Shown: positions 1 through 64,000 of the stretch, piece by piece
Layout: every line of letters starts with the position of its first letter
How positions within the stretch are numbered: the first letter of the stretch is position 1
Assembly: GCF_000723185.1 (NCBI RefSeq)
Contig: NZ_CBTY010000009.1
Coordinates: 186,001 to 250,000 of the forward strand
Reading direction: 5' to 3'
Source: Candidatus Nitrosotenuis uzonensis
Lineage (GTDB): Archaea > Thermoproteota > Nitrososphaeria > Nitrososphaerales > Nitrosopumilaceae
DNA length: 64,000 nt
Notes under the pieces: generated by a model
Told to the model about the DNA's origin: nothing
The model's input: only the letters and a program-made list of their open reading frames with translations
Databases searched by the model: none
Made by a program: the position numbers and the translations under genes

Positions 1-1
1 A

Positions 2-1054
2 CAGATAGTTAGCCAGATTGCGCCGGAACTGAAGCAAAAACTCTTCGAGTTTACTGGCATTTCCGTGCCAGATAGTGTGAAGATACAGTTTCCGGGACTT
101 GAGGAATTAAAAAAAATCAAAGGGCGCAAAGTATTCTCGAGTCCACAGTCAAGGGCTTTTGTAGACGATCTCTTTGCCGCGCTCGCAAAGGAAGACAGGC
201 AGCAGCTAGTTAGCGTCATAAAAGGCGATATTGCAAAATTTCTAGTCTATTCCACCTATGCAAAGTCGTACATTTCCAAAATATCCACCACCTATGGTGA
301 CTATCTTGATGGAACGATTTACCTTAATAATTTTGTTCTTACGAGCTATCCGCAAATAATACTTTACAAACAAGGTCAGCCATTTGATGCACGATATGAA
401 TCAGTAAAGGCAGGATACATCGGAGCTCTGAAAATGACTGTGCTAGAAGAGATAACCCACTCCATTCAGACAAACCTATACGAGGGGAACAGGGCTGCAG
501 TAGTAGAGGTAAATAGGATAAACGAGGAGCTTGCAAAAATCATCCTCGATCTGAATGATTCCACGGTTGCGAGGCTTTCAGAATATCTTCAGCTCCCCGA
601 TGTCCCAGACGAGTTCCCCATTGCAAAGAGGGCCAACCTGTTTTTCATGCTAAACCCGGACAATTTCATTGTAAATGTTCTTGGTCCCGACGTGATGACA
701 TTCACAAAGGTTGAAGTGGACCCCGGAATATCCCAGATGGTGCCTCAGCTTTTGGAGATTTATCAGAGATGGCTTGCGCCAATCCAAAAGCACCATGCAA
801 TCTTTTCCACGATGGAGGGAATGGCAGAATTCTGCGTGCAGAACATACTAAAGGAGGATAGTGACTTTCACCAATATCTTACCATGTTCATGGGAACGGA
901 CATATCATCATACACGGTACGAAAGCACATGGGAAAGGATCTTGTTTCGGCAGTCCATTCAAGTCACGGCAAGAATACGTTCAATATTTTGATAAAAAAC
1001 CCGCCAACTACGCGCGAGCTTAAAGATCATCAAAGGTACCTGAGCAGGATTTGA
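2..1054 (+). CDS. conserved hypothetical protein, 5' end outside window
   Basis: The frame is open from base 2, so the true start lies upstream; a GTG at 65 would give 329 aa but lies inside the open frame. No known domain is recognised with certainty. About residue 128 (counted from the GTG) is EEITHS, which looks like a zincin HExxH helix with the first His replaced by Glu. A second helix with EGMAEF near residue 251 sits where a third metal ligand could be. The protein may be a degenerate or altered metallopeptidase-like fold; this is inference. The stop overlaps the TTG start of the next gene, so the two are probably co-transcribed. Confidence 0.7.
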   Translation, partial: QIVSQIAPELKQKLFEFTGISVPDSVKIQFPGLEELKKIKGRKVFSSPQSRAFVDDLFAALAKEDRQQLVSVIKGDIAKFLVYSTYAKSYISKISTTYGDYLDGTIYLNNFVLTSYPQIILYKQGQPFDARYESVKAGYIGALKMTVLEEITHSIQTNLYEGNRAAVVEVNRINEELAKIILDLNDSTVARLSEYLQLPDVPDEFPIAKRANLFFMLNPDNFIVNVLGPDVMTFTKVEVDPGISQMVPQLLEIYQRWLAPIQKHHAIFSTMEGMAEFCVQNILKEDSDFHQYLTMFMGTDISSYTVRKHMGKDLVSAVHSSHGKNTFNILIKNPPTTRELKDHQRYLSRI

Positions 1055-1875
1055 GCCAGAAATTCGACCCGTTTGTGGCAGAATGGGTGTCATTCTCAAG
1101 CGATGCAAGATACAATCTTGTTGAAAAATGCCTCAAGCTTGCCCAGCTGCTAGAATACCCACAACTGAAAGTGAATGATGAGATCGAAAAGATAAACGAG
1201 ATTGCAAGATCGCTCAAGATGATTCTCTCGGATGTGAAAAATCCCACATATCTGATATCTATGCTCAACGAGCATCTTTTTCAGACGCTGGGTTTTCATG
1301 GAAATAGAGAGGACTATTACGATCCTAAGAATAATTTTCTAAACGAGGTGCTTGAGAAAAAAAGAGGCATACCAATCACACTCTCAATTATCTATGTAGA
1401 GGTTGCAAGACAGATAGGACTTGATTTGCGCATCTGCGGATTCCCAAGCCATGTTGTTGTAAAGCATGGAGAAGATATCATACTGGACCCGTTTGAAGGA
1501 GGCAGACTGCTTGACATTGAGGATCTTGAGGATATTTTGTTCAGAAATTTTGGCGAGGAGATAGAGTTTGAGCCAGAGTTTTTGGATGAGTTGCCAGAGG
1601 ACAAAATACTGGTCAGAATAATAAGAAATTTGAAAAACTCGTACTCCCAGTCGTACGCTTACGAGAAAGCAATGAGATGCGCAGACATGATACTTGCAGT
1701 AGAGCCGGAAGCACCCGATGAAATCCGCGACAAGGGAATACTAGAATACAGGTTGCTGCACAACGAGGAGGCGTTAAGATATCTTAACAGGTACCTTGAG
1801 ATCGCACCGGAAGCACCCGATGTCGATTTTGTATTGGAAATGATACGGGAAATTAGAGAAAAGATTAATCAATAA
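1051..1875 (+). CDS. SirB1/transglutaminase-like TPR protein
   Basis: This 274-aa protein starts at TTG 1051, overlapping the upstream TGA. It matches the SirB1 family: the central segment with KKRGIPITLS, CGFPSHVVV and LDPFEGG holds the conserved residues of the transglutaminase-like core, and the C-terminal 90 residues look like TPR helices (repeated EAPD segments near 210 and 250). SirB1 proteins are cytosolic and their biochemical role is poorly known. The catalytic Cys-His-Asp triad is plausible (Cys in CGFPSHV, Asp in LDPFEGG) but untested. Coupled to the upstream gene by overlapping stop and start. Confidence 0.85.
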   Translation: MSQKFDPFVAEWVSFSSDARYNLVEKCLKLAQLLEYPQLKVNDEIEKINEIARSLKMILSDVKNPTYLISMLNEHLFQTLGFHGNREDYYDPKNNFLNEVLEKKRGIPITLSIIYVEVARQIGLDLRICGFPSHVVVKHGEDIILDPFEGGRLLDIEDLEDILFRNFGEEIEFEPEFLDELPEDKILVRIIRNLKNSYSQSYAYEKAMRCADMILAVEPEAPDEIRDKGILEYRLLHNEEALRYLNRYLEIAPEAPDVDFVLEMIREIREKINQ

Positions 1876-2038
1876 TCGACGTGATGTCTTTGCCTTTTTT
1901 GATTTGTGAGATTTCATGTCTTGCAAGTTTGTTTCTGAGCGCCTTTTTTAGTACATCCACCTCATTTCGTAATGAAGCAATCTCGTCTTCTAGCTTTGCC
2001 ACGCGCTCATAAATTGTCTCGCCCTCAGTTGAAGCCAT
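1865..2038 (-). CDS. small coiled-coil protein
   Basis: A 57-aa ORF with an ATG start, read on the minus strand and converging with the SirB1-like gene (11-nt overlap of ends). From about residue 10 to 40 it is a heptad-like helix (ERVAKLEDEIASLRNEVDVL), ending in a basic tail. It has no zinc ligands, signal peptide or membrane segment. The codon pattern and clean heptads argue that it is real, but the function is unknown. Confidence 0.6.
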   Translation of the reverse strand: MASTEGETIYERVAKLEDEIASLRNEVDVLKKALRNKLARHEISQIKKGKDITSIID

Positions 2039-2107
2039 GTCTGCTGTATCATTAGAAAAAGAGCTTAAAAATTTATGGGTTAATTTTTGAAGCAGTTCAG
2101 TCAGCTA

Positions 2108-2269
2108 TTACAAATCAAATTCCTGGTTGCAGGCTGCGCATTTGGCATGCTCGGCGCCTACTTGGCCAATCAGGAAGATTCTGCCCACAGTCTGGCATTT
2201 TGGGCACAAGCCTGTAGTTACGTTCTTTGGGGCTGTTTTGATGATTTTCTGTGTCTTTCGTCTGCCCAT
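2108..2269 (-). CDS. Elf1-like zinc-ribbon protein
   Basis: A 53-aa protein that begins MGRRKTQK and carries two CxxC knuckles (CPKC at about 22, CAAC at about 44). A basic MG(R/K)RK start followed by a zinc ribbon is the architecture of the elongation factor Elf1, which binds RNA polymerase near the downstream DNA in eukaryotes and has archaeal relatives. The match is by layout and length only; a generic zinc ribbon is the alternative. It lies between the coiled-coil micro-protein and the CDGSH gene, all on the minus strand. Confidence 0.6.
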   Translation of the reverse strand: MGRRKTQKIIKTAPKNVTTGLCPKCQTVGRIFLIGQVGAEHAKCAACNQEFDL

Positions 2270-2399
2270 TATTCAGCAATCACAGAGTCGTCTATTAAAT
2301 TTAAGCATCCAACGCCAATATAGATACAGAAATAGCTGAGGGTAACTGCAGACAGAATTTCACCGAATATCGCCTATCTGCCCTGCACGGTATGCACTC

Positions 2400-2618
2400 C
2401 TAAATTGATACCTGTCTTCTTGTTCCGTCCTTTTCGTAAAAGTAGATCTTGCCAGCTTCTTCGCCTGCAGTTTTTTTATGGGAGCCATCACAGAATGGTT
2501 GGTTCTCCGATAGTCCGCACATGCATATCCATTTTGACTCTCCACCGACTTTAATTTCAAGCGGACTGGTTGCGTCCTTTTTTACTATTCTTGTCACAGA
2601 CACATAATAACAATTCAA
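2400..2618 (-). CDS. CDGSH iron-sulfur domain protein
   Basis: A 72-aa protein with the diagnostic CxCx2Sx3PxCDGSH motif (CMCGLSENQPFCDGSH, about residues 32-47). This family binds a redox-active, acid-labile 2Fe-2S cluster through three Cys and one His. The single short domain matches prokaryotic mitoNEET-like proteins. The ATG start gives an N-terminal MNCYYVSVTRIVKK; a GTG a few codons in is also possible. A role in Fe-S or redox handling is known only at family level. Confidence 0.92.
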   Translation of the reverse strand: MNCYYVSVTRIVKKDATSPLEIKVGGESKWICMCGLSENQPFCDGSHKKTAGEEAGKIYFYEKDGTRRQVSI

Positions 2619-2668
2619 GGATATATTATCTTTGGATTGTCTGATTTCCCATATGTAACTTTACGACA

Positions 2669-3064
2669 TCAAACACAGAATGCAAGGTTGTCAAGGCTTT
2701 TTTGAATTTTTGTAACTTCTTTGTCAACATTTTCCATTGGATCGACTGCAACCAAAAACAAAAACGAGCCTATTGAAAAATTAATCATGATTACTTTTTC
2801 TCTTTTTGATACAGTATACAATATACGGCCGAGACACCCATCAAAGTCTTTGTTCATTGTTGCCATCAAAACGTGTTCCATAAACACCATTTCCCTTTCA
2901 AATTCACCGATCAGATTTATGCCAGGTTTGAACCCGCCGGAAATGATCTTCCCATTTTTATTAATTAATCCTGCAAATAGTATTTCCCTTTCTTGTAATA
3001 GCATATTGCATTTATGATCAAAGAGTACGCTAAGCGGCTCCATATTTATAGAAGAGAATAACAA
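2669..3064 (-). CDS. conserved thaumarchaeal hypothetical (DUF6659-like)
   Basis: 131 aa, no signal peptide or membrane segment. The alternating hydrophobic pattern (ILFAGLINKNGKIISGGF early, VIMINFSIGSFLFLVAVDP late) suggests a roadblock/profilin-like alpha-beta fold. It resembles a family that is highly paralogous in Thaumarchaeota and that I recall as DUF6659; that identification was not checked. An ATG start is used; an internal ATG eight codons later (MEPLSVLF) is possible. Divergent from the micro-protein at 3127. Confidence 0.7.
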   Translation of the reverse strand: MLFSSINMEPLSVLFDHKCNMLLQEREILFAGLINKNGKIISGGFKPGINLIGEFEREMVFMEHVLMATMNKDFDGCLGRILYTVSKREKVIMINFSIGSFLFLVAVDPMENVDKEVTKIQKSLDNLAFCV

Positions 3065-3126
3065 TTTTTAACCTCTGATTAACAATGTTAAGCAATCTCT
3101 TATTTTGACGCATATGTTAGACCATT

Positions 3127-3297
3127 ATGAATATTTACGATACCAAGATAGTCAGATGCAGCATATGTGACAAGTGCATAGGCGAGATTAGTTTTGACGC
3201 AAATATCGACTCGGCAAAATGTGTAGAATGTAACAAGCCATACACAGATAATGAAAAACAGCAAAAGACCATGACGTTTTTCACATTTGCGAGCTGA
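3127..3297 (+). CDS. small Cys-rich zinc-binding protein
   Basis: 56 aa, ATG start. Cysteines fall as CSICDKC near residues 12-18 and CVECNK near 39-42, which could form one zinc ribbon. The C-terminus is plain (MTFFTFAS). It is followed 25 nt later by another zinc micro-protein on the same strand, so they are probably one transcript. No function assigned. Confidence 0.65.
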   Translation: MNIYDTKIVRCSICDKCIGEISFDANIDSAKCVECNKPYTDNEKQQKTMTFFTFAS

Positions 3298-3322
3298 TTA
3301 GAACACAAAATCTGGAGTACGA

Positions 3323-3508
3323 ATGACGTTTACTTGTAAAGGCATCTGCAAATTCCATAAGATAATTGGCCGTTATGAAAACGGTGCAAAAAGATGCTCA
3401 CTATGTTCATGTTTTTTTGAAGCGCATAACATTCACTGTCCGTGTTGTAAGGCAAAGCTACGGACCAGATCAAGAAATTACAAGCAACGACCACTCAGCC
3501 GAGCGTAA
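3323..3508 (+). CDS. CPCC mini zinc-ribbon protein
   Basis: 61 aa with CKGIC at the N-terminus, a CSLC knuckle near 26 and CPCC near 40, followed by a basic LRTRSR tail. It is a paralog of the products at 9588 and 9767, which share the order Cx3C ... CxxC ... CPCC ... LRT(R/K)SR. The family recurs in Thaumarchaeota without an assigned role; DNA, RNA or protein binding is a guess. Confidence 0.8.
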   Translation: MTFTCKGICKFHKIIGRYENGAKRCSLCSCFFEAHNIHCPCCKAKLRTRSRNYKQRPLSRA

Positions 3509-3544
3509 CCATATATAGATTCTCCATGTAATAAGACGCACCGT

Positions 3545-3733
3545 TTATTTCCATCGCTGATGGTCAGGTGCGTTTTCACAGCGCGGGCATTTCAAGCCAT
3601 TTGTTTTGTATCCACATTTGTTGCAACGCATGCCGAATTTGAGTGGTGTTCTTGGGGATGTGGTGATTATCTTTTTTATCAGAATTGCCGCAAGTAGGAT
3701 TCCTATGCCAATTCCAATCCAGATAATTACCAC
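3545..3733 (-). CDS. membrane-anchored zinc-ribbon protein
   Basis: 62 aa. Residues 2-25 form one transmembrane helix (VIIWIGIGIGILLAAILI), followed by a CNKCGYKTNGLKCPRC zinc ribbon in the C-terminal half. The ribbon is predicted to be cytosolic from the positive KK after the helix. It converges with the CPCC gene. The function is unknown. Confidence 0.72.
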   Translation of the reverse strand: MVIIWIGIGIGILLAAILIKKIITTSPRTPLKFGMRCNKCGYKTNGLKCPRCENAPDHQRWK

Positions 3734-3836
3734 AACATCAATACATAGTCATTGAATAAAATAGTTCGTAATCTATGTGCCTAATTTGCAACCTATTATG
3801 AAAGCAAACGATACAATCAGTCTTAAACTCACTTTA

Positions 3837-3881
3837 GATGCATCATCAATATGGTTTAGACATCATTGGTAGTGATGCATC
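3837..3881. repeat. inverted repeat GATGCATCA/TGATGCATC
   Basis: Nine-base arms at 3837-3845 and 3873-3881 form a perfect inverted repeat separated by 27 nt. The GATGCATC core is itself palindromic, so the copies are also direct repeats, a form typical of paired dimeric protein sites. It overlaps the C-terminal end of the doubtful ORF at 3846. Confidence 0.5.
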
Positions 3882-3983
3882 GTAAACGATGAACTTATGA
3901 CATTTAGTGCGCTCGTATCTGTCTTTGAAGTCAGTCATCTTGACTTTGGCATTGTGTGAGCAGGCATCCTTATCCACCATCAT
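3846..3983 (-). CDS. possible 45-aa micro-protein
   Basis: ORF of 45 aa starting with two ATG codons. It contains CSH near residue 8 and CHK near 28, so a Cys/His metal site is conceivable, and charged helical sequence (KMTDFKDRYER). No promoter or SD is convincing and no homolog is recalled, so this may be chance. Confidence 0.3.
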   Translation of the reverse strand: MMVDKDACSHNAKVKMTDFKDRYERTKCHKFIVYDASLPMMSKPY

Positions 3984-3997
3984 GTCAGTTTCCTTTT

Positions 3998-4129
3998 CTA
4001 GACTTTCTGACTCTCAAGGATGGATTTTTTTAATTCCATATATGATTCCAAATATTCCTTTTTCATCAGATTTTCAGGCTTTGTCTTGTTGTTTTTTTGA
4101 TTTGCCGCATTACTTTTTGTTTTTGTCAT
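3998..4129 (-). CDS. possible 43-aa Lys/Asn-rich micro-protein
   Basis: A 43-aa ORF with ATG start. The first half is Lys/Asn/Gln-rich and the second half is an amphipathic helix (LMKKEYLESYMELKKSILES). It lies downstream of tfb on the same strand, about 95 nt past the tfb stop. Composition is protein-like but support is weak. Confidence 0.35.
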   Translation of the reverse strand: MTKTKSNAANQKNNKTKPENLMKKEYLESYMELKKSILESQKV

Positions 4130-4225
4130 TATTCAGTATGCGTATGTACCACATATTGTAGATAGACAACTATCGTTTTGCGAACAAATTGACCATCTAG
4201 ATACAGTTCGATAGATGTTTTGTTG

Positions 4226-5137
4226 TCAAAGGGTAAGCGATTTGCTCAGGCCATGTGATCTGTTTCGTATCGTCACTTCAGTAACACCAGATGCCACAGA
4301 GATCTCTCTTTGTGATATTTTGATGTTGTATTTCAAACATGATATGTATATTGCAGCTGCTGCAAGTCCCATCGGCCCCTTGCCTGCAGTTATCTCCATA
4401 TCACTTGCATCTCTGAGTATTTCAAGTGCGTGTCGCTTTGCTTTTTCATCAAGATTGATTTTGCTTGCTATCTTGGAGATACAGATTATAGAATCGGCCA
4501 CGGGCATTTTTAGATCCAGTTCCTTGACAAGCATTCTATAGCTCTTTGAGATGGATTTTTTCTTAATGTTAAGTGCCACCGATACATCATTTAGCGTCCT
4601 CGGAATTCCAGTATCTCTGCATGCAGCATACGCGGCCGCTCCCAGAACCTCTGGAATGGATCTGCCTCGGACAAGGCCTTTGCCAACTGCCTTTCTGTAG
4701 ATATAGGCAGCCTTTTCAGTTATTGAATCGGAAAGTGTGAGTTTGTCCTTTAGTTTGTCAAGCTCTATGAATGCTACTCTAAGGTTTCTGCCCGCCGATT
4801 CGTGGGTTTGACTGCGGCTATCCCAAATTCTAAGGCGTCGCATGTTTTGCTTCATCAGAGTTGAGAGAGATTTTCCTGTTGCATCTCTACTTTCAGTTCC
4901 TATTGTTGTAGACAGTCCCCTATCATGTATTGCAAGTAAGTTCGGTGTTCCAGTTCTACTTTTATCAACAGAGTCATCAGAAAACGAACGTCTTTCCGGG
5001 CGATAATCTTCGATGCATTCCACTACCACATTACCACATTTTTGACAGAATTGCTCACCAGTAGATCCGTCCGTGAGCAATGGGCCACCGCATCTAGTAC
5101 ATTTGCCATTAGCGTTCAAAGCTTGCATGATTGTCAT
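4226..5137 (-). CDS. tfb: transcription initiation factor TFB
   Basis: 303-aa TFIIB homolog that recruits RNA polymerase to TBP-bound promoters. The N-terminal zinc ribbon has CTRC at 13-16 and CQKC at 31-34. A linker with a B-reader-like segment follows (about 50-95), then two cyclin repeats (about 105-200 and 205-300) with the typical CRDTGIPRTLNDV segment. It lies 15 nt downstream of a one-domain Lrp sensor, so it is probably in the same transcript. Thaumarchaea carry several TFBs; this may be a condition-specific one given its accessory setting. Confidence 0.97.
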   Translation of the reverse strand: MTIMQALNANGKCTRCGGPLLTDGSTGEQFCQKCGNVVVECIEDYRPERRSFSDDSVDKSRTGTPNLLAIHDRGLSTTIGTESRDATGKSLSTLMKQNMRRLRIWDSRSQTHESAGRNLRVAFIELDKLKDKLTLSDSITEKAAYIYRKAVGKGLVRGRSIPEVLGAAAYAACRDTGIPRTLNDVSVALNIKKKSISKSYRMLVKELDLKMPVADSIICISKIASKINLDEKAKRHALEILRDASDMEITAGKGPMGLAAAAIYISCLKYNIKISQREISVASGVTEVTIRNRSHGLSKSLTL

Positions 5138-5152
5138 TCCAGTATTTTTTCT

Positions 5153-5395
5153 CTAATTTTGTTCCTTCTCGCTGCCCATCAAAGTTAGGGTAGAACGAAC
5201 TCTTTCCATACCTCGAATTTTTGTAGCTATTATATCCTTGATTATTTCTGCAGAGGATGCCTCGATTTTTGTTATAATATCATATGCGCCAAACACTTCA
5301 CGTGTTTCTTTTATCTTGTTGATCAGTTTTAATTCTGAAAACACTTTTTCCTCAGAGCCAAGCTCACAGTTTATCAAAACGTACGCAGTTGTCAA
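5153..5395 (-). CDS. Lrp/AsnC ligand-sensing (RAM) domain protein
   Basis: About 80 aa from TTG 5395, giving the family N-terminus LTTAYVLINCELGSE; an ATG at 5467 would add 24 Cys-rich residues not seen in relatives. It is a stand-alone RAM domain (beta-alpha-beta-beta-alpha-beta with FGAYDIITKIEA and VRSTLTLMG) without the DNA-binding HTH. Such proteins bind amino acids or partner with full-length Lrp proteins. It sits 15 nt upstream of tfb, suggesting ligand input connected to a general transcription factor. This link is inference. Confidence 0.85.
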   Translation of the reverse strand: MTTAYVLINCELGSEEKVFSELKLINKIKETREVFGAYDIITKIEASSAEIIKDIIATKIRGMERVRSTLTLMGSEKEQN

Positions 5396-5729
5396 ACGCT
5401 TATTGCACCAGCATGTGTTTTTTGCAATAACACTGGGCCATGACATTCTTTCTGCGCATCTACACAATCACGCGTTATCTTTTTTTCAAGATTACAACAA
5501 ACAAATGTCAAGTCTCTACAATCCACGCAATAACTCATGTTATTCTATAGCAATTAACACATATATAGTGTTGCTTTATATTATTGTGAATTTATTGATT
5601 TATATGTATAATTTGTGCATATTTGTTTAAAATTCCAAATATACTGCATACATTTGTCGGATGTGCAAAATACTTTCAAAAAACCACACTAGTCTATCTA
5701 AACAACAGGTATCAGATTTTCAACAACAT
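5396..5729. other. AT-rich intergenic region with two dyads
   Basis: No supported gene. The stretch holds the probable promoter of the Lrp-sensor/tfb operon. Two perfect inverted repeats occur: AATAAC-4 nt-GTTATT at 5529-5544 and AACAC-7 nt-GTGTT at 5556-5572, the latter enclosing TATATA. They could be operator sites for an Lrp-type regulator. An ORF at 5661-5855 on the plus strand overlaps the Cys-rich minus-strand ORF and looks like its shadow. Confidence 0.45.
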
Positions 5730-5846
5730 TCATGGATTCCAATGACAATCGCAATTGCACCCTTTTTTGCATTTTACTCGCTTGCAGTCAGAGCAGACTT
5801 TTTTAGGCCAGAACGATGCGGAATTCACTACACCATTAAACATCAT
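5730..5846 (-). CDS. 38-aa Cys-rich micro-protein
   Basis: Minus-strand ORF with ATG start. Its second half carries six Cys and one His in tight spacing (CSDCKRVKCKKGCNCDCH, residues 18-35), enough to bind one or two metal ions. The regular Cys spacing with Lys-rich filler is unlike a random AT-rich translation. It is too short for normal gene finders. Function unknown; a metal chaperone or metallothionein-like role is conceivable. Confidence 0.5.
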   Translation of the reverse strand: MMFNGVVNSASFWPKKVCSDCKRVKCKKGCNCDCHWNP

Positions 5847-6020
5847 TCAGCCTAATTAACTGGCTCATTGTTGCGTTCATATGATGTATCGGTGTAATTA
5901 GCATAGCATAGTGGTGTGAGTTTGCATATCCATGGTGAAGGTCTGAAGTAACTACTCAGCTATGCCTAAGTTTTTTGCCAACCTTACTTGCCTTATATGT
6001 GAGTAACGCTATATTTAGGC

Positions 6021-6104
6021 ATGTTAAAAAATCTATTTTCGAAATTAAGACAGAGACAAAAGACAGTCACTGAGACCGCAAAGTCAGAAGATGATAAGAG
6101 TTAA
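6021..6104 (+). CDS. possible 27-aa basic micro-protein
   Basis: Short ORF beginning MLKNLFSKLRQRQK, immediately before the C2H2 micro-gene (its stop is 2 nt before that ATG). The tight spacing suggests a leader or partner ORF in the same mRNA, but length alone gives weak support. Confidence 0.3.
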   Translation: MLKNLFSKLRQRQKTVTETAKSEDDKS

Positions 6105-6106
6105 GA

Positions 6107-6217
6107 ATGATCTATAACTGTAAAGACTGTAATTTTCGATGGGTTGGCTGGATTGACACTTTTTTCAAGGTAATTGAGCACGAAAAGACACATATGAGAA
6201 AACAGATCACACATTGA
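6107..6217 (+). CDS. single C2H2 zinc-finger micro-protein
   Basis: 36 aa with CKDC at 5-8 and HEKTH at 25-29, that is Cx2C-x16-Hx3H, a C2H2 zinc finger with a slightly long loop. The aromatic core (NFRW, WIDTFF) fits a folded finger. The ATG follows the preceding stop by 2 nt. Single-finger proteins of this kind occur again at 14763 and, as a two-finger form, at 15778. Nucleic acid or protein binding is likely for the fold but unproven here. Confidence 0.6.
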   Translation: MIYNCKDCNFRWVGWIDTFFKVIEHEKTHMRKQITH

Positions 6218-6280
6218 ATTTTATCAGCAAAACCAGACTTGCAAAGACCTAAATTCAATGAACGATGATTAAAGTGCGCA

Positions 6281-6430
6281 ATGAGATGCGAGAATTGTGG
6301 AGAATTGTTAAAAGAATCCAAATTCGAGATGTTAGGAAAGCAGGAAGATTATGGAATGGATTCTAAGAAGATGATTAGTTGGACATGCGATAACTGCGGA
6401 CAGGTTTGCAACAAGACAATACGTGCATAA
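6281..6430 (+). CDS. 49-aa zinc-ribbon protein
   Basis: ATG start. Two CxNCG knuckles (CENCG at about 3, CDNCG at about 36) are separated by a charged linker and make a complete zinc ribbon; a further Cys lies at 43. It is the third micro-gene in a same-strand run from 6021. No function is known. Confidence 0.65.
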   Translation: MRCENCGELLKESKFEMLGKQEDYGMDSKKMISWTCDNCGQVCNKTIRA

Positions 6431-6462
6431 GACGAAACTTGTTTCCATTACATGATTATACA

Positions 6463-6556
6463 AAAAAGGTCAAACGGAAGCGCTCTGTCTTTTCAAATTT
6501 TCTAAAATTTGTCTCCGACCAGTCTAAAAAGGTCAAATAAACAGTCTCTGTCTTTA
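6463..6556 (+). repeat. spaced direct repeat upstream of tRNA-Ser
   Basis: Two copies (6463-6493 and 6526-6556, 63 nt apart) share AAAAAGGTCAAA and CTCTGTCTT at exactly the same 8-nt spacing, while the 8 nt between them differ. The arrangement resembles paired protein-binding sites or a small duplication. It lies between the zinc-ribbon gene and the 3' end of tRNA-Ser. Confidence 0.5.
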
Positions 6557-6571
6557 CCCCCAACAAAAAGG

Positions 6572-6655
6572 CGCGGGGGATGGGATTTGAACCCACGGGT
6601 CCTTGCGGACATGGGATTAGCAATCCCACGCCCTACCAGGCTAGGCGACCCCCGC
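6572..6655 (-). tRNA. tRNA-Ser (GCT)
   Basis: 84-nt type II tRNA. The acceptor GCGGGGG (5' end at 6655) pairs with CCCCCGC; the anticodon loop TGCTAAT gives anticodon GCT, and an extended variable arm (TCCGCAAGGA) is present, as required for tRNA-Ser. The T arm GTGGGTTCAAATCCCAT is complete. No CCA is encoded and no intron is seen. A T-rich TATA-like box (TTTATTTA on the minus strand) lies about 25 nt upstream. Confidence 0.96.
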
Positions 6656-6687
6656 TCAAGTCTGCTAACAGTTACTCTGTAAATAAA

Positions 6688-7431
6688 TCACTCCTCGGTC
6701 CTAGTGTAATTCTCAACAATACTCTCAAGGCGCATCCTCTTGCCTCCAACAATCTTCAGGTCCACGTGAATCTTTTTGTTCTTTATTGTAATGATATTGT
6801 AGGTGTTCTCAAAAAGACCTCTCATCCTCTCAGAGGCGGCAGTGCCCGCATTCACAATAGATAATTCCTTTAGATTCCATATCCATGGCCTGTGCTTGTG
6901 GCCGCACAATACAAGATTGACCTTGGTTGAAAGTATAGTTCTCAGAACGTCCCCTGCATCAATTACTTCGACCCGGGCAGAGCCAGTGTCTGGAATTCCT
7001 ATCAGATGATGATGCATTGCAAGAATCTTTATCTTGTTTTCGTATTTTTTCATCGTCCTCTCAAGCCACAGATTCTGCCTGTATCCCACTTCACCTTCAT
7101 CCCTGTCAGGCCTTGCAGTCCCTATTGTCACAACTACGACATCACCTCCAAGCTCATTTACAGTCTCAAATGGAAAATGCTTTTTGAACAACAAGTACCC
7201 AGTGTTCCTATAGTCATGATTGCCAGATATTGCAATTATCTTGCCCGTGTTAATTCTTGCAAGTAGTTTTTTTGCCTTTTCATACTCTTTTGCAAGCCCC
7301 TCGTTTGTAAGATCCCCGGTAACAATGACTGCGTCCGGCTTTAGTTCGTTGACCTCTTGTATTACCTTTTCAAATACAGACTCTTGGAACTGCGAGCCAA
7401 CATGTATGTCAGATAATTGGACTATTATCAT
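6688..7431 (-). CDS. calcineurin-like metallophosphoesterase
   Basis: 247 aa, cytosolic. All metal-binding motifs are present: DIH near 8-10, GD in VTGDLTNEG near 38, GNHD near 70, HHH near 135 and GHKH near 175. The arrangement is that of the class III phosphodiesterase family (CpdA/Icc-like), which hydrolyses phosphodiesters through a two-metal centre. The substrate cannot be told from sequence. It reads towards tRNA-Ser and is divergent from the isocitrate dehydrogenase gene. Confidence 0.93.
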   Translation of the reverse strand: MIIVQLSDIHVGSQFQESVFEKVIQEVNELKPDAVIVTGDLTNEGLAKEYEKAKKLLARINTGKIIAISGNHDYRNTGYLLFKKHFPFETVNELGGDVVVVTIGTARPDRDEGEVGYRQNLWLERTMKKYENKIKILAMHHHLIGIPDTGSARVEVIDAGDVLRTILSTKVNLVLCGHKHRPWIWNLKELSIVNAGTAASERMRGLFENTYNIITIKNKKIHVDLKIVGGKRMRLESIVENYTRTEE

Positions 7432-7519
7432 GACTCAATGACACAGATTATGGTAAATTAGCTTTTGCCACAAATTCAAACTTAGAGTTAAATTAGCAGA
7501 TTCGACTCTGCATAGTAAA

Positions 7520-8554
7520 TTGGTCAAAAAAGCAACCATCATCAAAGGAGACGGCATAGGGCCGGAGGTGGTTGATTCTATGATCAGGGTGCTAAAAGAG
7601 TGCAATACACAGTCCGAGCTGATTTTGGCCGATGCAGGCTCTGAGCAGTGGCAGAAAAACGGTGAAAAGGATCCCACCTACATTCCCGAGTCCACCATGA
7701 AACTATTAGAGACTACTGATGCCTGTTTTAAGGGACCGACAACTACAATCCCAAAGCCTGGTGCACCAAGAAGTGTTGCAGTGACATTGCGCCAAAAATT
7801 TGAATTATACTCTAACATAAGACCCATCAAGACGTACAAGCGTATCACCCCAAACTATGACCTTGACTTTGTCTGCTTTAGGGAGGCAACAGAAGGCCTC
7901 TACACCGGAATAGAAGTCCAGCTCACAGATGATGCAGCCATAGCAATAAGAAAGATAACAAGACAGGGCTGCCGCAGGTTTGCAAATTCGGCAGTAGAAT
8001 GGGCAAGAAAATACAACATGAAAAAATTTGTCGCAATAACAAAACGCAACATACTCAAGGTAACTGACGGTATATTCCTAGACGAGATAAACTTGGCTGC
8101 AAAAACAGTCCCCGGACTTGAGGTTCAGGAACTATACATAGATAACATGATGCAACAACTTGTAGTAAACCCATCCCAGTTCAACGGCTCCGTTCTTGCA
8201 AGCACCAATCTGTTCATGGATATAGTATCAGAATTAGCCTCAGGCATAATAGGCTCAATCGGACTAGTATACTCTTCAAACATGGGCGATAGATATGCAA
8301 TGTTTGAGGCAGCGCACGGTAGCGCCCCGTCCTTTAAGGGTCAAAACAAAGTAAACCCGACAGCAGCAATACTCTCTGGCGCTTGGATGGCAGAATACCT
8401 TGGTGAGCCACACATCAAACAAGCCGTGTTCTCCGCAACAGAGCAGGTCATAAACGAGGGCAAGGCAGTTACATTTGATATCGGCGGCAACGCAACCACC
8501 ACCCAGATGACAGATGCCATAATTGGCGCTGCAAAAGAAAGACTAAGAAAGTAG
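7520..8554 (+). CDS. isocitrate/isopropylmalate dehydrogenase family, probably isocitrate dehydrogenase
   Basis: 344 aa, TTG start. N-terminal GDGIGPEV, the Arg-containing substrate loop around KFELYSNIRP, the REATEGLYTGIE segment, and the late MFEAAHGSAP metal/cofactor region are those of beta-decarboxylating dehydrogenases. The short length fits NAD-type isocitrate dehydrogenases; isopropylmalate or homoisocitrate dehydrogenase are alternatives. In an autotrophic thaumarchaeon it would supply 2-oxoglutarate. Stand-alone gene, convergent with fur. Confidence 0.9.
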   Translation: MVKKATIIKGDGIGPEVVDSMIRVLKECNTQSELILADAGSEQWQKNGEKDPTYIPESTMKLLETTDACFKGPTTTIPKPGAPRSVAVTLRQKFELYSNIRPIKTYKRITPNYDLDFVCFREATEGLYTGIEVQLTDDAAIAIRKITRQGCRRFANSAVEWARKYNMKKFVAITKRNILKVTDGIFLDEINLAAKTVPGLEVQELYIDNMMQQLVVNPSQFNGSVLASTNLFMDIVSELASGIIGSIGLVYSSNMGDRYAMFEAAHGSAPSFKGQNKVNPTAAILSGAWMAEYLGEPHIKQAVFSATEQVINEGKAVTFDIGGNATTTQMTDAIIGAAKERLRK

Positions 8555-8555
8555 C

Positions 8556-8987
8556 CTAGCTTTCAAACTTTGATCTGCAGTTAGCGCAGTATCCGAACAG
8601 ATCCAAGCTTCCCCGTATTATCATGTACTTTGCTTTCTTTGCTATCTTGTTCTGAATCTCGATGAGCTCATCCTCGATGCCGTCAACTATCATACCACAG
8701 TTGAGGCATACAAGGTTTACGTGTTCTCCAGTATTCGGATCAAATCGAAGCTCTCCGTTGACCTCGATTTCGTTGACAAGTCTTTTCTCTCTGAGCAAGT
8801 CAAGCGTCTTGTATACGGTGGAAAGACTCACCATCGGGTATTTTTTCTGTACCACCTTGTGTATGTGCTCCGCGCTTGGGTGTTCTTCCGTATTCATGAC
8901 ATAATCTACGATCGCTATTCTCTGCGGCGTAACCCTGAATCCGTCCTTTCTTAGGGTAGCTACTAGATCCTCGATCTGTTGCTTCAT
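8556..8987 (-). CDS. fur: Fur/PerR family metalloregulator
   Basis: 143 aa. N-terminal winged helix (residues about 1-85, with GFRVTPQRIAIVDYV and SLSTVYKTLDLL) followed by the metal-binding dimerisation domain with CLNC and CANC structural-zinc pairs and HVNLV. Length and motifs fit Fur, PerR or Zur; the neighbouring dps and the 7-1-7 palindrome favour a PerR- or Fur-like role in iron/oxidative stress. ATG start, with a TATA box about 28 nt upstream. Probably autoregulated, as operators lie in its own promoter. Confidence 0.94.
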   Translation of the reverse strand: MKQQIEDLVATLRKDGFRVTPQRIAIVDYVMNTEEHPSAEHIHKVVQKKYPMVSLSTVYKTLDLLREKRLVNEIEVNGELRFDPNTGEHVNLVCLNCGMIVDGIEDELIEIQNKIAKKAKYMIIRGSLDLFGYCANCRSKFES

Positions 8988-9010
8988 GTTACAGATGGAT
9001 ATTATTCTTA

Positions 9011-9020
9011 TTAATATTTA
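9011..9020 (-). promoter_or_regulatory. TATA box of fur
   Basis: On the minus strand TAAATATTAA lies 24-33 nt before the fur ATG, so the mRNA is predicted to be leaderless. The palindrome at 9021-9035 lies next to its upstream edge, over the BRE position, so a bound dimer could block TFB/TBP. Confidence 0.55.
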
Positions 9021-9035
9021 ATTCTTATTAAGAAT
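9021..9035. promoter_or_regulatory. perfect 7-1-7 Fur/PerR-type operator
   Basis: ATTCTTA-T-TAAGAAT is a perfect inverted repeat with one central base, the geometry of Fur-family boxes. A second half-site copy (ATTCTTATTA) occurs at 9004-9013. It lies midway between divergent fur and dps, so one protein could control both genes. Confidence 0.75.
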
Positions 9036-9057
9036 AATTCCTAATTAATAACAACAA

Positions 9058-9064
9058 TTAAATA
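9058..9064 (+). promoter_or_regulatory. TATA box of dps
   Basis: TTAAATA is centred 25 nt before the dps ATG, predicting a leaderless transcript. It overlaps the second operator by two bases. Confidence 0.5.
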
Positions 9065-9077
9065 GGAATAGTTCCTA
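9063..9077. promoter_or_regulatory. second 7-1-7 operator before dps
   Basis: TAGGAAT-A-GTTCCTA is an imperfect 7-1-7 dyad (6 of 7 pairs), overlapping the dps TATA box and lying just before the predicted transcription start, where a repressor would block initiation. Confidence 0.6.
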
Positions 9078-9085
9078 ATAAGACC

Positions 9086-9562
9086 ATGAGTAAAATAAAC
9101 ATCGGAATATCTGACGGAGACAGAGCAGAGGTAAACAAGATCCTCAGCAAGGTTCTCGCAGACGAATACGTGCTTTACACCAAGACCAGAAACTACCACT
9201 GGAACGTTGTGGGGCCTCAATTCAGTGAATACCACAAGCTGTTCTCAGACCAGTACGAGGCGCTAGATGGCGATATCGATGAGATCGCAGAGAGAATCCG
9301 CTCACTTGGAGCAATGACTCCTGCTACACTTGCAGAATTTGCCAAGACCTCAAGGCTTGAGGAACACCCAGGCGTGTATCCTGATGCATCGACCATGATA
9401 GCAAACCTGCTAGTGGACCACGAGACAGTCATCCGCACGCTACGCGCAGATGTTGATTCTTGCGTAAAACACAACGACGCTGGAACGGCAGACTTTCTCA
9501 CAGGACTTTTAGAAAAGCACGAAAAGACCGCATGGATGCTCAGATCCATGCTGGAGAAATAA
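9086..9562 (+). CDS. dps: Dps-family ferritin-like protein
   Basis: 158 aa, four-helix ferritin-like fold. The family's inter-subunit ferroxidase motif is visible: YHWNVVGPQFSEYHKLF with D and E residues in YEALDGDIDEIAERI. Dps dodecamers oxidise and store iron with peroxide and can protect DNA. Transcribed divergently from fur across paired operators, so induced by peroxide or metal change (inference). Two CPCC mini-proteins follow on the same strand. Confidence 0.96.
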   Translation: MSKINIGISDGDRAEVNKILSKVLADEYVLYTKTRNYHWNVVGPQFSEYHKLFSDQYEALDGDIDEIAERIRSLGAMTPATLAEFAKTSRLEEHPGVYPDASTMIANLLVDHETVIRTLRADVDSCVKHNDAGTADFLTGLLEKHEKTAWMLRSMLEK

Positions 9563-9587
9563 CTCCCCAATTTTTTAAGGTGAAATA

Positions 9588-9776
9588 ATGGCACAAATCT
9601 GCAACGACATTTGTGAGAGATACAAGGCAAGGGCGGTAACAACGCACTTCAAATACGGAGTGGGCCAAAAGTGGTGTTCGGTGTGCACCACGTTCCTTGT
9701 GGCAGACACAATACGCTGCCCGTGCTGCAACATTAAGCTACGCACAAAATCAAGGGTGAAAAAGAAATGGCAGTAA
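9588..9776 (+). CDS. CPCC mini zinc-ribbon protein, dps operon
   Basis: 62 aa, ATG start 25 nt after the dps stop with AAGGTGA as Shine-Dalgarno. It carries CNDIC near the N-terminus, CSVC near 30, CPCC near 44 and a basic LRTKSRVKKK tail. It is a close paralog of the 3323 product. Co-transcription with dps suggests a link to metal or oxidative stress, but the role is unknown. Confidence 0.82.
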   Translation: MAQICNDICERYKARAVTTHFKYGVGQKWCSVCTTFLVADTIRCPCCNIKLRTKSRVKKKWQ

Positions 9777-9934
9777 GGCTCGGAAGGGACTGCAGTAGCA
9801 TTTGCAGGTATTTTAGTGCCGAGTCGCCAAGGCATCTGAAGAACACCACGTTCAGAAAGTGGTGTAACTATTGCAAGCTGCATCTTGTCTCAAAATACTG
9901 GAGATGTCCGTGTTGCAGGGCCCCCCTCAACTAA
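9767..9934 (+). CDS. second CPCC mini-protein, dps operon
   Basis: 55 aa. The ATG overlaps the end of the preceding gene by 10 nt, so translation is probably coupled. Motifs CSSIC (9-13), CNYC (33-36) and CPCC (47-50) repeat the family pattern, with a short tail instead of the LRT(R/K)SR tail. Converges with the HemK2-like gene (8-nt overlap). Confidence 0.75.
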   Translation: MAVRLGRDCSSICRYFSAESPRHLKNTTFRKWCNYCKLHLVSKYWRCPCCRAPLN

Positions 9935-10457
9935 ATCTGGCTTCAACAAGCACTAGCTCTTCAAAAAACATTCTCTTTTTTGCAATTATCCTAACTGATA
10001 GATTTTTTGATTCCATTTCCCGGACTAGTTTTCCATAATTTGCAAGCGATGACGTCAAAAGTAGCATCTTGCCCTCAGTTTTCAGACATGATATAGTAGT
10101 CTCTATTATGTGTAATGGAACCTGTGTGCCTTCAGGCCCACCATCAGTTGTTATGTCAAGTATTTGCTCTGATGGAAGATATGGAAAGTTGCAGACTATG
10201 AGATCAAATTTTTTGCGCAATGCGCTTGCCCCGTCACAACATACGCAGTTGGTATCCCTTTGTCCCACAAGCGAGTTAAAGTCAAGATCAGTTCTTACCA
10301 CTAGATCAAAATTATGCTCAAGTATTTCTGCCAAATACCCAGAGCCAGTACCTATTTCAAGTGCCGATGATCCAGATTCCTTTTCCAGATATCCTGCAAA
10401 AAACATTGTATCCTCTGCAGGGATATACGTTTCTTCACTAGATGAGCTGTTTTGCAA
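9927..10457 (-). CDS. HemK2/Mtq2-like protein methyltransferase
   Basis: 176 aa, class I SAM-dependent fold. ALEIGTGSGY (about 32-41) is the SAM-binding loop, RTDLD the acidic residue of strand 2, and NFPYLP the catalytic motif, here NFPY rather than the usual NPPY. The short length without an N-terminal helical domain fits HemK2, which methylates the Gln of the GGQ motif in the translation release factor (family knowledge). The start overlaps the end of rsmA by 20 nt, placing it last in the L21e-Rpo4-DUF655-RsmA operon. Confidence 0.85.
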   Translation of the reverse strand: MQNSSSSEETYIPAEDTMFFAGYLEKESGSSALEIGTGSGYLAEILEHNFDLVVRTDLDFNSLVGQRDTNCVCCDGASALRKKFDLIVCNFPYLPSEQILDITTDGGPEGTQVPLHIIETTISCLKTEGKMLLLTSSLANYGKLVREMESKNLSVRIIAKKRMFFEELVLVEARFS

Positions 10458-11142
10458 GTCTTATCACCTCGTCACTCCCAAGCTCTTCCAGTCGCTTCTC
10501 TGATTGTATGCTCTTTCCGAATTTTTTTGCAATGTTGGAAATCGTCTTGCGCCTGTATGAAAAAAGTAGATTGACTGTACGTACAAGCTTTTCTGACAAG
10601 ACTGCCTTTTTCCTCAGACGCAGTACTACCGAGTCTACCTTTGGAGGCGGCTCAAAGTTGTGTCTTCCAACGTCCATAATCTTTTCAATCTCAAACGCAT
10701 GATTTGCAATCACCGATATTGCACGTATAGCCTTGCCTTCATAGCCTAGCTTGTCGGCAAACTCTTTTTGCACCATTATTACCGCACGAGAGAAGCTTGC
10801 CTGCGCCAGATACTCTATTGCCTGCCTGCTTTTTGAGTATGGCAGGCTGGAGACAAACACGGAGAATTTAGGCGCAATCTCAAAGCCGTTTGCACGCACA
10901 AGGTCAAGATTTTCTATGTCGGCAAAACTCACAAGCGCCTCAGAGTATAGGTCCCTGTCTGCCTCAGCTGAGATTACGTGCTTTGCATTCTGACATAAAA
11001 GCGGTGTTAGTATTCCCCTGCCCGTTCCTATCTCAAAGACGATATCCTTTTTTGTTATATTTGCCGCATCGACCATATCCCTTGCGATGCTTTGAGATTT
11101 TAAAAAGTGCTGCCCTAGTCTTTGCCGTTTACTTTTTGACAA
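10438..11142 (-). CDS. rsmA: 16S rRNA dimethyladenosine transferase RsmA/Dim1
   Basis: 234 aa. LGQHFL near residue 9 and EIGTGRGILT near 37 are the KsgA signature and SAM loop; SSLPYSKS near 95 is motif IV, with Ser in place of the usual Asn of NLPY; FEPPPKVDS near 163 is the typical C-terminal landmark. It dimethylates the two adjacent adenines in the 3' hairpin of 16S rRNA late in 30S assembly. Overlaps DUF655 upstream by 14 nt. Confidence 0.94.
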   Translation of the reverse strand: MSKSKRQRLGQHFLKSQSIARDMVDAANITKKDIVFEIGTGRGILTPLLCQNAKHVISAEADRDLYSEALVSFADIENLDLVRANGFEIAPKFSVFVSSLPYSKSRQAIEYLAQASFSRAVIMVQKEFADKLGYEGKAIRAISVIANHAFEIEKIMDVGRHNFEPPPKVDSVVLRLRKKAVLSEKLVRTVNLLFSYRRKTISNIAKKFGKSIQSEKRLEELGSDEVIRLAKQLI

Positions 11143-11704
11143 AGAGAGTTACCTTCACTTCGCCAGTAATCTCATCCATGATCCTGTCTGCAATCTGCTT
11201 CATTGGTTCCTTGAGGCCCACCCTGTTCTGCAGGTCGTTAAAGTCTACAAATGGTTGTTTTTCGCGCTCATCAAGTATTGCCTTCATGTATGTCTTGCCG
11301 ATTCCGGGGATGAGATCAAGTGCGTGGATTCGTGGTGTCAGAGGCTGAGCGTGATTGATGTAATCAACAAATCGCTTCTCGTTGTTTGCAACTATCTGGT
11401 TTACCACGTTTCTTAGCTCCGATTGTGCGGCTGCAGAGATTTTTGAGAACTCTAGCTTCCCAAGAACGGACATTATCTTTGTCCTTCCCTCCTTTCCAAT
11501 GTAGATTCTCTCGCCGATATCAAATGTAGTGTTAGGCATTCCTAGAACTTCTAATAATGTGAGTCTGTCCTCCCCTATTGCAGTGATTATAATTCCCTCG
11601 CGTCCACGCACCGTAGTTGACTTGCCGCGCGTGACATAGTCTAGGACATATGCGTATTCCTCATACTTGCGTGGCGGGCTTGCACTTCGTTCCAAAAAAA
11701 CCAC
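11129..11704 (-). CDS. DUF655 RNA-binding-type protein
   Basis: 191 aa. The N-terminal half is an OB-like beta region (EEYAYVLDYV, GEDRLTLLEV); the C-terminal half has a helix-hairpin-helix with LIPGIGKTYMKAILDERE near 135. This is the conserved archaeal DUF655 family, always found between rpoF and rsmA. A role in RNA binding or ribosome assembly is inferred from the fold and context. Confidence 0.92.
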   Translation of the reverse strand: MVFLERSASPPRKYEEYAYVLDYVTRGKSTTVRGREGIIITAIGEDRLTLLEVLGMPNTTFDIGERIYIGKEGRTKIMSVLGKLEFSKISAAAQSELRNVVNQIVANNEKRFVDYINHAQPLTPRIHALDLIPGIGKTYMKAILDEREKQPFVDFNDLQNRVGLKEPMKQIADRIMDEITGEVKVTLFVKK

Positions 11705-11713
11705 TTGTTACGA

Positions 11714-12040
11714 TTAAGAGTTCCCCTTGATGATTTGCAGTATTTTTTCTAGCGTCTCAGCTAGGATGAGCTTTTTCCATCCGAATGTGAATGCGCGTAG
11801 TTCAGCAAGCGAGGTAGGCATTATATTCACAATTTCTACTGCTTCCTCCTCGGTGAGGCCACACTCTTTTTTGAGCTCTTGTTTTATCTTTTTTGCAGAT
11901 TTAGAGTCAACTTTGGCAAATTTGGTAACATAATCATACGTCCAACGCTGAATCTGGTCCATTTTTTCAGCATCTTCCTTTTCCAAGATTTCCTTAACTT
12001 CTGCCAACGATATTGGCTGGCTTTTCTTTACTTGTTCCAT
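11714..12040 (-). CDS. rpoF: DNA-directed RNA polymerase subunit Rpo4 (RpoF)
   Basis: 108 aa, all-helical Rpb4-like. The helical LAEVKEILEK start and the HRDC-like segment with LTEEEAVEIVNIMPTSLAEL are typical. Together with Rpo7 it forms the polymerase stalk that binds TFE and nascent RNA. It follows L21e with almost no gap (stop of L21e at 12041). Confidence 0.95.
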   Translation of the reverse strand: MEQVKKSQPISLAEVKEILEKEDAEKMDQIQRWTYDYVTKFAKVDSKSAKKIKQELKKECGLTEEEAVEIVNIMPTSLAELRAFTFGWKKLILAETLEKILQIIKGNS

Positions 12041-12343
12041 TTACTTTACACCGAACGGTTTGATATGGTCCAATCTAGTGATTAAGGTTTTCGTCTTGTT
12101 ACCCAGCTTAACATCCATAGTAACTGCCCTTCTGCCTACTTCAGTTATTGTGCCTACCTTTCCATGGTATCTCCTGTGTGGCAGCGACTTGTGCTGTCTT
12201 GGATCTATGATTACCAGAGCCTGGTCTCCTACATGATACTCTCTCATCAGAAATGCCACTCCTCGTGGAGCCTCTTTTGTAAGAGCTGCCCTTGATTTGT
12301 GTCTAAACCCATGCGAGTGGCCAGACGGCTTCTTAGTAGTCAT
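12041..12343 (-). CDS. rpl21e: 50S ribosomal protein L21e
   Basis: 100 aa basic protein. N-terminal HSHGFRHKSRAALTKEAPRG and central VGDQALVIIDPRQHKSLPHR match archaeal L21e; the KOW-like HGKVGTITEVGRRAVTM follows. First gene of the conserved operon with rpoF, DUF655, rsmA and hemK2. Confidence 0.97.
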   Translation of the reverse strand: MTTKKPSGHSHGFRHKSRAALTKEAPRGVAFLMREYHVGDQALVIIDPRQHKSLPHRRYHGKVGTITEVGRRAVTMDVKLGNKTKTLITRLDHIKPFGVK

Positions 12344-12408
12344 AAAATCAAGGGCTCCTCCTCCTCATTATATTACTTTTGATACTTGTTGAGCCTCAGG
12401 CTACAAAT

Positions 12409-12945
12409 TCAAAGCAGTTTGTTTCTAGAGGCATCAATTCGCAAAAGATCCACCTTGCTTTTGGGCCCCACCAACCTTGCCTCAAATATCGGCACATAGA
12501 TTTCAGTCACCTTCCGTATCGTGACTTTCTCGTCAAGATCTCTGATCTTCTTTTCCTTTGGTCTTTTTATGCATGACTCGAATTTTTTTATAACTTCCTG
12601 CTCTGTCAGCCTGGGTCTTTTTACCGTATGCTCTTTTTCTTGCAATATCCTATCCGGATAGTTTTCAATTATTTTCGAATCATAATTGAATCCAAAATCT
12701 ACCTCATCGCCAAGATGGTTGAAGAATCTGGTATAGTCATCATCTACGAATACGTGCTCTTCAAGCTCCAGATCCACTGTGTTCTTTCCCTTCTTTGTTC
12801 CAAGTATCTTCCTCCATACAGATTTTTCCCGTATTGGAAATATTCCATCACCAAGAACGACTTCCGATACATTATAGTCTACTTTGATCGAGTGTGTTGC
12901 CTTGCGATAATAGTTGGCCGAGTAGTTTCCTTCAATCATCACCAT
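12409..12945 (-). CDS. conserved hypothetical, main ORF of a frameshifted gene
   Basis: 178-aa ORF from its first ATG. No domain is recognised; it is a mixed alpha-beta protein with a charged linker (RPKEKKIRDLDEKVTIR) and no signal peptide or membrane helix. The same frame stays open for another 33 codons upstream without any start codon, right up to a seven-base A run, where a second frame with a good TTG start takes over. The full protein is therefore probably 233 aa starting at 13109. Either a sequence error, a natural mutation, or slippage on the A run explains it. Confidence 0.75.
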   Translation of the reverse strand: MVMIEGNYSANYYRKATHSIKVDYNVSEVVLGDGIFPIREKSVWRKILGTKKGKNTVDLELEEHVFVDDDYTRFFNHLGDEVDFGFNYDSKIIENYPDRILQEKEHTVKRPRLTEQEVIKKFESCIKRPKEKKIRDLDEKVTIRKVTEIYVPIFEARLVGPKSKVDLLRIDASRNKLL

Positions 12946-13109
12946 TGCTTCATAGTTGAGTGCAAACGAGCTAATACTGACATCTGCCTTGTTAGGCTTT
13001 GTTAGAAGTGTTTTGAACGGACCTGTCTTTTTGTCCTCAAGTATTTTTTTGCCTCAAGTTCATCGAGTTTTTTTCGTAAAACTATGATGCTTTTTTTGTA
13101 TTCAGACAA
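12946..13109 (-). pseudogene. detached N-terminal part of the 12409 gene (frameshift at A7 run)
   Basis: From TTG 13109 the frame encodes MSEYKKSIIVLRKKLDELEA and two Lys codons up to 13044. There a run of seven A (plus-strand T at 13044-13050) shifts the frame; one more A would join it to ILEDKKTGPFKTLLTKPN and on into the 178-aa ORF without a stop. Unshifted, this frame ends soon after (RSKHF stop). The coiled-coil N-terminus plus the continuation look like one ordinary protein. Confidence 0.65.
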
Positions 13110-13194
13110 ATTCCTTTTTGTTGTGGCTGCATGTCTATTAAGTTTAACCGAAAGTGATCAAAAAAGATAATACACAAAAATCATACTACAGCAC

Positions 13195-13572
13195 ATGGCA
13201 AAGCAGAAAAAACCAGGTTACATTGAGAGGTTTTTGAAAAGGGCTGATAAGGCAATAGACGAGGCGGTAAATCAGGGAATCAAGAGAGCTGATGAGATTT
13301 TAGATGATGCAGTAGAATACGGCAAAATAGCTGCAAGCGAGGCGGAAAAAAGAAGTCGCGAGCTGCGCAAGCATGCAAAGACTGAAGCTGTCAAGATAAA
13401 GTCACGCGGCGAGCAGGAGCTGACAAAGGGATTATCAGCTGCAAGAAAGCTTGCCGCTTCCGAGAAGGAAAACCTCGAGACACTTGCCAAGCTTGCAGAG
13501 CTACGCAAGGCAGGTGTCATTACTGAGTCAGAGTTCCAGTCAAAAAAGAAAAAGATTCTCGATAGGATCTAA
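13195..13572 (+). CDS. SHOCT-domain coiled-coil protein
   Basis: 125 aa, highly charged. Residues about 1-90 form a long amphipathic helix rich in Ala, Lys and Glu; the last 30 residues (LAKLAELRKAGVITESEFQS onward) are a SHOCT domain, a short helical module found at the ends of many membrane or oligomeric proteins. No membrane segment here. Divergent from the frameshifted gene, convergent with radA. Function unknown. Confidence 0.82.
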   Translation: MAKQKKPGYIERFLKRADKAIDEAVNQGIKRADEILDDAVEYGKIAASEAEKRSRELRKHAKTEAVKIKSRGEQELTKGLSAARKLAASEKENLETLAKLAELRKAGVITESEFQSKKKKILDRI

Positions 13573-13608
13573 AAAATTAAGATCCCGCAAAAAATCGCGG
13601 TAGTGTAG

Positions 13609-14604
13609 TTATTCTTCTTCGGATTTTTTCTTTTTCTTTGTTTCGTCCTCAGGGTCTGCAATTCCGCCTTCTGTGACAGTAAATATGACCTCTTCCTCCG
13701 GGTGATGAGGACTGTCAACCATTCTGGCAATTCTCTTTTTGCCCGACTTTTTGAAGTATATCCTGTAGGTACTTGTGTGTGCAACTACATTTCCACCAAT
13801 TGGCTTTGTCGGATCGCCAAAGAATACGTCTGGAGAAGCCATTACCTGGTTTGTTGCAATTGCTGCGCAGTTGTACGTTTCGGCGGTTCTGACAAGCAGA
13901 TGCATGAACCTATTGAGCCTTTGCTGCCTCTCAGACAAAGTTCCACGTCCCAGATACTCTGAGCGGAACAATCCAACTGCAGAATCAGCTATTATCAGCT
14001 TGATATTATGTTGCTCTATTATAGGTCCTGCCTCTTCAAGAATCAGTGTCTGGTGTGCCGAGTTGTATGCTCTTGCAACTATTATATTGTCAAGAACTTT
14101 TTCCGGCTCCATTCCTTTTGCCTTTGCAATCGAAACTATTCTTTCAGGTCGAAAAGTGTTCTCACTGTCTATGTAGAGAACTCCCCCACCAAGGCCACCT
14201 TCTTCTTTTGGTTTTTGGCACATCACACACATTGTCAGGCAAAACTGGGTCTTTCCAGATCCAAATTCTCCATAAACTTCCGTGAGTGCTTGTGTCTCTA
14301 GCCCGCCATCAAGCAGGTGATCAAGGCATTCTGTTCCTGTTGTGATTTTGCCAATATCCTGCCTTCTTTTGTAAATCTCAGTGGCAGTAACAAAGTCTTT
14401 TGTTATCAGACCCTGTTCCATCAAAAGATGTCTTGCTTTGGTGACAATCTTTTCTGCGGTTTCCTTGTCCATGCCAGTTACTTCGGCAACGTCCACTGGG
14501 CCACGGACAACCAAATCCATTATACTGTGTATCCCTGCATCAGTTAGTTTTTTTGTAGTTACAGGTCCTACGCCATCGAGGCTGTCTAGTCGTATATCAT
14601 CCAT
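13609..14604 (-). CDS. radA: DNA repair and recombination protein RadA
   Basis: 331 aa. An N-terminal helix-hairpin-helix domain (LDGVGPVTTKKLTDAGI, residues 8-24) is followed by the RecA core with Walker A GEFGSGKTQ near 110 and Walker B LIIADSAVG near 208. It is the archaeal Rad51 homolog that forms filaments on single-stranded DNA and drives strand exchange. The C-terminal tail is acidic then Lys-rich (EDETKKKKKSEEE). ATG start with a TATA box at 14628-14635, consistent with a leaderless mRNA. Confidence 0.98.
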   Translation of the reverse strand: MDDIRLDSLDGVGPVTTKKLTDAGIHSIMDLVVRGPVDVAEVTGMDKETAEKIVTKARHLLMEQGLITKDFVTATEIYKRRQDIGKITTGTECLDHLLDGGLETQALTEVYGEFGSGKTQFCLTMCVMCQKPKEEGGLGGGVLYIDSENTFRPERIVSIAKAKGMEPEKVLDNIIVARAYNSAHQTLILEEAGPIIEQHNIKLIIADSAVGLFRSEYLGRGTLSERQQRLNRFMHLLVRTAETYNCAAIATNQVMASPDVFFGDPTKPIGGNVVAHTSTYRIYFKKSGKKRIARMVDSPHHPEEEVIFTVTEGGIADPEDETKKKKKSEEE

Positions 14605-14627
14605 ACCGTATGGTACCGTACCTTACC

Positions 14628-14635
14628 TTATTAAA
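14628..14635 (-). promoter_or_regulatory. radA TATA box
   Basis: Minus-strand TTTAATAA is centred about 27 nt before the radA ATG, so transcription should start at or within a base or two of the start codon. Confidence 0.5.
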
Positions 14636-14762
14636 CATGTTGGTCAAAGAGGAAAACCTAATCAAGCACACCACGATCACATAAAACCCAAAAGCCTTAA
14701 AGATTTTACCTAGATCGACTGCTTTGCATGGACGCGCTTCATCGTGTTCTCTGTTTGTGTGG

Positions 14763-14885
14763 CTAGCTAAACGAATCTAACACTTGGCTGTCCTTTTTTA
14801 TCGTCTTGTGTGCCCTTTCATTGTGAGCAGTTAATCCGCTGGCAGAAAAGAATTGAAGATTGCATGCATCACAACGGAAGGACAT
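14763..14885 (-). CDS. single C2H2 zinc-finger micro-protein
   Basis: 40 aa with ATG start. FRCDACNLQFFSASGLTAHN then ERAHK gives Cx2C-x12-Hx4H, a canonical C2H2 spacing with the conserved aromatic and Leu core residues. A short polar tail follows. It lies 60 nt after the 54-aa zinc protein on the same strand. C2H2 fingers bind nucleic acids or proteins; the target is unknown. Confidence 0.7.
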   Translation of the reverse strand: MSFRCDACNLQFFSASGLTAHNERAHKTIKKDSQVLDSFS

Positions 14886-14945
14886 GCTATAATGTGGTAT
14901 GGGTTTTGATAAAATGGATCTGGTTGATACACTGCTGAGTTGAGC

Positions 14946-15110
14946 TTAATCCACACTTAATCTATCGGTGTGGCCTTTGTCATTTTTTATCGCGCTATCA
15001 AGCCTACTTTTTAAATCATGTCCATAGGCTTCACTACACTGCCATGAGCAGAACTGCCTCGTATTTCCCTCAAATTCCTTGCCGCAATTCTTGCACTTTT
15101 TTAGTGCCAT
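14946..15110 (-). CDS. 54-aa zinc-finger protein
   Basis: ATG start. CKNCGKEFEGNTRQFCSWQC (6-25) has Cx2C-x11-Cx3C spacing, like the zinc finger of small archaeal and phage proteins that recognise a CxxC-GKxF element. The C-terminal half is a charged helix. No function is assigned; it is in the same orientation as the neighbouring C2H2 gene. Confidence 0.7.
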   Translation of the reverse strand: MALKKCKNCGKEFEGNTRQFCSWQCSEAYGHDLKSRLDSAIKNDKGHTDRLSVD

Positions 15111-15187
15111 TATGTATGATGTTCATACCTACTTAATTAAAAACCGATCTGCCATTTATCAAGCCAGAATATAAAAAATGAACAATA

Positions 15188-15211
15188 ACTTGGGATCGTC
15201 TGATCCCAAGT
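15188..15211 (-). terminator. 10-bp perfect hairpin downstream of crcB
   Basis: ACTTGGGATC-GTCT-GATCCCAAGT is a perfect 10-bp stem with a 4-nt loop. On the minus strand it is followed by T-rich sequence, about 80 nt after the crcB stop, so it may end the crcB transcript. Archaeal termination mostly relies on T tracts, so a protein-binding or RNA-stability role is an alternative. Confidence 0.4.
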
Positions 15212-15290
15212 CGTGATATCAAAGATACCGACAAAGTATGAGGTAATCCCATTCCAATAAGATAAAACAGTTTCGCATGTTTTCTTAGGA

Positions 15291-15668
15291 TTATCGCAAT
15301 ACCAACTCAGCTAGTGTTCTGCCAGCAAATATTGCTCCTATTGAGAGGCCTACGTTTGCAAGTATGTTTGCTGCCAGTAATCCAAACTGTTTGTTATCTA
15401 TCATAGTAGTTGATTGAAGTGCAAAAGCTGACATTGTGGTCAGTGAGCCGCAAAAACCGACTGCCACAAAAAGTGCGTACTTGGTATCAAGGTTCCACTG
15501 TTGCGAGAGTACCACAAACACTCCCAGAATAAAACTCCCAACTACGTTTACGACCAGTACGTTAGCATAGAATGCCCCAAGTACAAGCTGAGATTCGGTT
15601 ATTCTATATCGTACCAGTGTGCCGATAACTCCGCCCGCTGCCAATAATAGTATCTCTATTCCTTTCAT
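15291..15668 (-). CDS. crcB: fluoride channel CrcB/Fluc
   Basis: 125 aa, four predicted membrane helices. The family motifs GGVIGTLVRY (12-21), NVVGSFILG and GFCGSLTTMSAF are present, with the Asn and the paired Phe-region residues that line the pore. Fluc proteins work as dual-topology dimers that export fluoride passively. No second crcB copy is adjacent and no fluoride riboswitch is recognised. An open frame without a start codon ends inside its ATG (see rejected items). Confidence 0.95.
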   Translation of the reverse strand: MKGIEILLLAAGGVIGTLVRYRITESQLVLGAFYANVLVVNVVGSFILGVFVVLSQQWNLDTKYALFVAVGFCGSLTTMSAFALQSTTMIDNKQFGLLAANILANVGLSIGAIFAGRTLAELVLR

Positions 15669-15777
15669 AGTCTACTTACCTTTGTGTAGACATTATCAGC
15701 ATGCGCGATGCGGTTCTGGCTTGCGCCACGGCTAATGTCATAGCCTTGTTCTGTGAGTGAGCTGATATTTTTTATCT

Positions 15778-15987
15778 CTATCGGTACCTGCTCTTGACCT
15801 TGTTCTCATGTTCCTGGCGCGCATGGTGCAACCTGTCCTTTTCGTGTATGAACTGTTTTCCACAGCCCGTACATTTGAGAATGGTTCTGTGATGAACGCG
15901 CCTTGCGTGAGATATCAGATCCTCAAAAGTTTCCAGTCTTTCTTTGCAATCCTCACAGATATTCTTGTTGCGATTGAAAAGACCCAA
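15778..15987 (-). CDS. two-finger C2H2 protein
   Basis: 69 aa. Finger 1 CEDC ... HARRVHH (11-33) and finger 2 CTGC ... HHARQEH (39-60) both fit Cx2C-x12-Hx3-5H. Basic residues between and after the fingers suit nucleic acid binding. ATG start; 110 nt upstream of crcB on the same strand. The role is unknown. Confidence 0.82.
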   Translation of the reverse strand: MGLFNRNKNICEDCKERLETFEDLISHARRVHHRTILKCTGCGKQFIHEKDRLHHARQEHENKVKSRYR

Positions 15988-16168
15988 CCCACTAATTACG
16001 CTTCAATCATATAAAAAGTTCATACGGTAAGGAATCAAAAGCCCGGGGATTCGCACGTCCCAGACCCTGATAACCTCACCTAAAACTTGCCAATTCCGTG
16101 TGATCTTGTCTGTATTGCCAAGTAAATTAGCATTACTTCTAATTGTGACTAAAAATATGAAAAATCGC

Positions 16169-16348
16169 CTATCGTCGCTTTCGCTGTCCAGGCTTGTTCT
16201 GGCCAGGAGTTCTGTGCAAGGCAAATCTTTTCCTAAAGTTGTTCTTGTTTCTTAGAATAGATATAGTGCCCACTCGCTTGCGGCCTTCTACTTTTGGCGT
16301 CTGGCCTTTGACCTTTCCTGCCTTTGTAATGGATCCGTGAGTTGCCAT
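16169..16348 (-). CDS. rps30e: 30S ribosomal protein S30e
   Basis: 59 aa, very basic. MATHGSITKAGKVKGQTPKV is the S30e signature, followed by a central basic stretch and the ALHRTPGQNK C-terminus. The gene is below common length cut-offs but unmistakable. It lies alone between the two-finger protein and the radical SAM gene, with a 150-nt GC-richer intergenic piece downstream. Confidence 0.93.
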   Translation of the reverse strand: MATHGSITKAGKVKGQTPKVEGRKRVGTISILRNKNNFRKRFALHRTPGQNKPGQRKRR

Positions 16349-16386
16349 AAGTTAGAATGAAAGCGAATCTGATTTATGTATTTGCG

Positions 16387-18114
16387 TTACCAGTATTTTG
16401 CCTTGATGGTCTCAATTACCTTTTCGTGTTCTCTTCCCTTTCTTCTTGCAAAGCGCTCCATTGCACCAAGTGGAACGCCCCCTAGCGAGCGAGCTAGCAT
16501 GTTAAAGAACTGTTTTTGTGCCGAACCATGGCTTCCAGTTTTTGTCATGAATTTTTGAATTCCATACTTGAAGTTGTGCTGCCAAGTCTTGTACATGACG
16601 CCAAGCTGGGCAGGATTCATCTCATTTCCTATGTTAAAGAACTCTGATTTCTCAAGCAACCCTATAGGAACGAATGTGAGCGGGGTTGTGGTGAACATGC
16701 AGTCAGGCTGCTCCCTTTCAAGCTCGCTGATAAGCTGTATCGTTTCCCAAGAATCCTCCGGCGTTTCATCATTATCAAGACCCATTATCAGTGTAAATGC
16801 TGGAACCCAGTAGTGCTCATTGAGTGTCTTTACTCCTTCTTTTACCACCCAGTGCCATTCCTCAGGCATGAACGGGGCAAGCTTTCTGTCAGCATACTTG
16901 CCAATCAGCCTCAGACTTCCCGTCTCAAATCCGCACTGAATGCCAATCAGGTTTGACGGTCCTGACTTTATTATTTTTGAAATGTTAGGTATCAACTTCT
17001 CGTCTGCAATTGCTCCTGCCAGCGTTCCGTGTGTCGGGTTTGTGTGTTGTACTCCTGCCTCCATTACCGCCGTGAATAGTTCTTCCAGTGCCTCACGGTT
17101 TGGCTCCATCTGTTTGCTAGTTCGTGGGTCCATACCGTAAACAAAGATATCGTCACTGTGAATCCAGGCGTTCTTTAGTCCGCCTTTTTTTATGTTGACC
17201 TCGATTTCCTTCTTTACCTTTTCTGGAGGATAGTATCTTAGCGCGCGTAATGTCACATCACAAAACTTGCATCCACGTCCGCATCCACGCATCACCTCTA
17301 TCATTCCGTGCATCGACGGTTCCACAATATCTGGAATCTCATCAATTTCCGGCCTGTCCCAAAAGTTCACAAACCTTCCATGTAGTTTTCTTCCGTTTCT
17401 CTCAAATTCTTTGATATCAACCTTAAAGTCGCTTCTCTTCCTGAACGGATTCATGTTCTCAAATTCGCCGTCAATTAGATAGTTGAAAAATCTGCCCGCA
17501 TGACCGTCGATTTCAGGTGCTATTCCACCAAGCTCACCTTCCAAGACGGCATAAAGATCATACTCTTCGATTTTCTCTGGGTCGTAGTTGTACTGCCATG
17601 TACCTGACGCTCCGGCAATCACCTTTGCCTTGCTGCCATTCTTCTTTTTGGCCTCTATGATTTTTTTGTGAAGATAAGCGTTATAGTACTCATCATACGA
17701 GATCTGTTTTCTACCATAAGTGAACGTCATTGTTACCGGTCCCATCCCGAGCGGATCCATCTCGTATGTGCCAACGACCTGTGTTTCCGGGCCGATGAAT
17801 TTGTCTATGTGATCCGGATGCGCCACTACCACGTCCTCACGTTTGAATCCGTCACGCAGCAGTCCTGCTTCTACTTTACGCAACCCGTAAGGGGCGTAAT
17901 TTGCAACACCATTTGTGTGCGGAATCGGATTGCAGATAAAATCAAAGAGAATTTTTGGCGTCACTTGGTTTTTGAGTATTTTGTACCAAAAGCTATTGTG
18001 ATCTCGATGAGGATCAAGTGCAGGTGCGCAGCCAAAGAATGTTGCAAGCGATATTCCACGATAATTTGACATCAAGGTACGGTCTGCGGTAAGTACAATC
18101 TTTGGATGCGCCAT
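16387..18114 (-). CDS. B12-binding-type radical SAM protein
   Basis: 575 aa. The N-terminal 230 residues fit a B12-binding-like Rossmann region, and MRGCGRGCKFCDV near 280 supplies the CxxxCxxC motif for the 4Fe-4S cluster. IQCGFETGS near 398 and later helices complete the partial TIM barrel. Such proteins perform difficult C-C or methyl chemistry. GDGT ring synthases (GrsA/GrsB) belong to this broad group and thaumarchaea make ringed lipids, but that identity is a guess. No pathway gene is adjacent. Confidence 0.85.
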   Translation of the reverse strand: MAHPKIVLTADRTLMSNYRGISLATFFGCAPALDPHRDHNSFWYKILKNQVTPKILFDFICNPIPHTNGVANYAPYGLRKVEAGLLRDGFKREDVVVAHPDHIDKFIGPETQVVGTYEMDPLGMGPVTMTFTYGRKQISYDEYYNAYLHKKIIEAKKKNGSKAKVIAGASGTWQYNYDPEKIEEYDLYAVLEGELGGIAPEIDGHAGRFFNYLIDGEFENMNPFRKRSDFKVDIKEFERNGRKLHGRFVNFWDRPEIDEIPDIVEPSMHGMIEVMRGCGRGCKFCDVTLRALRYYPPEKVKKEIEVNIKKGGLKNAWIHSDDIFVYGMDPRTSKQMEPNREALEELFTAVMEAGVQHTNPTHGTLAGAIADEKLIPNISKIIKSGPSNLIGIQCGFETGSLRLIGKYADRKLAPFMPEEWHWVVKEGVKTLNEHYWVPAFTLIMGLDNDETPEDSWETIQLISELEREQPDCMFTTTPLTFVPIGLLEKSEFFNIGNEMNPAQLGVMYKTWQHNFKYGIQKFMTKTGSHGSAQKQFFNMLARSLGGVPLGAMERFARRKGREHEKVIETIKAKYW

Positions 18115-18218
18115 TTCTCCTAGTACGCGTGTCTTTCTTTATTTGTTTTAAACGTTTAGGTACAAATCAGCCTATGGAATGGGGTATTTTGGAATTTTTA
18201 CGTACCTCACTGCAGGGA

Positions 18219-19037
18219 TCAATAATTTTCCAAGATGCCAGACTTGCTTCTGTGTGTGTGGCCAAACTCCTTGCTCTTGCTTAGGAACGCTCCGTCAAAA
18301 ACTGTCCCGTCATGACATACAAGTACATCATCCATGCAGCAGCTTCCACATATGCCAATACCGCATTTCATCATGCGCTCAAGGCTTGCCTGCACAAAGA
18401 TGCGCTTTGAGTTTGCGAGTTGAACTACCTTGTACATCATCACTTCTGGCCCGCATGTGTACACGGCATCGAACTTTTCGCTCTGAACAAGTTTTTCCAT
18501 TATATCAGTGACAAACCCCTTTTGGCCATAAGAGCCATCCTCTGTAGCTACTATCACTCGGTATTTGCCGTTTTCCATTATTCTCTTTGAGACATCTTCA
18601 AAAAAGACCTCCTCTTTTGTCTTTGAGCCCATCAGAATGGTAACCTCGTTAGTGGGCCTGGCATACTTGGCAAGCCGCATCAGCGGTACAAGTCCTGTGC
18701 CTCCACCTACCAGCAGTATTCTGCCATCCCGGATATCAAAAGAGTTGCCATACGGCCCCCTCACCCCAATCTGCTGCCCTACCTTCATGTTATACAGCGC
18801 AGTAGAAGACTCTCCGCGTTTTCTCACCGTAAACGCCGCCTTGCCTTTTTCCTCTGCAATCATGACACTCATTGGAAGCTCATTTACTCCAGGTATCCAC
18901 ACCATTGCGAACTGCCCTGGCAAGACATTGGCAAGTACCTCGTCTGATATTATCAGTGTACGTACTGTAGGCGTTTCATCTATTATCTTCTCAATTGTTC
19001 TGATCTGCGGTCTCTTAGTAATTTCTTGCAAGTCCAA
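18219..19037 (-). CDS. pyrK: dihydroorotate dehydrogenase electron transfer subunit
   Basis: 272 aa. FAD-binding beta barrel with VRKRGESS near 95, NAD-binding loop VGGGTGLVP near 135, and C-terminal CGIGICGSC ... C ligands for a 2Fe-2S cluster. PyrK passes electrons from PyrD's flavin to NAD. The start overlaps pyrD by 23 nt. The gene order pyrD-pyrK fits a class 1B enzyme in pyrimidine synthesis. Confidence 0.95.
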   Translation of the reverse strand: MDLQEITKRPQIRTIEKIIDETPTVRTLIISDEVLANVLPGQFAMVWIPGVNELPMSVMIAEEKGKAAFTVRKRGESSTALYNMKVGQQIGVRGPYGNSFDIRDGRILLVGGGTGLVPLMRLAKYARPTNEVTILMGSKTKEEVFFEDVSKRIMENGKYRVIVATEDGSYGQKGFVTDIMEKLVQSEKFDAVYTCGPEVMMYKVVQLANSKRIFVQASLERMMKCGIGICGSCCMDDVLVCHDGTVFDGAFLSKSKEFGHTHRSKSGILENY

Positions 19038-19923
19038 CCATCTCCGATATCTTTGTGTATCCTTTTCTTTTCATATAGTTTGAAACCCCATCGTTAATCT
19101 GCGAGAACACATCAATCCATCCATCACCTATTGCGCTTCCCACCTGCACAGCGGACGCACCTGCCAGTATGAATTCAACTGCATCTTCCCAGTTTGACAC
19201 ACCGCCGCATCCGATCACCGGGACGCCGTATTTTGAGGCAATCTCATATACGCACCTTACTGCGACAGGCCGTATTGCAGTACCTGACAGTCCGCCAATT
19301 TTGTGGCTCAGAATAGGTCTTTGCGTTTCAACGTCAATTCCCATAGCCCGTATCGTGTTGATTGCAGTTATTGCATCAGCCCCACCTTCCAGTGCAGCCC
19401 CCACGGTGTCAAGATAATTTGTAGTTCCAAGGCCCACCTTTGCTATCACTGGAACTTTTGTCACAGATTTAGCGCGTTTGACTATTTTTGTAACAAGGTT
19501 TGGATCGTCGCCAACTTCGAGGCCTACTTTCTCCACGTGCGGACATGAAAGATTTAGTTCGTATCCTATCACTTTGACATTCTCAAACTGTTTTATCATA
19601 AATTCAAAGTCATCCTCAATTGATCCTACGAGGCTGACAATTATCGGGACTTCTTTGTTCTGCGATATCATCTTTGCAAAGTACGGGGCGCCTGGGTTTG
19701 AGAGTCCGACTGCGTTAAGGTAGCCTCCCTTTATTCCCACGATTGTCGGGTTAGGATATCCTTCCCATGGCTCCCTGCTTAGCGATTTTGAGACTACGGC
19801 GCCAGCGCCGTTCTTGTATAGACGGCCGAATACCTCAAGGGATATCCCAAGAATTCCCGATGCGAGCATGGCCGGCCTTTCAAGCGTCATGGGCCCAATT
19901 GTTACTGAAAGGTCCGGATTCAC
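19015..19923 (-). CDS. pyrD: dihydroorotate dehydrogenase, class 1B catalytic subunit
   Basis: 302 aa TIM barrel. ELNLSCPHVEKVG near 140 contains the catalytic-loop Cys used by class 1 enzymes; VIAKVGLG and GCGGVSNWEDAVEF are FMN-phosphate motifs. It oxidises dihydroorotate to orotate and pairs with the overlapping pyrK. Divergent from nop5 with about 80 nt between starts. Confidence 0.96.
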   Translation of the reverse strand: MNPDLSVTIGPMTLERPAMLASGILGISLEVFGRLYKNGAGAVVSKSLSREPWEGYPNPTIVGIKGGYLNAVGLSNPGAPYFAKMISQNKEVPIIVSLVGSIEDDFEFMIKQFENVKVIGYELNLSCPHVEKVGLEVGDDPNLVTKIVKRAKSVTKVPVIAKVGLGTTNYLDTVGAALEGGADAITAINTIRAMGIDVETQRPILSHKIGGLSGTAIRPVAVRCVYEIASKYGVPVIGCGGVSNWEDAVEFILAGASAVQVGSAIGDGWIDVFSQINDGVSNYMKRKGYTKISEMVGLARNY

Positions 19924-20002
19924 TTGCTTGAGTTGATTGCGTAGTCATATAATGTTTAGTCGACGTAGTAGCTTTTTTAGTAAGGGGATCAGTCATTATT
20001 TT

Positions 20003-21313
20003 ATGTATTTTGTAATTCTAACGGAGCTTGGAATTGCCATATCACAGGACGGCAAGCACGTTAGATCATTTCCGTTTTCACAGCCGGCCTCCGATTTTGT
20101 TGCAGTAAAGAATGCTCAATACAATCTCAGAGATATCATCGAGTTTCTTTCCAAGGCTCAGTCTCCTCTTATGGTAAACGATGAGGCCCTGCTAAAGGCA
20201 CTCAAGAAAGAATCGCTAGATGTGCAGATGATGGAGCAAAAGCAGATAGAACAGATCCAGGCAACCAAGCCGCAGATCCTCATAGATGCAGAATTTGCAA
20301 AAAACCAGCAGGACGCAATGACAAAGCTCAGGGATTTTGCGCTTCAACTATCGTCTGCAAGGGTAACTGAAATATCGCAAAGTCCAGACCTGCACATCAT
20401 TCAAGCAATAAAAGCGCTTGATGAAATCGACGTTATGATAAACGGCCTCTCATCAAGATTGCGCGAATGGTACGGCCTTCACTTTCCGGAACTAGATAAC
20501 ATAATTGATAGCATCAACGGCTATGCGCAGATAGTAATGGCAGGAAAACGCCAAGACCTCTCAAAGACAGTGTATGAGGACGCTGGGTTTCCTGACTCTA
20601 AGGTAGAAATGCTCTCGGTGATTCAGGACAAAAGCAAGGGAGGAGACATATCAAAAGAAAACCTAGTGATAGTGCAATCAATTGCAAAACAGATTCTAGA
20701 GATGGCCGAGATAAGGCGCGCAATGGAAAGTCACATTGAATCTGAGATGAAAAGCGTTGCGCCAAACCTTTCAGCAATCTTGGGAGCTGCAGTAGGAGCA
20801 CGAATTCTCTCAAAGGCAGGAAGTCTCAAAAAGCTTGCAACCATGCCGGCCAGCACGATTCAGATTCTTGGGGCCGAAAAGGCATTATTCAGAGCATTAA
20901 AAACAGGAACCGAGCCTCCAAAGCACGGAATTCTGTTCCAGCATCCCATAGTCCACGCCGCACCAAGATGGCAGAGGGGCAAGATGGCAAGGGCCATTGC
21001 ATCAAAGGCGGCAATCGCATCAAGGGTAGATGTCTACGGTGGTGGACTGAACCATACACTTCTTGAGAAACTAAACGTTCGAGTCAACGAGATTGGTGAA
21101 AAATACAAGGAACCAACCCAGAGAGCACCACCTCAAAGACGCGAGGAACGTCGCGAAAGATTCGGTGAAAGGCGCAGACAGGACCGATTCAGAGAGGGAC
21201 AAAGAGAGGGCAGATTTGGTGATAGGCGGAGAGACGGTACAAGGGGTGGCAGTACCCGTAGAGAGTTCAGAGCTGACGTAAAAAAGCGAAAAAAGTTTGG
21301 AAAAAGAAGATAG
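20003..21313 (+). CDS. Nop5 (Nop56/58) C/D box RNP core protein
   Basis: 437 aa from ATG 20003 (MYFVILTELGIAIS); an upstream in-frame ATG at 19937 would add 22 residues overlapping the promoter. The N-terminal domain binds fibrillarin, a coiled coil spans about 100-220, and the Nop domain includes the conserved APNLSAILGAAVGARILSKA near 255. The C-terminus is a long Arg/Glu/Gly-rich tail ending KKRKKFGKRR. It scaffolds box C/D guide RNPs that direct 2'-O-methylation. Overlaps fibrillarin by 17 nt. Confidence 0.96.
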   Translation: MYFVILTELGIAISQDGKHVRSFPFSQPASDFVAVKNAQYNLRDIIEFLSKAQSPLMVNDEALLKALKKESLDVQMMEQKQIEQIQATKPQILIDAEFAKNQQDAMTKLRDFALQLSSARVTEISQSPDLHIIQAIKALDEIDVMINGLSSRLREWYGLHFPELDNIIDSINGYAQIVMAGKRQDLSKTVYEDAGFPDSKVEMLSVIQDKSKGGDISKENLVIVQSIAKQILEMAEIRRAMESHIESEMKSVAPNLSAILGAAVGARILSKAGSLKKLATMPASTIQILGAEKALFRALKTGTEPPKHGILFQHPIVHAAPRWQRGKMARAIASKAAIASRVDVYGGGLNHTLLEKLNVRVNEIGEKYKEPTQRAPPQRREERRERFGERRRQDRFREGQREGRFGDRRRDGTRGGSTRREFRADVKKRKKFGKRR

Positions 21314-21974
21314 TCCGATTTTCTGGCTCTCAGTAGACGGACAGAAAAGACTGGCCACCATCAACTATGTTGAAGGAAATCAAGTGTACGGCGAGAAGTT
21401 ATACAAGAAAGGCAAGGTAGAATACAGAATCTGGGATCCGTTCAGGAGTAAACTTGCCGCAGCTCTGACAATCGGCTTGGATGTCTTTCCTATAAAGAAG
21501 GGGACCACGGTGCTTTACCTTGGAGCATCTACCGGTACCACTGTAAGCCACATCTCAGATATCGTAGATCATAACGGGATGATCTTTGCAGTAGAGCATG
21601 CAAGTAGAGTTGCGCGTGACTTTTTGGACAGAGTTGCATCATACAGAAAGAACATCATTCCTATTCTGCAAGATGCTCGCCATCCTGAGCAATATTTTTC
21701 AATTTATGGAAAGGTCGATGTTGTGTACTCTGATATTGCACAGCCAGACCAGACTGAGATCGCCATAGCAAACTGCAAAAAATTTCTAAAGGACGGCGGA
21801 TACATGTTCATGACAATCAAGGCACGCAGCATCGATGTCACACAATCACCAAGTAAAATAATAGAAAGCGAGATACGAAAGCTTGAGTCAGACTTTACAG
21901 TAATTCAGGCAATCGGGCTTGAGCCGTACGATAAGGATCATGCCATGGTAGTTGCCAAGTTTCACGCTGCCTGA
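21297..21974 (+). CDS. flpA: fibrillarin-like rRNA/tRNA 2'-O-methyltransferase
   Basis: 225 aa, TTG start inside the nop5 tail. The SAM pocket LYLGASTGTTVSHISD near 72 and the FAVEHASR and VYSDIAQPDQ segments are fibrillarin signatures; KARSID near 182 carries the catalytic Lys. Works with Nop5 and L7Ae in C/D box RNPs. Confidence 0.97.
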   Translation: MEKEDSPIFWLSVDGQKRLATINYVEGNQVYGEKLYKKGKVEYRIWDPFRSKLAAALTIGLDVFPIKKGTTVLYLGASTGTTVSHISDIVDHNGMIFAVEHASRVARDFLDRVASYRKNIIPILQDARHPEQYFSIYGKVDVVYSDIAQPDQTEIAIANCKKFLKDGGYMFMTIKARSIDVTQSPSKIIESEIRKLESDFTVIQAIGLEPYDKDHAMVVAKFHAA

Positions 21975-22588
21975 TAGTTTGCAATCTTTTGCGCAGGGGC
22001 CCAACTTTTCCTAACAAAATCAGGCATCTTGCCGGTCTTTGCAAAACAGTTCCTCACACAAGTTATAGTTCTCGAGTCTGACGGATATCCGCTTCCAATA
22101 GAATATGATTTGGCAAGTTTTTCAATTGCCCTATCTCTTGTTACTTTGGCAATTATTGAGGCTGCCGAGACCACGAGAAACTTGGCATCTGCGTGATGAT
22201 ATGCCTTTATGTTAGAGATATTACTCAGCTTTTCAAGCTCCTTGCCGAACCTTGAGGCATTCACATCGCAGGAATCAACGTATGAGGTATGCGGCCCTAG
22301 TTTTTTTATTATCCTGGCCATATACAATGCCTCCAGATGATTTAGCTGATGTCTTGCCACGTGCATATCAATTATCTTTGGTGATATACGAAACACGGCA
22401 TAATCGTCTGCCAAATTTAGAATCTGTCTGTACAGCCTTCGTCTTGATGCTGGTGTTAGTTTTTTAGAGTCCCTAACTCCTAATTGTTCAAGTGTCTTTA
22501 TTTTTGAGCGCTCAATTGCAATGCCTGCAACCACCAGCGGTCCGACCATAGAACCCCTTCCTGCCTCATCCACTCCGCAGACAATCAC
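21962..22588 (-). CDS. rnhB: ribonuclease HII
   Basis: 208 aa. CGVDEAGRGSMVGP at the N-terminus holds the Asp-Glu catalytic pair; the third and fourth acidic ligands are in SYVDSCD near 115 and the AKVTRD segment. It nicks RNA-DNA hybrids at single ribonucleotides and removes primers. Converges with flpA (13-nt overlap). Confidence 0.96.
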   Translation of the reverse strand: MIVCGVDEAGRGSMVGPLVVAGIAIERSKIKTLEQLGVRDSKKLTPASRRRLYRQILNLADDYAVFRISPKIIDMHVARHQLNHLEALYMARIIKKLGPHTSYVDSCDVNASRFGKELEKLSNISNIKAYHHADAKFLVVSAASIIAKVTRDRAIEKLAKSYSIGSGYPSDSRTITCVRNCFAKTGKMPDFVRKSWAPAQKIANYQAA

Positions 22589-22650
22589 GGCTGTTTCTCA
22601 GATAGATTAACGTATTAAACCATTAGCGGTGTAAAAGCTGACGATCTTAA

Positions 22651-23781
22651 TTGCAACTGGACCAGATCACCACAATAACAGAGGGAACCACAAAGATACT
22701 TGCGCTCAAACAGTCAATTACCGACAAGGTCCCACCGCAAAATGTTGCTTTCTTCAATCCCAAAGCAAAGTTGAGCAGGGATTTTTCCATAATAGCGTAT
22801 TCTGCGTTCTTGAAAAAATTTGACGGGCCAAGACTGTTCCTTGACTCGCTAGCAGGCGTTGGGGCGCGAGGCCTGCGCGTGGCAAACGAGATCAGTGATG
22901 TTCGAGTGATCATAAACGATCTGAACCCCAGCGCTCTTGAGCTTGCAAAAAAGTCAGCAGAACTTAATGGGTTGACTAATTTTGAGGTTTCCGAGAACGA
23001 GGTATGCAGGTTCTTGAGCACTTTTTCAAAGAAAGGCCACCGCGGTGCCATAGTGGATGTAGATCCTTTCGGTTCCCCTGCAAGGCACGTGGACTGCGGA
23101 ATACGGGCCACAGTGCATAAAGGATTGTTCTCAGTGACCGCCACGGATCTTCAAGTTTTGCACGGCATATTCAAGGATGCATGCAAGAAAAAATACCACG
23201 GAGTTCCAATCAAAACGTCATACAGTGACGAGATTGCCGCAAGACTTGTTGTCGGCCTCATCAACGTGATAGCTGCAAGGCTTGACGTTGAGATCACGCC
23301 AGTTTTTGTAGAAAACAACATGCACTATTACCGAATATACGTACGTGTCCTAAACAAACCTGACACGCAGAACAGGATAGGGTACATTTGGCATTGCAGA
23401 ACGTGCGGCCAGAGAGGCGCATCACACGAACAAGTTGCATCATGTAATCAGTGCAGCTCAAAGACAGAACATGCAGGGCCACTATGGATAGACCGCCTTT
23501 TTGATAAAGAATTTCTTCTCAACATGCTAGATGAGATTCCAAAATTCCAGATAGATAAGACATGTGAGAAGACAATAAGAAAATGCATTCTTGAGGCAGA
23601 CATGGGTCCATGCTATTACACACTCGATGAAATTGCCGAGATGCGTCATTCGTCCCCTATTTCACTCTTGAAGATAATTGAACGACTGCAGAAAGATGGA
23701 TTTGATGCAACTCCAACCTCGTTTAATCCGACCGGGTTTAGGACTAGTGCGCCGATAGGAAAGATCAAAGAAATGTTTTAG
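22651..23781 (+). CDS. trm1: tRNA (guanine26-N2)-dimethyltransferase Trm1
   Basis: 376 aa, TTG start. The SAM loop LAGVGARGLRVANEI near 70, catalytic DVDPFGSPARHVD near 133 and a C-terminal CRTC ... CNQC zinc pair near 250 are typical of Trm1, which makes m2,2G26 in tRNA. Divergent from rnhB, convergent with rlmE. Confidence 0.95.
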   Translation: MQLDQITTITEGTTKILALKQSITDKVPPQNVAFFNPKAKLSRDFSIIAYSAFLKKFDGPRLFLDSLAGVGARGLRVANEISDVRVIINDLNPSALELAKKSAELNGLTNFEVSENEVCRFLSTFSKKGHRGAIVDVDPFGSPARHVDCGIRATVHKGLFSVTATDLQVLHGIFKDACKKKYHGVPIKTSYSDEIAARLVVGLINVIAARLDVEITPVFVENNMHYYRIYVRVLNKPDTQNRIGYIWHCRTCGQRGASHEQVASCNQCSSKTEHAGPLWIDRLFDKEFLLNMLDEIPKFQIDKTCEKTIRKCILEADMGPCYYTLDEIAEMRHSSPISLLKIIERLQKDGFDATPTSFNPTGFRTSAPIGKIKEMF

Positions 23782-23783
23782 CG

Positions 23784-24377
23784 TTACGGGCGGTAACCAA
23801 GACAGACAAAATACATCTCGCTACTTGGCTTTCTGCTAGCATTAGGTTTTCTAAGATGTACTTTGGCAAACTTTTTTTTCAGATAGTCTCGAAATTCAAC
23901 TGAATATTCGCCGTCAAATACTTTGAATAGTGCGTTTCCCTTCGGAGCCAAAATTTTGTCCATTATTTTCGAGCATGAATAGTTCAGTGAAATTTGTTTT
24001 GCATGATCCATAGACCAATGGCCAGTAATGTGAGGAGATATGTCGCATATTACCGCATTTGCGCGCGCCCCAAGATACTCCAATATTTCATCTGCCACAA
24101 GTTCGTCTTCCACACTTCCCTTGATGAAATGAGCGCCATCAATCTCATCCATATAAACAGTATCAACACCCACCACTTTGCCATGGTTTCCAGCTAGCTT
24201 GACTGCAATCTGAGTCCAACCCCCCGGTGCACACCCCAAATCCACCACGTAGAATCCCGGACCGATTATTCTGTAAGAGTTGTTAAGTTGTAATAGTTTG
24301 TAAGTTGCCCTGCTTCTGTAGCCATGCTCCTTGGCCAGTTTTCTATAATGATCACGTTTTGCATCAAGCAGCTTCAT
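23784..24377 (-). CDS. rlmE: RlmE/FtsJ-type RNA 2'-O-methyltransferase
   Basis: 197 aa. RSRATYKLLQLN with the first catalytic Lys, DLGCAPGGWTQIAV near 47, DISPHITG with the catalytic Asp near 115, and LFKVFDGE with the second catalytic Lys. Family members methylate 23S rRNA U2552 or the tRNA anticodon loop; the target here is not decided. Its ATG overlaps the TFE-beta stop by 4 nt. Confidence 0.94.
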   Translation of the reverse strand: MKLLDAKRDHYRKLAKEHGYRSRATYKLLQLNNSYRIIGPGFYVVDLGCAPGGWTQIAVKLAGNHGKVVGVDTVYMDEIDGAHFIKGSVEDELVADEILEYLGARANAVICDISPHITGHWSMDHAKQISLNYSCSKIMDKILAPKGNALFKVFDGEYSVEFRDYLKKKFAKVHLRKPNASRKPSSEMYFVCLGYRP

Positions 24378-25018
24378 TGTTCTTTCTTTTTCTTTGGCTT
24401 GCTGAGCTCAGCAATAGTCCACTCTTCTATCCACTGACATGTTCTTGGGCTGACCTCTCCGTCAATGCTACACTTTTGTTCCACTGGACATACAAGGCAG
24501 GGAGCGTTTTCAATTGATTCTGTGGAGACCGGTGTCTTTTTTATTTTGAGCACGTACGTCCATCTTTTGTTTTCTAGAATCTTTTCACGTGTGATTATTC
24601 CCATTCTCTCAAGCTTTAGTGCAAGTCTTGAGCCGTCCCGGCTGGTTAGCTTGAATTTTTTCCACAATTCTGACTGAATTATACCGTCATCATAATTTGA
24701 CAAAAACAAGCAGACTTTGTTTGTGAGTTTATCCATATCGACTTTGTCGATCTGAAAGTTTTCAATCTCCTCATCTGTAAGCTGCTCTTCCATCTCCTCT
24801 TCAAGGGTCTTTTCTGACTCTTCTGCCAGCTTTTCTTTTTTCTTGTCTTTGGGTTTTTTCTCTTCTTTTGTTTCCTTCTTTTTCTTCTCCTCTCTGGCAG
24901 ATTTCTTTTCTTCCTTGGCTGGCGTTTTTTCTTTTGCTGATTTTGCTTTTTTCTCGTCTTTTTTCTTATCCTTTTTCAAATCTTTAGAATCCGCAGCTTT
25001 TCTTGCCATTTTATCCAC
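24374..25018 (-). CDS. TFE-beta / RPC39-like transcription factor with Fe-S motif
   Basis: 214 aa. Residues 1-75 are a Lys/Glu-rich extension; about 95-160 form a winged helix (LSNYDDGIIQSELWKKFKLT); the C-terminus has Cys at CLVC, EQKC and SPRTC followed by WIEEW, the same order and spacing as the Fe-S domain of RPC39 and archaeal TFE-beta (Cx2Cx5Cx10C). TFE-beta pairs with TFE-alpha and helps open promoters. Many annotations call such proteins hypothetical. It is operonic with rlmE. Confidence 0.82.
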   Translation of the reverse strand: MDKMARKAADSKDLKKDKKKDEKKAKSAKEKTPAKEEKKSAREEKKKKETKEEKKPKDKKKEKLAEESEKTLEEEMEEQLTDEEIENFQIDKVDMDKLTNKVCLFLSNYDDGIIQSELWKKFKLTSRDGSRLALKLERMGIITREKILENKRWTYVLKIKKTPVSTESIENAPCLVCPVEQKCSIDGEVSPRTCQWIEEWTIAELSKPKKKKEQ

Positions 25019-25074
25019 TTGGTATTACAGTTGATATCCGGATATGTTTCAATATATAATATCGCATTGAAAAT

Positions 25075-25557
25075 CTAGCGTACTGTGAATTTTTGAGTGG
25101 CTGTAAGGAACTTGTCTCCTTCCTTGTCAAATAGCTGCGCTTCTATTTGGTAAGTCCCAGCTGCACCAAGTGTTTCAGAGAATTGCTCACCTATAGGTAG
25201 TGTGCCCTCATCCCCATAACACTGATCAAAGAATGCACCTTGTGTTACGGCATTCTTTTGGGAGCCAGAAACTGTAAAGAGTGTAATGTATAGGTCGCCG
25301 CAATCAAATGTAGGATCACTTACTGATACTTGGGCAGTTATTCTGCCAGAAATAGAATACTCAGTATCAACTCCTACAAACTGCAATGATGAGCTAGGTT
25401 TTGAGCTGAAGATGTCTGAGCTTCCAGCATCGCTTAGAGCAAGTGAGAGAACAAATCCGCCATATACAAACGAGAATACGATTGGAATTATGAAAGACGC
25501 TACTGCCACTCCTTTGATTGCCATCAAGTTTTTGCATCCTTTTACCTTTATATCCAT
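25075..25557 (-). CDS. membrane-anchored extracellular hypothetical
   Basis: 160 aa. One N-terminal membrane helix (about 13-42, MAIKGVAVASFIIPIVFSFV onward) anchors a beta-rich domain with two Cys (FDCGDL and FDQCYG) that may form a disulfide outside the cell. No family is recognised. It is divergent from the OLD-like ATPase gene. Confidence 0.72.
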   Translation of the reverse strand: MDIKVKGCKNLMAIKGVAVASFIIPIVFSFVYGGFVLSLALSDAGSSDIFSSKPSSSLQFVGVDTEYSISGRITAQVSVSDPTFDCGDLYITLFTVSGSQKNAVTQGAFFDQCYGDEGTLPIGEQFSETLGAAGTYQIEAQLFDKEGDKFLTATQKFTVR

Positions 25558-25622
25558 TTAGAAAACTTGCACGTAAGACTGTGTCGAATAAGTTAAATCG
25601 TTGCCACCCAAATAGGCGCTAG

Positions 25623-27713
25623 ATGCGATTACGAAAATTTCGAGTCAGAGCATACAGGTGCATACATGATTCCGGAGAAATCAGAGTTGGGGACCTAGCC
25701 GCATTCGTTGGGAGGAACGAATCTGGCAAGACCACCATATTGCAGGCCCTAACTTTGTTAAACAAGGAGGAGCGTGTATCTGAGCTTGACCTGTGTGATG
25801 AGATGACAGAGGAGCTAAAATCCGAAATGACCCTCGTTGAGGGAGAGTTTGCCCTATCTGCATCCGAGACCAAGCTGATAAAGGAGAGGTTTCCACACCT
25901 ACCAGAGATAACGCACCTTAAGATATTCAGAACCAATAAGGTTCCAAGAGTACAGTACGAATTTGGAGATGTCAAGCTGAGCGATGAGAAAAACAAGGCA
26001 CTCAACTCTTGGGAAAACTATACTGAAAAGATTTTGGACTTTGTATCCACCATTCCGAACCACATACGAATACAGCTGGACACCAAGTTCTTTGAAGGCC
26101 CGCCCCCAAAGAATAGGGACGAGTTTCTGCAAGAGATGACGGTCTTTAACAACGCACTCAATATGCTTGCAGCAGACGAGCCGTACATTGTATCAGGATG
26201 GTCGCAGTTCTACCAGAACGCTGAAAAAACTTATGATGAGTTGCTTGTTGGTACTACCGAAAAAACAGCACTTGAGAATTTCCTTTTGGAGCATCTGCAT
26301 CCCAGATTTGTGTATTTTTCCGATTACAAAAAGATCTATGGCAATATCAATTTAGACGAATACATCAAGGAGATAAAAAGGCCAGAAGGTCTTGACTATG
26401 CCGAAGAGTTCGACAAGGCAGAGACAGTCAGAAACCTCTTTTATCTTGCAGAGCTTGACACAGACAAGCTTGAAGAATACAAGAACAGCCCGCCCAAGCT
26501 TATCAAACTGCTAAACACTGCTAGCAGGAGGCTCACTGACAGGCTCAACCCTGCATGGAAAGGCGACCCAATCCATGTCGATCTGAGATACAATCCAGGC
26601 AATGTTATGAGTGTGGTCATATCGGACGTTCACAAGGATGGAACTGTCACCAACACCGGACTGTTGAGTAGACGCGCAGAAGGATTCAAATGGACTTTCT
26701 CGTTCATTGTCAATTTTGCCGCCGAAACGCAAAAGGCAGAACTAAAAGAGGCAATTTTGTTGCTTGATGAGCCGGCAAGGAACCTGCACCCCGCCCAACA
26801 GATGGGCATATCCGACCTGTTAAAGAACTTGGCAGGTTCAAACCAGGTACTTTACGCAACGCACTCACCGTTTATGATATTTGATTATACGCCAGGAAAT
26901 CTGCTGGTAGTTGAGCTTGACAAAAGAAAACATCTCTCACGAATCCATTATGATTATTGGGATGCTGACGATGCCACACTCATTCCTATCCTGTATGGCC
27001 TGTCAAGAGGCCTTGTAGAGTCAATAGTAGACAGAGAGATAGGAACCAACTCAAGGCCCGTCATCATAGTGGAAACCATGTCAGATGCAATGTACCTTAA
27101 CGCATTTGACAAGTTCCTTGAGGATCCAAATATTTCCATGAACCCACTTAATGTAGTAGCTTCATATAGCAAAAATTCTGTGCTGCCGCTTGCGATATTT
27201 TACAGAAATCATGGACATAACGTCTTCGTAGTGCTAGACAACACCGCAGAATCAAAAAAGATTGCAGAACAACTGAAGGCAAAAGAGTTCACAGACATGC
27301 AAATATTGTATCTTGAGCAAGGAGGAAAGCCAATAGAGTCAATCGAGGATCTCATAGTGCCAGATGACTACCTCCATGCAGTAAACCAGACCTATGAGAT
27401 AAAGCTCAGAAAGGAGGGCTTTAGAAACCTGACAAAGGAGGAGATCCTGGCAAGAGGTAAAAAAGGCATAGTCGATGCTCTCAACGATATTTGGTACGAA
27501 CACAAAGATGATGGGTGGGAAGAGTTCGATGTTGAGGAAATTGCAAGGTACATCTGTGAGAAGATATCCCTCAAAGAGGCCGAATTTCTATCTGATAAGA
27601 CAAAAGACCAGTTCCGGGGCTTTTTCAGACTCATTGCTGAAAGAATAAGACAGCACCAGAACATCACAGCCCAGGTGGGTCTGAGCAAATATCAGCGCAA
27701 CAGACCAAAATAG
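25623..27713 (+). CDS. OLD-family AAA ATPase with TOPRIM-like domain
   Basis: 696 aa, ATG start. Walker A is AFVGRNESGKTTILQAL near 28-44; ABC-type Walker B ILLLDEPARNLHPAQQ near 380 and H-motif YATHSPF near 415. The C-terminal part has a TOPRIM-like pattern: VIIVETMSDAMYL near 480 (Glu), VFVVLDNTAES near 538 (one Asp, second Asp missing), and ESIEDLIVPDDYL near 568. OLD proteins are nucleases in phage defence (as in Gabija GajA) or repair. No UvrD-like partner is adjacent, so it may act alone. Activity is uncertain because the DxD pair is incomplete. Confidence 0.82.
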   Translation: MRLRKFRVRAYRCIHDSGEIRVGDLAAFVGRNESGKTTILQALTLLNKEERVSELDLCDEMTEELKSEMTLVEGEFALSASETKLIKERFPHLPEITHLKIFRTNKVPRVQYEFGDVKLSDEKNKALNSWENYTEKILDFVSTIPNHIRIQLDTKFFEGPPPKNRDEFLQEMTVFNNALNMLAADEPYIVSGWSQFYQNAEKTYDELLVGTTEKTALENFLLEHLHPRFVYFSDYKKIYGNINLDEYIKEIKRPEGLDYAEEFDKAETVRNLFYLAELDTDKLEEYKNSPPKLIKLLNTASRRLTDRLNPAWKGDPIHVDLRYNPGNVMSVVISDVHKDGTVTNTGLLSRRAEGFKWTFSFIVNFAAETQKAELKEAILLLDEPARNLHPAQQMGISDLLKNLAGSNQVLYATHSPFMIFDYTPGNLLVVELDKRKHLSRIHYDYWDADDATLIPILYGLSRGLVESIVDREIGTNSRPVIIVETMSDAMYLNAFDKFLEDPNISMNPLNVVASYSKNSVLPLAIFYRNHGHNVFVVLDNTAESKKIAEQLKAKEFTDMQILYLEQGGKPIESIEDLIVPDDYLHAVNQTYEIKLRKEGFRNLTKEEILARGKKGIVDALNDIWYEHKDDGWEEFDVEEIARYICEKISLKEAEFLSDKTKDQFRGFFRLIAERIRQHQNITAQVGLSKYQRNRPK

Positions 27714-27770
27714 TCATTAAATAATTTTACGCATAAGTAATCCTCAATTGTCAAAAAGGGTAAGTAAATA

Positions 27771-29921
27771 ATGTTTATTGATTCTAAGATGAGTATGAGG
27801 ATGCTATTTGTGGCTTTGATGCTCTTTGCAGCCGTTGCTATCGGAGTTCCCGCAGCATTTGCTGAGACGGCAGCCAAGGGGACAGGATTTGAAAAGACAT
27901 CAATTATAGAATTTACAAACAACGATACTGTTGAGATAAACACTGTCAGGATATGGTTAGGAAAAGATATTGGCGATTTCAAGTCGTTCAAGACAGAGAA
28001 AGGCTGGACAGGCACAAAGTCGGCTGAAGGACTTTTAATATTCACATCGTCAAAGCCGCTAAAACCAGGCGAGTCTGTAAAGTTTGGCATAAAGACTGAA
28101 GTTGGTAACCCGGCAATCAACTGGAGAACACTCGATACAAGAGGCAATGAGCTTACAACCGGTAGAACCGAGATAGGAAAACCAGTACAAGATACTTCAA
28201 TACAGACCCCAAAAGACACTCCACAAACGCCCGTAGCACCAGCAGCGCCTACTAACTTGGACAGTGCAAAGTTCAGGATAATTCCTGAGAGCCCCAAGAA
28301 CGGCGATGAAATCAGAGTGATAGGAGAAGGGTTCCCGCCTAATTCACATTTTAACTTTTTAATTGACAACGAAAAGCTTGACGATTTTTCATCTGACGGT
28401 TCAGGCAACGTTCTGGGACGTGCAAAGATTCCATTAAACAAGCAGGAAGGCAGAGTCGAGTTTGCATTATCAGATGATCAGGGACAGAAAAAGACGCTCA
28501 GTATACGCATTGTGGGAGGGGAAAACATTGCTACAGTCCCAAGTACGCAAAAACTGGTTGTCAACCCAGGCAGTAACATATTCGGTCCAGGAGATACTGC
28601 CACTGTAAGTGGCATGGCAAAGCCCGGTTCCGCAGTAGCTATAACTGCCAAGGATGCATCAGGTAAAAAGATCTACGAGGCAGTGGCTCAAGTTGACTCG
28701 CAAGGAAAATGGTCTCATGAGACAGTCATTCCTCCAGATGCAGAGCTTGGAACCAGAACAATCGAGTTTACTAACGGTCAGGAGACCATAACAAAAACAA
28801 TAAGCATATCAGTCACAAAGACAATCAGAATTACACCATCGTCAATCAGGTATGAGCCAGGAGACAGAATGCTCTTTAATGGAACGGCCTCAACAACGCA
28901 ACCTGTTGAGATCTTCATAAAGGATCCAATTGGAAAGGAGATTTATTCAGATATTCTTACTGTGAATGAGACTGGCACGATAAATTTTGGATTCCAGACC
29001 ACGCAGACATCGACGAAAGGAACGTATGTAGTAATTGCCACACAGGGACAGGACAGCGAGATTCTTCGAATAGGACTTGGCGAGGCTCCAAGCGAGCAGT
29101 TAGTTGCCAAGTTTGACAAGTTAAATTATGCTTCTACTGAGACTGCAAGGCTCACCATACAAGGGCCGGCAAAGGCAGCAGTGTCACTTTTGATAATAGA
29201 CCCATCAGACAGAGCAAAACTCACCGACAGTGTTACTTTGGGACTTGATGGTAGAAAAGACTACGAGATAAATCTGAGCGGCTACAAATCAGGAGTCTAT
29301 TCGGTTGTGCTAAAATACCTAAAATCGCAGGTAAGCGAGGTCTTTGCAGTAGGGCTGTCAACAGGCTCTGGCGAGATAAAGCTACAGGCGACCAAGCAAA
29401 CATATCTGCTTGGCGAAGGAATGCTCTTACTTGGATCCTCAAAACCCAACGTGCTAATCAAACTTGAAATGTACGATCCGTCAGGCGAGTTAATCAAAAG
29501 AAAAGAAGTATTCACTGACAAGGAAGGCAAATTCTCAGAAGGAACGTTCAGGATTCCCGCAGATGCAAAGCAGGGAATGTGGGTAGTCAGGGGCACAAGC
29601 GGTCCAAATTACGCTGAAACAAAAGTGGAAGTTGTAGGCACAGTAGAGCAGGCATTCGTAGTTAATGTGGACAAGTCTACACCATACCGTAGTGGCGACC
29701 TTGTCAAGATAGTTGGCGCAGGCGGCGGAAAAACACAGACTGTGATTGTGACAATGTTTGATCCAAAGGGAGCAAAATATGCCGAGCTTAACACATTCTC
29801 TACCAGTACAGGAAGCTTCCAGATAACGTGGAAGGTTCCAGGAAGCATAGATCCTGGTGAGTATAAAATTGTGGCAAAGCTAGGAAACGATAACGCCGAG
29901 ACTAAACTCACAATACAGTAG
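27771..29921 (+). CDS. secreted multi-Ig-repeat surface protein
   Basis: 716 aa. A signal peptide with a hydrophobic core (RMLFVALMLFAAVAIGVP, cleavage near AFAET about residue 37) is followed by an N-terminal domain, a Pro/Thr linker (TPKDTPQTPVAPAAP) and at least five 85-90-residue beta-sandwich repeats, each opening with a pattern like xYxxGDxxxxxG (for example NIFGPGDTATVSG, SIRYEPGDRMLFNG, STPYRSGDLVKIVG). No C-terminal membrane anchor is seen. Probably a cell-surface or matrix protein. ATG 27771 or 27783 could be the start. Confidence 0.82.
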   Translation: MFIDSKMSMRMLFVALMLFAAVAIGVPAAFAETAAKGTGFEKTSIIEFTNNDTVEINTVRIWLGKDIGDFKSFKTEKGWTGTKSAEGLLIFTSSKPLKPGESVKFGIKTEVGNPAINWRTLDTRGNELTTGRTEIGKPVQDTSIQTPKDTPQTPVAPAAPTNLDSAKFRIIPESPKNGDEIRVIGEGFPPNSHFNFLIDNEKLDDFSSDGSGNVLGRAKIPLNKQEGRVEFALSDDQGQKKTLSIRIVGGENIATVPSTQKLVVNPGSNIFGPGDTATVSGMAKPGSAVAITAKDASGKKIYEAVAQVDSQGKWSHETVIPPDAELGTRTIEFTNGQETITKTISISVTKTIRITPSSIRYEPGDRMLFNGTASTTQPVEIFIKDPIGKEIYSDILTVNETGTINFGFQTTQTSTKGTYVVIATQGQDSEILRIGLGEAPSEQLVAKFDKLNYASTETARLTIQGPAKAAVSLLIIDPSDRAKLTDSVTLGLDGRKDYEINLSGYKSGVYSVVLKYLKSQVSEVFAVGLSTGSGEIKLQATKQTYLLGEGMLLLGSSKPNVLIKLEMYDPSGELIKRKEVFTDKEGKFSEGTFRIPADAKQGMWVVRGTSGPNYAETKVEVVGTVEQAFVVNVDKSTPYRSGDLVKIVGAGGGKTQTVIVTMFDPKGAKYAELNTFSTSTGSFQITWKVPGSIDPGEYKIVAKLGNDNAETKLTIQ

Positions 29922-29961
29922 ACAAGAACAATTTTTATTACTCCACAGAAGGTTATTTTTT

Positions 29962-30474
29962 GTGAACCTACAGAACATTATCACAGAATATCCAAACTTT
30001 CCAAAGAAGGGCATTCTGTTTCGCGACATCAGTCCAATTTTGAAAAATCCGGCCGCATTGTCTCACGTGGTAGACGAGTTTGCAAAGAAATTTCACACAA
30101 ATGATGTAGATATATTTGCAGGGATAGAATCAAGAGGATTCCCGCTTGCTTGCGCCATGGCCCTGCGCTACAACAAGGGCATGATAATGATACGAAAGCA
30201 AGGCAAGCTTCCAGGCAGTACAGTCAAAAGATCATACAATATCGAGTACGGCAAAGCAACCATGGAGATCCAAAGAAACGCAGTTAACAAAGATCAGAGA
30301 GTCGTAATCTGTGATGATCTTTTGGCAACAGGAGGAACTGCAAAAGCTGCTGCAGAACTAATTGAAAAGCTAGGCGGCCAAGTTGCAGGATTTGCATTCA
30401 TTGTAGAGCTCACGGATTTGCAAGGGATCAAAAAGATTGAAAAATACAAGTGCGAGTCGCTGGTGAGATACTAG
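29962..30474 (+). CDS. apt: adenine phosphoribosyltransferase
   Basis: 170 aa, GTG start. The N-terminal [15 protein letters not shown] and the PRPP loop [17 protein letters not shown] near 112 are diagnostic. It converts adenine and PRPP to AMP. Its TAG stop shares bases with the GTG of the MTA phosphorylase, whose reaction releases adenine, so the two form a salvage pair. Confidence 0.96.
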
Positions 30475-31262
30475 TGGAACAGGCAGACATAGGAATCTTC
30501 GGTGGCACCGGCATCTATGATTCCGGACTCTTAGAAGATCCGAAAGAAATCACGGTCGAGACTCCGTACGGCAAGACCTCAGATTCTATCACTGTGGGGA
30601 TTTTCAGGGGTAAAAAAATTGCATTTATGCCAAGACATGGTAAAAAACACACGATCCCTCCTCATTTGATAAACTTTAGAGCAAATATTTGGGCATTCAA
30701 GCAGCTTGGAATTAAGAGAATAGTTTCACCGTCGGCAGTTGGAAGCCTCAAAGAGGAGCTTGCCCCCGGAGCATTTGTGTTGCCAAATCAGTTCTTGGAT
30801 TTTACAAAATCAAGAAATGGTACTTTTTCTGAGGAAGGCAGGGTTATCCACATCTCGGTTGCAGATCCATTTTGTCCTGAACTCCAAGGTGCGCTCAAAG
30901 AAGCTGCGAAGGCACAAAACATACCAATACACAGCGAGCGAACTTATGTTTGCATTGAGGGGCCAAGATTTTCCACAAAGGCAGAATCAAGGTTCTTTCG
31001 GTCCACGGGTGCAGACATTATTGGGATGACACTCGTTCCAGAATGTCAGCTTGCCAGGGAGGCCCAGATGTGCTATGCGTCAATATGCACTGTAACTGAT
31101 TATGACGTTTGGGCGGAAAAACCAGTTACTGCAAAGGAGGTTCTTGAGACACTCAAAAAGAATGTAGAGAACACGAAAAAGATCCTCACATCAATACCAG
31201 ACCTCATTCCTCAATCAAGAAGCTGTTCATGCGCCAAGGCGCTAGAAGAAGCTGAATTCTAA
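30474..31262 (+). CDS. S-methyl-5'-thioadenosine phosphorylase
   Basis: 262 aa from GTG 30474, which overlaps the apt stop; the frame opens slightly earlier but this start gives [18 protein letters not shown], the normal N-terminus. [20 protein letters not shown] and [16 protein letters not shown] are phosphate- and substrate-binding segments. It cleaves MTA from polyamine synthesis to adenine and MTR-1-phosphate. The C-terminal [10 protein letters not shown] resembles the CxC disulfide of archaeal MTAPs. Confidence 0.95.
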
Positions 31263-31552
31263 CCGTCTGCAAATGAGTCTCTGCTTAGTCCTTCTGGAAG
31301 TATTATGTTTCCAGTGACCAAATTTTTTTGTAGCGTGTCAATTACTTCGTTCACATCGTAGCCAAGTTTTTGGAGCGATTTTTCCGTCGACTTTGATACC
31401 TTGGCTCCAATGTTGTGTCCTCCTATTCGACCAAAGGCAATCGCAGTAAACTTGAATGTAGTGTCACCAATTGTAAACGTTCCAGTGATTTTTGCTGCCA
31501 TCTGATTTCCTTTCACGTCATTTACACGGACTGTAATTTCCAATACGTTCAC
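31259..31552 (-). CDS. conserved hypothetical protein
   Basis: 97 aa, beta-rich first half ([37 protein letters not shown]) and a helical C-terminus. No Cys, no membrane segment. It is stacked directly behind the 31553 gene (no gap), so they are probably co-transcribed. Unrecognised family. Confidence 0.7.
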
Positions 31553-31951
31553 CTAGATTTCGATTGCCTTGTTGATGTGATCATCGATTAAAAAGCTGGC
31601 GTGGTTTGGATCATCTACAGCAAAGTTTTTGACTGGCAGTTCTATTACTTTATCATCTGGATTTTCTACCTTGATGGTACCGTTCTGCTTTAGTCTTACA
31701 AGCTTCCACCTATCCTTTCCCTTGAATAGTTTTCTTACGAGCACGGCCCATTTTTCATCAGGATCAATTTTTGGCATTCCGACATAATCAACGATCGAGT
31801 CTATTCCCAGTTGTTTTTCTTCACAAAATCGTTTTTTGCATATTGCACATCTCCAGACATCAACAGAGCCTATAGTTCTCTGGTTATAGTTGACGTTGGT
31901 CACTCCAAAGTAGACTATTTGATGTTTGCACGTTTCCGTGTCCACGCTCAT
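31553..31951 (-). CDS. conserved hypothetical with Cys/His metal site
   Basis: 132 aa from ATG 31951 (MSVDTETCKHQ); an earlier ATG at 31996 would overlap the HTH gene. CKH near 7 and CAIC near 34 plus C42 could bind zinc, and VYFGVTNVNYNQRTIGSVDV suggests a beta sheet. The rest is mixed alpha-beta. Between an HTH gene and a hypothetical on the same strand. Function unknown. Confidence 0.7.
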   Translation of the reverse strand: MSVDTETCKHQIVYFGVTNVNYNQRTIGSVDVWRCAICKKRFCEEKQLGIDSIVDYVGMPKIDPDEKWAVLVRKLFKGKDRWKLVRLKQNGTIKVENPDDKVIELPVKNFAVDDPNHASFLIDDHINKAIEI

Positions 31952-31973
31952 TGCATTTTGGCGTAAAAAAGCA

Positions 31974-32342
31974 TTATTTAGTCCTTGCACGATCATAGTG
32001 TCTTTCCAAAGCCACGCCGATGTTATCGACCACGAGATTTTTCTTAAACTCTATGTTATGCTTGGCGCACATCCGCCTATACATATTCACTGCAGTAAAT
32101 CGTGGGTGCATGGCCTCAAAATCTGTCGAGGAGATATCGATAAATCCGCCAAGATCGACCAAGCTCTTTGCAATCTGTTGTGCTTCATCTTGGCTTATTG
32201 CAAGATCCCTGGCAATCTGGGCAGTGTTCATCTTGCCGTTTAGTGTCACATGCAAGAATACTTTGGCCTGGAGTGGACTGAGTTTAAGCTCGCTCACAAG
32301 ATCATCTGAGATTTTTTCAAGACTCAATGCATTTTGTATCAC
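31974..32342 (-). CDS. TrmB-like winged-helix protein
   Basis: 122 aa. Residues 15-75 are a winged helix (LSPLQAKVFLHVTLNGKMNT, AQIARDLAISQDEAQQIAK) like TrmB-type regulators; the remaining 45 residues are helical with an unpaired Cys. No ligand domain, so it may be a small DNA-binding regulator. It may head the 31553 and 31259 genes in one operon. Confidence 0.75.
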   Translation of the reverse strand: MIQNALSLEKISDDLVSELKLSPLQAKVFLHVTLNGKMNTAQIARDLAISQDEAQQIAKSLVDLGGFIDISSTDFEAMHPRFTAVNMYRRMCAKHNIEFKKNLVVDNIGVALERHYDRARTK

Positions 32343-32368
32343 ACACCGAATAATTAATTTTGAGAATA

Positions 32369-32590
32369 CTATTCGGTCTTGATCCGGAATAGTTTTTTTG
32401 AGATCTTAAACGAAAACCCCATTCCTATAAAATGCACCACTACTCCCACAATAAGTGCAGTAATCTTATCCTCAAGGACAATCCAGCTAACAAAGAATGC
32501 AACTAGGGACGGAATCGTGATTATCACCCCTATGATAGAGCCTTTAAGGAATATTCCCTTTGTCGGCCTTATATTCGGGTTTTTGTCCAT
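32369..32590 (-). CDS. two-helix membrane protein
   Basis: 73 aa from ATG 32590 (MDKNPNIRPTKG). Two hydrophobic helices (GSIIGVIITIPSLVAFFVSW and ALIVGVVVHFIGMGFSF) with positively charged ends. The longer frame to 32671 adds a segment unlikely to be translated because it overlaps the divergent kinase promoter. Unknown function. Confidence 0.65.
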   Translation of the reverse strand: MDKNPNIRPTKGIFLKGSIIGVIITIPSLVAFFVSWIVLEDKITALIVGVVVHFIGMGFSFKISKKLFRIKTE

Positions 32591-32671
32591 ATGGGTGCTC
32601 TGAAAACCAGTAATAAAAAGTAAATATGCTGTAAATGTACGTATTAACGCATCCGTTCGTTTCGAACACAT

Positions 32672-33895
32672 TTGGCTTTAACTTCCCATACTGACACACA
32701 AAATACAAGCTTGAATAGAAAGTATCTTAACAGAGAGACAAAAGGTGCTGCCGATGCATTCGATGGAACGCAAAAAGAGATCTACCTTGAGAAAACACCG
32801 TCAGAGAGCTCTGCAGAGGAAGTCATCCATGTCTTGGGTTCGGACATTAAAGATGTCAACGACAGCATAAGCGCCATGAGCAAACAGATAGTAGCACAGA
32901 AAGCCAGAATTGAGGCAATAGGCAAAAAACAAAAAGATTTCGATGCAGATGTAAGAGCTTTCCAAAAAGACACATCTGATCCAATAACAGGTACCGAGTT
33001 TGAAAATCTCGGAAGCGAGTTTGAGTCAGACAAGATAATCAAAGGTATCTCAATGCTTGTGGAAAACGAAATACAGAACAGAATAACAAACTTGGAAAAA
33101 CAGTTAGACTATGAGAAAAAAAACTCGAAGATATTTAGTACCAGTGTTGAAGAAACTCTTGCAAAATTCCTCCTAGTCGAGAAGAATCTAAAGTCAACAA
33201 ATCACAAATTGGAAGATGAGATAAGAGAAAAAACAGCACAGATAATCCGCTCTGAGCGGTTATCGGCTATAGGAGAACTTGCATCACGGCTTGCCCATGA
33301 TCTGAAAAACCCATTAACAGTAATCAAAGGAACTGTACATCTCCTAAAGCATAACAATAACGGAAATATTGATGAGCTTACAAAAAGGAGAATAGAAGTC
33401 ATAGAAAAATCGATTTTCCGGATGACGCATCAGATTGATGGCGTGCTTGATTTTGTAAGAGAGTCACCTCTCAAAAAGGAAACATCATCATTAAACGAGA
33501 TAATAATTTCCGCTATACAGACCATGATGGTACCATCAAATGTCTCAATCTTCTTTCCAAGGGAGGATATTGTATTTTTGTGCGATCCTCACAAGATGCA
33601 GGTCGTTTTTGCAAACCTCATACTCAATTCCATACAGGCAATAGGCGCCAAGAAGGGCAAAATAGTAATACATGCATCAAAGACTGAGAAAGATCTTCTC
33701 ATAGCAGTAGAAGATGATGGGCCAGGAATCGATCCGAGAGTACTTGGAAGGATATTTGATCCGTTGTTCACCACAAAGCAGGAAGGTACAGGACTTGGTC
33801 TTGCAAGTGTTAAAAACATAGTCAACCAGCACGGTGGTAAGATCTCTGCAAGTACAAATCCGACCATTTTTTCAATCAAAATCCCTCTTTACTAG
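32672..33895 (+). CDS. soluble sensor histidine kinase
   Basis: 407 aa, TTG start; no membrane segment. A long coiled coil (about 40-180) leads to the H-box LASRLAHDLKNPLTV with the phospho-acceptor His near 210; N-box NLILNSIQAIG near 318, G-boxes DDGPGIDPRVLG and GTGLGLASVKNIV follow. It resembles NtrB-type kinases. No response regulator is adjacent, so it is an orphan kinase. The signal is unknown. Confidence 0.92.
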   Translation: MALTSHTDTQNTSLNRKYLNRETKGAADAFDGTQKEIYLEKTPSESSAEEVIHVLGSDIKDVNDSISAMSKQIVAQKARIEAIGKKQKDFDADVRAFQKDTSDPITGTEFENLGSEFESDKIIKGISMLVENEIQNRITNLEKQLDYEKKNSKIFSTSVEETLAKFLLVEKNLKSTNHKLEDEIREKTAQIIRSERLSAIGELASRLAHDLKNPLTVIKGTVHLLKHNNNGNIDELTKRRIEVIEKSIFRMTHQIDGVLDFVRESPLKKETSSLNEIIISAIQTMMVPSNVSIFFPREDIVFLCDPHKMQVVFANLILNSIQAIGAKKGKIVIHASKTEKDLLIAVEDDGPGIDPRVLGRIFDPLFTTKQEGTGLGLASVKNIVNQHGGKISASTNPTIFSIKIPLY

Positions 33896-33951
33896 GAAAT
33901 TTTCAAAATACCACCCATTGATGCTTTATATTTTGGTAAAAGGATAGTGAA

Positions 33952-34425
33952 ATGTTGTCCAGCTACAAAAGAACCTATTCCAATGCATCCTCGCTCAACT
34001 TCATAGTACCCATAATGATCATTTTGTTTTTGGGACTAGTATACATAATGTCACTCCGATACGGTCACGGCTCAGTTAGTTTCATTCTAATAGGAATTGC
34101 CTCCATTACTATGATCTACTGGGGATTTGTCATCAAAAAGATGGCAAAGACAGAAAAACCAAAGTACACTGTACGCGACACTGAAAGCAAAAACTGGGTG
34201 TATGATCTGATAAAGGGCGATAGCGAGGTCGTATTTGTGGCAGAAGTTCCAGGCCCAGATGACAAAATAACTGTGCGCCTGATTGAAGGAGTGCTTTACG
34301 TTCGAGGCTCTGGAAACTTTGCAAAGGAAGTACCAATAGAAGGCGCCTCAGATATGCAGATTCAAGATTTCAAGTACAGGAATGGCGTGCTTACACTGCG
34401 AATTGGCAGGCCTACAGGCTCTTAG
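33952..34425 (+). CDS. membrane-anchored Hsp20/CS-like domain protein
   Basis: 157 aa. Two membrane helices (FIVPIMIILFLGLVYIMSL and VSFILIGIASITMIYWGF) precede a cytosolic beta domain of about 75 residues. That domain has VVFVAEVPGPDDKITVRLIE, LYVRGSG, a Pro-containing turn and YRNGVLTLRIG, the strand order and the NGVL-like motif of alpha-crystallin/Hsp20 domains. A membrane-tethered small heat-shock-like domain is uncommon. It converges with top6A. Confidence 0.7.
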   Translation: MLSSYKRTYSNASSLNFIVPIMIILFLGLVYIMSLRYGHGSVSFILIGIASITMIYWGFVIKKMAKTEKPKYTVRDTESKNWVYDLIKGDSEVVFVAEVPGPDDKITVRLIEGVLYVRGSGNFAKEVPIEGASDMQIQDFKYRNGVLTLRIGRPTGS

Positions 34426-35518
34426 CAATCTCTAGTTTTTCTGGTAGATACTTGTCTGTGATGTTTGTAAGTCCATACTTTGAGAAAGCCTCGAGTTCGG
34501 CCTTGCGTTTTATTTTAAGAAATATTTCAAGTTCTTTTTTCCATATTCCTTCCTGATATCTAGGATCCTTTTGCAAATCATATATCCTTTTGATGTCAGA
34601 TTCTGTCATAGGTATTGTTGGGAGTTTGTATTTTTCAATATCCGATGCCCAGACGCCAACCCACTTTGCGTCAGGAACTGTAAGATCTCGCAGATGGGCT
34701 GCATTAGCAGACCCGGATTTTATTACCATTGCAATATGTTCCCCGTAAACGTCTCCGTCGGTAAGTATTACAACAGGCAATTTCATCTGGTCGTGAAGTC
34801 TCTTTAGCAGGTATCTTGTAGAACGTGGTGCTTGGCCTGCAGTGTCTATTATTATTGCCTTGAATTTCTTGTCTACCTTTTCTTCAACAAACCTTGTAAA
34901 AAGACCACCTTTCTCTATTGCAATCACAAGTTCGGCGCTCGTATCAACTAGCTCCGCGCTGCTCAAACTGGGCCCGATAAGATATCCGTCTGGATGGTCC
35001 GACAGATTAGTTCTTCTTCCTTCATAACCAGGTACTGTATACTCTATTGTAAGATCCCCAAATACACTGCTTCGCTCTTCCGGGAATATGTGAAAGTCTT
35101 CTCTTGGCCTTGCAAGTACTGCCTCCAAATCCACAATTATGTTATCTGATTCTGGCTGGTCCTCAAAATCAATTGCGAATGCCTGTGATGAATAGTAAAT
35201 GTCTCTGAGCGTTGATGATTTTTTTTCATGAACCAGCCTGTTTGCAAAGAATGCGAGCCATATGAGCTGAGTAAAGGAGCGTAGCTGTGACATGTTACGC
35301 GAGCTTCTAAGCCCTGCTGCCTTACCTAGTATGTATTGCCTGAGTTTTTTATCATAGACTATGTTGCTAACGGATCTACTTGGCACGTAAAACTGTGGGA
35401 ATTGTCCTTTGTCAAGGTCAGCATATATCTTTGCACCTTCCGTTCTGAGCAATTCAAGTAAAGAATCCCTCTTTGCGGATGCAATCTTTTCTGCTTTACT
35501 CTTCGCTGACTTCGACAT
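34412..35518 (-). CDS. top6A: DNA topoisomerase VI subunit A (Spo11-like)
   Basis: 368 aa. The winged helix holds the catalytic Tyr in LRDIYYSS near 115; the TOPRIM domain has IEKGGLFTRF near 212 and LTDGDVYGEH near 268. It cleaves DNA with the ATP-driven TopoVI-B to relax or decatenate duplexes. The start overlaps the end of top6B by 23 nt, so translation is coupled. Confidence 0.97.
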   Translation of the reverse strand: MSKSAKSKAEKIASAKRDSLLELLRTEGAKIYADLDKGQFPQFYVPSRSVSNIVYDKKLRQYILGKAAGLRSSRNMSQLRSFTQLIWLAFFANRLVHEKKSSTLRDIYYSSQAFAIDFEDQPESDNIIVDLEAVLARPREDFHIFPEERSSVFGDLTIEYTVPGYEGRRTNLSDHPDGYLIGPSLSSAELVDTSAELVIAIEKGGLFTRFVEEKVDKKFKAIIIDTAGQAPRSTRYLLKRLHDQMKLPVVILTDGDVYGEHIAMVIKSGSANAAHLRDLTVPDAKWVGVWASDIEKYKLPTIPMTESDIKRIYDLQKDPRYQEGIWKKELEIFLKIKRKAELEAFSKYGLTNITDKYLPEKLEIAKSL

Positions 35519-37337
35519 TTGTGTTCAAATCCTTGAGTATTTTTTTGTAATCAGGTTCTTTAGTCTTTCCGGCCAGCTCGGTTGCAAACTGGGCTATGAG
35601 CGGCAGATATTTTTGATACAGATTCGATCTTTTCTTCTCGATTTCTGCCTGCCCCCTTTTTGACATGTATGCGGATAGCTTTCTTGCAAGAAACTGCAAT
35701 GCAAGCCGGATCTCTTTTTCAATTTCTGGTCTGTCAGCTACATTTTCCTTGCCTACTGTCTTGTATGGAATACGCGTGGAACAGATATGGCTTACAATTA
35801 CAAGCGGGGAGTCGTTTTTTACCTTGTATCTGGACCAGTCCATCTCGTTTACCACTTGAACAACCACGTCGCTGCCCTCATCGTATAACAATGGTATCCT
35901 ATTTGCAAATCGGTATACAGTCATCTTTCCCGTGGGAATCTGTCCACCATACGCAATACCCATCTCCACCACAAATGGGAATCCCGAGTATGCAGATGCG
36001 CTACGCTGTATGACCGCATGAAAATCGGGCTTGAAAAATTGTACTATGCCCTTTGAGAGCGGCTCTTCTCCCAGTGGTGCAAGGCAGCTCGGATCAGGAG
36101 ATAAAAACTCTTCATATTTTTGAAGTGAATCGCTTAGCTTGACCAGCTCCTCGTTTGTGAGTGAGCCTATCCTCTTATCAGGCTTTAACCCTGCAAATTC
36201 TGCAAACTTTATTGCAGTAGCCTGCCCTATCCTCTGGAATCGCTTTGTGAGAAACGACACCACTGATTCGCCTTGCACTGTGTTTGCAAGCTGTCTGTAA
36301 TACGGATTTGATTTTGGCATATCAATTGTCACCGATTTTGATTCTCCGAAATCCCAGTACGTTAGATGCTTGTGGACTAGATCAACATCATCTATACGAA
36401 TTTTCATTATTTTTTCAAAATCCATTTGCAGAAAAGACATTATTGCCACTATCACTCGCACCGGTCTTGATAATGACGACCATTTTTTTTCTGCCCTAGT
36501 CATTATTCCCTCAAAATTCAGATTCTTTTTTGACAAGCCGAGCTCTTTTTTCACCTTGTCTATCATTGCATTATCCAGAACTGGAATCTGATAGTGTGTA
36601 TCAAGTATCATGCGTCTAATTGTCTCAACATCCACTCCATGCGGGTGCGGTTTGATTATTGTAGGTGGTGGGGGCATGGTATTGACTATTCGTTTGTAGT
36701 GGAATCTTTCCCCTTTGGGATCGTCAAATGTTATAGTTGCGTATGGAGTAATAAGCGAAGTCTGGTACACATAATCTCTTATTTTGGCACCGGCTTTGGA
36801 ATAATCGCCTTCCAGTGTTATGCTCACGGTGAGTCCTTTTTTTGTTGCATTTGTTGTTTTGTGCTTGATGATAACGGGTTTGTTTTTTTGTATGTCAAGC
36901 ATCATCTCAAATTCATGTGATGTTTTTCCATCAATTGAGCTTGACACGTTGACAGGCTTGTTAGTAGTAATCTGTCCGTAAAGAATTGCCATGGTTGCTC
37001 CAAGCCCAAACATTCCTCTTGCTTGCTTGAGCCCGAACTTTGAGCCATAAAGTACAGTTCCAAATGCAAGTGGAATGTGTTTTGAATCCATTCCAGGACC
37101 GTTGTCCTTGACGGTTAGCACATATGGTTTCGGATCGGGTTTTTCAGCTTCGACAGCTTTTATTGTCAGATGTATTTCAGGCAGTATTCCGTGCTGGTCA
37201 CATGCATCAAGGCCGTTTTCAACAAATTCCCTTACGGCAGTATATAGTGATCGTGTAGGATTGCTAAATCCAGCAAGATCTCTATTTCTGTAGAAGAACT
37301 CGCTAGGCGAGATTTGGTTAAATGTTTCTTTAGACAT
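35496..37337 (-). CDS. top6B: DNA topoisomerase VI subunit B
   Basis: 613 aa GHKL ATPase. REFVENGLDACD near 40 is the N-box, VKDNGPGMDSKHIP near 82 and KQARGMFGLGATMA near 112 bind ATP. The transducer and C-terminal regions are full length. Downstream of the KH-domain gene (8-nt overlap) and upstream of top6A. Confidence 0.97.
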   Translation of the reverse strand: MSKETFNQISPSEFFYRNRDLAGFSNPTRSLYTAVREFVENGLDACDQHGILPEIHLTIKAVEAEKPDPKPYVLTVKDNGPGMDSKHIPLAFGTVLYGSKFGLKQARGMFGLGATMAILYGQITTNKPVNVSSSIDGKTSHEFEMMLDIQKNKPVIIKHKTTNATKKGLTVSITLEGDYSKAGAKIRDYVYQTSLITPYATITFDDPKGERFHYKRIVNTMPPPPTIIKPHPHGVDVETIRRMILDTHYQIPVLDNAMIDKVKKELGLSKKNLNFEGIMTRAEKKWSSLSRPVRVIVAIMSFLQMDFEKIMKIRIDDVDLVHKHLTYWDFGESKSVTIDMPKSNPYYRQLANTVQGESVVSFLTKRFQRIGQATAIKFAEFAGLKPDKRIGSLTNEELVKLSDSLQKYEEFLSPDPSCLAPLGEEPLSKGIVQFFKPDFHAVIQRSASAYSGFPFVVEMGIAYGGQIPTGKMTVYRFANRIPLLYDEGSDVVVQVVNEMDWSRYKVKNDSPLVIVSHICSTRIPYKTVGKENVADRPEIEKEIRLALQFLARKLSAYMSKRGQAEIEKKRSNLYQKYLPLIAQFATELAGKTKEPDYKKILKDLNTNVEVSEE

Positions 37338-37893
37338 CTGTTTCCCACAACTGTAGTCTATCTAGTTTTTCCCTTCGCCTGTTTGCCTCAAGTTTGCCAT
37401 AAACAGAACCGTGCTTGCTGCCAGTAGAAATCGAGGTGATGGCAGAGATTGCAACTTTGATCTGATGCGGTTCTCCTATTATTGAGACCGTCTTTCCATA
37501 AACGCAAATGCTAGTATTTGTTAAATTTTCCATGTTTACTCTGGCCCTACCTCCCTCTCCAATTATTCTTCCTTTTATCCTTTCAATTTGTTGTGGCGAT
37601 TTGCCAACAAAATCTCTCAGATCCATTACATGCAGTAAATACTCTTCTTTGAGCAGCTTCATCGCATTATGGGGCGAAAAACCACGCCCAATTGCTGTAA
37701 CGATTTCTACTGCCTTAAACGGCTGGATCTGATCAATTGCGCCGTTACTGGTGACTTCGATTTCTCCCGTTTCGCTATCGATTTGAAGTTTGACAAAACA
37801 GATTCGTTCTATCTCTGCCTTTACTTTACCAGATCTTCCAATAAGGGCACCTACACGGTCAGCTGGAATTCTTATTAATTTCTCAAAGCTCAT
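37330..37893 (-). CDS. KH-domain pre-rRNA processing protein (Dim2/Pno1-like)
   Basis: 187 aa with two KH motifs: IPADRVGALIGRSGKVKAEI (8-27) and RIKGRIIGEGGRARVNMENL near 105. This is the archaeal Dim2/Pno1 family, which binds the 3' end of 16S rRNA during small subunit maturation. Its ATG overlaps the rio1 stop by 4 nt; the pairing with Rio1 is conserved in archaea. Confidence 0.92.
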   Translation of the reverse strand: MSFEKLIRIPADRVGALIGRSGKVKAEIERICFVKLQIDSETGEIEVTSNGAIDQIQPFKAVEIVTAIGRGFSPHNAMKLLKEEYLLHVMDLRDFVGKSPQQIERIKGRIIGEGGRARVNMENLTNTSICVYGKTVSIIGEPHQIKVAISAITSISTGSKHGSVYGKLEANRRREKLDRLQLWETDV

Positions 37894-38693
37894 GATATTA
37901 TTTTTTCTAGCACATCAGCCGGGTTTTGTACTATCAAGCCTCTTTTTGCAAAGAAGTACGACATATTTTTAATGTCTCTTTCAAGGAAATTTTGAGCATT
38001 TGGGTGCATTGTATCGACTGCGGAACCCAGATCAAACAATACGAGCCTATTTTCCGTTTTGAAAACATTGTATTCAGAAAAGTCACAGTGGACAAGATGC
38101 GCTTCTTTATACAACCTAGTTAGTAAGGATACTGCCTGTTGATAATCGCTTTCATCCACTTCAATTTCATGAAGTGTTGGAGCAGGGACTCCATCCTTTC
38201 CAACAAACTCCATAGCAAGGACGTTCTTTTCTACATGAATGGGTCGTACTACGGGTAGGTTTTTTTTATGACATAGTTGTAAATTCCTAAACTCTTTTTT
38301 TGCCCAAAGATACACCATATTCTTTGTGCCATGTTTGACGCGTGAGAATCGTGGATCTCCCATTATGTAGGGCATACGTTTTTTGAAGCTGGACGTAGAT
38401 ACCAGATACACCTTGAGTGCCACATCCTTTCCGTCCGGGCCAACCGCCCAGAATAGAACGGATTCCTTCCCTGCTCTTACTATTCCGTTAACATACGAGA
38501 TTATCTTTGCGTTTATCATCTCATACATTGTGAACATTGTGGATTTGTCAAGAACCTGATTTACCGTTTTGAATTTCTTAAAGCCGTCATCTAGTGTTTT
38601 TTTCTTTTTTGCAAATATACGCTCGAATTTTTCGTCAATTTCAAGATCATCAAGATCTGAATCGACAATATCCTCGTAATCGTCAGATGACAT
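37890..38693 (-). CDS. rio1: Rio1 atypical serine/threonine kinase
   Basis: 267 aa. A flexible acidic N-terminus, then the kinase fold with LKVYLVSTSSFKKRMPYI near 118, catalytic HCDFSEYNV near 206 and metal-binding LFDLGSAVD near 223. Rio1 acts as an ATPase/kinase in late 40S/30S maturation. Start of the rio1-dim2-top6B-top6A run. Confidence 0.96.
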   Translation of the reverse strand: MSSDDYEDIVDSDLDDLEIDEKFERIFAKKKKTLDDGFKKFKTVNQVLDKSTMFTMYEMINAKIISYVNGIVRAGKESVLFWAVGPDGKDVALKVYLVSTSSFKKRMPYIMGDPRFSRVKHGTKNMVYLWAKKEFRNLQLCHKKNLPVVRPIHVEKNVLAMEFVGKDGVPAPTLHEIEVDESDYQQAVSLLTRLYKEAHLVHCDFSEYNVFKTENRLVLFDLGSAVDTMHPNAQNFLERDIKNMSYFFAKRGLIVQNPADVLEKIIS

Positions 38694-38718
38694 ATGTCAT
38701 CAGCATAGCAAAAACAAA

Positions 38719-39030
38719 CTAGAAATCTTTTGGAAGATGATCATTTTCTTTAAGCCAGTCAACTTGTGCGAGTGTGAATCTCCATGTTATGTCTCCTCTG
38801 TCATCTTGTTTGAAATCCCACGGAGCTATTATCACAACATCGTTGTCTCTAATCCAAATGCGACGCTTAAGCTTGCCTCTTATTCGGCCTCGCCTTGTTT
38901 TACCATCAGTACATTTTACCAGAACCTGATCACTGCCAAGTAGCTTTATCACTCTACCCAAGAGCTCACCCTGTTGTGGTAGTTGTATGTCTTTAAGCTC
39001 ACTTTCATTTAGAACTTTACGCTTTCCCAA
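38719..39030 (-). CDS. translation initiation factor aIF1A
   Basis: 103 aa from TTG 39030 (LGKRKVLNESELKDI); an ATG at 39084 would add an unlikely hydrophobic stretch. OB fold with LLGRVIKLLGSDQVLVKCTD, GKTRRGRIRGKLKRRIWIR and the conserved DVVIIAPWDFKQDDRGDITW. It binds the A site of the small subunit. Follows DUF424 by about 37 nt; same strand as aIF2beta. Confidence 0.96.
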   Translation of the reverse strand: MGKRKVLNESELKDIQLPQQGELLGRVIKLLGSDQVLVKCTDGKTRRGRIRGKLKRRIWIRDNDVVIIAPWDFKQDDRGDITWRFTLAQVDWLKENDHLPKDF

Positions 39031-39067
39031 CAGTCTTGTAAAGAAAATTTTGTATATAATTGTGATG

Positions 39068-39364
39068 TTACATTTTGAAAACAATCAGAAATGGTACACC
39101 ATCAATTACTTTGACTCCTGCTCTAGAACCTATTTTCAGATCAATTGACATTTCGACTGACTCTTTGCCAACTATATTGATAATAGATGACTTTCTCATC
39201 AGATCCTCTGCCTCCATGCCGTCCACCAGTCTTTGTCCATAGTAGCTTTTACTGATTCTTATTTCAACGTCATTGTTTTTGACAACGCGTTCAAGCACAT
39301 CCTCATCACAAATATTCAGCATCCTGCTGTTCTGATAGTTAGACGTCCTGACAAAAAACCGCAT
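39068..39364 (-). CDS. DUF424 family protein
   Basis: 98 aa. CDEDVLERVVKNNDVEIRIS, the SYYGQRLVDGMEAEDLM segment and NIVGKESVEMSIDLKI are the landmarks of archaeal DUF424. It lies between aIF2beta and aIF1A, its usual place, which suggests a translation-related job. Start overlaps the aIF2beta stop. Confidence 0.9.
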   Translation of the reverse strand: MRFFVRTSNYQNSRMLNICDEDVLERVVKNNDVEIRISKSYYGQRLVDGMEAEDLMRKSSIINIVGKESVEMSIDLKIGSRAGVKVIDGVPFLIVFKM

Positions 39365-39792
39365 TATGCATATTTACCTTTAAGCGAGGATTTTGCTCCA
39401 CATGCCTCACATACAAGAAACGAAATTCTGTTTTCCTTTTCAATTTTCGTATCAGGACTCTTACATGTGGGACATTCCAGATAGTCTTTTACATAAATTT
39501 CAAGCAAACGTGTAAAGTCGTGTGGCTCTCGCCTCCCAACAAATATGGCCTTATCGCCGCTGCGTTCTGCAGGGGTTGCAAATTCTTTTGAAAGATATTG
39601 TAGAATTTTGTCTGCATCACGCCTGAGCACCTTTGGAAAGTCCATGAAATTGCGCAGTATAGTTCGCTGCCCTTCCCACATGACATCTGGAGATGGAATC
39701 TCAAATCTCTCGCCCGTGCCCGTCTTTTTTTCTGATATTTTGTCCTGAATGCGCTTGAGTAGCTTTTCGTAGTCTGCCTTTGCCATTACCAA
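39364..39792 (-). CDS. translation initiation factor aIF2 beta subunit
   Basis: 142 aa. Helical N-terminus, central alpha-beta domain (RTILRNFMDFPKVLRRDADK, YLSKEFATPAERSGDKAIF) and the C-terminal zinc ribbon CPTC ... CEAC. Part of the aIF2 heterotrimer that carries initiator tRNA. First gene of aIF2beta-DUF424-aIF1A. Confidence 0.96.
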   Translation of the reverse strand: MVMAKADYEKLLKRIQDKISEKKTGTGERFEIPSPDVMWEGQRTILRNFMDFPKVLRRDADKILQYLSKEFATPAERSGDKAIFVGRREPHDFTRLLEIYVKDYLECPTCKSPDTKIEKENRISFLVCEACGAKSSLKGKYA

Positions 39793-39846
39793 AAATAGAC
39801 TAGTCTGCCTATATTATCTTAAGTTAAAGAAAAGGAGTGGTTAGCT

Positions 39847-39993
39847 TTAGTCCATCTTGCCTATCTTGAAGACATTTGTGCCACATTTTGGACAAGTGCC
39901 CTTTACGGCAGGTCGACCATTTTTTAGCTTCACTTCTTTGGGATTTTTGATGTCCCTTTTTGCTCTACATTTTACACAGTAAGCTTGAGCCAT
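39847..39993 (-). CDS. DUF5679-like zinc-ribbon protein
   Basis: 48 aa. AYCVKCRAKRDIKNPKEV, GRPAVKGTCPKCGTNVFKIG: two CxxC knuckles in a complete ribbon. Many archaea encode this tiny protein (DUF5679-like, from memory). About 55 nt upstream of aIF2beta on the same strand and possibly co-transcribed. Function unknown. Confidence 0.82.
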   Translation of the reverse strand: MAQAYCVKCRAKRDIKNPKEVKLKNGRPAVKGTCPKCGTNVFKIGKMD

Positions 39994-40200
39994 TGTGACT
40001 GGACTACGAAGTGCGTATATTTAGCAAGAGGCTGTAAAAATTATTTAACTATAGTATGGATGAGTACCTTGTAAAATTGCCTACATTATGATCTAATATA
40101 TAATAGATGACGAATTCTGATCCAAATTATCGATCAGTTTTGACGATCATTGTATCATTTCAGTTATATTATAAACACCAAATTTTCTACAAAAACAAAG

Positions 40201-40695
40201 TTGAAATCAAAGAAAGGAATCATCATCACTGGAATAGTACTAGCCGCAATTACAGCTGCCAGTTTTGCAGTATGGATGATACCTCAAGACATCCCAACCA
40301 GATTTGTCATCTCAAACCCAGAACAAGACATAGACGCCTTAATCGAACAGCAAAAAATAGTATCAGAGTCAACCTCCGAAGAGTTCAACAAGATGCTCAA
40401 TGGGCAAATAACCCCAGACAACTATGTCAATATTGCAGAGATTTCACGCTCCCAAGTAAATTCATTCATAATAAAGATCTTAGAAAGCGAGATACCAACA
40501 GAATGGAACGAATCATATGCTGCTTTCTTAGAGCATCTGCGCTCATACAATTCATATCTTGCTGAGACAGTAGTGGTTGCCAAGAAGCTCAAAGACAACC
40601 CTCAGTCAGACATAACTGAAGACATCGGCAAACTTGAACAATACATAGCCCGGGCTAATGAGTATTTATCGCAATCTAACTTGGCCAGACCCTAG
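40201..40695 (+). CDS. membrane-anchored helical hypothetical
   Basis: 164 aa from TTG 40201 (LKSKKGIIITGIVLAAITAA); a 40150 start would add 17 polar residues. One N-terminal membrane helix (about 6-25) then an extracellular all-helical domain rich in Ser, Asn and Glu with no Cys. No family recognised. Confidence 0.72.
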   Translation: MKSKKGIIITGIVLAAITAASFAVWMIPQDIPTRFVISNPEQDIDALIEQQKIVSESTSEEFNKMLNGQITPDNYVNIAEISRSQVNSFIIKILESEIPTEWNESYAAFLEHLRSYNSYLAETVVVAKKLKDNPQSDITEDIGKLEQYIARANEYLSQSNLARP

Positions 40696-40778
40696 TTTGA
40701 TTTACGCCTGAATTCCTATCTGTAATATTTTTAATAGTTGGAAAGTGTTAATAGGCAATTTTGTAATAGAGAACAGCA

Positions 40779-41933
40779 ATGTCTCTTAACAACTCCAAGC
40801 TGGAAAAGGACGTACAAGCGCCAATAACTAGCAGACTGCTTGTAATTTGTGTTGACAGAGACAATGATGTAGGCGATAAGGCCGGCGTTGTCACCCCTGT
40901 TGTGGGAAGGAACGCATGCATAGAGGCTGCCCAAAAGCTAGCCCTTGAGGATCCGGAAGATGCTGATGCAAACTCGATCTTCTTTGCAGTAAAAACGTAT
41001 GAAGATTTGGCAAGAAAAGGGTACCAAGCAGAAGTCATCGTAGTAGCTGGAGTTGAAGATAGAGGAGTGCAGGCAGATGAAAAAATCGTTCGTGAAGTAA
41101 AATCTGTACTTGCAAGTTTTTCTGCAAACGGTGCAGTGATAGTGTCAGATGGTGAAGACGACGAGTCAGTTATCCCCATAATTCAGAATGTAATACCGAT
41201 TGTATCTGTGCAAAGAGTTGTGATGAAGGTGAGCCGAAGTGTGGAATACTCTTACGCTGTTTTTGGCAAATACCTCAAGATGATTGCTTATGATTCAAAA
41301 TACTCAAAATTCTTTTTGGGTGTGCCTGGAATTTTGCTTGTGATTGGCGGAATTGGAACAATATTTGGATACACACAAGAGATCTTTGCAGTGCTAGTTA
41401 GTATTTTGGGCGGCGCATTTTTGATTCGCGCATTCGATGTAGATAGAGCTCTGACTAACCTCTCAAAACCCACACCTGCAAGTTTGATAAGAACATTCAC
41501 TTTCATAACAGGAATCATCATAGGACTTGCAGGAATTTTATCTGGCTTTTCTGCAATTCACACAAACATACTCGATCCGCAGATATTGGACTCTGGCATA
41601 CCAAATCTGTTTGCAGACAGAGTTGTATTAGGAGAGTTCATTGCTGGCGCACTGCCATTTTTGTGGATGGGCACAGGCTCAGTGTTTGGAGGAATTCTAC
41701 TCAGCCACTGGCTAAAAGGCAGCCTAAGACAGATTACCGACATATTACGACTCATAGTACTAGTCTCGCTATATCCAACAGTCTACCAGTTCACAAACCT
41801 GCTGATATACGATGAGAGTTCATTCACTCTGATTCCGCCATTTTTGGCAGGGCTTTTAATAACACTGATATCTGCCACCTTCTTATTCCGCAAGTATAGG
41901 AAGAAGAAGGGGGGAGAAGTGTTAACAGAATAA
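40779..41933 (+). CDS. DUF373 membrane protein
   Basis: 384 aa. A soluble alpha-beta N-terminal domain (about 1-185, with LLVICVDRDNDVGDKAGVVT) is followed by 5-6 membrane helices. This is DUF373, an archaeal family without assigned function. The stop TAA at 41931 overlaps the inferred start of the cis-prenyltransferase gene. Confidence 0.93.
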   Translation: MSLNNSKLEKDVQAPITSRLLVICVDRDNDVGDKAGVVTPVVGRNACIEAAQKLALEDPEDADANSIFFAVKTYEDLARKGYQAEVIVVAGVEDRGVQADEKIVREVKSVLASFSANGAVIVSDGEDDESVIPIIQNVIPIVSVQRVVMKVSRSVEYSYAVFGKYLKMIAYDSKYSKFFLGVPGILLVIGGIGTIFGYTQEIFAVLVSILGGAFLIRAFDVDRALTNLSKPTPASLIRTFTFITGIIIGLAGILSGFSAIHTNILDPQILDSGIPNLFADRVVLGEFIAGALPFLWMGTGSVFGGILLSHWLKGSLRQITDILRLIVLVSLYPTVYQFTNLLIYDESSFTLIPPFLAGLLITLISATFLFRKYRKKKGGEVLTE

Positions 41934-42712
41934 AACAGACGGCTAGTTTCCTCTCTTGGTTTTACAGGATTTACACAAAGAGGCTAGAATCTGAAATCAG
42001 AAAGGGAGAGATACCAAACCATTTGGCAGTCATTCTTGATGGCAACCGTAGATGGGCAAAAAAAGCCCTTGCCGCAAGCGAGGTAGGACATCACATAGGA
42101 GCCGATGCTGTTGAAAATCTTCTTGATTGGTGTGAAGAGCTCGATATCAAAATAATTACGCTGTACGTGTTGTCCACTGAAAACTTGGCAAGGGCAGATA
42201 AAGAACTAGACTATCTTTTTGATCTTATCCATCAACGACTAGAGAAACTTTACAACGACCCAAGAATCCACAAAAACAAAATGCGCGTCAAGGCCATAGG
42301 AAGAACGGAGCTTTTACCAGATTTTATCAACGATGTTCTAAACAGACTGGATGAGACTACCAAGAATTACGACCGACATTATCTGAACATAGCAATTGCG
42401 TATGGAGGGCAGATGGAGCTTGTAGACGCAGTAAAAAAAATTGCGGCAAAAGTCAGAGATGGCACGTTGGAAATTAACGACATAAATAAAGAGACTGTGG
42501 AATCAAATCTTTACACCGCACATCTGCCACAGTCATCTCCTGATCTTATTTTAAGAACTTCTGGGGAGCAGAGAATGAGTGGGTTTTTGTTGTGGCAGGG
42601 AGCTTACAGCGAGCTTATTTTCATGGACATTTTGTGGCCAGAATTTAGAAAAATCGACCTGCTAAGGGCCATACGAACGTTCCAAAAGAGAAATAGAAGG
42701 ATAGGAAAATGA
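41930..42712 (+). CDS. uppS: cis-prenyltransferase (UppS family), no canonical start in place
   Basis: The enzyme adds isoprene units to make the long lipid carrier for glycosylation. The core LAVILDGNRRWAKKA, the central AIAYGGQMELVDA and the LILRTSGEQRMSGF and FMDILWPEF segments are diagnostic. The first canonical start, TTG 42023, would delete the conserved helix and the PNH motif (RIYTKRLESEIRKGEIPNH), which are encoded in frame upstream. The only good site is ATA 41930, overlapping the DUF373 stop as ATAA. I annotate from there (260 aa); from 42023 it is 229 aa. Confidence 0.88.
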   Translation: MKQTASFLSWFYRIYTKRLESEIRKGEIPNHLAVILDGNRRWAKKALAASEVGHHIGADAVENLLDWCEELDIKIITLYVLSTENLARADKELDYLFDLIHQRLEKLYNDPRIHKNKMRVKAIGRTELLPDFINDVLNRLDETTKNYDRHYLNIAIAYGGQMELVDAVKKIAAKVRDGTLEINDINKETVESNLYTAHLPQSSPDLILRTSGEQRMSGFLLWQGAYSELIFMDILWPEFRKIDLLRAIRTFQKRNRRIGK

Positions 42713-42718
42713 GCATTT

Positions 42719-43141
42719 ATGGTAGATGAGCGATCTTCTGGAATACTCTTGTTTCGCCACGAAGGTGAAAAAGTCAAGTTTTTGCTTTTACACTATCCGT
42801 CAGGGCATTGGGATTTCATAAAAGGAAGAATCGAAAAGAATGAGCAGTTAAAGGAGGCTGCCCTTAGGGAGGCACGTGAGGAAACAGGCATAACAGACAT
42901 AGAGTTCGTAGACGGATATGAGGAAAAAATTCAGTACAGTTATCAGTACGACGGCAAGACCATACAAAAGGAGGTTGTCTTCTTTTTAGCAAAGACAAAG
43001 ACATCAGATGTCATACTATCTGATGAGCATCTTGATTTTGTATGGCTCGAATTTGATGAAGCTTACAAAAAGATCACATATCAGAATGCAAGAACTCTGT
43101 TGGCAAAGGCAAGAAGTTTAGTTTTTGGTCAGATCAAATAG
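42719..43141 (+). CDS. Nudix hydrolase, diadenosine tetraphosphatase-like
   Basis: 140 aa. The Nudix box runs GRIEKNEQLKEAALREAREE plus TG, near residues 39-60; upstream LLLHYPSGHWDFIKG is typical of asymmetric Ap4A hydrolases. It probably cleaves Ap4A or another nucleoside diphosphate derivative. It begins 6 nt after uppS and overlaps pyrF convergently by 24 nt. Confidence 0.9.
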   Translation: MVDERSSGILLFRHEGEKVKFLLLHYPSGHWDFIKGRIEKNEQLKEAALREAREETGITDIEFVDGYEEKIQYSYQYDGKTIQKEVVFFLAKTKTSDVILSDEHLDFVWLEFDEAYKKITYQNARTLLAKARSLVFGQIK

Positions 43142-43849
43142 TGATTTGGCAGCTTGCTTTGGGTCTTTTGCTGCAAGTATAGTTCTACCGACTATCAGGT
43201 AGGATGATCCGGCGGCGATTGTTTTTTGTATGTCACCACCCTGTGTTCCTATTCCCGGCGAGTAAATCTCAAGTTTGTTTTTGGTTTTTTTCTTACAAAA
43301 CATCACAATTTCAGGGAATGTTGCTCCAACTATGATTCCATCTGTCTGCATCTTTATTGCCCACTTGAGAAATAAATGATAAAGTGGAGTTTTTTGCGAG
43401 TCTACTGGAAGCTCGTACGTAACTTTGGCCTCAGGTGAACTCATATGGCATAACGAGATTATGCCTTTCCTGTTTTTGTGCGCAAGGCGGACCAGATTTT
43501 GCAGGTTTGCAGGCCCCATCATAGGATTGACGATAACGGCATCAAAGCCCATGTCCCAGAGTGTCCGAACAGTAACGTTGTTGGTGTTTCCTATATCGTT
43601 TAGTTTGATGTCTGCAATGCATACAAGACCAGAATCATGTGCAGTTTTTGTTATTTTTTTTATCTGTTTGTAGCCAAGAGGAAGCAACACGTGAAAGTTC
43701 ATCTTGATGGCGCAGATGTATCTGCTCAGATTTCTTATATTTTGCAGAGTTTTTGACTCAAAGTTAGTTGCTTTATCATAATCGTTTGCAAGGATCAGCG
43801 GGCTCTTTTCTGATGCGAGGCTCCGAATTGCTTGCCTGTAGCTAGTCAT
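43118..43849 (-). CDS. pyrF: orotidine 5'-phosphate decarboxylase
   Basis: 243 aa TIM barrel of the archaeal/long type. IADIKLNDIGNTN near 79 is the catalytic Lys-Asp-Asp region (DxKxxD), and YSPGIGTQGGDIQKT near 196 is the phosphate loop. Produces UMP from OMP. Overlaps the 43842 gene by 8 nt. Confidence 0.95.
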   Translation of the reverse strand: MTSYRQAIRSLASEKSPLILANDYDKATNFESKTLQNIRNLSRYICAIKMNFHVLLPLGYKQIKKITKTAHDSGLVCIADIKLNDIGNTNNVTVRTLWDMGFDAVIVNPMMGPANLQNLVRLAHKNRKGIISLCHMSSPEAKVTYELPVDSQKTPLYHLFLKWAIKMQTDGIIVGATFPEIVMFCKKKTKNKLEIYSPGIGTQGGDIQKTIAAGSSYLIVGRTILAAKDPKQAAKSLFDLTKN

Positions 43850-44504
43850 AGCTGATTAGCGGATGCGTTTCTTTGAGCTTTATTATCTTGATGTAGGAAT
43901 AGCCATGTTCGTTGAGGTTGTCTGTGAATACCGGCACGTTTCCGTTATTCATGGCATACTTGAGGAACGGCTGCGACGGCTCAGAATCAAGTGTTACGTG
44001 ACAAAAATAAGACGGCCCGTCTTCATTGAAGTTCATAAAGACGCCCACAAACCATTTGTCCTTATATGGGAATGCAAAAAGCGGGAACGGTGCTTCGTCA
44101 TAGCCATAGCTCATCTTCGCTAGGCTTGCCAGATCCTCCAGTTCGATAAGTTCGTATCTTTCTTTGTGCTCATCTTGCAGTTGTTGCCTGAGCGAGGGTG
44201 GAAGTGACTTGATCTTTACTATTGGTGAATATAATCGCGTAGGCTCAGATATTGCGTCAACAACTGTGCAGTCTTCCTTGCCACTCTTAAATCCGTACGC
44301 AAGATAGTGCCCCATCTTTTCGGCAGGCACGTAGTATATTATCGGGCTTGTCTTTAGCAGGTCCATTTGAATTGAAAGTATTTTCTTACCGTCGTGCTCA
44401 TGTAGGAACGATATGCGCGGGGTACGCTCAAGTGCACAAACTAGGCGTGAAAATTCCAGTGTCGAGGCAACTTGAATATATTTTGGCGAAAGTGGTTTTT
44501 CCAC
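43842..44504 (-). CDS. conserved thaumarchaeal hypothetical
   Basis: 220 aa, mixed alpha-beta, no signal peptide or membrane helix, one Cys pair not in a motif. The sequence has a hydrophobic core pattern (ILSIQMDLLKTSPIIYYVPA) but no recognised domain. Likely in one operon with pyrF, as its stop overlaps pyrF's start. Confidence 0.72.
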   Translation of the reverse strand: MEKPLSPKYIQVASTLEFSRLVCALERTPRISFLHEHDGKKILSIQMDLLKTSPIIYYVPAEKMGHYLAYGFKSGKEDCTVVDAISEPTRLYSPIVKIKSLPPSLRQQLQDEHKERYELIELEDLASLAKMSYGYDEAPFPLFAFPYKDKWFVGVFMNFNEDGPSYFCHVTLDSEPSQPFLKYAMNNGNVPVFTDNLNEHGYSYIKIIKLKETHPLISYD

Positions 44505-44558
44505 AACCTCTGTAAAATAATTGACAAATTAAAGCTTATCAAAAATTTTTTGAAAAAA

Positions 44559-45560
44559 CTAACTTCGCAAATCTATAATGTCGGTCACGCCCGGCCCGGT
44601 GCCAATCAACGTCACAGGCACGTCAGTCTCGTCCTCGATTTTTGTAACAAATGCCTTTGCCTTATCGCTGAGTGTATCAAATGATTGTGCGTGTGCGCAT
44701 TCAGGAAAGAGCACGTCCAGTTTGGTCAGCCCTATTTGTGTTGCGCTGTTGAGCATGACTGCACGCTTGGCCATGTTGAAATTGAATTCGGCTGCACGTC
44801 TTTGCCTGCCTGTAACCGTGCCTATCTCCGCCCAGCCCCTAGCTGCTGTCTCCTCCTTTGAGAGCTCTCCCTCAAGCAGCCCTTCGCCCACGCGTGTTAC
44901 ATATGATTTGAATACCACCATCACATCATCTACATTTTTGGGGCCAAGGCCAATATCTGCGCATATTCCTGAGGCAGTCACATCCTTTGAAGTGACATAC
45001 GGATACGAGCCATGAAATAGAGATAGAAATGTGCCTTGTGTGCCTTCAACTAGTACGTTTTCGTCATGCTCAAGGGCCAGGTTGATTTCTGCAGGCACGT
45101 CGGCAAGGTACTGTTTTAGAGACGGGATGTCACGTGCCATCTTTAGCGTACGCATTGCTCTGTCTGCGTTTGCAGGTCCTGTGCCAGAGCCGGTGCTTCC
45201 AATCTTTTCCTTCAATCTGCCAGCCGAATCAGCATCGGTGTGAATTTTTTCTATTATACCTGTGTTATAGTCTACAAAAGTTCTGCTCGCTACATCAAAT
45301 TCCGATATCTCCTTGTGCAGAACATCAGGGTTTACTACCACTCCAGGGCCAATCATCAGTTTTGCTTTCTTGTTAAGAAAGCCACTTGGCAGCATCCTTA
45401 CTTTGTATTTTTTATTGCCATCTTCTATAGTGTGTCCTGCATTTGGTCCTGCGCCACCTCGTACGACAATTGTAGGTTTGTCTTTCTGTGCAAGATACGA
45501 GATTATCTTGCCCTTTCCCTCATCCCCGAAGAATCCTCCAACAATGACAAGTGATGGCAT
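44559..45560 (-). CDS. purA: adenylosuccinate synthetase
   Basis: 333 aa, the short archaeal form (bacterial enzymes have about 430). GGFFGDEGKGKI at the N-terminus is the GTP/IMP loop with the catalytic Asp; GGAGPNAGHT carries the catalytic His; VEGTQGTFLSLFHGSYPYVT is typical. Joins IMP and Asp; purB at 62635 does the next step. Confidence 0.95.
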   Translation of the reverse strand: MPSLVIVGGFFGDEGKGKIISYLAQKDKPTIVVRGGAGPNAGHTIEDGNKKYKVRMLPSGFLNKKAKLMIGPGVVVNPDVLHKEISEFDVASRTFVDYNTGIIEKIHTDADSAGRLKEKIGSTGSGTGPANADRAMRTLKMARDIPSLKQYLADVPAEINLALEHDENVLVEGTQGTFLSLFHGSYPYVTSKDVTASGICADIGLGPKNVDDVMVVFKSYVTRVGEGLLEGELSKEETAARGWAEIGTVTGRQRRAAEFNFNMAKRAVMLNSATQIGLTKLDVLFPECAHAQSFDTLSDKAKAFVTKIEDETDVPVTLIGTGPGVTDIIDLRS

Positions 45561-45646
45561 GTTGTTTCCAAGTTCTAACTTAATTTAAGCCAAGACGGAC
45601 TTGATCGCAGAGATGAATTTTTAATCTTGGCGATCTGAAAGCCTGT

Positions 45647-46108
45647 GTGGCAGCTCAGAACCATGCCGGGAACATAATTGTAAATCTAGCAAGTCTCCCA
45701 GACTTCCTTCGAAAACCCATTTTAAAGAAGAGAATGGACGAGTTCTTTACCATGTCAGTTCCAGACAGACATGAGGTCATCAATAACGCTCTTGCTGCTG
45801 GCCCCACCATCCCGTTTCCAAATTTTGCCAAATTATTCAAAACATGGCTTGAGATACTTGCTTCAATAGAGGAGGATAAAAGAGAAGTTATGTTCTCAAC
45901 ATACATTGGAGAGATATTGAAAAACCCTCAAAAGTTGATTCTGTTCAATCTCGACGGCATACTGGGAATATTCTTAGAACTTGAACAACCCAAGAAGGAG
46001 GCCATATCAAACACAATAAGACAGATATTTTCCAAGCTTACGGATCAGGAAAGAAGCAGTCTTGAGTGGATTATACCGCAGAATGCAAAGGCGCATCTTG
46101 GAATCTAG
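45647..46108 (+). CDS. conserved helical hypothetical
   Basis: 153 aa, GTG start, all-helical prediction. The repeating Leu/Ile helices (LPDFLRKPILKKRM, FAKLFKTWLEILASI) give it an MgtE-N- or HEAT-like look but no family is certain. Divergent from purA, convergent (4 nt overlap) with the 46105 gene. Confidence 0.7.
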   Translation: MAAQNHAGNIIVNLASLPDFLRKPILKKRMDEFFTMSVPDRHEVINNALAAGPTIPFPNFAKLFKTWLEILASIEEDKREVMFSTYIGEILKNPQKLILFNLDGILGIFLELEQPKKEAISNTIRQIFSKLTDQERSSLEWIIPQNAKAHLGI

Positions 46109-46383
46109 ACTTGAGGTTTGTCGGGCTTGCGATTATTCTCATTTGTAAAGTCAATAATATCCCCCTGAGGCGTGAGTACTCCGACAAAGATTTTCTCGTT
46201 CTTTTTTAACAGTTTTCTGTGCTCTGGAAGCGACATGTCCAGCCTCAGCTCGTTCATCACCATTATTCTGTACGTCTTCCATTCTTCCCAGCATTTGTTG
46301 CAGCATGGATAGGTAGAAGCCACAGGATCAAGCTGCTCAGAATCTGGGATCTCAGACTTGCATTTTGTGCAGTTTCTTGCCAT
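46105..46383 (-). CDS. small Cys-rich protein with YggX-like segment
   Basis: 92 aa. CTKC at 5-8 and CCNKC near 27 could bind metal. Then WEEWKTYRIMVMNELRLDMS followed by PEHRKLL resembles the YggX Fe(2+)-trafficking family (W-x2-W, NE-x2-L, PEHRK). It could protect Fe-S clusters, but the match is by eye and the added zinc-like knuckle is not in YggX. Confidence 0.6.
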   Translation of the reverse strand: MARNCTKCKSEIPDSEQLDPVASTYPCCNKCWEEWKTYRIMVMNELRLDMSLPEHRKLLKKNEKIFVGVLTPQGDIIDFTNENNRKPDKPQV

Positions 46384-46452
46384 TATCTACCGCACAAAGC
46401 AAATTCAATTTAATTCTTGGGCTAATTGTGGCCGTATTAGACACGCTTGGCA

Positions 46453-46695
46453 ATGAATAATAATCAAACGCAACAAGAACTTTGTGTGAAGATAAAATGC
46501 CCAAAATGTAAAGGAATTGCAGAGCTTGCATCAGATTTTTCTTTTGTAAAATGTGGACAGTGTGATCTGGACATGACATACGGTGAATATGTCAGATTTG
46601 TGGCTCATAATGATGTTACATACTCTGACATTTTAGGCGATTATGCAGGTTCTACTGAGGGTCAAAGTGCAGGCACGCTTGATGAATGGGATTAA
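46453..46695 (+). CDS. zinc-ribbon protein
   Basis: 80 aa from ATG 46453 (a TTG lies two codons earlier). CVKIKCPKC near 10-18 and CGQC near 34-37 form a ribbon; the C-terminal half is acidic (DILGDYAGSTEGQSAGTLDE). Unknown role. Confidence 0.7.
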   Translation: MNNNQTQQELCVKIKCPKCKGIAELASDFSFVKCGQCDLDMTYGEYVRFVAHNDVTYSDILGDYAGSTEGQSAGTLDEWD

Positions 46696-46725
46696 CTTTA
46701 AAATAAATAATTGCAAGTAACAGTG

Positions 46726-47361
46726 ATGGCAGAATTATTTTTAGAAAGTATTCTTAATCTGATCGGTTTTGTCGTAGGCCTTGTTATTGGAATAATTTCC
46801 GCAATAGGCTATAGAAACACTGGCAGTCCTACATTATTTAGGCTGACTCTTGCATTTCTATCAATTAGTGCAGGATTTATCATAATGTGGATAGGTCAGA
46901 TGGTCGGCACTTACACAGCGCCTCAAGAGGTAAGATGGGTGCAGACAGTGGGCATAGGAGTGCAAACCATAGGATACTTTTTCATTGCTTTCTCACACAC
47001 AATCAAATCATTTTTCCCAAAATCCAACTATCTCAGATCCATTGTAATACTGCCGTTGTTTTTGATTTCGTTCGTATCGATTGAGAACATCATCAGATCA
47101 TTTTCATTCATTTTGTTAATCTACGGTTCAATCGAAACTATAATGTCGTATTTTGAGAGCAGGCGCAGAACTGCTTTGTTTGTGGCCGCAGGTCTTGGCG
47201 CACTTGCGTTTGGTGAGTTCCTCGGTTGGTATTATTTTGTATTTCCACAATCTGTGCTAAATGTGGTTTCAATAACTGTCAAGATTGCAGGTCTCCTGAT
47301 GCTATTTGTACCTGTAACCAAGGTACCGCTTAAAAAAATCAAATTTGACGAGAACATTTGA
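46726..47361 (+). CDS. seven-helix membrane protein
   Basis: 211 aa from ATG 46726 (a TTG start five codons earlier is possible). Seven hydrophobic segments, with AGLGALAFGEFLGWYYFVFP as the sixth. No Lys in the seventh helix, so not a rhodopsin; the family is unrecognised. It follows the zinc-ribbon gene by 30 nt. Confidence 0.72.
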   Translation: MAELFLESILNLIGFVVGLVIGIISAIGYRNTGSPTLFRLTLAFLSISAGFIIMWIGQMVGTYTAPQEVRWVQTVGIGVQTIGYFFIAFSHTIKSFFPKSNYLRSIVILPLFLISFVSIENIIRSFSFILLIYGSIETIMSYFESRRRTALFVAAGLGALAFGEFLGWYYFVFPQSVLNVVSITVKIAGLLMLFVPVTKVPLKKIKFDENI

Positions 47362-47402
47362 GGCTAAATTTACTTCCGTGAGATGATTTTGTCAAAAAAA
47401 AT

Positions 47403-47747
47403 TTGCCCTTTAATATATTGGAAGATTACGGCAGACATAACTTGGTAAATTTGCTTAGAACTACAGTGTACCGCACCCATATGAAAATAATAGGAGATAT
47501 CCTTACCACGGCGCGAGACGACTTGCCAGACGAGCATGGAGCATCCATAACATATCTGATTCGCAAAGCAAACATCTCACATGGTAGAATATCCAAAATT
47601 TTGAATACCCTTGTATCACAAGGACTCTTGGAACAGACAAATTCCGACGGAGCCTGCAAGTACAAGATAAGTAATGTAGGTAGGGAGTTTCTCCAAGCAT
47701 ATAATACGTTTAACAGATTTGCAGACAGTTTCGGCCTGACAATCTAG
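47403..47747 (+). CDS. winged-helix protein (HTH_45-like)
   Basis: 114 aa, TTG start; the conserved part begins near YRTHMKIIGDIL. A winged helix with SITYLIRKANISHGRISKIL, NTLVSQGLLEQ and YKISNVGREFLQAY. It is a paralog of the 56658 product (YRTSMQIVADLL, ANLSHSRLAKFI). This family is expanded in Thaumarchaeota. The start is uncertain by up to 20 codons. Confidence 0.82.
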   Translation: MPFNILEDYGRHNLVNLLRTTVYRTHMKIIGDILTTARDDLPDEHGASITYLIRKANISHGRISKILNTLVSQGLLEQTNSDGACKYKISNVGREFLQAYNTFNRFADSFGLTI

Positions 47748-47824
47748 AAATCTTCTTCCTCTATTTCTTCATCTTCAGAGTCTTCAAATTCGTCTTCAAA
47801 GTCATTTTCTTCCTCTGAGCTCAT
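47744..47824 (-). CDS. possible 26-aa acidic micro-protein
   Basis: ATG start; 17 of 26 residues are Asp or Glu (MSSEEENDFEDEFEDSEDEE). It converges with the winged-helix gene. The clean start and biased composition suggest translation, as a DNA mimic or ribosome-associated peptide; composition bias alone could be chance. Confidence 0.4.
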   Translation of the reverse strand: MSSEEENDFEDEFEDSEDEEIEEEDF

Positions 47825-47907
47825 GTATGAAACTATTACCAGTCTTTATTTATTTTTTAGAGTACATTCAAACAGTATAATACAACAGAATGTAAATTCA
47901 AGGCAAC

Positions 47908-48429
47908 TTGGAATTAATTGTCACCTGTGCTAGGCATTTTGAAGGGGAGACAAGTAAAGAGATTGAGGGTTTTTTAAGGGAGCTTGGAGACAAATCTCCG
48001 GAAATAACGATAACAAAATTTTCAGGAATCATCACAGTAAAGACCACACTCTGCCACACCGATATAATTAAACACGTACAAAAAAAATTCGAGGAAGAAC
48101 CGTGGGCAATAAGATACACCATGAGAATAATACCAATGTTCCAAGTTGTAGAATGCGACATCAGCTCCATCGCAGATTCTGCAATATTTCAGGCACACAA
48201 AATGAAACCAGATGAGACATACAGAATTACAATAGAGAAAAGGGATTCAGACATTAAATCGTCTGAGATCATAACAAGCATAGCAGAAAAGCTGCCAAAC
48301 AGAGTCTCGCTTGAAAATTATGATTGGATTATTCTTATTCAGACGCTTGGCAATATGTGCGGCATTTCGCTGGTAAAAGACGAGGACGTTTTAAGCGTAG
48401 AACGCCTAAAGCGAGCCTCATTTGAATAA
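47908..48429 (+). CDS. THUMP-domain protein, Tan1-like
   Basis: 173 aa, TTG start. VTCARHFEGETSKEIEGFLR at the N-terminus and the THUMP core RITIEKRDSDIKSSEIITSI to ENYDWIILIQTLGNMCGISL match Tan1, the tRNA adaptor for ac4C12 formation in eukaryotes and its archaeal homologs. Converges with cgi121 (12 nt overlap) in a tRNA-modification neighbourhood. Confidence 0.85.
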   Translation: MELIVTCARHFEGETSKEIEGFLRELGDKSPEITITKFSGIITVKTTLCHTDIIKHVQKKFEEEPWAIRYTMRIIPMFQVVECDISSIADSAIFQAHKMKPDETYRITIEKRDSDIKSSEIITSIAEKLPNRVSLENYDWIILIQTLGNMCGISLVKDEDVLSVERLKRASFE

Positions 48430-48927
48430 AACTGCTGCCTTTTCCACCATCAAATCTTCGAGAGGAGAATCGGAAAGTACTGCAGAAAGATGTTTTTTTG
48501 ATATCCTGAATTGTTTTTTTAGATACGCGTGGTTTTTGCGAAAATCAGATTGTTTTTTTATGTATTTGGAGATAAAGAAGGACAAGTCTTTTGGAATTTC
48601 TCTCCCAATTGCAACAAGCATGAAATCGTTTTCTGACTCTATGTCAGATACCATCATTGCTTCAGATATCTGGGTAGTGCACGCAAAACGTAGCAAGATG
48701 TCGGTTTGGAGTTTTTTTGATAAAAGCAAGTCTTGTTTTTGCGCAAAGAGAGACAACGATATGATTTTTTTTGCATGTGTGAGGCTCAGAATACATTTTT
48801 GCGATATTCCTTCCAAGATCAAGTCAGGAAACCTTTCTCGAATAGAATTCAGAAAGCGATAATTCTGACCCTTTTTATGTATAATGTGAAACAACTGAAC
48901 AGAAAGACTCTCTGCTTTGAATTTCAA
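48418..48927 (-). CDS. KEOPS subunit Cgi121-like
   Basis: 169 aa, TTG start right after the TGA of the ubiquitin-like gene. The segment LQTDILLRFACTTQISEAM near 75-95 is the Cgi121 core. Cgi121 binds the tRNA 3' end in KEOPS, which makes t6A37. The Shine-Dalgarno GGAGGTG is formed by the Gly-Gly codons of the upstream gene. Confidence 0.8.
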   Translation of the reverse strand: MKFKAESLSVQLFHIIHKKGQNYRFLNSIRERFPDLILEGISQKCILSLTHAKKIISLSLFAQKQDLLLSKKLQTDILLRFACTTQISEAMMVSDIESENDFMLVAIGREIPKDLSFFISKYIKKQSDFRKNHAYLKKQFRISKKHLSAVLSDSPLEDLMVEKAAVLFK

Positions 48928-49188
48928 TCAGGCACCTCCATGGATTACTGGGATTATGCTCACAGTATCGTTTGTTTGTATCAATGTATTACGACCTTCA
49001 AGCGCCGAAGAATCAATTCCGTTTACTGCAACTAGGATATTTTTTGTGTCAAGATCGAGTGTGTTATTTGGCTTTATTGACAACAGATGTTCAAGTAGGT
49101 CACCTATGGTTATCGAATTAACATCAAGTATGATGCTTTCTGAATCAAACGATTTTCTTGCGCCGCCCAATAGTTTTATTGTAATCAA
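48928..49188 (-). CDS. MoaD/ThiS/SAMP-like ubiquitin-fold protein
   Basis: 86 aa beta-grasp protein with the C-terminus SIIPVIHGGA. VNGIDSSALEGRNTLIQTND to the end matches MoaD. Sulfur carriers and SAMP modifiers normally end in Gly-Gly; here an Ala follows, so trimming would be needed for thiocarboxylation. It lies between S17e and Cgi121, suggesting a tRNA thiolation or protein-tagging function rather than molybdopterin. Confidence 0.88.
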   Translation of the reverse strand: MITIKLLGGARKSFDSESIILDVNSITIGDLLEHLLSIKPNNTLDLDTKNILVAVNGIDSSALEGRNTLIQTNDTVSIIPVIHGGA

Positions 49189-49200
49189 ATCAGAATGCTA

Positions 49201-49614
49201 TCAATTGGATTCTGGAGCTTGGCTCTCCATGACAATTTCTTCCTGCTCAGAATCTATCTCTGATGTGTTTTCTTCCTCTACCTGCTCGGATGTCTGCTCT
49301 ACTTGGGCGGTTGTTTCTTCAATTTCTTCTGCCTGTTCTTCTCGTTCAGCTTCGGCACGTGCTTCCCTTTGTTGTTTTTGTGCCTTCGTTGCGGCCTCTA
49401 ATTTTATGTACTTTGTAATAAATCCGGCCATTTCATTTTTCAAGCCTTTTGAGCGAATAATTGCAATTTGATCCAAAATTTTTTTATTTTCTGTAAAATC
49501 TGTGGTAAACTCGTTCTTGTGTTTGTCAAGTACCTGCATTACAAGTCTTCTTATTCTATCCACTCGGTGGATTATTTGTGGGGGTATTTTATAGTTATCA
49601 CCTAACTTGCACAT
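49201..49614 (-). CDS. rps17e: 30S ribosomal protein S17e with long acidic tail
   Basis: 137 aa from ATG 49614; the longer frame to 49677 is not needed. EFTTDFTENKKILDQIAIIR and KGLKNEMAGFITKYIKLE are the S17e core. Normal S17e is about 60-70 aa; here a further 75 residues rich in Glu, Gln and Ala (EREEQAEEIEETTAQVEQTS) are added. Leads the operon with the ubiquitin-like gene 12 nt later. Confidence 0.88.
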   Translation of the reverse strand: MCKLGDNYKIPPQIIHRVDRIRRLVMQVLDKHKNEFTTDFTENKKILDQIAIIRSKGLKNEMAGFITKYIKLEAATKAQKQQREARAEAEREEQAEEIEETTAQVEQTSEQVEEENTSEIDSEQEEIVMESQAPESN

Positions 49615-49687
49615 CTGATGATGTGAGAAAATACATACATGAATTGCTGCAAAATGTTTGAATTTACCAGTAAGCAATACTTTGGTA

Positions 49688-50098
49688 ATGCAGTTTTCCA
49701 GTCAGAATCTAAAAGAAATTCTCAATACAACAAATGAAAGAGACCTGTACATTGTAGGCCACATGTACATTGAGAATATGCTCGATAGAATTTTAGAGAC
49801 AAAATTTAGAATTCCATCAAAAGCGCTTGACAGCACGCTGTTTACCACCAATTTGAAGATGGATATTTTGGAAGAAGCAGGTTTGATCAAAGGCAGAGTG
49901 AAAAAGAATGTAGAGTTGTTATTCAGAATCAGAAATAGATACGCGCATAAGTTGGCCCCAAACGAGCAGCGCATATGCAATTACATAAGGGAGCTCGATT
50001 TGCTTGGCGTTACAGTCAATACAAGTAAAAAATATGAAAAGTATAGAATATGCGTCATACGCACAGTTTCTGCTCTAAATAGAATATTGACAAGCTGA
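49688..50098 (+). CDS. MltR/HEPN-like protein
   Basis: 136 aa from ATG 49688. All-helical: RDLYIVGHMYIENMLDRILE, the GLIKGRV turn and LLFRIRNRYAHKL. The pattern is that of MltR-like/HEPN helical proteins, and RNRYAH fits the R-x4-6-H motif (RNxxxH) of HEPN ribonucleases. No partner antitoxin (MNT) is adjacent. Divergent from S17e. Confidence 0.7.
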   Translation: MQFSSQNLKEILNTTNERDLYIVGHMYIENMLDRILETKFRIPSKALDSTLFTTNLKMDILEEAGLIKGRVKKNVELLFRIRNRYAHKLAPNEQRICNYIRELDLLGVTVNTSKKYEKYRICVIRTVSALNRILTS

Positions 50099-50134
50099 CA
50101 ATATGTATGAATTATCAGATCGGTACATATTGCA

Positions 50135-50557
50135 TTACTTGTGCGATGTGTCTGAGATCAAGTCCGCCTCTAAGAGGATTCTGTATTCGTGCAATTTTGA
50201 CAATTCAGTAGTTAGTAACAACATATGGTCTAGTGCTCTTTTTTGCCTTTCTTGAATCTGTTTTATTGACTGTGCCGAAAGCTGTTCTAGGCCAGATATT
50301 GAAATTTCCTGTTGTTCGAATTTTTTCATTTCAGCATATAGGCTTCTTAGTAATTTTTTTTCTGCAAGCTGTTTTGCTCTGATTTGTTTTTTCAACGTGT
50401 GTTTGAGTTTTGTGTTATTATTGCCAAATCGTTTTTTGTATTCTTTATTTATGAGTACTGGGAATGGGCTCATTTCGATGCCTTCTGCTAACATTTTGAG
50501 TTTGTCATCTGGAAGATTAGACAGAATTTCTTTCAGACTTCGTTCCGTTTGTTTCAT
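50135..50557 (-). CDS. coiled-coil hypothetical
   Basis: 140 aa from ATG 50557 (MKQTERSLKE). Helical, with a long coiled coil from 48 to 140 (QIRAKQLAEKKLLRSLYAEM, LEQLSAQSIKQIQERQKRAL). No Cys or membrane helix. Unknown function. Confidence 0.68.
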   Translation of the reverse strand: MKQTERSLKEILSNLPDDKLKMLAEGIEMSPFPVLINKEYKKRFGNNNTKLKHTLKKQIRAKQLAEKKLLRSLYAEMKKFEQQEISISGLEQLSAQSIKQIQERQKRALDHMLLLTTELSKLHEYRILLEADLISDTSHK

Positions 50558-50803
50558 ACAAATCATTATATCAGATATTACTTAACTGTTAACAAATATA
50601 TCACAAAAACAACGAGTATTAAAATAATTAAATTGAATTATCGAGTATCAGTGATCATTGTATTCAAACATTATTCTTCAGAATATACAAGACAATAAAA
50701 TTACAAGAGAGTTTTTCAAAATTAGATAAATGCAGAGATATCCAAAATACTTTTGTCAATTATTGCATCCCAGTATATGAAGACTTAAAACGATCATAAT
50801 ACA

Positions 50804-51013
50804 ATGCAAAATATGAAACTCTCAAAAAAAGAAGTGTATGCGCTAACACGAATGCTTGAGAAAATATTGGAAAATAGAGAGCATGAAAAAGTTAGAATTT
50901 TGCAGAGGCGCAAGGCACAGCTTCGAGGCAAAACCATAAGTAGAATTACAAAAAAGAGCAGGAAACCAATAGTGCGAAGAAGACCTGCAAAAAGACGAGT
51001 ATCAATAAGATAA
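50804..51013 (+). CDS. small very basic protein
   Basis: 69 aa, ATG start. Net strongly positive; the C-terminal half (KKSRKPIVRRRPAKRRVSIR) suggests nucleic acid or ribosome binding. The N-terminal KKEVYALTRMLEKILENREH is a helix. Between an AT-rich gap and the DUF389 gene. Unrecognised. Confidence 0.62.
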   Translation: MQNMKLSKKEVYALTRMLEKILENREHEKVRILQRRKAQLRGKTISRITKKSRKPIVRRRPAKRRVSIR

Positions 51014-51129
51014 TCTTAGTTCTTTCGCATAGCTAGCTTCTATTTTATCACTTATTTGAGAAAACTGAACTATTCGTCTACAAAAAATTACCACTCAAAA
51101 TAACCTAGTCAGATAGTAATGGGTATGTA

Positions 51130-52122
51130 ATGAGGAAGATAGAGCTCACTTGCCATGAGCAACAGAGTCAGAGCATCGAGTATGTCCTAAAAAAATACAG
51201 GGTTCCTTACAATGTTGAGCTTGTTATGTCTGGTGAATCAAAGCTGCTACGGTATACAACCATAGTACCAGAGGGAATATCAAATACTGTGACTGCAGAT
51301 CTAAATAAGATAATAGACACAAAACAGATGGAAATCTACCTTACCATTCAAAACATAGAAGCAACAGTTTCTGATTACCTGCAGAATGTGCAAACTGAGA
51401 AAAAGGAGATGAAAAAGACTAAAAAGCTTACAGAGGAGTTTCATGCTCTCACTGAACCGTCGGTGGAAATCAAACCCGCCGTGTTGATCATGATTACGAT
51501 CGCATCAGCTGTTGCCCTGGTCGGATTGTACACCAATAATGCCTCCCTTGTAATAGGAGCAATGCTACTATCTCCTCTTCTTGGTCCAATTACAGCATTT
51601 GCGTTTAACGCGTCGGTGGGGCGGCCTCAAAAAATGTTCAAATCAGCACTGAATATTTTTGTATTAACCACAATAGTAGGCGCTACCGGGGCCGCTCTAA
51701 CAGGACTCAGCCTGACATTCATGGAAGTCCCGATTACACCTGAAATTCTCTCCAGAACCGAGATGTCTCCCGTATTTTTGGCAGTAGCCATATTGCTTGG
51801 ATTGGCAGGCGGTATAGCCATGTCGTCAGATATACCAGGCATACTGGTTGGAGTTGCAATAGCGGCTGCATTAGTACCACCTGCAGTTGTTACTGGAATA
51901 GGTGTTGCGCTTTTTGATTATGATATATTCATCAACGCATTAACACTGACCATTGCGAACCTTTTTGGTCTGATATTAGGTACAATGACAATATTTTACA
52001 TAATGGGAGTTACTCCAAGACGCTACTATGAGCGACAGAAGGCAAGGCAGTACATAACATACACAATCTCCGTGTTTGTAGTTCTCAGTATAATATTGGG
52101 AACATTGACGTTTTGGTTATAA
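51130..52122 (+). CDS. TIGR00341/DUF389 family membrane protein
   Basis: 330 aa. A soluble alpha-beta domain (1-115) precedes about six membrane helices with GAMLLSPLLGPITAFAFN, GLAGGIAMSSDIPGILVGVA and ALVPPAVVTGIGVAL. The pattern matches TIGR00341. Function unknown. Confidence 0.93.
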   Translation: MRKIELTCHEQQSQSIEYVLKKYRVPYNVELVMSGESKLLRYTTIVPEGISNTVTADLNKIIDTKQMEIYLTIQNIEATVSDYLQNVQTEKKEMKKTKKLTEEFHALTEPSVEIKPAVLIMITIASAVALVGLYTNNASLVIGAMLLSPLLGPITAFAFNASVGRPQKMFKSALNIFVLTTIVGATGAALTGLSLTFMEVPITPEILSRTEMSPVFLAVAILLGLAGGIAMSSDIPGILVGVAIAAALVPPAVVTGIGVALFDYDIFINALTLTIANLFGLILGTMTIFYIMGVTPRRYYERQKARQYITYTISVFVVLSIILGTLTFWL

Positions 52123-52145
52123 CAAGAGTACTGATAGTACAAACA

Positions 52146-52904
52146 TCAGCTTGTAAGCCCAAGATAGCGTTCGGAGTTATTTTGAAGCATGAAAACTGTC
52201 TCATCGTATGATTGTTCAAGTACTTTAGCCAAAGCAAATACCACGCTAGGTATGAATGTAATTTGTGCCTCCTTCCTTCCAAAACAATGTGAAAACTTTA
52301 CCGGACCGTCAGTTTCAACTAGAATCCTATCTCTGTTAGAGAGTGATGCGAGTGCCTGCTTATCTTGTGAATACACCATGACAGGACCGTATGAAACATA
52401 GCATCCAAGATCCATTGCTTGCTTTAGCTGCTTTTTGCTTCCATCAAACCAATGAAGTAAGAATCCGCTTATGTTGTATGATGGTATTATCTCAAATATA
52501 TCATCCAAAGTCTTTCTAGAATGAACGGATACTGGCTTACGTAGTGTTTCTGCTTGCTCAAGTAGTTTTTTGAACACGGTGACCTGTCTTTTGAACTGAT
52601 CATCGTCATTGCAGTATGACCTATCAAGCCCTATCTCGCCTATTCCAGAGATTTGGGAATTTTTGTCAATAAAGGAGACCATAGTGTCCAAGTCATCGGA
52701 TGCTTTTTCAGGATGAATTCCTACAAATGGTAGTATGTTTTTGCTCTTCTCAGCCAGCTTTAGCGTCATTTGAGATGATTTGTTATCCATTGATACGGCG
52801 CAGGCCTTTATGCCAGTAGATTCCATTGAATTCACTATCAAATCGATGTGTTCGGCATAGAGCGGATCTGATAGATGTATGTGAGCATCCAAAATAAAGG
52901 CCAT
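52146..52904 (-). CDS. TatD-family metal-dependent hydrolase
   Basis: 252 aa. DAHIHLSD near 6-13, GIGEIGLD near 86 (Glu ligand), PVSVHSRKT near 122, HWFDG near 145 and ETDGPVKF near 196 are the TatD metal ligands. TatD enzymes are 3'-5' exonucleases or DNases. Stand-alone, divergent from histone. Confidence 0.94.
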   Translation of the reverse strand: MAFILDAHIHLSDPLYAEHIDLIVNSMESTGIKACAVSMDNKSSQMTLKLAEKSKNILPFVGIHPEKASDDLDTMVSFIDKNSQISGIGEIGLDRSYCNDDDQFKRQVTVFKKLLEQAETLRKPVSVHSRKTLDDIFEIIPSYNISGFLLHWFDGSKKQLKQAMDLGCYVSYGPVMVYSQDKQALASLSNRDRILVETDGPVKFSHCFGRKEAQITFIPSVVFALAKVLEQSYDETVFMLQNNSERYLGLTS

Positions 52905-53008
52905 AATTTTTTTTGTCTGCAGATGCTTTTATTGTTTGCAGAAATCCATAACTGTGTAGAATTTTTTAACTCACAACACTTTATCCTGCGGCCATACTCA
53001 ACGAATTG

Positions 53009-53230
53009 ATGAAATCATCCGAGCTTGGATTATCTGCCATGTATAGGATTCTAAAAAAGGCAGGAGCCGAGAGAGTCAGTGATGAATCTGCAGAAGAGCT
53101 CAGGCGAATAATAGAAGAAATAGCTACAACCATTGCAAAAAGCGCAGTGGACATGTCAGAACACGCAGGCAGAAAGACTATCCGTGCCGAGGATGTCAAG
53201 CTGGCATCAAAGACATTCATCAAATCATAA
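53009..53230 (+). CDS. archaeal histone
   Basis: 73 aa from ATG 53009 (a TTG precedes). Histone fold: AMYRILKKAGAERVSDESAE, LRRIIEEIATTIAKSAVDMS, HAGRKTIRAEDVKLASKTFI. A single fold without tails; dimerises and wraps DNA. Followed by tRNA-Cys. Confidence 0.97.
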   Translation: MKSSELGLSAMYRILKKAGAERVSDESAEELRRIIEEIATTIAKSAVDMSEHAGRKTIRAEDVKLASKTFIKS

Positions 53231-53268
53231 AAAGAGTTTAATTGTTGGCAAATTGATTTTTTCTTACT

Positions 53269-53340
53269 GGTGAGGTGGCAGAGCGGCTATGCGTTCGCCT
53301 GCAGAGCGAATTTATAGGGGTTCGAATCCCTTCCTCACCT
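53269..53340 (+). tRNA. tRNA-Cys (GCA)
   Basis: 72 nt. Acceptor GGTGAGG/CCTCACC closes the molecule; the anticodon arm TTCGC-CTGCAGA-GCGAA carries GCA; T arm AGGGGTTCGAATCCCTT is complete. Discriminator T. No intron or encoded CCA. Confidence 0.97.
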
Positions 53341-53342
53341 TT

Positions 53343-53759
53343 CTAATTTACAATGACTGTGCCTTCCATCCACGGATGTAATCTGCAGTAATAATGAAAC
53401 TCGCCTACGTCATCAAAAGTGTAAGAGAACGTATCTGATGGATTCATGTGTCCACTATCAAATGTTCCATCAAACACATCATAATATCCTCCAGTAACAG
53501 TGTGAAATGCCCTGTCATCGTTTATCCAGACAATTGTCTGGCCAGAATTTATTGTCACGTTGGGCGGCAGGTAGCAAGAGTTTGTCTGCTCACATCCCGG
53601 TCGTGAAGACAGTACTGCAATCATCACTTTGGTATGATCTTGCGTGACGGGTTCAGGCTCTGGTTCTGGGGCTTTTTCAACACTGTCTCCCACAGTTATT
53701 CCAACCAGAATTATTATGCATACTGCCGCAATGCATGTAATTATGATCTTTTTTGACAA
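53343..53759 (-). CDS. type 1 copper (plastocyanin-like) protein, membrane-anchored
   Basis: 138 aa. An N-terminal membrane helix (about 4-24) and a Glu/Pro linker (EKAPEPEPEPVT) lead to a cupredoxin domain with copper ligands His in AFHTVTGG near 85 and Cys-His-Met in YYCRLHPWMEG near 123-131. Thaumarchaea use such blue copper proteins as electron carriers in ammonia oxidation. Gene stands alone; its 3' end abuts tRNA-Cys. Confidence 0.95.
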   Translation of the reverse strand: MSKKIIITCIAAVCIIILVGITVGDSVEKAPEPEPEPVTQDHTKVMIAVLSSRPGCEQTNSCYLPPNVTINSGQTIVWINDDRAFHTVTGGYYDVFDGTFDSGHMNPSDTFSYTFDDVGEFHYYCRLHPWMEGTVIVN

Positions 53760-53871
53760 GACGCTTGCAATTGAATAGCTGGATTATTTTTGTGTACGTT
53801 TTAAGAACCGCTTAGATCAGGTTATTACATAATTACCAGCCCTTCTAAATACAGAGTTTCATACCCATGTT

Positions 53872-55626
53872 GTGGCAGAAAAAGGCAGTGGGTTACTAGA
53901 ATACATTCCGGGCTCAAAATCGCTGCTAATACAGAAAAGACAGGAGCAACCTATGGAAGGGTTCTCCGAGAATATCAAAGATAGCATACGAGAGTATGCA
54001 GAAAGCGGTAAAAGCGATGTCGAGAAAGGATACAACTTTTTACACTGGGTATTGACCAGAGTTTTTGAAGCAACTGAGGATGACGCTGCGGATGCCATAG
54101 TAGATGGGGCAAACGATCTTGGAATAGACGCCTACTTGCCAGTAGATTTTTCGGATAACAAAATAAGACTGTTTCAATCAAAATATGGTACAGCACACTC
54201 GCAGGAAGCAATAATCAAGTTCAAGGAGGATGTCAAGCGCCTACTTAACAGGGATGTTACTAAAATGAGACCAGAGCTTGCAAACCTTGTTACAAAAATA
54301 CAAGAAAAAAACCTCAAAGTAGAATGTTGTTATGTGACAAATCAGTCAGTGGAAGGTGTTTCCGATGACTCCGTCGAGATCATAGACATCAACAAGATAG
54401 TACAGTCGCTATGGGATAGAATCAAAAAACCTGCAGCTGGTAAGAAATCGAAGATAAAACTGGAGGATAAAATCCTCTACAAAAATACGGTAGTAGGTAT
54501 ACTCAAACTCAGAGAGTTAACCGATTTTGTGATAAAAAATCGCGATTACGTATTTGAGTCAAACATAAGGCAATGGATGCAGTTTAAGACCAATGTCAAT
54601 AAAGGCATCAGAGAGACGTTGCAGTTGTCCCCTGACAAATTCTTTTATTATAATAACGGCATCACTATAGTAGTTTCTGATTTTGAGCAGCTTGAAGACA
54701 ACACACTAATGCTTCATGCGCCACAAATAGTAAACGGAGCGCAGACATCCAATTCTATATTGGATCATGCAAAGAGAACCAACAACCTTGATGGCAGCAT
54801 TACAGTTACAATAATCAAGGCAGATGACGAACATGATCAGAATAACATCACAAAGTATCGAAACTCACAGAACTCTGTGAGAGGAAAGGATCTTGTCTCC
54901 CTAATGGATTTTCATAAATCCATCAAGTCGCAACTTGAGAATTATGGATATTTTTATGAGATCCAGGCAGGTTCGTTTGACGCAAAAACCAAGTCACAGC
55001 AGACCGAGTTTACTGGTGATTCTATTTACAACAAATATCTTCCAGACAACCACAAAAAAGTAATAGTTGCAAAGGATGCAATCCAATCACTTGTAGCAGG
55101 AATAGAACAGCGGCCTACAGAAGCATACAGCTCTCCTGCGCAATTTCTACCTCGCGGAAGCAAATATGATGATGTGTTCAACGAAAATCTAAGGGATGAC
55201 TACAGGCTTTTGCTTTATCCTTATCTGGTAAAAGAATTTGCCAAGAAATCAATCGGATATGGAAAACGTGGAGGACATAAGACAAAGCGATATGCCACGC
55301 TTTTCTTCGTTGCAGTATACTTTAGGGTAGTTCATAAAAAAATCCTACTTACAAAAGGCGATTTTAAAGAAGATGTCGCAAAGCTAGAACCCATCTTTAA
55401 GAGCTACAAGCTTAACGAAAGAATCCTAAGGTTGGTAGACGTGATAGTAACCAAATTCCTTGAAGATACTGCAGTAGATGACGAGATGGAAATTGCAAAT
55501 ACAAAACATAATTTCTTCTCGCACCACGTATGGAATGAGGCTATGCTTCGTGTAGTGGATAAAAAAATTCGCCAAGAAGAGGAAGATATAGAATCAATAA
55601 GAAAACTAGTAAACAACATTCTATAA
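53872..55626 (+). CDS. AIPR-family protein with nuclease-like N-terminus
   Basis: 584 aa, GTG start. GANDLGIDAYLPVDFSDNKI, then RLFQSKYG (about 80-107), is an Mrr-like PD-(D/E)xK arrangement with D and QSK. From about 225 the AIPR core follows: FESNIRQWMQFKTNVNKGIR, FFYYNNGITIVVSDF, PQIVNGAQTSNSI and NITKYRNSQNSVRGKDLVS. AIPR proteins (abortive infection phage resistance, PF10592) are linked to antiviral defence. It is isolated here, with no methylase adjacent. Defence role inferred. Confidence 0.86.
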   Translation: MAEKGSGLLEYIPGSKSLLIQKRQEQPMEGFSENIKDSIREYAESGKSDVEKGYNFLHWVLTRVFEATEDDAADAIVDGANDLGIDAYLPVDFSDNKIRLFQSKYGTAHSQEAIIKFKEDVKRLLNRDVTKMRPELANLVTKIQEKNLKVECCYVTNQSVEGVSDDSVEIIDINKIVQSLWDRIKKPAAGKKSKIKLEDKILYKNTVVGILKLRELTDFVIKNRDYVFESNIRQWMQFKTNVNKGIRETLQLSPDKFFYYNNGITIVVSDFEQLEDNTLMLHAPQIVNGAQTSNSILDHAKRTNNLDGSITVTIIKADDEHDQNNITKYRNSQNSVRGKDLVSLMDFHKSIKSQLENYGYFYEIQAGSFDAKTKSQQTEFTGDSIYNKYLPDNHKKVIVAKDAIQSLVAGIEQRPTEAYSSPAQFLPRGSKYDDVFNENLRDDYRLLLYPYLVKEFAKKSIGYGKRGGHKTKRYATLFFVAVYFRVVHKKILLTKGDFKEDVAKLEPIFKSYKLNERILRLVDVIVTKFLEDTAVDDEMEIANTKHNFFSHHVWNEAMLRVVDKKIRQEEEDIESIRKLVNNIL

Positions 55627-55641
55627 CCTGCAGACAATATT

Positions 55642-55712
55642 GCGATAGAAGTCCAACCAAAGTAAAAATTGCAGGAGGTTTACATTGGCCAGACACTCTA
55701 TCGCGCTTTTTT
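55642..55712 (+). terminator. possible terminator after the AIPR gene
   Basis: GCGATAGA (55642-55649) pairs with TCTATCGC (55697-55704), followed by GC and T6 at 55707-55712. The T run alone could terminate archaeal transcription; the long-range stem may be incidental. Confidence 0.35.
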
Positions 55713-55767
55713 CTTGAACACACCATTATTTAACAAATTTCAAGAATGTCGAAAGGCAACGATGGTT

Positions 55768-55775
55768 TTTATATA
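55768..55775 (+). promoter_or_regulatory. TATA box of the 55798 micro-gene
   Basis: TTTATATA is centred 26 nt before TTG 55798, placing the transcription start at the start codon and supporting that TTG. Confidence 0.55.
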
Positions 55776-55797
55776 GATTTTAAAATTGCGAGATCAC

Positions 55798-55962
55798 TTG
55801 ATAGATGAAAAATGTGTTTTGTGTAATGGCCCGATGGAGCACAAATACAACCCAATGAAGGAATGGAATGTCAAGGGTTTTTTGTGCGGCAAGTGTTACT
55901 CAAAGAAAATCTTTGAGCATTATCCAGGAAAACATGAACGCGTCAATCAAGACGGTCATTGA
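55798..55962 (+). CDS. 54-aa zinc-ribbon protein
   Basis: TTG start chosen from the promoter spacing. CVLC (6-9) and CGKC (30-33) form a ribbon; YNPMKEWNVKGFLCGKC matches small treble-clef proteins. His-rich C-terminus (HYPGKHERVNQDGH). Converges with the 55956 gene by 7 nt. Function unknown. Confidence 0.7.
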   Translation: MIDEKCVLCNGPMEHKYNPMKEWNVKGFLCGKCYSKKIFEHYPGKHERVNQDGH

Positions 55963-56522
55963 GAATTTTTGTATTTGTTAACATAGAGGCAGTTCCACGA
56001 TATCGAGTCGTCCTTGACGTCTTTTTCCTCTAAAAACTTGATGTTAGTTACGGTCTTTTTCTTTTTTAGCATCTTTAACTCAAAAGTAGTAAACTTGGTA
56101 CATGTGCAGCCGTCTATGGTGCAACTACCGTTGTGATCTTTCTTTGTATGCCCACAGTTGCAGACAGCTCCATCCTTGACGTCTTTTTCCTCCTTTTCAG
56201 AATATGACGCAAACCGCAGATACGCCTCACCTAGGTGGCCTTTTTTGAACCTCAGATAGTTCTCAGACATAGGCAGGAGTTTGAAAAAAGACGTGTTGTG
56301 ATCAGGCCTTACAGATTCTGAAGCCAGTATAAACCAGTACCTATCGCCAGATTCTACGAATCGGATTTTTATATCAGGATCGGGCCACCAATGCACGTTC
56401 TCATGCCACAGATCAGATGCCTTCTTTCTGTCGGAGAATAACGGTATGACGTTCATCCTAAGATCAAAATACCTATACGCCACCCCAAGAAAATCATCGA
56501 ACCAGGAAATAGGGCTGGACAA
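55956..56522 (-). CDS. hypothetical with Cys/His cluster
   Basis: 188 aa. N-terminal alpha-beta region (about 1-110, Trp-rich WHENVHWWPDPDIKIRF), then CNCGHTKKDHNGSCTIDGCT with a final C (about 119-139) with five Cys and two His in 21 residues, similar to short zinc clusters flanking restriction-like and phage proteins. Two copies of the motif EEKDVKD occur at 111-117 and 165-171. Not recognised. Confidence 0.68.
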   Translation of the reverse strand: MSSPISWFDDFLGVAYRYFDLRMNVIPLFSDRKKASDLWHENVHWWPDPDIKIRFVESGDRYWFILASESVRPDHNTSFFKLLPMSENYLRFKKGHLGEAYLRFASYSEKEEKDVKDGAVCNCGHTKKDHNGSCTIDGCTCTKFTTFELKMLKKKKTVTNIKFLEEKDVKDDSISWNCLYVNKYKNSQ

Positions 56523-56580
56523 TGAGAAAAAATGCAGACCAGAGTATTAATATGATCGGGATAATGGATCGCATATCGTA

Positions 56581-56601
56581 CACATGTGACGCATCATGCG
56601 T
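56581..56601. promoter_or_regulatory. tandem palindromes before a winged-helix gene
   Basis: CACATGTG (56581-56588) and ACGCAT-C-ATGCGT (56589-56601) are adjacent perfect palindromes, 28-54 nt before the TATA box at 56629. They may be operator sites for the winged-helix protein or for the divergent gene. Confidence 0.45.
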
Positions 56602-56628
56602 GCGATGATCATGAGAAACGTTAATAGC

Positions 56629-56634
56629 CTTATA
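56629..56634 (+). promoter_or_regulatory. TATA box of the winged-helix gene
   Basis: CTTATATG-type box whose last bases contain an ATG at 56634. The box predicts a start near 56656-56658, so translation should begin at ATG 56658, not at 56634. Confidence 0.55.
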
Positions 56635-56657
56635 TGCTAGTAAGCGGATCAACTACC

Positions 56658-56939
56658 ATGACCACATACAGAACTAGCATGCAGATTGTAGCAGATCTAC
56701 TTGTAGCAACTGACCAGTGTGGACAAGAAGGCATCAAGGTAACAACCCTGCTTACAAGGGCTAATCTTTCCCATTCAAGACTTGCCAAATTCATTGAAAA
56801 CCTGACAGGCGCAGGCCTTATCAACAAAATAGAGTTTGATGGCAAGAACACCTTTGTCATAACACCAAAAGGAAAGCAATACCTTGAATCATACAAGAGA
56901 TTCCACGATTTGGCCGAATCATTCGGTCTTGAGATGTAG
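56658..56939 (+). CDS. winged-helix protein (HTH_45-like)
   Basis: 93 aa from ATG 56658; an ATG 24 nt earlier lies inside the TATA box. Winged helix with IKVTTLLTRANLSHSRLAKF, NLTGAGLINKIEF and ITPKGKQYLESYKRFHDLAE. A paralog of 47403; the SFGL(T/E) C-terminus is shared. Palindromes upstream suggest self-regulation. Confidence 0.86.
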   Translation: MTTYRTSMQIVADLLVATDQCGQEGIKVTTLLTRANLSHSRLAKFIENLTGAGLINKIEFDGKNTFVITPKGKQYLESYKRFHDLAESFGLEM

Positions 56940-56940
56940 A

Positions 56941-57132
56941 TTACTTTCTTTTCTTCTCATTTTGTCTTTTCTTTCTGCCACTATAGGTATAATATGCCAC
57001 CACTACCAGAGCCCCGGCTAAATGTCCGTAAAACATTACCAAATTGGGCGGATTTGTCATTATCGAAAATATCATTCCCATCACCATAACAATGAGAATT
57101 ACCAATAGATATTTGCCCACGCTAGAATGCAC
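56941..57132 (-). CDS. two-helix membrane protein
   Basis: 63 aa. Two hydrophobic helices (YLLVILIVMVMGMIFSIM and GHLAGALVVVAYYTY) and a strongly basic C-terminus (SGRKKRQNEKKRK) that should stay in the cytosol. Divergent from another two-helix gene at 57171. Unknown. Confidence 0.65.
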   Translation of the reverse strand: MHSSVGKYLLVILIVMVMGMIFSIMTNPPNLVMFYGHLAGALVVVAYYTYSGRKKRQNEKKRK

Positions 57133-57170
57133 ACACCAAATAATATATCTTTTAGAGGGAAAGACATACC

Positions 57171-57347
57171 ATGAGTAAGATCCTCGAGATCATCGGATTC
57201 GCATTGATTGGAGGCACAATTTATTCTTGGATTGGCATGGCAGACAACCCACTTAGATGGCCGATATTTTGGGGATGTGCAGGTGGTGCTCTTGCGATAA
57301 TTCTGTACAGGAGATCCAAAAGACGCAAAAATGATCTTGTCAGCTGA
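57171..57347 (+). CDS. 58-aa two-helix membrane protein
   Basis: ATG start, TATA (TAATATAT at 57141-57148) about 26 nt upstream, so leaderless. Helices IIGFALIGGTIYSWIGM and FWGCAGGALAIILY, then a basic tail RRSKRRKN. Below usual length cut-offs. Unknown function. Confidence 0.6.
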   Translation: MSKILEIIGFALIGGTIYSWIGMADNPLRWPIFWGCAGGALAIILYRRSKRRKNDLVS

Positions 57348-57421
57348 TCCTCAAGCAGTAGCTAACAAATCTTGAAACCGACAGATCTATAAAGGAGCAT
57401 TTTATGGTATTTTTGGGGAGA

Positions 57422-57499
57422 ATGACAGAACAAATAAGCAAGTGGTGGCAAGGCCTTGCAAAAGAATTAGAAGTTGATATTGAAACCCTAGATGAGTAG
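57422..57499 (+). CDS. possible 25-aa peptide
   Basis: ATG 57422 lies 29-35 nt after a TATAAAG-type box (57387-57394). The peptide MTEQISKWWQGLAKELEVDI (plus ETLDE) is an amphipathic helix. An in-frame ATG at 57404 would lengthen it by 6 residues. The promoter adds weight but length makes it uncertain. Confidence 0.35.
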   Translation: MTEQISKWWQGLAKELEVDIETLDE

Positions 57500-57528
57500 T
57501 TTTTCAGCATTTTAAAAATAATTAGTAG

Positions 57529-57602
57529 AGCCTCGACCGGGATTTGGACCCGGGACCTAACGCTTACGAGGCGTTCGCTCCACCAGGCTGAGCTATCGAG
57601 GC
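57529..57602 (-). tRNA. tRNA-Thr (CGT)
   Basis: 74 nt. Acceptor GCCTCGA/TCGAGGC, anticodon arm AACGC-CTCGTAA-GCGTT with anticodon CGT, T arm CCCGGGTCCAAATCCCGG. No intron or CCA. Converges with the tiny ORF upstream and is divergent from the phosphohexomutase promoter. Confidence 0.96.
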
Positions 57603-57624
57603 ATGAACGCACTTGTTATCAGAG

Positions 57625-57633
57625 TTTATAAAA
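57625..57633 (+). promoter_or_regulatory. TATA box of the phosphohexomutase gene
   Basis: TTTATAAAA is centred about 26 nt before TTG 57655, supporting that codon as a leaderless start. Confidence 0.55.
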
Positions 57634-57654
57634 AGCATTCAGGACTTGGTACCA

Positions 57655-58947
57655 TTGAAAAAATCCATTTCCGGAATACGAGGGATTTTTGGGGAGGATT
57701 TGACATTAATCGACATCCTCAGATTTTGTTCGAACTTTGCTCCCATGATCAAATCCGGGAAATGCGTTGTCGCTAACGACACACGACCGTCAAGCGATGT
57801 TCTCAGGGAGACGGCAATAGCTTCGTTGCTGGCAGGAGGAATTGACGTATACAATTTGGGTATGGCCCCAACTCCAGTGGTCTTCAGGGAGGCCCGCAAG
57901 TACGGCGCAGGTCTAATAATAACATCTTCACACAATCCGCTCAAGTGGAACGGTCTCAAATTTATCATAAATGGAAGGGGTCCAAATGAGAAAGAGTTCG
58001 CTCAAATCTTAAAGGAGAAAAAACCATCCAAGACAAAAATAGGTAAGGAATTTAGTGCTACATCCAATTATGCAGCAGATGCAGCAAGTATTATCGGCAA
58101 AGTAAGTCACCGGCCAAAAATTGCAATAGATATAGGCGGAGGCGCCGCTGCCGTCGTGGCCCCAGCCGTTTTAGAAAAGATAGGATGTCACGTACATATT
58201 ATAAACCAAAACAAGTCTATGCGTGGAGCCGATCCCACATCCGATAAGCTATCGCAATTGGTAGCGGCAAGCAAACGCTCCGATATCGGATTTGCATTCG
58301 ACCTTGACGGAGACAGACTTGTTGTAGTAAAAGACGGAAAAAAACAATCTCCAGACACCACACTGGCGCTTGGAATTCCTAAAGCGTTGGAGTTGGGATA
58401 CAAAAAATTTTGCCTTAGCATAGACACTAGTATTGCAGTCGAGAAATACATACAAAATAATGGAGGCACAGTAGTGCGCTCAAAAGTGGGCGAGGCAAAC
58501 GTCATAGATACAATGTTAAAGAAAAACTGTAAGGCCGGCGGAGAGGGAAGCAGTGGTGGATTCATTTTGCCAGAGTTCAACATGTGTCGCGATGGGATAC
58601 TAACTTCAGGCCTGATAGCAGCCATGACCGGAAAGAAGATAGTTGATGAGATAATCTCTTTTGTATCAAATTATACTCAATTAAGAACCAAGATTGATGC
58701 GCAATCGCATCTACATGATAAAGTGTTAGAAAAATTCGAGAAAAACGTCAGAAGTAAATTCAGTGAGATCATTACAATTGATGGGGTAAAGATAATAGTC
58801 GATGAGAATACGTGGTCGCTTGTCAGAAAGTCAAATACTGAAGACATAATCAGGATTTCGGTCGAATCAAATAACATACAGAAAGCAAAACAAATTCAAA
58901 AAGAGATAACCTCTCTGGTAAAGCAAAGCTATGACCAGATTAGATGA
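57655..58947 (+). CDS. phosphoglucosamine/phosphomannomutase family
   Basis: 430 aa from TTG 57655 (LKKSISGIRGIFG); the frame is open to 57613 but TATA spacing favours this start. Catalytic Ser loop TSSHNP near 86, metal loop DLDGDRL near 218, sugar loop GEGSSGG near 300. Converts hexose 1-phosphates and 6-phosphates; GlmM or ManB activity cannot be told. Overlaps thiL by 17 nt. Confidence 0.93.
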   Translation: MKKSISGIRGIFGEDLTLIDILRFCSNFAPMIKSGKCVVANDTRPSSDVLRETAIASLLAGGIDVYNLGMAPTPVVFREARKYGAGLIITSSHNPLKWNGLKFIINGRGPNEKEFAQILKEKKPSKTKIGKEFSATSNYAADAASIIGKVSHRPKIAIDIGGGAAAVVAPAVLEKIGCHVHIINQNKSMRGADPTSDKLSQLVAASKRSDIGFAFDLDGDRLVVVKDGKKQSPDTTLALGIPKALELGYKKFCLSIDTSIAVEKYIQNNGGTVVRSKVGEANVIDTMLKKNCKAGGEGSSGGFILPEFNMCRDGILTSGLIAAMTGKKIVDEIISFVSNYTQLRTKIDAQSHLHDKVLEKFEKNVRSKFSEIITIDGVKIIVDENTWSLVRKSNTEDIIRISVESNNIQKAKQIQKEITSLVKQSYDQIR

Positions 58948-59878
58948 GAAACAGATCATATCTTTGTTTCAACGTATTGTCAGTAACAGAAAACATACTC
59001 ATGAAGATGTGGAGACATTTAGAATTGGAAGGAAGTTTGGTGTACTCAAAACCGATACGTTGGTTTTCAGTACTGACGTTCCGCCAGGTATGAAACTTGA
59101 GGATGTTGCACGAAAAAGCGTTGTTGCCTGCGTATCTGATTTTGCTGCAAAAGGAGTAAGGCCGCTTTACTGTCTAGTGTCAATTTCCATCCCAAGATCA
59201 TTTTCAAGATCTCATATACTGCGGCTTGCAAGAGGCTTCAGGGCAGCATCAAAGGAATTTGGCGTAAGGATCCTCGGAGGCGACACCAATGAGGCAAAGG
59301 AGCTCGTTATTTCCGTTACAATGTTTGGCGTTGCGGACAAGATAGTTCGGAGGAGTGGTGCAAAGGCAAGCGATTCCATATTAGTCACTGGGAGATTCGG
59401 TAGGACGTCAGCAGGGCTAGAAATAATACTCGGTAAAAGAAAATCAGATAAAAAATTTGCCAGCCTTGCAAAAAGATCAGTGTATCATGCAGTACCAAGG
59501 CTCGAATTTGGTATCGATGCTGCAAAATACATGACATCTGCAATGGATTCTAGCGATGGTTTGTCAACCACGCTAGTTGAGATGTCAGCTCAGAGCAAGA
59601 AAAAATTCCTCATTGTAAAACTACCTGCAGATGCGGCACTTGATAAATTTGCAAGAATGAATAACATGAATCCATTGTCGCTCATTTTCAATGGAGGAGA
59701 AGAATATGAGATTGTTATAACTGCAAGGCAAAAAGACGTTATCCGAATAAAACAGATTGCCAAAAAAAATGGTGTCCCTCTAACCGAAATTGGCCACGTA
59801 CAGAATGGTTCTGGAGTCTTCCTTCAAGGGCATAAAGCTCCAATAAGAGATCTTGGATGGAGGCATTTTTCCAATTGA
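58931..59878 (+). CDS. thiL: thiamine-monophosphate kinase
   Basis: 315 aa. KTDTLVFSTD near 40, VSDFAAKGVRPLYCLVS near 70, GGDTNEAKELV near 117 and DSSDGLST near 200, GGEEYE near 259 are the ThiL/PurM-fold metal and nucleotide motifs. It makes thiamine diphosphate. Coupled to the upstream mutase by overlap. Confidence 0.93.
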   Translation: MTRLDEKQIISLFQRIVSNRKHTHEDVETFRIGRKFGVLKTDTLVFSTDVPPGMKLEDVARKSVVACVSDFAAKGVRPLYCLVSISIPRSFSRSHILRLARGFRAASKEFGVRILGGDTNEAKELVISVTMFGVADKIVRRSGAKASDSILVTGRFGRTSAGLEIILGKRKSDKKFASLAKRSVYHAVPRLEFGIDAAKYMTSAMDSSDGLSTTLVEMSAQSKKKFLIVKLPADAALDKFARMNNMNPLSLIFNGGEEYEIVITARQKDVIRIKQIAKKNGVPLTEIGHVQNGSGVFLQGHKAPIRDLGWRHFSN

Positions 59879-59945
59879 TGACAAATTCCAGATCCTGCAC
59901 CAAACAGGAAAATCACGCCGACTCTGGGTTTGGCGTGTCCTAATG

Positions 59946-59954
59946 TTTTTTAAA
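59946..59954 (+). promoter_or_regulatory. rps11 TATA box
   Basis: TTTTTTAAA is centred about 27 nt before the rps11 ATG, so the S11 message is probably leaderless. Confidence 0.45.
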
Positions 59955-59976
59955 CCCTCCAAGGTTTCAGTATCCA

Positions 59977-60375
59977 ATGTCAGAAGAGACTGTTGAAAAA
60001 TGGGGCATTGCGCACATCTACAGCAGCTACAATAACACCATAGTGCACATGACGGACCTGACAGGTGCAGAGACAGTAGCAATCAGCTCAGGAGGAGTAC
60101 ATGTTACTGCAGACAGATACGAATCATCACCATTTGCTGCAATGAAGTCCTCAAACGCAGTTGTAGAGGCAGCAAAAGCAAAAGGGTTCACCGGATTCCA
60201 CATACGCGTCAGAGCAGTAGGTGGAGTCGGCTCACGAGTTCCAGGACCTGGGGCGCAGGCCGCAATAAGAGCTCTTGCAAGAGGCGGTTTCAGAATAGGA
60301 AGAATCGATGATGTAACCCCGATTCCGCACGATACCACCAGAAAGAAGGGCGGAAAAAGAGGACGAAGAGTCTAA
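59977..60375 (+). CDS. rps11: 30S ribosomal protein S11
   Basis: 132 aa. [20 protein letters not shown] near the N-terminus and [20 protein letters not shown] near 78 are the S11 signature; ends GKRGRRV. It has its own promoter here, apart from a ribosomal operon. Converges with the 60372 gene. Confidence 0.98.
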
Positions 60376-60692
60376 ACCTCGATAAGCTTAACTTTGATTT
60401 TACTGCATCCGCTAGCTTGAAACAGATCAGATAGAAAGTTCGTAAACTTTTCATCTGCCTTGCTTCCTTTTGATTTCTTTATCATATCAGCAAGTCTCTG
60501 TTCAATCTGTTGGTGCAGATTAGGCTTTATCCAGAGTTTGAAGAATGTCCATCCAAACTTTGATGTCGGCTCGCTAAACTCGAATTCATTTTGCAGTCCA
60601 CACTTGCCCGCAATTCCAGATAGTGCATTGTTTATCAGACGTTTGTCCTCAAGATAATTTGTCGTACTTATTTCAAATATTGCTTGAATCAT
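60372..60692 (-). CDS. conserved hypothetical
   Basis: 106 aa, alpha-beta ([40 protein letters not shown]). No domain recognised. Its start overlaps the pdcD5-like gene by 20 nt, so it is the third gene of the rtcB operon. Confidence 0.72.
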
Positions 60693-61089
60693 CTTCTTTC
60701 TCTTTACTACTCAATTTATCTGAGAGGGAGACAAATTTGCCGTCCTGCTCTATGTTGATTTTAGTTTCCATACGCACGTGTATTCCCACTGATCTGAATA
60801 ATGCCAAAAGTTTTCCACCGTCGATTTCTTCGTTTATTTCTCCAGTATAGATAAGCTCGCCTAGCTTCTCAATTATCATCTTGGTTTCATTCGGATATTG
60901 TGACTCGGCATTTTGCAATACTTCCATTCCACGGTAGCCCAACTTTGATATTACTATATCTCTATACGGCGGCCTTTCCTGTTTCTTCTGAGTCGTCTGT
61001 TCTTTTTGTAGTTGTGAGAAGACGTTTTTTTTCATTTCTGCCAGACGTCGCGCCTTCAGGGCTTCAAGTTCCTTGTCCTCATCGCTCAA
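60673..61089 (-). CDS. PDCD5/TFAR19-family DNA-binding protein
   Basis: 138 aa. An N-terminal helix (DEDKELEALKARRLAEMKKN) precedes a three-helix bundle (DIVISKLGYRGMEVLQNAES, IIEKLGELIYTGEINEEIDG) typical of archaeal PDCD5 homologs. The tail is charged. Operonic with rtcB (4-nt overlap). Confidence 0.85.
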   Translation of the reverse strand: MSDEDKELEALKARRLAEMKKNVFSQLQKEQTTQKKQERPPYRDIVISKLGYRGMEVLQNAESQYPNETKMIIEKLGELIYTGEINEEIDGGKLLALFRSVGIHVRMETKINIEQDGKFVSLSDKLSSKEKEDDSSNI

Positions 61090-62534
61090 CCTTTTATCAC
61101 ACCTATCGGTACGAGTTTTGCCACTTTGGTAGCAATGCCAAGCTCATGTGAGACATTAACTACCGCATCCACGTCCTTGTAGGCCTCCGGCGTTTCTTCC
61201 ACTACGCCGTCCCTTGTTAGCGATTTTATGAAAATTCCTTTATCACTTAGTGATTTTTTGACTTGTTCCTCAGTATAATCACGTCTTGCCTTTGAGCGAG
61301 ACATCATTCTGCCTGCACCGTGTGCAGTTGAGCCAAAGCTAAGGTTCATTGAATTTGGCTTTCCAAGCAATATCCAACTGCCAGTACCCATAGAACCTGG
61401 AATCAATACCGGCTGCCCAAGATCTCTGTACTTGGAGGGAATCTCTTCCCTATTTGCAGGAAATGCTCGCGTTGCACCCTTTCTGTGAACGACTACTGAT
61501 TTTTCTTTGCCGTCGATTTTGTGCTTTTCAACTTTGGCAATGTTGTGTGCAACATCATAAACTAGTTTCATGTCCAAATCTGCCTCTGTGCTTTTGAAGA
61601 CTCGCTCAAATGATTTGCGGGTCCAGTGTGTTATCATTTGCCTGTTGCTCCATGCAAAATTTAATGCTGCAAACATTGCCTTTCTATACGATTCGCCTTC
61701 TTCTGATGTGTTCGGTACGCACGCAAGCTCTCTGTCTGGCAGATCAATGTTGTATTTTCGTAGCGCTTGCTCCGATATACGTAGATAATCAGAGCAGATC
61801 TGGTGTCCAAATCCTCTAGAACCGCAATGAATCAATACTGTAACATTTCCTTCTTGTATTCCCATTCGCTTTGCCGCTTCCTCGTCATAGACTTTATCAA
61901 TTTTCTGGACTTCAAGAAAATGGTTACCAGATCCAAGACTTCCCAGTTGTGGTGCTCCTCGCTTTCTTGCAGTGTTTGAGACCTTGTTTGGATCTGCGTT
62001 TTTGATTTGTCCGTTTTCTTCGCAAACATCTGCATCATCTTTAGTTCCATAGCCATGATCAATTGCCCAATTTACCCCCCTTACCAGAACTTCATCTAGT
62101 TGGGAATAGTTTAGTTTTATTGCGCCCTCTGAGCCGACTCCTGACGGTATTGAGTTAAAAAGGTCAGTTACAATCTCCTTCAGCTTCGGCCTCACTTCTT
62201 TTTCTGTAAGATTCAGTCTCAGTAGCCGCACACCGCAGTTAATATCATATCCAACTCCTCCTGGCGATATCATTCCCTCTTCAGCATCCATTGCAGCCAC
62301 TCCACCAACTGGAAATCCATATCCTTCGTGCCCGTCAGGCAAGACCACTGCATGGCTTTGTATTCCAGGCAGGGTAGATACATTGACTGCCTGCATAATT
62401 GTCCTGTCAGTAAGCATTTTCGCAAGAAGATTTTGGTCTGCATATATCGTCACAGGCACCTTCATGCCTTTACTAGGATCAGCTTCTATTCGGTATTCCA
62501 TATCCCGGATTTTCTTTGGCGTAAGCGATGACAT
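61086..62534 (-). CDS. rtcB: RNA-splicing ligase RtcB
   Basis: 482 aa. GGVGYDINCGVRLLRL near 90 (catalytic metal Asp/Cys), LGSLGSGNHFLEVQ near 197, VLIHCGSRGFGHQ near 234 and TAHGAGRMMSRSKA near 407 (guanylated His) define RtcB, which joins tRNA exons through a 2',3'-cyclic phosphate with GTP. Leads the pdcD5-like and hypothetical genes. Confidence 0.98.
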   Translation of the reverse strand: MSSLTPKKIRDMEYRIEADPSKGMKVPVTIYADQNLLAKMLTDRTIMQAVNVSTLPGIQSHAVVLPDGHEGYGFPVGGVAAMDAEEGMISPGGVGYDINCGVRLLRLNLTEKEVRPKLKEIVTDLFNSIPSGVGSEGAIKLNYSQLDEVLVRGVNWAIDHGYGTKDDADVCEENGQIKNADPNKVSNTARKRGAPQLGSLGSGNHFLEVQKIDKVYDEEAAKRMGIQEGNVTVLIHCGSRGFGHQICSDYLRISEQALRKYNIDLPDRELACVPNTSEEGESYRKAMFAALNFAWSNRQMITHWTRKSFERVFKSTEADLDMKLVYDVAHNIAKVEKHKIDGKEKSVVVHRKGATRAFPANREEIPSKYRDLGQPVLIPGSMGTGSWILLGKPNSMNLSFGSTAHGAGRMMSRSKARRDYTEEQVKKSLSDKGIFIKSLTRDGVVEETPEAYKDVDAVVNVSHELGIATKVAKLVPIGVIKG

Positions 62535-62634
62535 TATCGGTTAAGCCTTGTTAAAGATAATTTAAGGTATTGTTATGTCGACAGGTGCGTTAAGTCACAA
62601 GTAGATTTATTTTTGATGCACCATTGGAAAGAAT

Positions 62635-63996
62635 GTGGCAATTTTACCAATAGACGGAGGCAGATATGGCACAAAAGAGATGCTAACAATATTTGATGAT
62701 CAGAAAAAAATTGATTACCAATTAATGATTGAAGGAGCTGTTGCCATATCTCAGAGCGAGATTGGAATGATACCAAAATCTGCAGGACAGAACATCTTTT
62801 CAGTGTCAAGATCAGGCAAGATAACAGCAAAAAGAGTAAAGCGGCTGGAGGCAAAATCAGACCACGATACCGCAGCTTTGGTTGAGGCATTAAGTGAGAA
62901 ATGTTCCGCGCCAGCCCGTCCGTGGGTACATTATGGGCTCACCAGCAACGATCTGGTCGACACTAGCACTTCAATGCAGATCAAAGACACGCTTTCCATA
63001 ATACAGCCAAAGATTGCCAAACTTGCCGTCATTCTTGCACAAAAAGCAATGGAATACAAGGATATTCCTGCAGTTGGAAGGACACATGGTCAGCATGCAA
63101 GCATAATTGCGTTCGGATTAAAGTTTGCAAATTGGGCCGCAGAGATGGCAAAACACATCGAAAGAATAGAGGAAATGAAAAAGCGCGTTCTTATCTGCAA
63201 GACCCTCGGCGTAGTTGGAACCGGCTCCCTTATGGGCGCAAGGGCAGTGGAGGTTCAAAGAAGAGTTGCAAGGAGACTTGGCCTATACCCGGCGGAAGTG
63301 ACAACCCAGGTGATACCGAGAGAGCGTTATGCAGAATATATTTTTCAGCTTGCCTTGACAGGTAGCACGCTTGAGAAAATCTCAATAGAGATAAGAAACC
63401 TGCAGAGAACGGAAATCGGAGAGGTGTCAGAGCACTTTAAGGAAGGCCAGATGGGAAGCAGTGCTGTTCCAGTAAAGAGAAATCCGATAAAAAGTGAGCG
63501 CATCTCCTCGCTCTCAAAGATGCTGCGCAGCCAGATGAGCACTGCATTCGAGAATATACCATTGTGGCACGAACGCGACCTGTCAAACTCTGCAAACGAG
63601 CGATTCACAATACCAATGTGTTCAATACTGTTAGATGAGATGCTGCAAACGATGATAAGAATAATTGAAAAGCTCAAGGTAAACACAGAGAAAATACAAA
63701 GTAATCTCTATGTGACAAGAGGTCAGATATTTGCAGAGTTTGTTCTAGAGGCCCTGATCAGAAAAGGAGTACCGCGTTTTGAAGCATACCGTGACGTCCA
63801 GAGAGTAGCCTTTGAAGCTCATGATAACGGAATTGATTATATCGATGCAGTGAAAGCAGACCCTTCGATCTCATCAAAGCTGACAGAAAGTGAGATAGAA
63901 AGAATATTTTTGCCGCAATCCCACCTTGGCGCATCTCCTCAGATAATATTAAACGTAAACACCATGGTAAGGAAGGTCTGCAAGAAATTCATCTAG
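62635..63996 (+). CDS. purB: adenylosuccinate lyase
   Basis: 453 aa, GTG start. VGRTHGQHAS near 143 and the fumarase-superfamily signature GSSAVPVKRNP near 278 are present, with the catalytic His in THGQHA. It catalyses two fumarate-releasing steps in purine synthesis and follows PurA's reaction. Complete within the window. Confidence 0.97.
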   Translation: MAILPIDGGRYGTKEMLTIFDDQKKIDYQLMIEGAVAISQSEIGMIPKSAGQNIFSVSRSGKITAKRVKRLEAKSDHDTAALVEALSEKCSAPARPWVHYGLTSNDLVDTSTSMQIKDTLSIIQPKIAKLAVILAQKAMEYKDIPAVGRTHGQHASIIAFGLKFANWAAEMAKHIERIEEMKKRVLICKTLGVVGTGSLMGARAVEVQRRVARRLGLYPAEVTTQVIPRERYAEYIFQLALTGSTLEKISIEIRNLQRTEIGEVSEHFKEGQMGSSAVPVKRNPIKSERISSLSKMLRSQMSTAFENIPLWHERDLSNSANERFTIPMCSILLDEMLQTMIRIIEKLKVNTEKIQSNLYVTRGQIFAEFVLEALIRKGVPRFEAYRDVQRVAFEAHDNGIDYIDAVKADPSISSKLTESEIERIFLPQSHLGASPQIILNVNTMVRKVCKKFI

Positions 63997-64000
63997 AGCG

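Follow-up and report, generated by a model that had tools for sequence, protein, structure and literature searches.

A Urm1-like ubiquitin-like protein gene apparently re-split from Cgi121 just after Gly-Gly in a conserved archaeal S17e operon

Organization of the locus

In the window, by which we mean the whole 64,000-nt stretch of Candidatus Nitrosotenuis uzonensis DNA that was analysed, ribosomal protein S17e, a ubiquitin-like protein (Ubl) and the KEOPS subunit Cgi121 are encoded by consecutive genes on the minus strand, and a THUMP gene converges on them from the plus strand. The features of the locus are as follows.

49585-49593, minus strand: TATA box TATAAAATA of the S17e–Ubl–Cgi121 operon, ~22 nt 5' of the S17e GTG; TATA-like and kept in the genus and the family
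49201-49563, minus strand: ribosomal protein S17e, 120 aa; GTG start, corrected by conservation; Pfam PF00833, E=7e-16
48928-49188, minus strand: Urm1/SAMP-like ubiquitin-like protein (Ubl, β-grasp), 86 aa; TTG start; ends PVIHGGA, then TGA; PF02597/PF09138
48931-48942, minus strand: HGGA C-terminus of the Ubl (CAT GGA GGT GCC); HGG corresponds to the invariant columns H83, G84 and G85
48933-48939, minus strand: GGAGGTG, a possible Shine–Dalgarno sequence for Cgi121, 5 nt 5' of its TTG and overlapping the Gly-Gly codons
48928-48930, minus strand: TGA between Ubl and Cgi121, which breaks the probable ancestral fusion; the two are fused in G016 and in nearly the whole family
48418-48927, minus strand: KEOPS subunit Cgi121, 169 aa; TTG start directly 3' of the Ubl TGA; NCBIfam NF011465, E=1.8e-25
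47908-48429, plus strand: THUMP-domain protein (Tan1-like), convergent; PF02926, E=3.9e-7; 12-nt overlap with Cgi121

The S17e stop at 49201 is separated from the Ubl gene by a 12-nt gap, TAGCATTCTGAT, and Cgi121 follows the Ubl with no gap. A sequence-only reading of this DNA had described this packing and placed a Tan1-like THUMP gene on the opposite strand, and the coordinates agree on both counts. The same reading began S17e at 49614, a start that we reject because it lies upstream of the conserved TATA box; the extra N-terminal stretch contains the box and is unconserved in relatives, whose frames are conserved only from the GTG/ATG at 49563. The GTG at 49563 is therefore most likely the true start, and the position of the TATA box suggests that the S17e–Ubl–Cgi121 transcript is leaderless or has a short leader. 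The C-terminal tail of S17e (49201-49350) is long, acidic and Glu-rich. A divergent gene at 49658-50098 encodes an RNxxxH motif (RNRYAH) like that of HEPN RNases, its Pfam matches being weak and sub-threshold only (DUF4145, HepT).

Profile searches matched the Ubl to ThiS/Urm1 families of Pfam with E-values of 9e-10 and 2e-4. The Pfam CGI-121 match of the downstream product falls slightly under the Pfam cut-off and its match to NF011465 lies above the cut-off of that profile. Profile and fold both identify this product as Cgi121, the fold being taken from a model of a fused homologue that matches KEOPS Cgi121 structures in Foldseek.

Conservation of the operon and of a Ubl–Cgi121 fusion

We searched 250 Nitrosopumilaceae genomes and found the Ubl in 224. 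In 218 of these 224 the Ubl-bearing reading frame measures 189-419 aa, and in 217 it is intact, the exception being G082, where it is interrupted; the resulting figure of 217/224 fused is judged by frame length and tallied over several searches. Both the Ubl and the Cgi121 domain were verified in a single frame at 103/103 non-duplicate loci. Taken together, the frame lengths and the domain content indicate that a Ubl–Cgi121 fusion encoded by one ORF is the normal state of the family.

S17e lies beside the Ubl, on its upstream side, in 98 of the 103 non-duplicate fused family loci, and the THUMP gene is present in 102 of them, so that the S17e–Ubl–Cgi121–THUMP arrangement is far beyond chance. 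The gene order is therefore not a peculiarity of this genome, as the tree of loci described below also indicates. In the remaining families of the order, Ubl and Cgi121 lie side by side as distinct genes, mostly still next to S17e, and the stand-alone Ubls end exactly in HGG in 10/16 cases and otherwise in HGG followed by 1-9 residues. Among more distant members of the phylum, S17e is upstream in 3/7 loci checked and Cgi121 is downstream in two others. The locus is thus a conserved S17e–Urm1–Cgi121 operon of Nitrososphaerota. The sequence-only reading had tied the ribosome, KEOPS and a sulfur or tagging carrier together, and as a gene association this linkage holds across the family and related families.

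The 3' ends of Cgi121 and THUMP overlap by 9 or 12 nt in 96/111 loci, a conserved convergent overlap. Contig JADFJJ010000046.1 (L106), labelled as a Proteobacteria MAG, bears this thaumarchaeal locus and is likely to be mislabelled or to come from a contaminated bin.

Origin and recurrence of the split

The four proteins were used to build a quick tree from the loci themselves, which is not a species tree. It places a single fusion branch at the base of Nitrosopumilaceae (SH-aLRT 100), and its well-supported branches force two later splits, one in the window's genome and one in G009. The locus most closely related to that of the window, G016, is fused (branch support 98). In the window, a TGA stands one codon after the Gly-Gly (GG-Ala-TGA) and is followed by TTG, with the frame kept across the TGA; because the TGA divides the two domains, they do not form a single polypeptide here. 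In G009, the Ubl ends HGGNK, its stop overlaps the ATG of Cgi121 (ATGA) and the two genes lie in different frames where they meet. In G243, which belongs to another genus, the Ubl ends HGGGKNKRKL and Cgi121 continues in another frame; this break consists of one extra A in a homopolymer run and could be a sequencing error. Clear frame breaks number four, and three of them lie no more than a few codons past the Gly-Gly, an outcome with a probability of ~5e-5 under uniform placement, although this figure is post hoc in that the range of positions was picked after seeing the data. These comparisons indicate that the fusion in the window was secondarily broken and that the fusions of two further relatives came apart at this junction in independent events.

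Other apparent junction splits were rejected. The frames of G217 and G073 run off contig ends. In G082 other sequence interrupts the gene inside the Ubl (L203) and in G231 a frameshift lies inside the Ubl (L202), each possibly an assembly fault.

The sequence-only reading was right about the conserved linkage but missed that the two ORFs represent a secondarily split fusion. Because they appear to do so, the terminal Ala of the Ubl is most simply a remnant of the former linker and no special tail; it would nevertheless have to be trimmed before activation, as that reading had proposed. Split ORFs can equal the fusion functionally only if the fusion is cut, and a split right after the Gly-Gly suggests that cleavage at this point is also the usual fate of the fused protein.

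The HGG junction

The HGG is kept in 103/103 fused loci. The residue that follows it is Ser in 66 and Ala in 22 (88/103), and the linker beyond varies. In the window the HGG is followed by one residue, and in relatives it is followed by Cgi121. An AlphaFold2 model of the fused relative L079 contains two confident domains, with residues 82-85 (IHGG) forming the only stretch with pLDDT<50. Because the HGG is invariant yet predicted to be disordered, the simplest interpretation is that it is retained for outside partners, namely an E1 and a protease. The coding sequence of the junction does not appear to be kept as an internal ribosome-binding site, since all 16 possible Gly-Gly codon pairs occur among the fused loci. 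A conserved internal Shine–Dalgarno sequence or start for Cgi121 in the fused genes was likewise rejected, there being no bias towards GGAGGT (16/103).

An alternative is that fused species keep the Ubl on Cgi121 permanently, where it would recruit E1/NcsA to KEOPS-bound tRNA or regulate KEOPS. The HGG would then serve only a minority of cut molecules or some other contact, and the split in the window would mean that the tether is dispensable. That the fusion has been kept in ~97% of the family genomes with a Ubl implies that co-translation is favoured, and regulation of KEOPS by the Ubl was proposed in 2010 (PMC2948915). However, the splits recur at the junction, an invariant motif in a linker that is predicted to be disordered is difficult to reconcile with a permanent domain, and the Gly of a fused protein is inaccessible as a C-terminus for thiocarboxylation, as has been argued for Ubl–MoaE (PMC4443979). 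We regard a permanently attached Ubl as unlikely, though deserving of serious attention.

The TGA in the window

We also considered that the TGA might be an assembly or sequencing error and that the genome truly has the usual fusion. The fused state of G016 and the count of just three such splits in 224 genomes are what an error would predict. The break, however, falls exactly one codon past the Gly-Gly and is directly followed by a start codon with the SD-like GGAGGTG at 5 nt, and two other genomes are broken at the same junction. Moreover, the Ubl and Cgi121 halves in the window are each complete, and their differences from G016 are distributed over the codon positions as in constrained genes, in patterns that resemble those of fused pairs. 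In our judgement an error is improbable. Dating the split by dN/dS was abandoned because dS is saturated, so that these patterns indicate that both halves were constrained over the divergence and do not speak to selection after the split.

Readthrough of the TGA, which would still yield the full fusion alongside free Ubl, would be helped by the maintained frame. We consider it very improbable given that neither G009 nor G243 keeps the frame across its break and that the SD-like sequence and TTG favour re-initiation, and we know of no recoding signal for this group.

Identity of the Ubl and its candidate partners

The nearest solved-structure relatives of the Ubl, by both sequence profile and fold, are Urm1 and SAMP1. 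AlphaFold2 predicts a β-grasp fold with a pLDDT of 91, for which the best Foldseek matches are SAMP1, Urm1 and MoaD, and the Sulfolobus solfataricus Urm1 structure 4wwm matches the Ubl by sequence as well as by fold. Despite matches to ThiS/MoaD-family profiles, we give almost no credence to the Ubl being a MoaD subunit for molybdopterin synthase only, an outcome on which the sequence-only reading would have fallen, given that Urm1/SAMP1 are closest to it in both sequence and fold and that MoaE (PF02391) was detected in 0/25 family genomes searched (the window's and 24 others) as against 12/16 genomes outside the family. Failure to detect MoaE in the family also makes a classical molybdopterin (MoaD) role unlikely.

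Genes for the machinery that a Urm1-type carrier could use are present. One E1 (ThiF) was detected in the genome (G000:C9:381349; L001:1174-2505), and this protein has an N-terminal ubiquitin-like domain of its own, with AGG-Ser at the end of that domain. Two JAMM-family proteins with the HSHP...S..D motif are encoded in this genome, at G000:C9:98547 and G000:C8:141489, and JAMM proteins occur in 242/250 family genomes. An NcsA-type tRNA thiolase (TIGR00269) is present in this genome and was found in 20/25 family genomes searched.

A proposed Gly-Gly-extended precursor

We think it probable that the Ubl represents the archaeal Urm1 and is produced as a precursor extended beyond its Gly-Gly, which would be freed by JAMM, activated by E1 and used to deliver sulfur to tRNA and/or to tag proteins. 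In the Nitrosopumilaceae ancestor, a Urm1-like Ubl and Cgi121 became one ORF joined through ...IHGG-[S/A]; in the Ca. Nitrosotenuis genome studied here, a stop one residue after the Gly-Gly re-split this ORF, with Cgi121 starting at the next codon. The cleavage of the Ubl, its activation and its substrates are what we infer, along the following lines. The Ubl would be synthesized with an extension past the Gly-Gly, consisting of Cgi121 in most relatives and of one alanine here. A JAMM metalloprotease would cut after the second Gly, and the freed glycine would be adenylated and thiocarboxylated by the single Ubl–ThiF E1. The carrier would then pass sulfur to NcsA-type tRNA thiolation and/or be attached to proteins, and Cgi121 would act independently in KEOPS (t6A).

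There is strong precedent for such cleavage. HvJAMM1 cuts linear SAMP1–MoaE fusions after the C-terminal Gly both in vitro and in vivo and thereby renders them active (PMC4443979), MoaX is cut between Gly82 and Ser83 and requires this cut (PMC4326299), and SAMP precursors are cleaved by CsJAMM (PMC6043591). Several points count against the precursor model. The linker is also simply the best-tolerated site for a break in a two-domain protein, JAMM is near-universal in the family and hence not discriminating, and sulfur might be carried instead by the second Ubl, the one fused to the E1. The possibility that the window's TGA is a sequencing error must still be reckoned with, and the break in G243 consists of a homopolymer indel. 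When expressed in yeast, Sulfolobus Urm1 becomes conjugated to protein yet fails to support tRNA thiolation (PMC12645042), which counts against the tRNA branch of the model.

A family-wide version, in which one product of the S17e operon is cut by JAMM after the HGG to give equal amounts of carrier and KEOPS subunit, has in our estimate slightly less than an even chance of being correct. If it is, U34 thiolation or protein tagging would be tied to t6A synthesis and ribosome supply, and naturally re-split genes such as the one in the window, broken at the cut site, would show that it is the separate products alone that count.

Comparison with known systems

The Ubl–Cgi121 fusion in Thaumarchaeota, its S17 linkage and a Ubl–E1 fusion were reported in 2010 (Makarova & Koonin, PMC2948915), and since then the Ubl–Cgi121 fusion has connected ubiquitin-like carriers with t6A synthesis on grounds of guilt by association. 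The genes described here are orthologous and belong to the same operon and family. Whereas the two domains were fused in all genomes then available, they are separate ORFs in the window, with a stop after GG-Ala, and the fusion can now be traced to the root of a single family, the other families being unfused. The re-split gene, paralleled independently in two other genomes at these codons, amounts to a natural experiment on the cleavable-precursor question.

Sulfolobus also has a Urm1-type β-grasp Ubl linked to S17e (PMC2948915, PMC4569737), but the neighbourhood described in Sulfolobales is without Cgi121. In Mycobacterium MoaX (MoaD–MoaE, PMC4326299) and in SAMP1–MoaE, the substrate of HvJAMM1 (PMC4443979), a Ubl-GG is likewise fused to a partner enzyme, and activity needs a cut after the second Gly. 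The partner here is instead KEOPS Cgi121, in a family where MoaE was not detected, and the cut is a predicted one. Eukaryotic ubiquitin–ribosomal protein fusions are another instance in which a precursor extended past Gly-Gly is linked to the translation machinery; in the present case, by contrast, the ribosomal gene is adjacent and unfused, and the fused partner is Cgi121. The Cgi121 of Methanocaldococcus is known to bind the tRNA CCA and Bud32 (PMC7718258).

In the literature searched, coverage of which was partial, we found no report of split alleles of the Ubl or of its fusion to a phosphoribosyltransferase. Such a fusion occurs outside the family in G046 (L067:1468-2325) and G339 (L206:889-1821), where the same Ubl is joined via HGG-T/S to a phosphoribosyltransferase, as called by a Pfam match run for L067 and judged by similar sequence for L206. 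The two loci come from two distant families, and in both the phosphoribosyltransferase part sits between the Ubl and a separate downstream Cgi121. Because the same Ubl is joined elsewhere through its HGG to a different enzyme, its fusion partner appears to be exchangeable, which fits a precursor role.
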